Shown: positions 1 to 20,649 of the stretch, in pieces
How the letters are laid out: each line of letters opens with the position of its first letter
How positions within the stretch are numbered: the stretch's first letter is position 1
DNA from: a virus
Virus record (IMG/VR): IMGVR_UViG_3300046557_000515
Span: 1 to 20,649 of that record
DNA: 20,649 bases
Strand: one strand, 5' to 3'
Position numbers and translations under genes: made by a program
Notes under the pieces: model-generated
What the model was told of the DNA's origin: nothing
The model's database searches: none
The model's input: the letters and a program-made list of their open reading frames with translations, nothing else

Positions 1-426
1 TTCTGGCTCGCCGGGATGGCGATCACCGCCGCCCGGCTGTCTACCGACACCACGCTGGTCGAGGACACCACTGCCCGCACCGTCACGTCGACGACCTACG
101 GCAACGGCTCCAGCGCCCTCTCCACCACGATCACCGCGCCTACGTCCGGGCAAATCGAGGTGACCGTGGGAGTGCGCTGCGACCACGCCTCAGGCACCAA
201 CATCCTGTCCTTGTTCACCGCCTCCGGGTCAGTCTCAGGCACCCTCTACACACCCGCAGACGCCCCGGCCGTGCAGTGGGCGGCAACCAACTCGGCAGGC
301 CCGCTGACGACCACCCAGATCATCACCTGCGCAGCCGGAGAGACCGTGACCGTCACAGCCCAGCATCGCGTCTTGAGCGGCACAGGAAACCTCCGCTACC
401 GCGCCCTCAAGCTGCGGCAACTCTAA
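1..426 (+). CDS. Tail-associated (fibre/minor tail type) protein, 3' end
   Basis: The frame is open from the first base (reading FWLAG before the first Met at 16), so the gene most likely begins upstream of the window; the ATG at 16 has no Shine-Dalgarno sequence. The visible part is rich in Thr, Ser, Ala and Val in short alternating beta-strand-like stretches. The W-L-A-G-M-x-I-T-A-A-R-L pattern resembles the segment found in many actinophage tail-tip or minor tail proteins. The position, just before a secreted hydrolase and the lysis genes, fits the end of the late structural operon. A terminator-like hairpin follows at 446-468. The specific role (fibre, tip or decoration) cannot be told from this fragment. 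Confidence 0.5.
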   Translation, partial: FWLAGMAITAARLSTDTTLVEDTTARTVTSTTYGNGSSALSTTITAPTSGQIEVTVGVRCDHASGTNILSLFTASGSVSGTLYTPADAPAVQWAATNSAGPLTTTQIITCAAGETVTVTAQHRVLSGTGNLRYRALKLRQL

Positions 427-445
427 CGACCCGCTTCATCCGCAC

Positions 446-468
446 GCCCCGCGCCAGATGGCCGGGGC
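446..468 (+). terminator. Terminator-like hairpin after the tail gene
   Basis: GCCCCG-C-GCC pairs with GGC-CGGGGC around the loop AGAT, with one bulged C, and a moderately T-rich run (ATTCGTGATTT) follows. It lies between the tail gene stop and the next gene's GTG. An in-frame ATG at 458 sits inside this hairpin, which argues against that ATG as a start codon. Confidence 0.5.
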
Positions 469-490
469 ATTCGTGATTTCTGGAGCCTGT

Positions 491-1609
491 GTGTCCGCCC
501 GTATCCGCGCTGTCCTGGCCGCGTTCATCTTCGCCGCCGCCGCGCTCCTTGGCGCCGCCCCCTCGGCCGCCACCGAGACCGAGCCCACGGCCGCCACGGA
601 GCCGATCCTCATCGAGGGCCTCGACCTGCACGACACCACGATCAAGGAGGTCGACGGCACGTACTACATGTACGGCAGCCTGTACGGCTGCGGGTACGAG
701 TGGTACGTGTCGGGCACGCCGTGGTGCGGGTTCGGCGTCTCCACCGCTCCCGCCCTCCAGGGCCCGTGGTCGACGCCGCAGCTACTGCTCGACCCCAACT
801 CGTGGGACCCGTGGTCGAAGCGCTCGTGGCAGGAGACGTGCGGCGGCACCGGCCAAGGATGCTTCAACCCCCGCATGATCGTCCGCTCGGGCTGGGGCTA
901 CAACGACGGCGTCCCGATCCTCTGGTTCAACGCGCCGCGGCACTACTCCGACACCGGAGCCAACGCCTACAACGTGATGGGTTGCGCCAGCCTCACCGGC
1001 CCGTGCGGTCCCGGCGTGACCCCGAACGGCTCGTACAACAAGCCCTCGCTCAGCGTCTGCGCGGGGAACGGTGACTTCGGAATCATCGAGCGCCCGGGCA
1101 CCCGGCCCGCGATCGTCTGCTCCATGCCGGGCGGCGTGCAGCTGAACATCGAGGAACTCAACTACAGCGGTAGCGGCGGCACCGGGCAGGGCGTCCGCAA
1201 GATGGCCGGGATGAGCGGCCCGATCGAAGGCCCTGGCGGCTGGTGGGACGAGGCCACACAGCAGTACGTCCTCACCTACTCCGACCAGGGCTGCGGCTAC
1301 TGCGCCGGGACTCCCACCGGGTACGCCACCTCGCCGTCGCTGTACTCCGGTTGGACTGCGCCCGGCAACGTCGGCTGGGGCGCACCCGCATGGGGCCGCC
1401 GCATCTTCAGCCCGAACTCGTGCGGCGGGCAGCCCCGCACGATCACCGTCCTCGACGGTCAGCCCTGGCAGATCGTCGACCTGTGGCAGGGCACCCGTAA
1501 TGAGACCAGCGCGGACACGCTGCTGTCCCCGCTCACCTACACGCCCACCACCGGCACACCCGGCGACGGGCACCGCTGGATCCCACCGGTCAGCTACTCC
1601 TGCAGTTGA
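491..1609 (+). CDS. Secreted GH43-like (five-bladed propeller) glycoside hydrolase
   Basis: Predicted exported carbohydrate-active protein of 372 residues. I chose GTG at 491 because GGAG lies 5 bases upstream and translation from it gives a classical signal peptide: SARIR, then the hydrophobic run AVLAAFIFAAAALLGAA, then a PSAA-TE cleavage site (residues 1-27). ATG 458 is in frame but lies in a hairpin with no ribosome site. The mature part has GH43-type landmarks: H47-D48-T-T-I followed by DGTYYMYGS (candidate catalytic base D48), FGVSTAPALQGPW, NPRM, D195 in NGDFG, and E246 in the EGP motif, the usual general acid. Several Cys residues suggest disulphides. It sits between tail and lysis genes, so a role in degrading host surface or extracellular glycan is plausible; the substrate is unknown. 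Fold assignment is by motif only. Confidence 0.65.
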   Translation: MSARIRAVLAAFIFAAAALLGAAPSAATETEPTAATEPILIEGLDLHDTTIKEVDGTYYMYGSLYGCGYEWYVSGTPWCGFGVSTAPALQGPWSTPQLLLDPNSWDPWSKRSWQETCGGTGQGCFNPRMIVRSGWGYNDGVPILWFNAPRHYSDTGANAYNVMGCASLTGPCGPGVTPNGSYNKPSLSVCAGNGDFGIIERPGTRPAIVCSMPGGVQLNIEELNYSGSGGTGQGVRKMAGMSGPIEGPGGWWDEATQQYVLTYSDQGCGYCAGTPTGYATSPSLYSGWTAPGNVGWGAPAWGRRIFSPNSCGGQPRTITVLDGQPWQIVDLWQGTRNETSADTLLSPLTYTPTTGTPGDGHRWIPPVSYSCS

Positions 1610-1618
1610 CCCGCACCC

Positions 1619-1638
1619 GCCCCGTAAGGGGCTTTTTT
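1619..1638 (+). terminator. Intrinsic terminator between hydrolase and endolysin
   Basis: A GCCCC/GGGGC stem closed by a GTAA (GNRA-type) tetraloop is followed directly by six T residues: a textbook Rho-independent terminator, unusual for this GC-rich genome. It ends 21 bases before the endolysin start, so endolysin expression must rely on read-through, antitermination or an unrecognised promoter. Confidence 0.85.
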
Positions 1639-1659
1639 CATGCCCAGAAAGGGGCCCAC

Positions 1660-2562
1660 ATGCCCGACCTGTGGATGCCCGGCGCACAGCGCCTCGACAT
1701 CGGCGACCACGCGCCCACCGACGGCGGCCCCGCCAAGGCCATCGCACACATCACGTGGGACCGCAACGCCAGCGCCGCGGCCCCGCTCGCGCTCGTGCCC
1801 TACGAGAACCTGCGCTCCTACTTCTCCGGCGGCGGCAAGGGGGTAGCCCCGCACGTCCTCTGGGACCCGTTCACCGGCCGCATCGTGCAGTTCGTGCCCG
1901 CCAACTCCCGCTCCAAGAGCCTCGTTGACGTCGCGGGCGGCACCCGCACCAACCGCGCCGGCTCGGTCGTCATCCAGGTGGAGGCACTCTTCTTCCCCTA
2001 CTGCCGCGTCAACGGCGTCACCTACGCTCAACTCGACGACACCCCCTGCAAGGGCTGGAACGAACTCCACGCCTGGGTCAAGTCGTGGGGCGTGCCGGAC
2101 GCCTGGCCCAACGGCAGGCCGGAGAACTGCACCCGAGACGAGCACACCTGGGAGACCAAGGCGGGCTGGTACCCGCACAAGGGCACCCCCGAGAACAGCC
2201 ACACCGACCCGATGACGTGGCCCGCATTCCCGTCCGCACCGAAGCCACCGGAGCCGCCCACGACCCCCAAGGTTTCCCTCCGCCATGTGGTGTACGCAGC
2301 GCAGCACGACCCGGCCGCCGCACAGGGCCACACCTCGTACAAGGGCGAAGCGCTCCTCGTCGAGAAGGCGCTGAAGGCGGAAGGCCTCCTCGCCTCGCAG
2401 TACGTCGACGGCAGCTTCGGCACCAAGTCCGTCGAGGCGTATGCCCGCTGGCAGCGCTCCCCGGCAGGCGGCGGCTACGTCGGCACGTCCGCCGACGGCA
2501 TCCCCGGCTCTGCCTCCCTCAAGCGACTCGCCGTCCGGCACAACTTCACCGTGGAGGACTGA
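1660..2562 (+). CDS. Endolysin: N-acetylmuramoyl-L-alanine amidase with peptidoglycan-binding domain
   Basis: Phage lysin that cuts the amide bond between MurNAc and the stem peptide at the end of infection. The ATG at 1660 is preceded by AAAGGGG with 5-base spacing; the reading frame extends further upstream but through the terminator. Of 300 residues, about 20-195 form an Amidase_2/PGRP-like catalytic domain, with candidate zinc ligands H30 (AHITWDRN) and the late HKGTPENSHTDP segment. About 206-300 resemble a PG_binding_1 domain (EALLVEKALKAEGLL, DGSFGTKSVEAYARWQ, DGIPGSASLKRL). A Pro-rich linker (PKPPEPPTTPK) joins them. There is no signal peptide, so release through the adjacent holin is expected. 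Confidence 0.9.
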   Translation: MPDLWMPGAQRLDIGDHAPTDGGPAKAIAHITWDRNASAAAPLALVPYENLRSYFSGGGKGVAPHVLWDPFTGRIVQFVPANSRSKSLVDVAGGTRTNRAGSVVIQVEALFFPYCRVNGVTYAQLDDTPCKGWNELHAWVKSWGVPDAWPNGRPENCTRDEHTWETKAGWYPHKGTPENSHTDPMTWPAFPSAPKPPEPPTTPKVSLRHVVYAAQHDPAAAQGHTSYKGEALLVEKALKAEGLLASQYVDGSFGTKSVEAYARWQRSPAGGGYVGTSADGIPGSASLKRLAVRHNFTVED

Positions 2563-2565
2563 CCG

Positions 2566-2772
2566 ATGAAGATCTCGAAGTACTGGAAGGCAGTCGTCGC
2601 CGGGGTTGCTGCGGGCTCCGCGTCGCTGTCTACGGCGCTGCAGGACGGGACGATCACGGGGCAGGAGGGCATCACCGCGGGCCTGGCAGTCCTCGGCGCG
2701 CTCGGCCTGACGTGGCTGGTGCCAAACCGGCAGGCATCTGGCGTGTCCGGCGGCCCCGGCTCGGACGTCTGA
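2566..2772 (+). CDS. Holin
   Basis: Small membrane protein (68 aa) that would permeabilise the cytoplasmic membrane and release the endolysin. It has a charged N-terminus (MKISKYWK), a weakly hydrophobic first segment (about 8-25) and a clear second segment (about 36-52, GLAVLGALGLTWLV). The pattern K-Y-W-K-A-V-V-A-G ... G-L-T-W-L-V-P-N is typical of two-helix actinophage holins. The gene starts 3 bases after the endolysin stop and its GGAGG lies within the endolysin 3' end, implying translational coupling. The C-terminal tail is Gly/Ser rich. Confidence 0.8.
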   Translation: MKISKYWKAVVAGVAAGSASLSTALQDGTITGQEGITAGLAVLGALGLTWLVPNRQASGVSGGPGSDV

Positions 2773-2803
2773 CCCTGCACGGTGCGAGCGTCTTGGAGGT
2801 GGC

Positions 2804-3070
2804 ATGGACGCCGCCCTCGTCACAGCCCTCGGCGTGATCGGAAGCGCCATCGTGGCGGGGGCGGCAGCCATGTACGGATCCCGGATCTCGGGGCGAGCCC
2901 AAAGGGAGGGCAACGCAGTGAACGGCTTCAACTCGCTCACGGACCAGCTGCAAGAGGAACGCCGGGAACTGCGAACCGAGGTGGCCACGCTCAGGGCCGA
3001 GCTCGCCACCGAGCGCGCAGAGTCGGCGCGTCTACGGCTGATCGTGCAGCAGTCGGGAGGTACGCCGTGA
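2804..3070 (+). CDS. Membrane-anchored coiled-coil protein of the lysis cassette
   Basis: An 88-residue protein with one N-terminal membrane helix (about 5-24, VTALGVIGSAIVAGAAAMYG), a basic stop (SRISGRAQR), then a long heptad-like helix from about 42 to 82 (QLQEERRELRTEVATLRAELATERAES, here shown only as the type). GGAGGT lies 5 bases before the ATG. A membrane anchor plus extended coiled coil in a lysis cassette suggests a holin accessory, antiholin or spanin-like factor. The stop overlaps the GTG of the next gene (GTGA), so the two are probably co-translated. No catalytic motif is visible and the function is inferred only from position and topology. Confidence 0.65.
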   Translation: MDAALVTALGVIGSAIVAGAAAMYGSRISGRAQREGNAVNGFNSLTDQLQEERRELRTEVATLRAELATERAESARLRLIVQQSGGTP

Positions 3071-3750
3071 CGCGCACTGAGCGAGTACTGGCCCGGCGCT
3101 GGAAGCCGCTCACTCTCCTCGCGTTCCTGCTGTTCCTCACCGGCGCCGTGCTCCTGGTCTACGTGCGCGTCCAGGCCGAGGCCAACCGCGCCGACCAGCT
3201 CGCCGACGAGGCCGACCTCCGGGGCAGCGCAGTGTCCACCCTCGCCGGAGACGTCCGGGCGCTGAGGGAGCAGGTCAAAGCTCGGGGCGGGACGCCGGTT
3301 GCCCCGGACCCCACCACGGCCGTCAAGGATCTGCCCGACCGTGCCGAAGTGCCCGTGCCCATCCCCGGGCCGCCCGGACCGAAGGGCGACAAGGGCGATA
3401 CCGGGGAGGCCGCGCCCACCATCACCCCGTCGCCCGGAGCGTCCGGGGCACCAGGCTCCGTCGGCGCCGCCGGAGCCACCGGACCCCGAGGCCCTCAAGG
3501 TGACCCGGGCGCCGCCGGGCCCCAGGGTGAGCAGGGGCCGCAGGGCGACCGCGGCGGAGCAGGCCCCGCGCCGTCCGGCTGGACGTACACCGACGGCGCT
3601 GGCACCACCTACGAGTGCACGCCCGACAGCGACGGGTCCACGCACTACACGTGCCAGGCGACCAGCAGCGGCAGCACGCCGTCGTCTCAGGGCCACGGTC
3701 TGCTCGGCTCCGCAGTACTCGCCATGACCGCCCGGTACCGGAAGCTGTAA
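3067..3750 (+). CDS. Membrane-anchored collagen-like (Gly-X-Y) protein
   Basis: A 227-residue type II membrane protein. The GTG start overlaps the preceding TGA and GGAGGT is 5 bases upstream. Domains in order: basic cytoplasmic N-terminus (TRTERVLARRWK), a strong membrane helix (about 14-35, LLAFLLFLTGAVLLVYV), a charged coiled-coil stretch (about 36-70), a short linker, two blocks of collagen triplets (about 97-112 GPPGPKGDKGDTG, and about 125-175 with GAAGATGPRGPQGDPG-type repeats), then a Cys-containing C-terminal domain (YECTPDSDGSTHYTC). Collagen triplets suggest an extracellular trimeric rod fixed to the membrane. It is the last gene of the lysis operon; a wall-spanning or spanin-like lysis role is possible but unproven. 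Confidence 0.7.
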   Translation: MTRTERVLARRWKPLTLLAFLLFLTGAVLLVYVRVQAEANRADQLADEADLRGSAVSTLAGDVRALREQVKARGGTPVAPDPTTAVKDLPDRAEVPVPIPGPPGPKGDKGDTGEAAPTITPSPGASGAPGSVGAAGATGPRGPQGDPGAAGPQGEQGPQGDRGGAGPAPSGWTYTDGAGTTYECTPDSDGSTHYTCQATSSGSTPSSQGHGLLGSAVLAMTARYRKL

Positions 3751-3761
3751 CGAAATACGAA

Positions 3762-3808
3762 ACGAAACTGCGGCCCCGCTCTCCTTCGGGAGGGTGGGGC
3801 CGTTTCGT
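3762..3808. terminator. Bidirectional terminator between convergent operons
   Basis: Nearly symmetric structure: ACGAAA and CGGCCCC on the left pair with GGGGCCG and TTTCGT on the right, with an inner CTCC-TTCG-GGAG stem capped by a UUCG tetraloop. T-rich on the right and A-rich on the left, it would terminate both the lysis operon and the minus-strand CYTH/XRE operon whose stop is at 3820. Confidence 0.85.
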
Positions 3809-3819
3809 CGTGTCCGGAG

Positions 3820-4374
3820 TCAGCCGCGGCGGGCGGCGACCGCGTCCGTGTACAGCTCCCGCGTCAGATCCTCGGGCCCGATGCCGAGGTCGGCGAGCAC
3901 GGCACGGATGTCGTCCAGCGCGGCCGTGACGTCGTCCTCGTCGACGATCGTCTCGACCTCCAGGAACGTCCCGTCGATCTCAGGGACGCGCACAAGGGTG
4001 GCGAGCATCTGACGGCCGCAGGCCTCGAAGTCGTAGTTCCGGCAGCGCTTCGAGAAGGAGATCGATGGGACGTAGCCGAGGCCCTGCAGGATGGCGTGCG
4101 CCTCCTGGGAGTCCTCGACACGGGTCTCGTGTTCGGGCTTTGAGCCGGAGGCTTCGTCGACCGTCGCGTCCTTGAACGTCAGTACGGTCCGTAGGCCGTC
4201 CGGGCCGTGAACGGTCCGCACCCTCAGCTCCTGGTCCGCCTTCTCCAGCGAGCCGTCCGGCCGGTCGTAGTAGCTGTCCTGGTACACCTCGACGCGGGCC
4301 TCGGTGCGCTCGTCGAGCTGCCGCATGACCGCCTCGGGCGAATGGACCCGGGCCTTCAACTCCGCCTCGATCAC
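3820..4374 (-). CDS. CYTH-domain protein (class IV adenylate cyclase / triphosphate tunnel enzyme family)
   Basis: A 184-residue protein predicted to act on a triphosphate substrate inside an eight-stranded beta tunnel. Landmarks: E3-x-E5-x-K7 (ExExK signature), E49-L-R51-V-R53, K68 in LTFK, E83/R85, the K109-R-x-R112-x-Y114 motif, and FLEVE (E139, E141). Together they match metal- and phosphate-binding positions of CYTH proteins, closest in order to class IV (CyaB-like) cyclases. The start is GTG 4374 with GAGAGGGG upstream; the frame continues upstream but into the previous gene. It lies 19 bases after the XRE-regulator stop, so the two form one operon. Whether it makes cAMP or hydrolyses triphosphates cannot be decided from sequence. 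It is not a normal phage core gene and is likely cargo. Confidence 0.8.
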   Translation of the reverse strand: MIEAELKARVHSPEAVMRQLDERTEARVEVYQDSYYDRPDGSLEKADQELRVRTVHGPDGLRTVLTFKDATVDEASGSKPEHETRVEDSQEAHAILQGLGYVPSISFSKRCRNYDFEACGRQMLATLVRVPEIDGTFLEVETIVDEDDVTAALDDIRAVLADLGIGPEDLTRELYTDAVAARRG

Positions 4375-4393
4375 GTGCGCTTCCCCTCTCGGT

Positions 4394-5245
4394 TCAGACT
4401 GTCCGCTGCGCGCCGTCGACGATCGCGTCGAACATCCGCCGGAACCCCCGGAAGAGGGGCCCGTGCGGCGTCTCCATGACCTTGTACGTGGCGCTCTCGT
4501 GGCCTTCCCACCCCGCGTCGAAGGCGCTGACGAACATGGTGGAGTCCGTGCGGACGAGCCGCCAAGTGGGCAGCATGCGGTACCTGTACACCTCGATCTC
4601 GGACGAGCCGGCCAGTTCGCGGAGCCTGGCCTCGGCGAGCCGGACGCCACCAGCCAAAGACTCGGACGACTCCCCGATCTCGGCTGCACGGCGGTCCAGG
4701 GCGTCGGAGTCCGGGTCGAGCAGCAGGACGCGGATATGGAGCCCCTTGCCGCCCTGGTCGCGGGGCAGGCAGGCGCGCAGCAGGCTGTCGTTGAGCCCGA
4801 TCAGGCCGAGGCCGCGCACGGCCAGGACGTCCAGCTCCTTTGCCTCGCGGGCCTGCTGCTGGATCTCCTCGGCCGCGGAGTTCTGCGCGGCGTACACGCG
4901 GACCACCTCGGGGAACGCTGCGAGGTCGAAGGCTGGTCCGCCGGAGCGCTTCTCTCGGCTCGCGGCGAGGCCGAGCAGGTGCCGGGCGTCGTCGGGCATG
5001 TGGAGGCCGTCGGCGATCCGCTCGTACACGTCGAGGCGGGACACTTCGCGGCGCCTGTTGATGATCTCGTTGACGCGGGCCTGGGTCATTCCGGTGGCCA
5101 TGGCGATGCGGGACTGGCTGGCCCCGGCGTACTGCTGCACGTGGCGGAAGACGGCGCCCATGTCGCGGGCTCGGAGGGCCTGGCGCACCTCGGCGCGTTC
5201 CCATGCCCAGTCGGGCAGTTCGATCGGTTCGAGCGCGGTCGGCAT
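4394..5245 (-). CDS. XRE-family transcriptional regulator with C-terminal sensor-like domain
   Basis: A 283-residue regulator. The N-terminal HTH (QSRIAMATGMTQARVNEIIN, about residues 44-63, followed by VSRLDVYERIADGLHMPDDAR) is a clear XRE/HTH_3 domain. The long C-terminal part (about 110-283) is a separate domain, predicted to be mixed alpha/beta, with LDVLAVRGLGLIGLNDSLLR and HIRVLLLDPDSDAL. It is reminiscent of ligand-sensing domains in Streptomyces XRE proteins rather than a self-cleaving repressor. I chose ATG 5245 because the earlier in-frame ATG at 5323 would read through the palindromes at 5261-5298. It is upstream of and co-oriented with the CYTH gene, so it likely controls that enzyme and itself. 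Confidence 0.8.
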   Translation of the reverse strand: MPTALEPIELPDWAWERAEVRQALRARDMGAVFRHVQQYAGASQSRIAMATGMTQARVNEIINRRREVSRLDVYERIADGLHMPDDARHLLGLAASREKRSGGPAFDLAAFPEVVRVYAAQNSAAEEIQQQAREAKELDVLAVRGLGLIGLNDSLLRACLPRDQGGKGLHIRVLLLDPDSDALDRRAAEIGESSESLAGGVRLAEARLRELAGSSEIEVYRYRMLPTWRLVRTDSTMFVSAFDAGWEGHESATYKVMETPHGPLFRGFRRMFDAIVDGAQRTV

Positions 5246-5260
5246 GGCGCGGGCCCCCGG

Positions 5261-5298
5261 TTTCCATAGCGGGATGGAAAGCCATCTCACCGTGAGAT
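5261..5298. promoter_or_regulatory. Operator candidates: two inverted repeats before the XRE gene
   Basis: Two exact dyads lie 15-55 bases upstream of the regulator start: TTTCCAT-N6-ATGGAAA (5261-5280) and ATCTCAC-C-GTGAGAT (5284-5298). On the minus strand a TAATCT (-10-like) hexamer overlaps the second dyad at 5295-5300. This fits autoregulation by the XRE protein and possibly control of the divergent small genes. Confidence 0.55.
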
Positions 5299-5328
5299 TA
5301 CCGCTGGGGGATCGAGGCGACACCGTCC

Positions 5329-5357
5329 GTCACAAGATCCTGGCCAGATCGTATAAA
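5329..5357 (+). promoter_or_regulatory. Candidate promoter for the small cysteine-rich genes
   Basis: GTCACA (5329-5334, 4 of 6 to TTGACA) is separated by 17 bases from TATAAA (5352-5357), 53 bases before the ATG at 5410. An AT-rich hexamer is conspicuous in this GC-rich context. It is divergent from the XRE gene and close to its operator candidates. Confidence 0.4.
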
Positions 5358-5409
5358 CCCCGGCGGCCGCGCGAACGGCCCCGGGTGCGGACGACTGGTT
5401 GGAGTCGAC

Positions 5410-5607
5410 ATGGCAGAGCCTACGCACACCCCGCCGCCCAGCACAGACCAGTCGCAGACCGGCCACCGGTGCGACTGGCACAAGGGTCCGTCGGAGACCG
5501 CGGTCGTAGTGGACGCGATCGAGCGCAACAGCGCACCGCCCATCGCCCTATGGGCCTGCGCTCCCTGCCGCGAGCAGCGCGGCCTCATCCCGCTCGCCGA
5601 CCGGTGA
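5410..5607 (+). CDS. Small CxxH...CxxC protein
   Basis: A 65-residue protein of unknown function. After a Pro/Thr-rich N-terminus it has HRCDWHKGP (C21, H24) and, 25 residues later, ACAPCREQRG (CxxC), a spacing that could bind one zinc ion. GGAG lies before the ATG (GTTGGAGTCGAC). It begins a chain of three overlapping genes and its TGA overlaps the GTG of the next. Similar tiny cysteine-rich proteins often accompany XRE regulators in Streptomyces (general familiarity, not checked here). Confidence 0.6.
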   Translation: MAEPTHTPPPSTDQSQTGHRCDWHKGPSETAVVVDAIERNSAPPIALWACAPCREQRGLIPLADR

Positions 5608-5834
5608 CCTGGAAACCGAAGCCGCCCCGGGTCGCCGATCTGACCTATGCCCAGTACTCGGGGTGGGACTGCTGCTGGTGCGGCAAGCGGCTCACCCACG
5701 GGGCCCGGTCCGTCGGCCGCGCACAGGGCTCCCTCGGCGCCCACGACCTGAGCGTCGAGGTCTACAAATGCGGGCCCCGCTGCCCCAAGCGCCCCCGGCG
5801 CCCCACATCTGCACGACAGGGAGATAACCAGTGA
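5604..5834 (+). CDS. Small cysteine-rich zinc-binding-type protein
   Basis: A 76-residue protein with a GTG start overlapping the preceding stop (GTGA). It contains SGWDCCWCGKRLTHGARS and later VEVYKCGPRCPKRP, a pair of Cys knuckles likely to bind zinc, followed by a basic tail. Composition and layout are like a short treble-clef or zinc ribbon. It sits in the middle of a three-gene overlapping operon between the XRE regulator and integrase. Function unknown; a nucleic-acid-binding or regulatory accessory role is only a guess. Confidence 0.6.
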   Translation: MTWKPKPPRVADLTYAQYSGWDCCWCGKRLTHGARSVGRAQGSLGAHDLSVEVYKCGPRCPKRPRRPTSARQGDNQ

Positions 5835-6052
5835 GCTTCTGCGGACGCTGCGACCAGCCCATCCTGCCCGGCGAGGGCAGGACGTACCCCATCGATTCAG
5901 GGTCGGCCGCCGCCGCCGACGTCACTGTCCACGCTCGCCTGTGCGAGATGCCTGACCACCAGACGGCGCCGGCTCTGACCCGCTCTCAGCAGTTCGAGGA
6001 GCGACTGGAAGTCATGCGGTCGCGACAGAGCAGGTTCGCGGCGACAAGGTGA
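5831..6052 (+). CDS. Small protein with N-terminal Cys knuckle
   Basis: A 73-residue protein starting at GTG 5831 (GTGA overlap with the previous stop; AGGGAG upstream). Residues 4-7 are CGRC, followed by a Pro/Gly-rich segment, a single Cys-containing stretch (HARLCEMPDH, possible further Cys/His ligands), and a basic helix (QQFEERLEVMRSRQSRFAATR). Probably a one-zinc module plus helix. It is the last gene of this operon; a strong terminator follows 43 bases later. Function unknown. Confidence 0.6.
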   Translation: MSFCGRCDQPILPGEGRTYPIDSGSAAAADVTVHARLCEMPDHQTAPALTRSQQFEERLEVMRSRQSRFAATR

Positions 6053-6094
6053 TCCGCCCGCCCCGTACCCCGTGCCCAGGGGGCGGGCGGGACC

Positions 6095-6134
6095 AGGCCC
6101 CGACCGGACGCCGACCCGGTCGGGGCCTCTTTTT
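6095..6134 (+). terminator. Strong intrinsic terminator upstream of the integrase region
   Basis: A perfect 13-base-pair stem (AGGCCCCGACCGG with its complement), an 8-base loop, and CTTTTT directly after. It ends the small-gene operon and insulates the integrase and proposed attP from upstream transcription. Confidence 0.9.
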
Positions 6135-6186
6135 GTGCCCAACCTTGGATTCGAAGGCGATCACGAAAGTCACGGTAGACCGGAGA

Positions 6187-6204
6187 GAAACCGCAGGTCA
6201 GAGG
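6187..6204 (+). repeat. 18-base repeat, copy 1 (upstream of int)
   Basis: GAAACCGCAGGTCAGAGG. The same 18 bases with a single difference (GAAAT...) occur at 19946-19963 beside the proposed packaging region. The 10-base core CGCAGGTCAG also occurs at 18425-18434 (intergenic) and 15399-15408 (coding). Function unknown. Confidence 0.6.
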
Positions 6205-6248
6205 GCCTCTTTTGGGGATCGCGAAAGACATTCCAGCAAGATCCTTTT

Positions 6249-6312
6249 AGTGGTGGCACAACCGCATATTGGGGTTCCCGAACCCCGGACAGAGACACCA
6301 CTGTTGGGCCAC
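6249..6312 (+). other. Candidate phage attachment site (attP)
   Basis: Three nested inverted repeats lie just before the integrase start: AGTGGTG (6249-6255) with CACCACT (6296-6302); GTGGCACAAC (6253-6262) with GTTGGGCCAC (6303-6312, 9 of 10); and GGGGTTC-CC-GAACCCC (6271-6286). Large serine integrases commonly have attP immediately upstream of int as an imperfect dyad of about 50 bases, and arms of the form CCCAAC...GTTGGG occur in known Streptomyces phage sites such as TG1. The crossover dinucleotide cannot be assigned. Confidence 0.45.
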
Positions 6313-6321
6313 ACTCGGAGG

Positions 6322-7812
6322 ATGAAGCCCACTCCAACGGCGGTCAGCCGGACGCGCGCGGTCATCTACTGCAGGATTTCCCAGGACCGCACAGGCGCCG
6401 GCCTCGGCGTCGACCGGCAGCGCGAGGACTGCGAGGCCCTCGCGGAACGTAACGGCTGGGACGTCGTCGAGGTGTACGTCGACAACGACGTCTCTGCGTT
6501 CGGGAAGAAGCAGCGCAAGGACTACCTGCGGATGCTCGACGACCTCGAACAGGGCACCGCCACCATCGTCATCGCCTGGCACACCGACCGGCTGCACCGT
6601 TCGCCCGTCGAGCTGGAGCGGTACATCGACCTCAGCGAGAAGCGCGGCGTGTCCACGCACACCGTCCAGGCTGGCGAGCTCGACCTCTCCACCTCGACCG
6701 GCCGGATGACCGCCCGCATCCTCGGCGCCGTCGCCCGCCAGGAGTCCGAACACAAGGGCGAGAGGGTCGCCAGGGCCCGTCGGCAGAAAGCGCTGAACGG
6801 CGAGTGGATGGGCGGGATCCGGCCGTTCGGCTGGGGACTAGCCACCGATGAGACGCGGAAGAAGGTCGACCGGAAGACGGGCGAGGAGTCCTTGGTGCCC
6901 GTCCTCGACATGGCCAAGGCCGTGCCCGAGGAGGCGGCCGCGGTCCTGCACTGGACGGACATGCTCCTGTCCGGCGGATCGATCCGGGGGTGCGTGAGGT
7001 GGGCGGCGGACAAGGGGCTCGTCTCGACGCGCGGCAATGCGATCACGCACACCGACGTGCGGGAGATGCTGATGCGCCACCGGAACGCCGGAATCGCGGT
7101 CTACCGCGGCGAGGAGGTCGGGCGCGGGCAGTGGGAGTCGATCGTGCCCGAGGAGAAGTTCAGGGCCGTCGTAGCGATCCTGAAGGACCCGTCACGGACA
7201 TCGAACCGGGGCGCCCAGCCCAAGTGGGTGGGCTCTCTGCTCCACCGGTGCGGGCGGGACGGCTGCGGCGAGGGCATGACCGTCACGCAAAGCGGCGGCC
7301 GCCAGTATCCGAGTTACAGGTGCCCGACGGGGCACGGCGGCGGCCGGCGCGCGGAGATCGTGGACCAGTACGTCGAGGACACGATCGTCGAGCGGCTGTC
7401 CCGGGACGACGCCGAGGACCTGCTGCTCCCCGGCCCGGACGATGTGGACGTGGCCGGGCTGCAGGCGGAGAGCGAGCAGATCCGCCGGCGCATGACGGAC
7501 CTGGCGGGCCTGTTCGGAACGGGGCAGTTGGAGCTGGGGCCGTTCACGGAGGGCATGGACAAGGCCCGTGCGCAGCTGGAGGGCGTCACCAAGCAGCTGG
7601 CTCGTGCGGCGACGATCGACCCGCTCGTCGGCCTGGTGGGGGCGCCGGATGTGCGGAAGGCGTGGCGGGCGCTGGAGCTGGAGAGGAAGCGCAACGTGCT
7701 GCGGGCCCTCGTACAGGTCACGCTGACCACGCCGCGGCCCGGGCGGATGCCCGACGGCGGGTACTTCGACTACGACGCGGTCAAGTTCGAGTGGAAGCGA
7801 GGGGGCAAGTAG
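6322..7812 (+). CDS. int: Large serine recombinase (phage integrase)
   Basis: Site-specific integrase of 496 residues that would recombine attP with a host attB. The N-terminal resolvase domain (about 12-160) contains YCRISQDR with catalytic Ser20, GLGVDRQREDC, and the later arginine-rich IVIAWHTDRLHRS helix region. A Recombinase domain follows (about 185-290, with GGIRPFGWG) and then a zinc ribbon (about 310-340, HRCGRDGCGEG...YRCPTGH). A coiled-coil segment near 375-420 and a short C-terminus complete the typical long serine integrase architecture. ATG 6322 is directly abutted by GGAGG (no spacer), so initiation may be weak. It is convergent with the repressor, whose stop is 12 bases beyond. 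Confidence 0.95.
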   Translation: MKPTPTAVSRTRAVIYCRISQDRTGAGLGVDRQREDCEALAERNGWDVVEVYVDNDVSAFGKKQRKDYLRMLDDLEQGTATIVIAWHTDRLHRSPVELERYIDLSEKRGVSTHTVQAGELDLSTSTGRMTARILGAVARQESEHKGERVARARRQKALNGEWMGGIRPFGWGLATDETRKKVDRKTGEESLVPVLDMAKAVPEEAAAVLHWTDMLLSGGSIRGCVRWAADKGLVSTRGNAITHTDVREMLMRHRNAGIAVYRGEEVGRGQWESIVPEEKFRAVVAILKDPSRTSNRGAQPKWVGSLLHRCGRDGCGEGMTVTQSGGRQYPSYRCPTGHGGGRRAEIVDQYVEDTIVERLSRDDAEDLLLPGPDDVDVAGLQAESEQIRRRMTDLAGLFGTGQLELGPFTEGMDKARAQLEGVTKQLARAATIDPLVGLVGAPDVRKAWRALELERKRNVLRALVQVTLTTPRPGRMPDGGYFDYDAVKFEWKRGGK

Positions 7813-7824
7813 AGCAGCGAGTGC

Positions 7825-8718
7825 TCACGCCTCCCCATCGACTTCATCCAACTCATCTTCCGGGTAAGGCAATTTCTCTTGCCATGGGAGATCGACTACG
7901 ATTCCATACAAGTCGTCACGAAGCCTAGGGAGAACCCACCCAGCTTCCTGAATGTCTCGACGAACCTTCGCCAATTCATACGCGGCTTGCTCGATGGATT
8001 CATCGAGCCTCTCAATGGCGATGCGCATATACTTCGTCGTCAGCGCCGGGAGCCCCAACCCTGCTTCTTCTCGCGAGAGTGCACTGATTGCCGCTGTCGC
8101 CTCCGCAACCTCGGCAGGCTCGACGACCCTCTCGCCCGGGGCAGCGAGTTGCTCTCGCGCGCGATGATCAAACACGATGACTTGAAGCTCTGCGATCTGG
8201 GCATTTAGGGCATCTCGGCGGCGGCGCCTCTCCTCCTCGCCCTCCTGGGACTGTACGAACTCGGTTCGTGACTGCTCCCTCTGCTCCAAGAGGCGCCGCA
8301 GCTGGTTACTGAGAGTGCGATGCCTCCTGTAGGCATTGAGACTATTTCTTCCGCGCGTCGAAAAACTCGGCCCCAGTCCGCGCCCTATGCCGACGAACCA
8401 GTCAGCGGCATCCAAGGGGTCCACGAATTGGCGGGGCAGAATTTCCACCTTCTCGCTATGCCCCACAGACAGCAGTAGGAGCGCCGGGGGCACATGGAGG
8501 GCTGCGGCAAGCACAAGCACCTCGGCAACTGTCACCGTAGTGCGTCGACCGCTTTCCATATTCGCGATTACCGAGCGCTGGATCGGCATTCCCAATTCCG
8601 CGCACCTGTCCGCCAACTGCTGTGCGCTCAGGCCCTGCGCCTGCCTGTGCCGCCGGACTTCCGCAGCTACTGAGAGCGCGAGCTCAGTAGACCACTCCGG
8701 CTCTGAGGGTTGTGTCAT
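7825..8718 (-). CDS. Immunity repressor candidate (XRE family) with coiled-coil C-terminus
   Basis: A 297-residue DNA-binding protein. The HTH spans about residues 31-60 (LSAQQLADRCAELGM, RSVIANMESGRR) and continues with a typical XRE helix (VAEVLVLAAALHVPPALLLL). From about 130 to 200 there is a strongly charged helical stretch (LRRLLEQREQSRTEF, EEERRRRRDALNAQIAELQV), then further helices; no S24-type cleavage motif is seen. ATG 8718 is supported by GGGAG about 10 bases upstream; the longer open frame would cross the operator region. It is divergent from the early promoter and convergent with int, the classic position of a lysogeny repressor. Codon third positions are visibly less GC-rich than in neighbouring genes. 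Confidence 0.8.
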   Translation of the reverse strand: MTQPSEPEWSTELALSVAAEVRRHRQAQGLSAQQLADRCAELGMPIQRSVIANMESGRRTTVTVAEVLVLAAALHVPPALLLLSVGHSEKVEILPRQFVDPLDAADWFVGIGRGLGPSFSTRGRNSLNAYRRHRTLSNQLRRLLEQREQSRTEFVQSQEGEEERRRRRDALNAQIAELQVIVFDHRAREQLAAPGERVVEPAEVAEATAAISALSREEAGLGLPALTTKYMRIAIERLDESIEQAAYELAKVRRDIQEAGWVLPRLRDDLYGIVVDLPWQEKLPYPEDELDEVDGEA

Positions 8719-8729
8719 GGCAGCGAGAC

Positions 8730-8840
8730 TCCCACGGCATCTGTGCGCGGACCAACCGGACCCCCCTGTACTGGGCGTCACTAGTCGCTCCCACGCGGAC
8801 CAACTGTCAGGATTCAGCAACGTTCCCACGACTCCTGTGC
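8730..8840. promoter_or_regulatory. Immunity-region operator candidates (TCCCACG repeats)
   Basis: Direct repeats in the divergent region: TCCCACGGCATCTGTGC (8730-8746) and TCCCACGACTCCTGTGC (8824-8840) share 14 of 17 bases; a third, shorter copy, TCCCACG, is at 8789-8795, followed 9 bases later by CTGT. They lie between repressor start and early promoter, where repressor operators are expected. Confidence 0.5.
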
Positions 8841-8859
8841 TCGCACAAGACAACACCGC

Positions 8860-8889
8860 TTGACATGACCTGAAACCGAGGTTCAGACT
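8860..8889 (+). promoter_or_regulatory. Early rightward promoter
   Basis: A consensus TTGACA (8860-8865), 18 bases, then CAGACT (8884-8889) as a partial -10. It points into the early operon, 48 bases before the HTH gene, and starts 19 bases after the last TCCCACG-type repeat. This is the likely lytic promoter under repressor control. Confidence 0.55.
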
Positions 8890-8936
8890 CATGACACTTC
8901 CCCAGGAAGCAACTTCCGCAAGGAGTGCCACGAATA

Positions 8937-9224
8937 ATGACAACGGCAACGGCGCGAGGCCCGCTCACTCGTAGCGAGCTGCTCGCGCTCCCCGCCGCCG
9001 TCGACGTAGAAACCGCAGCTCGCGCCTTCGGGATCGGACGCACGACGGCATACGCACTGGCCAAGGCCGACGACTTTCCTTGCAGGGTGCTTCGCGCCGG
9101 CAAGGCCTACCGCGTGATCACGCAGGACCTGCTCCGGGTCCTCGGCATCACGCCGGAGAACAGCGACGGGACCGGGTCTAGCCACCCGGTCCCGTCTGAG
9201 AACAGCTCCGTCCACCAGCGCTAA
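8937..9224 (+). CDS. Excisionase/Cro-like small HTH protein
   Basis: A 95-residue protein with one MerR/HTH_17-type DNA-binding domain: VDVETAARAFGIGRTTAYAL (about 22-41), then the wing DDFPCRVLRAGKAYRVITQDLLRVLGI. First gene after the early promoter and divergent from the repressor, so it is a Cro-type regulator or the recombination directionality factor for the serine integrase. Start at ATG 8937 with AAGGAG 11 bases upstream; a GTG at 8925 overlaps that ribosome site and is less likely. The disordered C-terminal tail (residues 75-95) is coded by DNA containing a perfect 12-base-pair hairpin. Confidence 0.75.
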   Translation: MTTATARGPLTRSELLALPAAVDVETAARAFGIGRTTAYALAKADDFPCRVLRAGKAYRVITQDLLRVLGITPENSDGTGSSHPVPSENSSVHQR

Positions 9225-9260
9225 CCAGCAAGACGGCGACGCCCGGGGTCTAGCCACCCC
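9166..9260 (+). repeat. Twin hairpins with identical CTAGCC loops
   Basis: Hairpin 1: ACGGGACCGGGT / ACCCGGTCCCGT, a perfect 12-base-pair stem at 9166-9195 within the HTH gene tail. Hairpin 2: GGGGT / ACCCC at 9245-9260, intergenic. Both have the loop CTAGCC and share the 14-mer GGGTCTAGCCACCC (9174-9187 and 9246-9259). They resemble a repeated RNA-protein recognition element or attenuator; neither has a T-tract. Confidence 0.6.
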
Positions 9261-9292
9261 ATTAGCGCCGCCGCCGGAAAGAGAACGTCCTC

Positions 9293-9751
9293 ATGGCCAC
9301 TATGGCACAGCCCTCAGCGGCGGCAACGGCGCCGTCGACCCCGACCGACCAGCGCGTGCGCCTCGCCCTCGAAGCCGAGATCTTCCAGGACGACGAGGGC
9401 GGCCCCGACTCCCTCATCGTCACCACCGACGAACTCACCTGCGAGCCGATCGCCCCCGCCCGCCTCCTCGGCCTCGTCGCCGACGCCCGCGCCAGACTCG
9501 ACCAGATGGAGCGCCTGGCCCGCGAGTACGAGGCCCGCGACACACTCCGCGCGATCATCGCCGAGCACGACCTGCAGGTCGAGGAGTGGGACCTGGCCGA
9601 CCTCGACGCAAAGTGGCGCAACAAGTTCATGGCGTTCACCGCGCTCCTCGACGACGGCCGCCGAATCCTCGTCGTCCCGCAAGGTCAGGACCCGATCAAG
9701 CGGGTCAATGCGGTCGCCGCCCTCGTCAACGACCTCCAGGCCCAGACGTGA
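9293..9751 (+). CDS. Unknown early protein, 152 aa
   Basis: Not recognised. A low-complexity Ala/Thr/Pro N-terminus (1-20) is followed by an acidic alpha/beta body with a long helix (about 60-100, LLGLVADARARLDQMERLAREYEARDTLRAIIAE) and a C-terminal hydrophobic stretch RRILVVPQGQDP then a helix. GAAAGAG lies upstream of ATG 9293. The stop overlaps the next gene's GTG, so it opens a translationally coupled series of four small genes before the primase; a DNA-metabolism accessory role is a guess from position. No cysteines in metal-binding spacing and no signal peptide. Confidence 0.6.
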   Translation: MATMAQPSAAATAPSTPTDQRVRLALEAEIFQDDEGGPDSLIVTTDELTCEPIAPARLLGLVADARARLDQMERLAREYEARDTLRAIIAEHDLQVEEWDLADLDAKWRNKFMAFTALLDDGRRILVVPQGQDPIKRVNAVAALVNDLQAQT

Positions 9752-9957
9752 CCGCCCCGACGGACACCGCGACGGCCGAAGGCGTGCAGCTCGTGGACGC
9801 CTCCGGCCGCCCGGTCCGCTTCAAGGACCCGGCCCGCAACGCCGCCTACTGGGCGCGCATCGACCACATCGTCGACGCCGCGCCCCCGCTAGACGACCGG
9901 CAGCGGGCGATCATCCGCACCGCGTTCCACGCGCCCGCAGCACGGGAGGCGGCGTGA
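9748..9957 (+). CDS. Small unknown early protein, 69 aa
   Basis: Starts at GTG 9748 inside the preceding stop (GTGA). The body has LVDASGRPVRFKDPARNAAYWARIDHIVDAAPPLDDRQRAIIRTAFH-type composition: a short beta hairpin then two helices rich in Arg and Ala. Similar short proteins sit between regulators and primases in Streptomyces phages and integrative elements, but I do not know a function. The stop overlaps the next GTG (GTGA). Confidence 0.6.
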   Translation: MTAPTDTATAEGVQLVDASGRPVRFKDPARNAAYWARIDHIVDAAPPLDDRQRAIIRTAFHAPAAREAA

Positions 9958-10145
9958 AGGACGACCAGCGGCCCGAATGCCGCCACTGGATCGGCGCAGA
10001 GCGGCGGCACTGCAAGGAAGTCGACGGCGTCCGCCTGTTCATCCCCGGCCACCGCTGTCCCGCTCACACACCCAACGCCCTGCTGGGCAAGGCCGAGCCC
10101 CCGGCCGGCCCCGGCTGGCCCATCTTCCGCGAGGAGACGCCGTGA
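9954..10145 (+). CDS. Small Cys/His-rich protein, 63 aa
   Basis: Starts at GTG 9954 (GTGA overlap; CGGGAGGC upstream). It contains C9-R-H11, H19-C20 and GHRCPAH (about 32-38), giving a set of Cys and His that could bind zinc. The C-terminus is Pro/Gly rich. Middle member of the coupled early series; its stop overlaps the next start. Function unknown. Confidence 0.6.
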   Translation: MKDDQRPECRHWIGAERRHCKEVDGVRLFIPGHRCPAHTPNALLGKAEPPAGPGWPIFREETP

Positions 10146-10405
10146 CGAAGCACAGCCCCGGACAGTGGCCCGTGACCGAGCCCGTCGACGTCGACGGGCT
10201 CGGCGGTACTGAGGCCTGCCGCGACGAGCTGTACGTGAAGCGCGCCCAGGAGAAGGCCCTGCGCGAGATGTGCCTCGACTCCATCCGGCACGACCTGGAG
10301 CAGCAGCCCAGCGGACCGTCCGCCCAGGCCAAGGCCCGCATCTGGTGCGCCCACATCCTCGCGATCGCCGACGACGTCGCCGAGGCCAAGCGCCGAGCGG
10401 CCTGA
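10142..10405 (+). CDS. Small helical unknown early protein, 87 aa
   Basis: Starts at GTG 10142 (GTGA overlap; GAGGAG upstream). Predicted mostly helical from residue 25 on: ELYVKRAQEKALREMCLDSIRHDLEQ, then KARIWCAHILAIADDVAEAKRRAA. It ends the four-gene coupled series; a 16-base-pair hairpin immediately follows. No recognised domain. Confidence 0.6.
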   Translation: MTKHSPGQWPVTEPVDVDGLGGTEACRDELYVKRAQEKALREMCLDSIRHDLEQQPSGPSAQAKARIWCAHILAIADDVAEAKRRAA

Positions 10406-10408
10406 CCC

Positions 10409-10448
10409 GCGGGGCGGGCGCCGCATCCCCCAGCGGCGCCCGCCCCGC
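10409..10448 (+). terminator. 16-base-pair hairpin before the primase gene
   Basis: GCGGGGCGGGCGCCGC pairs perfectly with its complement around ATCCCCCA. There is no T-tract, so it may be a weak terminator, an attenuator separating small early genes from replication genes, or an mRNA processing/stability element. Confidence 0.6.
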
Positions 10449-10488
10449 CACACGAACCACTGATCCAGCTCGTAGAAGAGAGCAGTTC

Positions 10489-11439
10489 GTGAACGTCGGC
10501 ATCAAGATTCCAGCCGAGCTCGGAGACGCGGCACTGGTCTATGCCGCCCTTGGTATCAAGGTCTTCCGCGTCCGCCGCAACAAGACGCCCTACGCAAATT
10601 GCCCGCGCTGCGACAAGAGCAGCAGCCTGTACGTCCAGCACCGCCCCGAGGACTGCAAGTGCGGCGTACCCACCTGCCACGGCTTCTGGGCAGCCACCAC
10701 CGACCAGGCACTTATCCACAAGTGGTGGACAGAAGAGCCTGACGCCAACATCGGCGCGCCCTGCAAGCTCAACGACTGGGCCGTCATCGACGTCGACCCG
10801 CGGAACGGCGGCTACAAGTCGCTGTGCAAGCTCGAAGAACGCGTCGGCGTCCTGCCCGGCACCACCATGCAGATCACCGGCGGCGACGGCCTCCACATGC
10901 TGTACCGGTCCCCCGGTTTCGACCTGCCCGGCGAGCCGTTCGAGGGCATCGACTTCAAGCACAACGGCTACATCCTGCTCGCCCCGTCCCTGCACTCCTC
11001 CGGCTGCCGCTACCTGTGGCCCGGGACTCAGAACGTCTTCCACAAGCCCGAGATCGTCTGGCCTGCGGCGCTCCTTCCCCGCAAGGAACGCCCGGCCGCT
11101 CCGGCGCCGCGCCCGGCAGTACGGCCCGGCGACCTGCGCCACCCGTTCTGGAAGCGGACGGCCAGCCGTCCGGGCGGCGGCAAGATGTGGACCGTCGACC
11201 AGCTGGTCCAGCACGTCATGGACTCCGTGGTCGGGGACCGGAAGCACGGGCGCAACAACTCGTTCTACTTCGCCGCGTGCCGCGCCCACGAGTTGGACGC
11301 GCAGGGCCTCATCAGCCTCGCCGAAGCCGAGGCCGCGCTGCTCCACGCGGCGGCCGCCGTCGGCCTCACCGACAGCGAGGCCCGCAACTCATTCGACAGC
11401 GCCGCCAACCGGCCCAGCGACAAGGGGTACGCGGCGTGA
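10489..11439 (+). CDS. Bifunctional DNA primase/polymerase (prim-pol, AEP family)
   Basis: A 316-residue archaeo-eukaryotic-type primase that would prime phage or plasmid-like replication. The start is GTG 10489 with GAAGAGAG upstream. Landmarks: a zinc-binding insertion (C38, C41, C56, C58, C63, H64), the metal-binding AVIDVDPRNGG (D101, D103), GDGLHMLY (H136, the nucleotide-binding His), and GIDFKHNGYILLAPS (D155) as the third acidic position. After about residue 200 a Pro-rich linker leads to a helical C-terminal domain (WTVDQLVQHVMDSV, KHGRNNSFYFAACRAHE) typical of primase C-terminal domains. Its stop overlaps the start of the helicase gene, giving a two-gene replication module. Confidence 0.9.
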   Translation: MNVGIKIPAELGDAALVYAALGIKVFRVRRNKTPYANCPRCDKSSSLYVQHRPEDCKCGVPTCHGFWAATTDQALIHKWWTEEPDANIGAPCKLNDWAVIDVDPRNGGYKSLCKLEERVGVLPGTTMQITGGDGLHMLYRSPGFDLPGEPFEGIDFKHNGYILLAPSLHSSGCRYLWPGTQNVFHKPEIVWPAALLPRKERPAAPAPRPAVRPGDLRHPFWKRTASRPGGGKMWTVDQLVQHVMDSVVGDRKHGRNNSFYFAACRAHELDAQGLISLAEAEAALLHAAAAVGLTDSEARNSFDSAANRPSDKGYAA

Positions 11440-12512
11440 GCACCGCCTTCGATGAGGACTTCGAGCGGCTCTTCGGCGAGGAGCCGCCACCCGAGGAGCC
11501 GACAGGCCAGGAAGGTCCGGGAGGGAACCCCGTCCAGGACCGGCTCGCCATCCTGCGCGCTGCCCGCGTCGACACGGACGGACTCGATGACCTGCCCGAC
11601 CCCGTGCCGCTCATCGAGGGCATCCTCTTTCGGGACTCCCTCGCCTGGATCTACGGCAAGCCCGGCTCGGGCAAGTCGTTCGTCGGCATCGACTGGGCGG
11701 GGTGCGTGGCGAACGGCCTGCCCTGGGCCGGCGTCCACGAGGTCAGCAAGGGCACCGTCCTGTACCTGGTCGCCGAGGGCACGTCCGGCATCCGCCGCCG
11801 TGTGCGGGCATGGGAGCGCCACACCAGCATCCGCATGGGAGACGTGACGTTCCTGCCGATCGCCGTGCAGCTGCTGCACGGCACGGACCTGCGGGCGTTG
11901 GAGCTCCTCGTGCAGGAGATGCGGCCCGCGCTCATCGTCATCGACACACAGGCACGTTGCACCGTCGGCGCCAACGAGAACGACAACGGCGAGATGGGCG
12001 AGGTCGTCGCCGCCGCGGACCAGCTGCGCGCGGCGTCGGGCGCCTGCGTCCTCCTGATCCACCACTCGGGACGCAACGGCGAGAACATGCGAGGCGCGTC
12101 CGCGTTCGACGGCGCGGCCACCTCGATCATCAAGGTCACGAAGAACGAGGAGTACGTCGAGGTCCAGTGCGACAAGCAGAAGGACGTCGAGGACTTCGAC
12201 GCCGTCTTCCTCAAGATGCAGCCGGTCCTTGAGTCGTGCGTGCTCATCAACCGGACCGCGAGCCCGGCCGAGGAGAACCAACTCTCGAAGACCGAGCAGC
12301 GAATCCTCGACGTGATGCACGACGTGTTCTCGACCGAGGCGGTCTCTCGTGCCCGCCTGGTCGACATCTCCGAGCTGGCTTCCAGCACCGTCTACCGGGC
12401 GGTCGCCAAGCTCGAACGGCTGGGCTACCTGGTCAAGACGGGCAGTGAGACCCGCCCATCTTGGCGCCTGTCCTCCGCTACTGCGAGTGCACAGGCAGGT
12501 GACGCAGCGTAG
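11436..12512 (+). CDS. RepA-like replicative helicase / AAA_25 ATPase
   Basis: A 358-residue RecA-fold ATPase, hexameric in its relatives (RSF1010 RepA, RepA-type helicases), likely to unwind DNA at the phage origin. Visible: an acidic, disordered N-terminus (1-35), Walker A GKPGSGKS (74-81), a glutamate after beta-strand 2 (LVAEG), Walker B LIVIDTQ (166-172), the sensor segment LLIHHSG (206-212), RGASAFDGAA (219-228), and a winged-helix domain near 285-345 (RARLVDISELASSTVYRAVAKLERLGYL). GTG 11436 overlaps the prim-pol stop. The TTCCCA array that may be its target begins 8 bases after its stop. Confidence 0.9.
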   Translation: MSTAFDEDFERLFGEEPPPEEPTGQEGPGGNPVQDRLAILRAARVDTDGLDDLPDPVPLIEGILFRDSLAWIYGKPGSGKSFVGIDWAGCVANGLPWAGVHEVSKGTVLYLVAEGTSGIRRRVRAWERHTSIRMGDVTFLPIAVQLLHGTDLRALELLVQEMRPALIVIDTQARCTVGANENDNGEMGEVVAAADQLRAASGACVLLIHHSGRNGENMRGASAFDGAATSIIKVTKNEEYVEVQCDKQKDVEDFDAVFLKMQPVLESCVLINRTASPAEENQLSKTEQRILDVMHDVFSTEAVSRARLVDISELASSTVYRAVAKLERLGYLVKTGSETRPSWRLSSATASAQAGDAA

Positions 12513-12519
12513 AGAAAAG

Positions 12520-12700
12520 TTCCCATTTTCACCGTGGGAATTGATCCTGCCGGATGAGGTCAACTTCCCAGCCTCCCCCACTACTTCCCACGAGATGCAC
12601 GGTCGCTGACCTGCACACTTCCCAACTTCCCATCTTCTTCCCAACGGCCCGCACAAATTCCCACCCACCCCCCCTCTCTTAGGGGGGTGGGAAGTGGGAA
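12520..12700. repeat. Candidate replication origin: TTCCCA iteron array with large hairpin
   Basis: Ten copies of one hexamer in 181 noncoding bases: TTCCCA at 12520, 12565, 12585, 12619, 12627, 12638 and 12658, and its complement TGGGAA at 12535, 12688 and 12695. At the right end CCCACCCCCC (12664-12673) pairs with GGGGGGTGGG (12682-12691), and the flanking hexamers can extend the stem. Direct iterons plus a hairpin next to a helicase and prim-pol are the expected parts of an iteron-controlled origin. The whole gap, 12513-12746, holds no gene. Confidence 0.6.
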
Positions 12701-12746
12701 AAGCGGGAGCCGCGGGACCGGTGGGACTGCCCGAGAAGGAGAACAG

Positions 12747-13142
12747 ATGATCCCCGCCACTGCCCGCTACGAAGCCAGCTATCGCCACGAAGGCGATCGG
12801 GGCGCGCACTTCACCACCAAGCCTGTGATCGCCTGGGGCGACGACGGTGCCGCTCTCGTCGCCGACATGAAGACGGGCCGTCTCCGCGACGCTGACAGCT
12901 GGAGCAACTTCGCCGGCCTCGCCATGGCCGATGCCGAGGTTGTCGGCGTGATTCCGGGCGGAAGCTGGCGCGCCGAGCACAGCACGGATGACGGCGACGT
13001 CGAGTCCACCCCTGTCCTGGCCTGGCTCGTGCATACGGATGGCTCGTGCACTCCGACGATTGCGGATCGCGACGGCTACACCGACGACCCCACGACCGCG
13101 TCGAACTTCGTCCGCCTGTACGAGCCGGAAGAGGAGTCGTGA
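12747..13142 (+). CDS. Unknown early protein, 131 aa
   Basis: ATG 12747 has AAGGAG with 5-base spacing; the frame is open further upstream but would run through the iteron/hairpin region. The product looks beta-rich: ARYEASYRHEGDRGAHFTTKPVIAW, then GAALVADMKTGRLRDAD, ADAEVVGVIPGG, and a C-terminal VLAWLVHTDGS block, ending in an acidic tail. No catalytic motif recognised. It is the first gene after the proposed origin and is coupled to the next by a GTGA overlap. Confidence 0.65.
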   Translation: MIPATARYEASYRHEGDRGAHFTTKPVIAWGDDGAALVADMKTGRLRDADSWSNFAGLAMADAEVVGVIPGGSWRAEHSTDDGDVESTPVLAWLVHTDGSCTPTIADRDGYTDDPTTASNFVRLYEPEEES

Positions 13143-13348
13143 ACGTCGACGACGTCGTGGCGGAGAAGATCGCCGCCGCCGCGGCCCGCGCCGAAGCCGC
13201 CAAGCGCCGCCGCGCCGCCTTCAAAGCCGCCCGGCAGCGCGGCCTCGCCGCCCGCCACGCACAGAAGCTCCGCAACCTTTCCGTCCGCACGACGGACGGA
13301 TCACCCGTCACCACTGATGACGGGTCCACCACCACCGAGGAGAACTGA
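13139..13348 (+). CDS. Small highly basic helical protein, 69 aa
   Basis: Starts at GTG 13139 (GTGA overlap). The first 45 residues form an Ala/Arg/Lys-rich amphipathic helix (AEKIAAAAARAEAAKRRRAA, FKAARQRGLAARHAQKLRNL), suggesting nucleic-acid binding. The C-terminal tail is Thr/Ser/Asp rich. The tail's coding DNA holds two adjacent perfect hairpins (CCGTCCG/CGGACGG at 13281-13299; ACCCGTCA/TGACGGGT at 13303-13325). Function unknown. Confidence 0.55.
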   Translation: MNVDDVVAEKIAAAAARAEAAKRRRAAFKAARQRGLAARHAQKLRNLSVRTTDGSPVTTDDGSTTTEEN

Positions 13349-13350
13349 CC

Positions 13351-13596
13351 ATGGACCTGCAGACCCTCGCGGCAGACCTGATCGCCCGCACCGAGCGGGC
13401 AGCGGAACAGGTCGCCGGCCTCGCGGCGCACACCGGTATCACCTTCAAGACCGCCGATGTCGTCGACGCCGTCGAACGCGACCTTCCTGCCGACTACCCC
13501 GCGCCCACCGCAGAGGGTGCTCTCACCCGCCGGGACGTCATCAAGTCCATGGCGGAGGACATCCTCACCGGCGCGATCTACGAGAGCCACGCCTGA
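13351..13596 (+). CDS. Small unknown protein, 81 aa
   Basis: ATG 13351 with GAGGAG upstream, starting 2 bases after the previous stop. Predicted helical throughout: LQTLAADLIARTERAAEQVAG, VVDAVERDLPADY, RRDVIKSMAEDILTGAIYESH. Acidic overall, unlike the basic protein before it, so the two could interact. It lies just upstream of SSB within the replication block, separated from it by a hairpin. No domain recognised. Confidence 0.6.
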   Translation: MDLQTLAADLIARTERAAEQVAGLAAHTGITFKTADVVDAVERDLPADYPAPTAEGALTRRDVIKSMAEDILTGAIYESHA

Positions 13597-13610
13597 CCCG
13601 CACGCACACC

Positions 13611-13639
13611 GGCCGGGCCCGCGGATATCGGGCCCGGCC
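13611..13639 (+). terminator. Hairpin upstream of ssb
   Basis: GGCCGGGCCCG pairs perfectly with CGGGCCCGGCC around a 7-base loop. No T-run follows, so it is a terminator-like or mRNA-processing hairpin between the 13351 gene and ssb. Confidence 0.55.
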
Positions 13640-13671
13640 TCCCGCCCAGCACACCACAGAAGGAGCCCGCC

Positions 13672-14199
13672 ATGTCAGGCGAGACCGTCATCACCGTCGT
13701 CGGAAATCTGGTCGACGACCCCGAGCTGCGCTTCACCCCGGCCGGCGTGGCCGTCGCCAAGTTCCGCGTCGCGTCCACCCCGCGGGTCTTCGACAAGCAG
13801 ACGAACGAGTGGAAGGACGGCGAGAGCCTGTTCCTCACCTGCTCGGTCTGGCGCAAGGCGGGCGAGAACGTCGCCGAGTCCCTTGCCCGCGGCACCCGAG
13901 TCATCGTCCAGGGCCGGTTGAAGCAGCGGTCATACGAGGACCGCGAGGGCGTCAAGCGCACCGTGTACGAGCTGGACGTTGACGAGGTCGGCGTGAGCCT
14001 CGCCCGCGCCACCGCCAAGGTGAACAAGAACCCGTCGGGCGGCGGCCAGCAGCAAGGGTCTCGCTCTGACCGAGACCCTTGGGCCGGAGCCCAGCCCGCC
14101 AACGGCCAGCAGCAGGGCGGCGGGTGGCAAGCCACCCCGCCCGCCGGGCAGCAGCCCGCCGCCCAGGGCGCCGGCTACTCCGACGAACCGCCCTTCTAG
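13672..14199 (+). CDS. ssb: Single-stranded DNA-binding protein
   Basis: A 175-residue SSB that coats ssDNA during phage replication. ATG 13672 has GAAGGAG upstream. The OB-fold (about 1-115) has the usual signatures: [68 protein letters not shown] and YELDVDEVG. The C-terminal third is a flexible Gln/Gly/Pro linker ending in the acidic tip SDEPPF, which in bacterial SSBs recruits other replication proteins. A perfect 10-base-pair inverted repeat (AAGGGTCTCG...CGAGACCCTT, 14054-14080) lies in the linker coding sequence. Confidence 0.97.
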
Positions 14200-14208
14200 G
14201 AGGCCGTC

Positions 14209-14376
14209 ATGCGCGACCACGACATCCAACTACTTGCCCTCGGCTTCGGAATGGGCACGAACCTCATGCTGCTGGTCCAGTTGATCGGCGGCGTCCTCGA
14301 CGACCGCCGCGACCGCCAGGCCGTGCGCGCCGCCGAGGCCCAGCTCGAGGCCGCGCGAGAGAAGGCCAGCACGTGA
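14209..14376 (+). CDS. Small membrane protein, 55 aa
   Basis: An ideal AGGAGG with 5-base spacing precedes ATG 14209. The product has a short polar start (MRDHDIQ), a hydrophobic helix (about 8-30, LLALGFGMGTNLMLLVQLIGGVL) and a charged C-terminal helix (DDRRDRQAVRAAEAQLEAAREKAST). One membrane span with a cytoplasmic coil is likely. The stop overlaps the next gene's GTG (GTGA). Function unknown. Confidence 0.65.
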   Translation: MRDHDIQLLALGFGMGTNLMLLVQLIGGVLDDRRDRQAVRAAEAQLEAAREKAST

Positions 14377-14993
14377 ACCAGTGCGGCCTGTGCGAGTGCG
14401 ACCTCGAGCACGGCGTGCTTTGTCCCGGGGACACGCTCGCCCTGGCCGAGCGGCTCGCCCGCCTACCGAAGGCCTACGCGGCCCTCGCCGGATTCCTCGC
14501 CCCGGCCAGCGCCCCGCCCGGGGAGCGCGTCAGCGGGTCCGGAGGCTCCCGGCTCCCCGTGAACGAGGACGTCCTAGACCTCCGTTACGGCGGGATTGCC
14601 CTCGTCCTGGAGTCGTGGCTGTCCGGCGTCCAGGCCGCCCGCGGGTGGGGGCAGCCCGCGATCCAGGGCGGGATCGAGGAGCGCGTCCGCCGGGCCGCCC
14701 GCTCCTTGTCCGCCAACCTGGAGTGGATTGCCGCCAGCTACCCGGCAGCTGGCGACCTCGCCCGCGAGGTGCGGGAGATGGAGGGGGCGGCACTGTCGAT
14801 CGTCGGCGCGGCCCCCGACCGGGGCCGGCGGATCGGGCAGTGCGTGGCGGTCGACGTGTCGGGCGTGGTGTGCGGGGCGACGATCCGGCACCAGCGGGGC
14901 GAGACCAAGCTCGTGTGCCCGTGGTGCGGCTACACCTACGAGGATCGGGACTTCCTGACCCTCAAGACCCTGCAGCCGAGCGAGAACCCGTGA
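14373..14993 (+). CDS. Protein with zinc knuckles at both ends, 206 aa
   Basis: Starts at GTG 14373 (GTGA overlap). The N-terminus has NQCGLCECDLEHGVLCPG, a Cys-rich knuckle. The middle (about 20-145) is helical with a conserved-looking LRYGGIALVLESWLSGV. The C-terminus carries a second ribbon, RIGQCVAVD, GVVCGATI, LVCPWCGYTYE (two CxxC-type pairs). Proteins of this layout are common as hypotheticals in Streptomyces phages and integrative elements. Zinc-bound nucleic-acid-binding is likely; the task is unknown. Confidence 0.7.
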   Translation: MNQCGLCECDLEHGVLCPGDTLALAERLARLPKAYAALAGFLAPASAPPGERVSGSGGSRLPVNEDVLDLRYGGIALVLESWLSGVQAARGWGQPAIQGGIEERVRRAARSLSANLEWIAASYPAAGDLAREVREMEGAALSIVGAAPDRGRRIGQCVAVDVSGVVCGATIRHQRGETKLVCPWCGYTYEDRDFLTLKTLQPSENP

Positions 14994-15018
14994 CTATAAC
15001 GGCCCCCCGTGATAGTCT
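14990..15018 (+). promoter_or_regulatory. Promoter for a probable leaderless transcript
   Basis: GTGACT (14990-14995, 4 of 6 to TTGACA), a 17-base spacer, then TAGTCT (15013-15018, fits TANNNT). The GTG at 15026 follows after 7 bases, the spacing expected when transcription begins at the start codon, as in actinobacterial leaderless mRNAs. GTCTCA-CCGT-TGTGAC (15015-15030) forms a dyad over the start. Confidence 0.5.
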
Positions 15019-15025
15019 CACCGTT

Positions 15026-15238
15026 GTGACCGAAGAACCCTGGCGGGTTCGGTTCAGACGTGAGGAAGAGCTGGTGGAACAGCTCCAATCGCAACTGGCC
15101 GAAGCGCTCAAACGGCGCGGCAAGGCGCTCGCCGACGGCAAGGCCGAACTCGGCAGCGCCTACAAGGTCGCGAAGGACGTCGGACGGAGCTACACCTCCA
15201 TCAACGACGCGATCAAGAAGTACTCGACAACCGAATAG
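15026..15238 (+). CDS. Small HTH-like DNA-binding protein, 70 aa
   Basis: I chose GTG 15026 because it lies 7 bases after a good -10 element; an in-frame GTG at 14990 overlaps the previous stop and is an alternative. The product has a charged helix (RREEELVEQLQSQLAEALKRRGKAL) followed by a helix-turn-helix-like GSAYKVAKDVGRSYTSINDAIKKYS at the C-terminus. The second helix (SYTSINDAI) would read DNA. Probably a regulator of this middle region, perhaps acting on the dyad over its own start. Confidence 0.6.
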   Translation: MTEEPWRVRFRREEELVEQLQSQLAEALKRRGKALADGKAELGSAYKVAKDVGRSYTSINDAIKKYSTTE

Positions 15239-15242
15239 AAGC

Positions 15243-15302
15243 GGGGCCGGACGGCAGCTCCCGGGTGGTGGAACACCCGAGGCGCGCGCGCCGCCCGACC
15301 CC
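15243..15302 (+). other. Structured RNA element or complex terminator
   Basis: Outer arms GGGGCCGGACGGC (15243-15255) and GCCGCCCGACCCC (15290-15302) pair at 11 of 13 positions and enclose CGGGTG-GTGGAA-CACCCG (15262-15279). The two nested helices occupy most of the 126-base gap after the HTH gene. It could be a terminator or a structured leader for 15365. Confidence 0.4.
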
Positions 15303-15364
15303 TAACGCACCGGAGCGCTGACACGCCCCCGGCACTTGATCACGAGAGAGACGGAACCTCGCTC

Positions 15365-15880
15365 ATGACCCAGCAGAACCCTAGCGCGCCGCCGTGCGCG
15401 CAGGTCAGCCTCGCCCAGTCGGCCAACCCCGACGACCTCGCCATTGCCGTCCGCGTCGGCCAGCGCATGCTCACCGCGTACACCACGGTCGACCGACGCG
15501 ACGTCGCCGCCCTGAACCAGGCCTACGGCGGCGTCAGCGAAGCCCTGTACATCCTGCTCCGCGCCCTCGGCGCCGAGGGAAGCGAGAGCATCGGTGGTCT
15601 TCCCAGGAAGACCACCGAAGAGAAGACCGCCCCCCGCTGCCCGGCCGCCCACCCCGACGACCCCACCCCGTGCAACGGCCCGCCCGCTGTCACCGTCCTC
15701 GACAAGGCGAACGCCGGCGCCAACGGGTGCGAACACCACGGCGCCCGCCTCCTCGCCTCCCTCGACCGCGGCCGCGTCTACGGTCTCCCGCACGCCGAGC
15801 CCGGCACGGCCATCCGCGTATTCAAGGCCGCCGCCACCATCCGCCCCTTCGCCTGGACCGAGCGGGGTGAGGGCCAGTGA
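15365..15880 (+). CDS. Unknown two-domain protein with Cys/His cluster, 171 aa
   Basis: ATG 15365; only a weak GA-rich stretch (GAGAGAGACGGA) precedes it. N-terminal half (about 20-72) is helical (DDLAIAVRVGQRMLTAYTTVDRR, LNQAYGGVSEALYILLRALG). After a linker (ESIGGLPRKTTEEKT) the C-terminal half carries C-x-x-x-H, C and CEHH residues (CPAAHPDD...PCNGPP...NGCEHHGARLL) that could hold zinc, then a RVYGLPHAEPGTAIRVF beta-rich end. The linker DNA is a perfect 26-base dyad. Coupled by GTGA overlap to the DUF6907-like gene. Confidence 0.6.
   Translation: MTQQNPSAPPCAQVSLAQSANPDDLAIAVRVGQRMLTAYTTVDRRDVAALNQAYGGVSEALYILLRALGAEGSESIGGLPRKTTEEKTAPRCPAAHPDDPTPCNGPPAVTVLDKANAGANGCEHHGARLLASLDRGRVYGLPHAEPGTAIRVFKAAATIRPFAWTERGEGQ
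15592..15617. repeat. 26-base dyad inside the 15365 gene
   Basis: CGGTGGTCTTCC and GGAAGACCACCG, perfectly complementary, flank a 2-base centre (CA). The almost absent loop favours a protein-binding site or cruciform over an ordinary RNA hairpin. It encodes the interdomain linker. Confidence 0.6.
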
Positions 15881-16290
15881 GCACCGAGCCGCACCGCGTC
15901 CCGCAGTCGCCCCGATACCGGGACGGCACCGTCATCCTGCAGACCGTCGACCACGGCGAGGTCACCATCCCGGAGCCCGGGTGGTGCACCGGCCACGACG
16001 GAGAGTACGTCGGCCACCTCGCCGACCTCACCCACAACGGCGTCCACGTCCGCGCCGGAGCCGCCACCTACGCCCACGGCTACGTCGAGATCCTCGACGC
16101 CTACATCAGCCACGCCCCCTACGGCGAGCTCCACCCCGAGGCGCACCCGCTGCTCTCCCTGCACCTCGACCTCGAGCTCGACGCCACCCCCGAGGACGCC
16201 CGCAAGGTCGCCCAAGCCCTCCGGGTCGCATCCCTCCGCATCGACCGCGTCGCCGACGAGGTCGAGCGCATCCGCGGCGGTGGCCGGTGA
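15877..16290 (+). CDS. DUF6907-like protein
   Basis: A 137-residue protein starting at GTG 15877 (GTGA overlap). The sequence PGWCTGHDGEYVGHLADLTHNGVHV, ISHAPYGELHPEAHPLLSLHLD and the final helix (ATPEDARKVAQALRVASLRI) match the pattern of the actinobacterial DUF6907 family (W-C-x-x-H, hydrophobic-D-L-x-H, Y-G-E, AR-helix). Function of the family is unknown; it is frequent in Streptomyces genomes and mobile elements. Coupled to the membrane/HTH gene that follows. Confidence 0.65.
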   Translation: MSTEPHRVPQSPRYRDGTVILQTVDHGEVTIPEPGWCTGHDGEYVGHLADLTHNGVHVRAGAATYAHGYVEILDAYISHAPYGELHPEAHPLLSLHLDLELDATPEDARKVAQALRVASLRIDRVADEVERIRGGGR

Positions 16291-17108
16291 AGCGTGATCC
16301 CCTGCTGTGGGCCGCGCTCGCCGCGGTCCTCACCGTCCTCGCGTCCGCAGAGTACAAACTCGCCGTCGCCTGCGGGTTCGGCACCTACGTCGCTGCTGGG
16401 GTCCCGGCCGCGCTGGACGTGTACGCGCTCGCCGCGCTCCGGGCTCGCCGCGACGTCTTCACGGTCGTCCTCACCCTGATCGCGGTGAACGCGGCCAGCC
16501 ACCTCGTCGAGGTCGGCCTGCTGCCCGTATCCGTGGCGCTCGTCGTCTCCGTGTCCGCGGTCGCTCCGCTCGTGCTGTGGCGCGTCCACAGGCTCTCCGA
16601 GGGCGTGCCTACTGTTCCAATTGGAACAGTAGAGACCTCGGCGGAACTGGTGCCGGAACCGAGTTCCGCCCCGGCGGAACTGCCGGAACCGATCACCGTC
16701 GAGCGCGAGCCCGTGGTGTCTGGAATTCCAGCCACGCCAATCGACGCGGTGCCTGTGAGCCCCGTCCTCGGTCCCTGGCGCCCCGTGGCGGAACTCGCAG
16801 TCGGAACCAGCGGAACCGGCTTCGACCTGCTCGGCGACCACTTTCGCGACGCCGCGAAGGTCGTCGGCGGAACTCCAGCGGAACCAGCACCGGAACTAGT
16901 TCCGCTCACGGTTCCGCCCGCCGGAACCGGCGCCGCAGACATCGCCTCCGAGGACAGCAGCAATACGACCTTCGCCAAGCGCGTCGACACCGTGCGGAAC
17001 TGGCTCCGGGCGGAACCGGACCTCACCGGAACCGAGATCGGAACCAGACTCGGCGTCTCCGACGGGTACGGCAGGCGCCTGCTCCGGACCGCGCGAGACG
17101 GCTCGTGA
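16287..17108 (+). CDS. DUF2637-like membrane protein with C-terminal HTH
   Basis: A 273-residue protein starting at GTG 16287 (GTGA overlap). About 6-99 contain four membrane helices (LLWAALAAVLTVLASAEYKL, TYVAAGVPAALDVYALAAL, VFTVVLTLIAVNAASHLVEV, VSVALVVSVSAVAPLVLW), as in DUF2637/SpdB-like proteins of Streptomyces plasmids and integrative elements. Residues 100-230 form a Pro/Val/Glu linker coded by DNA full of GGAAC. Residues 232-270 (VRNWLRAEPDLTGTEIGTRL, GVSDGYGRRLLRTARD) are a winged-helix/HTH domain facing the cytoplasm. It is thus a membrane-tethered DNA-binding protein, possibly for partition, replication tethering or transfer; the target could be the repeat in its own gene. First gene of a membrane-protein block. 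Confidence 0.7.
   Translation: MKRDPLLWAALAAVLTVLASAEYKLAVACGFGTYVAAGVPAALDVYALAALRARRDVFTVVLTLIAVNAASHLVEVGLLPVSVALVVSVSAVAPLVLWRVHRLSEGVPTVPIGTVETSAELVPEPSSAPAELPEPITVEREPVVSGIPATPIDAVPVSPVLGPWRPVAELAVGTSGTGFDLLGDHFRDAAKVVGGTPAEPAPELVPLTVPPAGTGAADIASEDSSNTTFAKRVDTVRNWLRAEPDLTGTEIGTRLGVSDGYGRRLLRTARDGS
16614..17044. repeat. GGAAC/GTTCC repeat tract inside the DUF2637-like gene
   Basis: Sixteen GGAAC and four GTTCC occur in 431 bases; about one would be expected by chance. Each GTTCC pairs with a nearby GGAAC, giving dyads GTTCCAATTGGAAC, GGAACCGAGTTCC, GGAACTAGTTCC and GGTTCC-N7-GGAACC. The motif lies in three frames: eight GAA (Glu), seven GGA-ACN (Gly-Thr), one CGG-AAC (Arg-Asn). All eight GAA codons of this stretch are in the motif; the other Glu codons are GAG. 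This shows selection on DNA sequence. Confidence 0.85.
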
Positions 17109-17251
17109 TCCTCGCCGCGTTCTTCGTCGCCGCTGCCTCGCTCGCGCTCCTCGGCCTCTGCGCCGTCGCGCTCCCCGACGTCCCCAAGATCTCCGGGACC
17201 GTCGCCCTCGTGCTCACCCTCGCCGCGCTCGGCGTGGCCGTCCTCCGCTAG
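17105..17251 (+). CDS. 48-residue double-membrane-span protein
   Basis: Starts at GTG 17105 (GTGA overlap). Two hydrophobic helices (ILAAFFVAAASLALLGLCAVAL and TVALVLTLAALGVAVL) are separated by PDVPKISG; nothing else is present. Such a tiny hairpin membrane protein between a membrane-HTH protein and another polytopic protein suggests a subunit or partner of the membrane complex. Coding status rests on the overlap and codon pattern. Confidence 0.6.
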   Translation: MILAAFFVAAASLALLGLCAVALPDVPKISGTVALVLTLAALGVAVLR

Positions 17252-17259
17252 GACCCTCG

Positions 17260-17781
17260 ATGCACCCCATGAACTACGTCACCTACGGCGGCGTCACCGT
17301 CGGCCTCTGCCTCCTCATCCACCAGGCCGTCACCTGGTACCCCAGTCGCAAGGCCCTGATGAAAGACCCGCTCAAGCACGCGGCCCGGCTGCTCCCCTTC
17401 CTCGCGTCCTGGGCTTACGGGTGCCTCACCACCCTCGGCATCGGAGGCATCATCGGCACCGCCTCCAGCGCCACGCTCGGCTTGTCCAACTGGCTCGGGG
17501 ACGTTGCCCTGTTCTGGGGCGTCGGCGAGCGCGGCGGGCAGCTCGCCGCAGCCAAGACGTTCGTCCCCTTGTCCGGCCCCGGGGCGGCCCTGGTGCTGAT
17601 CGCCACCGTCGGGTTCGTCGCGGCCGTGAAGAAGGCCAGCGAGGAGCGAGCTGGAGTGCTCAAGCGCGGCGCCTGGTGCGGCATCACGCTCGGCACCTCG
17701 GCGGGCGTCGCAGGGTTCGCCGCGGTGCCGCTGGCGCTGAGTGCGAACTGGATCGGCGACCACATCTATGCGGCGTTCTGA
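17260..17781 (+). CDS. Polytopic membrane protein, 173 aa
   Basis: ATG 17260 with AGGA upstream (a second Met at residue 4 is possible). Hydrophobic segments near 8-26 (TYGGVTVGLCLLIHQAV), 45-75 (LPFLASWAYGCLTTLGIGGIIGTA), 103-124 (GAALVLIATVGFVAAVKKA) and 139-160 (ITLGTSAGVAGFAAVPLAL). The GLSNWLGDVALFWGVGERGG loop and the basic KKASEERAGVLKRG loop are notable. Similar proteins occur beside DUF2637 genes in Streptomyces plasmids and integrative elements. Function unknown. The stop overlaps the following ATG (TGATG). Confidence 0.65.
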   Translation: MHPMNYVTYGGVTVGLCLLIHQAVTWYPSRKALMKDPLKHAARLLPFLASWAYGCLTTLGIGGIIGTASSATLGLSNWLGDVALFWGVGERGGQLAAAKTFVPLSGPGAALVLIATVGFVAAVKKASEERAGVLKRGAWCGITLGTSAGVAGFAAVPLALSANWIGDHIYAAF

Positions 17782-18122
17782 TGGGCCGCACGAAGCAGGT
17801 CGGAGAGGAGCCCGAGGAGCCGTCGAGGGCGGCCGGCGGATGCGTGCTGTTCGTCCTCGCGGGCGTCGCCACAGCGGGCGTCTTCGCGGCCTCCGAGGTC
17901 GCCGGGATCCTCTCGCTGTGGATCGTTGGGGCGCTGGCGCTGTGGCGAGCCGCACGACGGAAGATGTCCGATTCGTCCGCCACTCCCCCACCGGAAGGGG
18001 TTGCCCCCTCTGGAGACGTCGTCGCAGTTGAGCGCCTTGAAGTCGCGAGAGTGGTCCCGATCGCAGAAGGGGTTGCCTGCATCCTGCATCCAGTCCGCGA
18101 GGAGGAGGTGAACAAGCCGTGA
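17781..18122 (+). CDS. Two-span membrane protein with cytoplasmic tail, 113 aa
   Basis: ATG 17781 overlaps the previous TGA. A polar N-terminus (MGRTKQVGEEPEEPSRAAGG) leads to two spans (CVLFVLAGVATAGVFAAS, GILSLWIVGALALW), a positive stop (RAARRKM) and a soluble tail of about 50 residues (VAVERLEVARVVPIAEGV), which could bind a partner. Last of the membrane block. No recognised domain; coupled to a tiny CxxC frame. Confidence 0.6.
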   Translation: MGRTKQVGEEPEEPSRAAGGCVLFVLAGVATAGVFAASEVAGILSLWIVGALALWRAARRKMSDSSATPPPEGVAPSGDVVAVERLEVARVVPIAEGVACILHPVREEEVNKP

Positions 18123-18205
18123 TCCGACGCCTCTTCACCCTCGTGCACGAGTACTGCTCCGAGTGCGGATGGTGGGTACAGGGATGCCCGCACCAGAAGC
18201 TCTGA
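18119..18205 (+). CDS. 28-residue zinc-finger-like microprotein
   Basis: Starts at GTG 18119 within the previous stop (GTGA), with GAGGAGG upstream. The sequence ends YCSECGWWVQGCPHQKL: CxxC followed by CxxH at suitable spacing for one zinc ion. Its short size means chance is possible, but the ribosome site, overlap and Cys pattern support a real gene. Function unknown. Confidence 0.5.
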   Translation: MIRRLFTLVHEYCSECGWWVQGCPHQKL

Positions 18206-18222
18206 CCGCGCATCATGGGGCC

Positions 18223-18423
18223 ATGGAGTCGCACCTCATCCGCCCCGGCCACCTCACCGCCCACCAGACCGCCCGCGTCCTCGGCGTCAGCCTCGGAGGC
18301 GTCCGCCTACTCGTCCACCGCGGCCAGCTCGCACGCTCCGGCGGCACCGTCGGACAGCCCTGGTACGCCGTCGAAGACGTCACCGCCCTCGCCCTGAAAC
18401 GACAGACCCGCAAGGCCGCTTGA
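18223..18423 (+). CDS. Small HTH protein (excisionase/regulator-like), 66 aa
   Basis: ATG 18223 is preceded by GGGG but no strong ribosome site. The whole protein is one DNA-binding module: LTAHQTARVLGVSLGGVRLLVHRGQLARSGG, then QPWYAVEDVTALAL, i.e. HTH plus wing as in HTH_17/MerR-like excisionases. Second such protein in the window, so this or the 8937 product could be the recombination directionality factor and the other a regulator. The stop codon forms part of TGACC-GCA-GGTCA, and the repeat core CGCAGGTCAG follows. Confidence 0.65.
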   Translation: MESHLIRPGHLTAHQTARVLGVSLGGVRLLVHRGQLARSGGTVGQPWYAVEDVTALALKRQTRKAA

Positions 18424-18492
18424 CCGCAGGTCAGCGACATGTAACGCTTTCGGCGTACAACTGTGCCCTCAACCGGCACCACAGACGCACGC

Positions 18493-18525
18493 GAAGCCCC
18501 AGCCAATCCCCCCGGCTGGGGCTTC
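18493..18525 (+). terminator. Terminator after the HTH gene
   Basis: GAAGCCCCAGCC pairs perfectly with GGCTGGGGCTTC around a 9-base C-rich loop. It lies in a 190-base gap (18424-18613) that otherwise holds only the CGCAGGTCAG core (18425-18434) and a small GTA-A-CGC/GCGTAC hairpin near 18443. Confidence 0.8.
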
Positions 18526-18613
18526 GTCGTGTCACAACCCTGTCGCAGCGCTCGCCCGGCCACCCGCACGGCGCCACACTGGGCCCCTCATCACCACACT
18601 CCAAGGGGGGACC

Positions 18614-18874
18614 ATGGGGTTCATCAACAACGCCAAGGCCAAGGGCGCTACAGACGAGGCACGCAAGGCCTACACCGAGGGCCGCAGCGTCCTCGTGTAC
18701 AAGTTCATCGAGGCCAACAAGACCAGCATGACTACCGCGCCGATGACTGGCGTCGGCGAGCAGATCGAAGCCGTCGAGGCCGAAGGCTGGACGCTCGCCA
18801 ACATGGCGGCCGCGGAGAGCAAGACCCTCGGCGGCGAACGCGCTGCCGTCATCTGCCTGTTCCGCCGCCGCTGA
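18614..18874 (+). CDS. Small conserved actinobacterial protein, 86 aa
   Basis: ATG 18614 with AAGGGGG upstream. The sequence (MGFINNAKAKGATDEARKAY, VYKFIEANKTSMTTAPMTG, GEQIEAVEAEGWTLANMAAAE, GERAAVICLFRRR) has the alpha-beta pattern of a small DUF4177-like hypothetical found in many Streptomyces chromosomes. Apparently single-transcript, between two terminators. It may be a gene acquired from the host. Function unknown. Confidence 0.65.
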   Translation: MGFINNAKAKGATDEARKAYTEGRSVLVYKFIEANKTSMTTAPMTGVGEQIEAVEAEGWTLANMAAAESKTLGGERAAVICLFRRR

Positions 18875-18970
18875 ACAACACCCATAGAGGTCCCGCACGG
18901 GGCTGCCGCTCTCCTGCAACGTGGTGCACCCGGCAGCAATCGAGGGATGCGGTATCCGCAAGGACCGTGA

Positions 18971-19000
18971 CGGCGCCCCGTCCTAGGCAACGGGGCGCCG
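18971..19000 (+). terminator. Hairpin upstream of the HNH gene
   Basis: CGGCGCCCCG and CGGGGCGCCG form a perfect 10-base-pair stem with a 10-base loop, 20 bases before the HNH gene. A second, looser GCTGCCG/CGGCAGC stem with a 22-base loop is at 18902-18937. No T-tract. Confidence 0.5.
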
Positions 19001-19020
19001 ATCAGCTTCGGGGGGTGAGC

Positions 19021-19314
19021 ATGCCCACCGACCGCGGCGAGCTCACCAGCTACAAGTTCCGGCAGATGCGCGCCCGCATCCTCGCCGCATCCGACGTGTG
19101 CATCGTCTGCGGCCACGGTGCGGCCGATGCCGTCGACCACATCCACCCCGTCAGCAAGGGCGGCGCACGCCTCGACCCCGACAACCTCGCACCCATCCAC
19201 GGCGTGAACGGCTGTCCGGTCTGCCTGCGCAAGTGCAACAGCGAGAAGGGTGCCCGCTCACTCGCCGAGGTGGTGCAGCTGGTCACCTCGGTCGACTGGT
19301 TCGCCGGGCCCTAG
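19021..19314 (+). CDS. HNH endonuclease
   Basis: A 97-residue HNH nuclease. ATG 19021 is preceded by GGGGGGTGAGC (a close match to the ribosome site). Landmarks: CIVCGHG (first Cys pair), DAVDHIHPVSKGGARLDPDNLAPIHG (the D-H-I-H core and D-N-L), GCPVCLRKCNSEKG (second Cys pair and CN-x-x-K). This is a complete ββα-metal module. HNH proteins near terminase are part of the packaging machinery of many cos-type siphophages (HK97-like), where they assist terminase cleavage; the position here, about 1 kb before the terminase genes, fits that role. Confidence 0.9.
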   Translation: MPTDRGELTSYKFRQMRARILAASDVCIVCGHGAADAVDHIHPVSKGGARLDPDNLAPIHGVNGCPVCLRKCNSEKGARSLAEVVQLVTSVDWFAGP

Positions 19315-19338
19315 GCTCAGCACCGAGAGGAGCCCGGG

Positions 19339-19686
19339 ATGGATGAACTGGCGCGGTGGATCGGCGAGCAGCTCGACGCGGATGCCGCGATGGTCGAGCA
19401 GAACAGAGACGGGCGCGGACTGTCCGAAGGGTTCCCGGACTATCGGACCTACTCGGACGAGGACACCGCGGCAGCCGACGAGTACATCGAGCACTTCGGC
19501 CCGGCTCGGATGCTGCGCGAGATCGAGGCCAAGCGGCAGATCATTGACGAGCACGACACCGAAGCCTGGAAGATCGGGGACCCAGTGCGCGATTGCCAGT
19601 GGACCGAGCGGCCTTGCCGAACGCTGCGCCTGCTCGCCCTGCCCTACACGGACCGGCCCGGCTTCCGCGAGGAGTGGCGGCCGTAG
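19339..19686 (+). CDS. DUF6221-like protein
   Basis: ATG 19339 with GAGAGGAG upstream. The 115-residue product has the usual pattern of this actinobacterial family: MDELARWIGEQLDADAAMVEQ, FGPARMLREIEAKRQIIDEH in the middle, and the strongly conserved-looking end PCRTLRLLALPYTDRPGFREEWRP. Functions of the family are unknown; it is common in Streptomyces and its phages. Confidence 0.75.
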   Translation: MDELARWIGEQLDADAAMVEQNRDGRGLSEGFPDYRTYSDEDTAAADEYIEHFGPARMLREIEAKRQIIDEHDTEAWKIGDPVRDCQWTERPCRTLRLLALPYTDRPGFREEWRP

Positions 19687-19697
19687 GGAGGAACACC

Positions 19698-19925
19698 ATG
19701 ACCAGCACAGGGCAGCCCTGGTCCAACGTCCACGAACTCCAGGTCTTCAACCAGGTAGAGCAGCGACCCACAGACAGCCGATGGGTAGAGACCCAGGCGA
19801 CCGGTCAGGTCCTCGTGCTCTGCAACTGCGGGTACGTCACGGGCTGGATCCCTCGGGATCAGATGCCCGACCGTGCCGAGCTGGTGGCCGCGCACGGCGT
19901 ACCCTTCGCCTCTCTCATGGCCTGA
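19698..19925 (+). CDS. Small unknown protein, 75 aa
   Basis: ATG 19698 with GGGAGG upstream. The product has a polar N-terminus, then beta-like VFNQVEQRPTDSRWVETQATGQVLVLCNCGYVTGWIPRDQ, and a CNCG motif that could be part of a metal site, then a short helix. Last gene before the noncoding packaging-type region. Function unknown. Confidence 0.55.
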   Translation: MTSTGQPWSNVHELQVFNQVEQRPTDSRWVETQATGQVLVLCNCGYVTGWIPRDQMPDRAELVAAHGVPFASLMA

Positions 19926-20116
19926 CCAGGCACACGCTGCCTCATGAAATCGCAGGTCAGAGGCTTAGATCTGGATCGAATCGGATTGATCAAATCCAAA
20001 ATGATCTGAGATCTTCCAAGATTTTTTAGAAATCGGACATTTCGCAACCCCACGCCCAGCTTTTATTTTTCTCCCCCCGGCCCGATTCCGTCGGAACGAT
20101 CTTGGAAGGGGGCGGC
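19926..20116 (+). other. Candidate packaging (cos/pac) region upstream of terminase
   Basis: Noncoding and about 36% GC over 19961-20040, far below the rest of the window. It begins with the 18-base repeat copy 2 (19946-19963), has five GATC between 19968 and 20013, the dyads GGATT-GATCA-AATCC (19983-19997) and ATCTT-CC-AAGAT (20011-20022), a T-run, a ccccccgg block, TTCCG-T-CGGAA (20086-20096), and GATCTTGGAAG (20098-20108), which nearly repeats GATCTTCCAAG (20010-20020). Directly upstream of terS, it is the expected place for terminase binding and cleavage. Confidence 0.5.
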
Positions 20117-20398
20117 ATGGGCCCCGTCGAGAAGGCCGTCCGTGATGACGTCGAGCAGCTCGGCGACCTGGTCGGCGTCGAGCCGTCGCTGTCCGAGATG
20201 GCCTACACCCTGGCCCGGTCGATTGACACCGCGGCGACCGGTGAGTGCCAGACCTGCGGGGAGGCCGTGTCCGGCGCCGACGACGGCCGGACGCTCCCCC
20301 AGTTGAACCGCGAGCTCCGTCAGACGCTCGCCCAGCTCCTGGAGGGACGGGCGCCCGACGATGACGACGACCTCGGAGACCTGGCGTCCCCCGACTGA
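20117..20398 (+). CDS. Terminase small subunit
   Basis: A 93-residue protein likely to recognise phage DNA for packaging. ATG 20117 follows GGAAGGGGGCGGC; TTG 20102 is an alternative start. Sequence landmarks: MGPVEKAVRDDVEQLGDLVG, PSLSEMAYTLARSIDTA, a CQTCG knuckle, and RTLPQLNRELRQTLAQLLEG followed by an acidic tail (DDDDD). The arrangement (N-terminal helices, R-x-L-P-Q-L-N-x-x-L-R-x-T-L-x-x-L) is typical of small terminases of Streptomyces and other actinophages. The 3' end overlaps the large subunit start. Confidence 0.8.
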   Translation: MGPVEKAVRDDVEQLGDLVGVEPSLSEMAYTLARSIDTAATGECQTCGEAVSGADDGRTLPQLNRELRQTLAQLLEGRAPDDDDDLGDLASPD

Positions 20399-20649
20399 TT
20401 TCGCCGAGGACCTCCGGGAGCGGTACGGGCTGGAGTGCCCGCCGCTGTGGGGTACGCCGCGCCATCCGGACCGGCCGTCGCTCGGGCCGAAGCTGTGGAA
20501 GGTCATGGCCAAGCTCGGCGCCCCGCCGATGCCGTGGCAGAAGTACGTCAGTGACGTCGCCCTGGAGATCGACCCGGAGACGGGACTGTTCGCTCACCGC
20601 GAGGTCGGCATCAGCGTCTCGCGGCAGCAGGGCAAGACGGAGCTGTGCC
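20361..20649 (+). CDS. Terminase large subunit (5' end, cut by the window)
   Basis: N-terminal 96 residues of the packaging ATPase/nuclease. ATG 20361 overlaps the terS gene by 38 bases in another frame; GGAGGGA lies some 14 bases upstream, a loose spacing. The sequence contains an adenine-binding MPWQ (W59, Q60) motif, then HREVGISVSRQQGKTEL with the Walker A SRQQGKT (87-93) typical of terminases. The gene is open at the right edge of the window; Walker B and nuclease domains lie beyond. Confidence 0.85.
   Translation, partial: MTTTSETWRPPTDFAEDLRERYGLECPPLWGTPRHPDRPSLGPKLWKVMAKLGAPPMPWQKYVSDVALEIDPETGLFAHREVGISVSRQQGKTELC

Follow-up and report, generated by a model that had tools for sequence, protein, structure and literature searches.

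Organization of the locus

The window (the whole stretch of DNA that was analysed, 20,649 nucleotides of the virus record IMGVR_UViG_3300046557_000515, from a Streptomyces phage) carries on its plus strand, at 16287–17108, a gene with a GTG start that overlaps its upstream neighbour in the sequence GTGA and encodes a protein of 273 amino acids. The product is predicted to combine a four-TM membrane domain, a disordered linker and a C-terminal HTH domain. In the AlphaFold2 model, made for the window protein alone, the membrane domain (16299–16601) contains predicted TM helices at residues 5–28, 32–52, 57–75 and 83–105. It is followed by a Pro/Glu/Gly/Thr linker (residues about 106–225, 16602–16961), predicted to be mostly disordered with pLDDT mostly below 50, and by a tri-helical HTH domain (residues 226–271, 16962–17099) whose core has a pLDDT of about 97. 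The modelled helices of the latter span residues 226–242, 248–255 and 259–271, with the putative recognition helix starting from Ser258/Asp259. Because the number of predicted spans is even, both ends of the protein should lie on the same side of the membrane, taken here as the cytosol. A Foldseek search of the PDB with the HTH model gave no match at E ≤ 0.001 and returned generic HTH domains only, and no match to the window protein was found among 50,697 phage records.

A small hydrophobic ORF of 48 amino acids (17105–17251) overlaps the stop codon of the tract gene and is followed by an ORF (17260–17781) matching phrog_16379, a family of unknown function; Pfam scans of the downstream neighbours gave no match. 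The window also encodes a serine integrase (6049–7812) and a MerR-like small regulator that is a candidate excisionase (18163–18423), a combination consistent with a temperate phage. A collagen-like tail protein is encoded at 2782–3750. The only near match of the window to known phages was the stretch 13650–14028, where identity to the genes for the ssDNA-binding protein in the Streptomyces phages Gilgamesh, Ignacio and Vondra is about 82–83%. Directly behind the genes for Prim-Pol and an AAA_25 helicase, an intergenic cluster of about ten TTCCCA/TGGGAA words was detected at 12519–12701; these are likely replication iterons.

The GGAAC tract and its codon usage

The initial annotation of the window had described twenty copies of GGAAC/GTTCC within 431 bases of the tract gene, and a recount gave the same number between 16614 and 17044. 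The tract extends from the start of the linker, which holds most of it, into the second helix of the HTH. Copies occur on both strands, 16 forward and four reverse (at 16614, 16663, 16899 and 16911), and 18 of them have the core CGGAAC. The forward copies are read, as had been reported, as Glu (eight), Gly-Thr (seven) and Arg-Asn (one). The perfect 24-base palindrome CTACTGTTCCAATTGGAACAGTAG with which the tract was said to open is also present (16609–16632, with a self-match on the minus strand) and contains the first two sites. The relative at locus L004 (88% identical) lacks it, and on this comparison the palindrome is a local variation of secondary importance.

All eight GAA codons lie inside the motif and the six remaining Glu codons from position 16599 onward are GAG, a bias from which selection on the DNA word and not on the protein had been proposed. 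Synonymous shuffling within the gene, a procedure that leaves its protein product and its codon counts unchanged, yielded 5.8 copies on average and 15 at most, and none of the 5000 shuffles reached 20. When codons were sampled mainly from other ORFs of the phage, the mean was 2.45 and the maximum 9 in 3000 samplings (z about 12). CGGAAC was the best word of the tract gene among all 6-mers, with a z of 8.3 that was reached in 0 of 200 shuffles. The codon shuffles and the skewed use of GAA and GGA thus agree that it is the DNA word that is under selection. Tandem Repeats Finder detected no array in the tract. In the window as a whole, 54 GGAAC words were observed versus 41 expected; what stands out is therefore the local clustering alone.

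Relatives with the window-type HTH

A scan of IMG/VR with the window protein identified 19 loci, and wider scans added further loci from IMG/VR, GTDB genomes, Streptomyces genomes and plasmids. The loci of the first IMG/VR scan with the same HTH contain 12–22 copies of the motif each versus about 0.7–2 expected from the rest of the locus; loci with a window-like membrane domain but a different HTH contain 0–2 copies of GGAAC. Retention of the repeat in homologous genes was seen in all 30 fetched genes with the window-type HTH (12–22 copies), although members of one HTH group are akin, so that gene counts overstate their independence, and several records are possibly fragments. Every gene found with the HTH LTGTEIGTRLGVSDGYGRRLLR or close diverged forms of it carries a CGGAAC tract, and the tract is kept even where the linker protein is only 33–38% identical to that of the window (22–28% for shuffled sequence).

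A total of 503 sites was counted in these 30 genes and the base preceding GGAAC was C in 97% of them, which defines CGGAAC as the core word. In the same genes, Glu codons in the G-GAx-C context were GAA in 244 of 276 cases (88%) versus 56 of 296 (19%) elsewhere, and the rare GGA codon was used in 163 of 180 Gly-Thr pairs. In the relative from S. aidingensis (locus L033, 3992–4726; L064), 19 GGAAC copies are present and the HTH is encoded in another frame after the linker, owing to a frameshift or a sequencing error. In record G005 (locus L106, 7751–8040), an intergenic array of 14 AGTGCC/GGCACT words (AGTGCCGTT) follows an ORF of 893 codons; it is likely the origin of a relative, its iterons being unlike those of the window though the CGGAAC tract is shared.

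The initial annotation had assigned the window protein to the DUF2637 type and supposed that similar repeats might be a trait of that family. Neither part was upheld. With the Pfam gathering score as threshold, PF10935 does not match the window protein, and 15 of 17 chromosomal PF10935 genes lack a significant repeated word (significance being set at 0–1 of 200 shuffles). None of the 17 contains a GGAAC cluster, and the two clearest exceptions have a word in just four copies. The multi-span actinobacterial membrane domain is nevertheless a likeness: at locus L015 a PF10935 domain (30.9 bits, cut-off 22.8) is joined to the window-type linker and HTH, and a sub-threshold PF10935 match was obtained for L072. 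The difference is that the window protein lacks the Pfam match and the chromosomal DUF2637 genes lack the tract.

The repeated word changes with the HTH

GGAAC did not prove to be a general motif; each HTH type has a word of its own. Relatives from phages and plasmids of Streptomyces, Kitasatospora, Embleya and Micromonospora carry, as judged from their sequences, other words in the same linker. GGATAC is paired with the HTH ..SIRALRDTYSIGQPRAQRIQ (L018, L062 and L163), and in the phage-plasmid NZ_CP108470.1, with the HTH ..SGTDIGKRLGTGDSYGRR, CGGAAC is changed to CGGTAC (26 copies). Large plasmids such as SAP1 and SGLP1 combine CGTACA or CCGTAC, in up to 41 copies, with VNQxRAVRLLKEAGLL and CNRDRAVRLLDEAGLL. 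CCGGTA (16–21 copies) goes with the HTH WxRNQIR, and CGGAAA occurs 14 times in two Micromonosporaceae plasmids. Among the SxATAxRR HTHs, different recognition helices are accompanied by slightly different words: TGAGAG (9–22 copies) is found with SEATAARRL, TGAGAC (15–17 copies), which is also the word of L288, with SRATAGRRLE, TGAAA[CG] with SQATAWRRLE and TGAGCG (24 copies) with the HTH of an Embleya plasmid.

Among 68 non-redundant proteins, the similarity of the motifs correlated with that of the HTHs (r = 0.88). In partial Mantel tests the correlation between motif and HTH given the TM domain was 0.85 (0 of 2000 permutations), and that between motif and TM domain given the HTH was 0.03 (523 of 2000 permutations). 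The suggestion that the tract might be bound by the encoded protein itself was thus strengthened, as in these 68 proteins motif and HTH co-vary and the tract behaves as a target of the protein's own HTH would. The linker adjoins the HTH and the two are mostly inherited together, and part of the co-variation is therefore common descent. The one-base shifts of the word and swaps between membrane domains and HTHs speak against descent as the sole cause. At L018 a membrane domain 94% identical to that of the window is combined with a different HTH and GGATAC (8 copies), and L015 unites its PF10935 domain with the HTH of the window and CGGAAC (16 copies). A further swap concerns L287 and L166 versus L072 (CGGTAC): in L287 and L166 a membrane part shared at 66–68% with NZ_CP108470.1 is followed by another HTH and TGAGAG. 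The residue corresponding to Ser258 is Gly in L072, and this position is a candidate determinant of A versus T in the word.

The sites lie between the membrane domain and the HTH in nearly all groups, and are more spread in the weak group C and the Micromonosporaceae pair. In nine of the 11 full records scanned, the tract outranked all other 6-mer clusters, clearly or by a wide margin; in record G008 it still ranked first but was modest, and in G009, which carries the weak type F, it did not rank first. The codon-shuffle word test revealed a weak or no significant tract in HTH groups C (part) and F and at L134, L135, L149, L151 and L161.

Some members of the family had additional features. Two different membrane-HTH proteins (L043 and L046) are encoded on a single viral contig, IMGVR_UViG_3300046454_000964. 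The long N-terminal coiled coil of a plasmid relative (L094, 2047–3660) matches DivIVA weakly and below the threshold (E = 0.001), a possible hint of localisation to tips or to curvature. At L019 (6001–6741), the C-terminal HTH itself weakly matches FtsK_gamma, the KOPS-reading domain of FtsK (E = 0.0096, below the cut-off).

A proposed role in membrane attachment

The tract, the selection at the DNA level, the co-variation of word and HTH and the swaps against the membrane domains are observations; the four-TM/linker/HTH architecture is predicted from the model. Both may be brought together in a one-gene module of reader plus address, in which the HTH would read the word (here CGGAAC) in the linker-coding DNA of its own gene. 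The four-TM domain would keep this reader at the membrane with both protein ends in the cytosol, and many anchored copies bound to the tract would tie the DNA of the element to the membrane, which could help to position the element, to segregate it or to spread it through the mycelium. Insertion of the protein during translation could let the nascent HTH emerge beside its own gene and so favour action in cis. This cis model is speculative; such action would explain why address and reader share a gene and move together in swaps, and a site inside the coding region would keep the address linked to the reader. The rapid change of the word may reflect interference between neighbours with the same word, as with centromeres, iterons and immunity systems.

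The steps of this proposal differ in strength. Judged from the sequence comparisons, the HTH very probably binds the tract in its own gene, and tethering of the element's DNA to the membrane is reasonably likely. A role in segregation or spread is conceivable but slightly doubtful. The phages of the window type look integrative, as they encode a serine integrase, and an element integrated as a prophage needs no segregation, which counts against a segregation role; for the mostly extrachromosomal relatives, whose 16 records searched all have a ParA-like match (E ≤ 0.001), partition by the tract would be redundant. Taken as a whole, the module of reader plus address is held with modest confidence to be the best explanation.

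The centromere of a ParA system was considered and is unlikely for the phages, since neither the window record, which may be a fragment, nor any of 14 further, related viral records gave an AAA_31 match. In ParA-bearing records such as NZ_CP108470.1, where the ParA-like match lies at 30.1 kb and the tract gene at 5.1–6.3 kb, the tract protein would be an extra system. Unlikely too, though slightly less so than the other alternatives below, is a clt-like function, in which an FtsK-type translocase such as TraB would be loaded at the tract (as a TRS) and the membrane protein would be an SpdB2-like spread protein. On Streptomyces plasmids TraB is indeed loaded at 8-bp repeats, SpdB2, itself a membrane protein, binds both DNA and TraB (PMC4170104), and the elements studied here inhabit mycelial hosts; however, an FtsK/SpoIIIE domain exceeded the cut-off in no viral record, nor in the phage-plasmid, and in only two of the 16 other records, both Micromonosporaceae plasmids, and the word tracks the protein's own HTH and no other protein. 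An origin of the lambda type, with the tract as iterons within the gene of the initiator, has its precedent in the lambda ori, which lies inside gene O and whose iterons are bound by O (PMC4488673). The tract protein, however, is a membrane protein and contains neither an initiator nor a helicase domain, the window has its separate intergenic TTCCCA cluster behind the Prim-Pol/AAA_25 genes, and the 14-copy array of G005 lies behind a large ORF; these intergenic arrays differ between the two although CGGAAC is common to both, and we regard an origin within the tract gene as improbable.

Equally improbable is that the HTH silences its own gene or, in incompatibility or superinfection capture, traps incoming DNA with the same tract at the membrane. 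The HTH/word types do diversify fast, like immunity and incompatibility determinants, but 12–41 sites across the 3′ half of a coding region would make an unusual operator. That the tract is an artefact of the Pro-Glu/Gly-Thr composition of the linker or of local duplication, free of DNA selection, is scarcely credible: the linkers are compositionally repetitive and the CCGTAC types are dominated by one reading frame per strand, but protein-preserving codon shuffles fail to reproduce the counts, and the word occurs in three frames, on both strands, at irregular spacing, with no tandem array and across diverged linkers.

If the module of reader plus address is real, a single gene would supply both a cis address and its membrane-bound reader, a compact means of positioning mobile DNA in filamentous bacteria, and many 'hypothetical' proteins of Streptomyces phages, phage-plasmids and linear plasmids would gain a testable function. 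Nature has provided, in the pairs of HTH and word, at least eight recognition specificities, the closest of which are one or two bases apart, a collection useful for studying how a short HTH reads DNA; the tracts also illustrate how the coding sequence of a protein linker can accommodate a DNA word across several frames. More tentatively still, these genes may represent a widespread and so far undescribed class of actinobacterial phage and plasmid DNA anchors that lack an NTPase of their own, in which the gene of a membrane protein is its centromere, the HTH as reader and dozens of short words in the linker-coding DNA as address form a swappable cassette and an evolving code separates co-resident elements.

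Comparison with known systems

No description of the tract was found in the open-access papers searched. The DNA-binding proteins of Streptomyces plasmids offer several points of comparison. The TRS repeats in clt are, like the tract, short words clustered on Streptomyces elements, and a DNA-binding protein (TraB) reads them, as presumably also happens at the tract; but TraB is a hexameric FtsK-like motor, and no such domain exceeded the cut-off in the tract-bearing phages. SpdB2 of pSVH1 and SLP2 is an integral membrane DNA-binding protein, with a stabilising effect reported for SLP2; that of pSVH1 reportedly binds DNA non-specifically and no tract was described for it (PMC4170104). Compared by description, it shares with the tract protein the location in the membrane and DNA binding, which is presumed for the latter.

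SpdA2 of pIJ101 binds the palindrome sps within its own coding region, and the silent removal of sps lowers segregational stability and not transfer; SpdA2 is small, its putative DNA-binding region is N-terminal, and its sites are 1–3 copies of a conserved 12-bp palindrome, CGTCACGTGACG (PMC4170104), a word other than CGGAAC. Both systems place sites inside a gene of a Streptomyces mobile element, the self-binding of the tract protein being suggested by co-variation. The tract family differs in its four predicted TM helices, its C-terminal HTH and its 6-bp word, present in as many as 41 copies and changing with the HTH. The lambda ori is likewise an array of sites inside a gene, bound by the product in lambda and presumably so here, but O is a soluble initiator acting on four 19-bp iterons and an AT-rich segment (PMC4488673), and the tract gene encodes a membrane protein in a phage with a separate candidate origin. 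SpdA2/sps and O/ori thus show that an intragenic self-site can be functional, and neither system joins a membrane protein to a long tract whose types co-vary. What appears new here relative to such self-recognised intragenic sites is the combination of a membrane protein, a long tract and a word that co-varies with the HTH, which suggests that mobile DNA may attach to the cell membrane by a route not described before.
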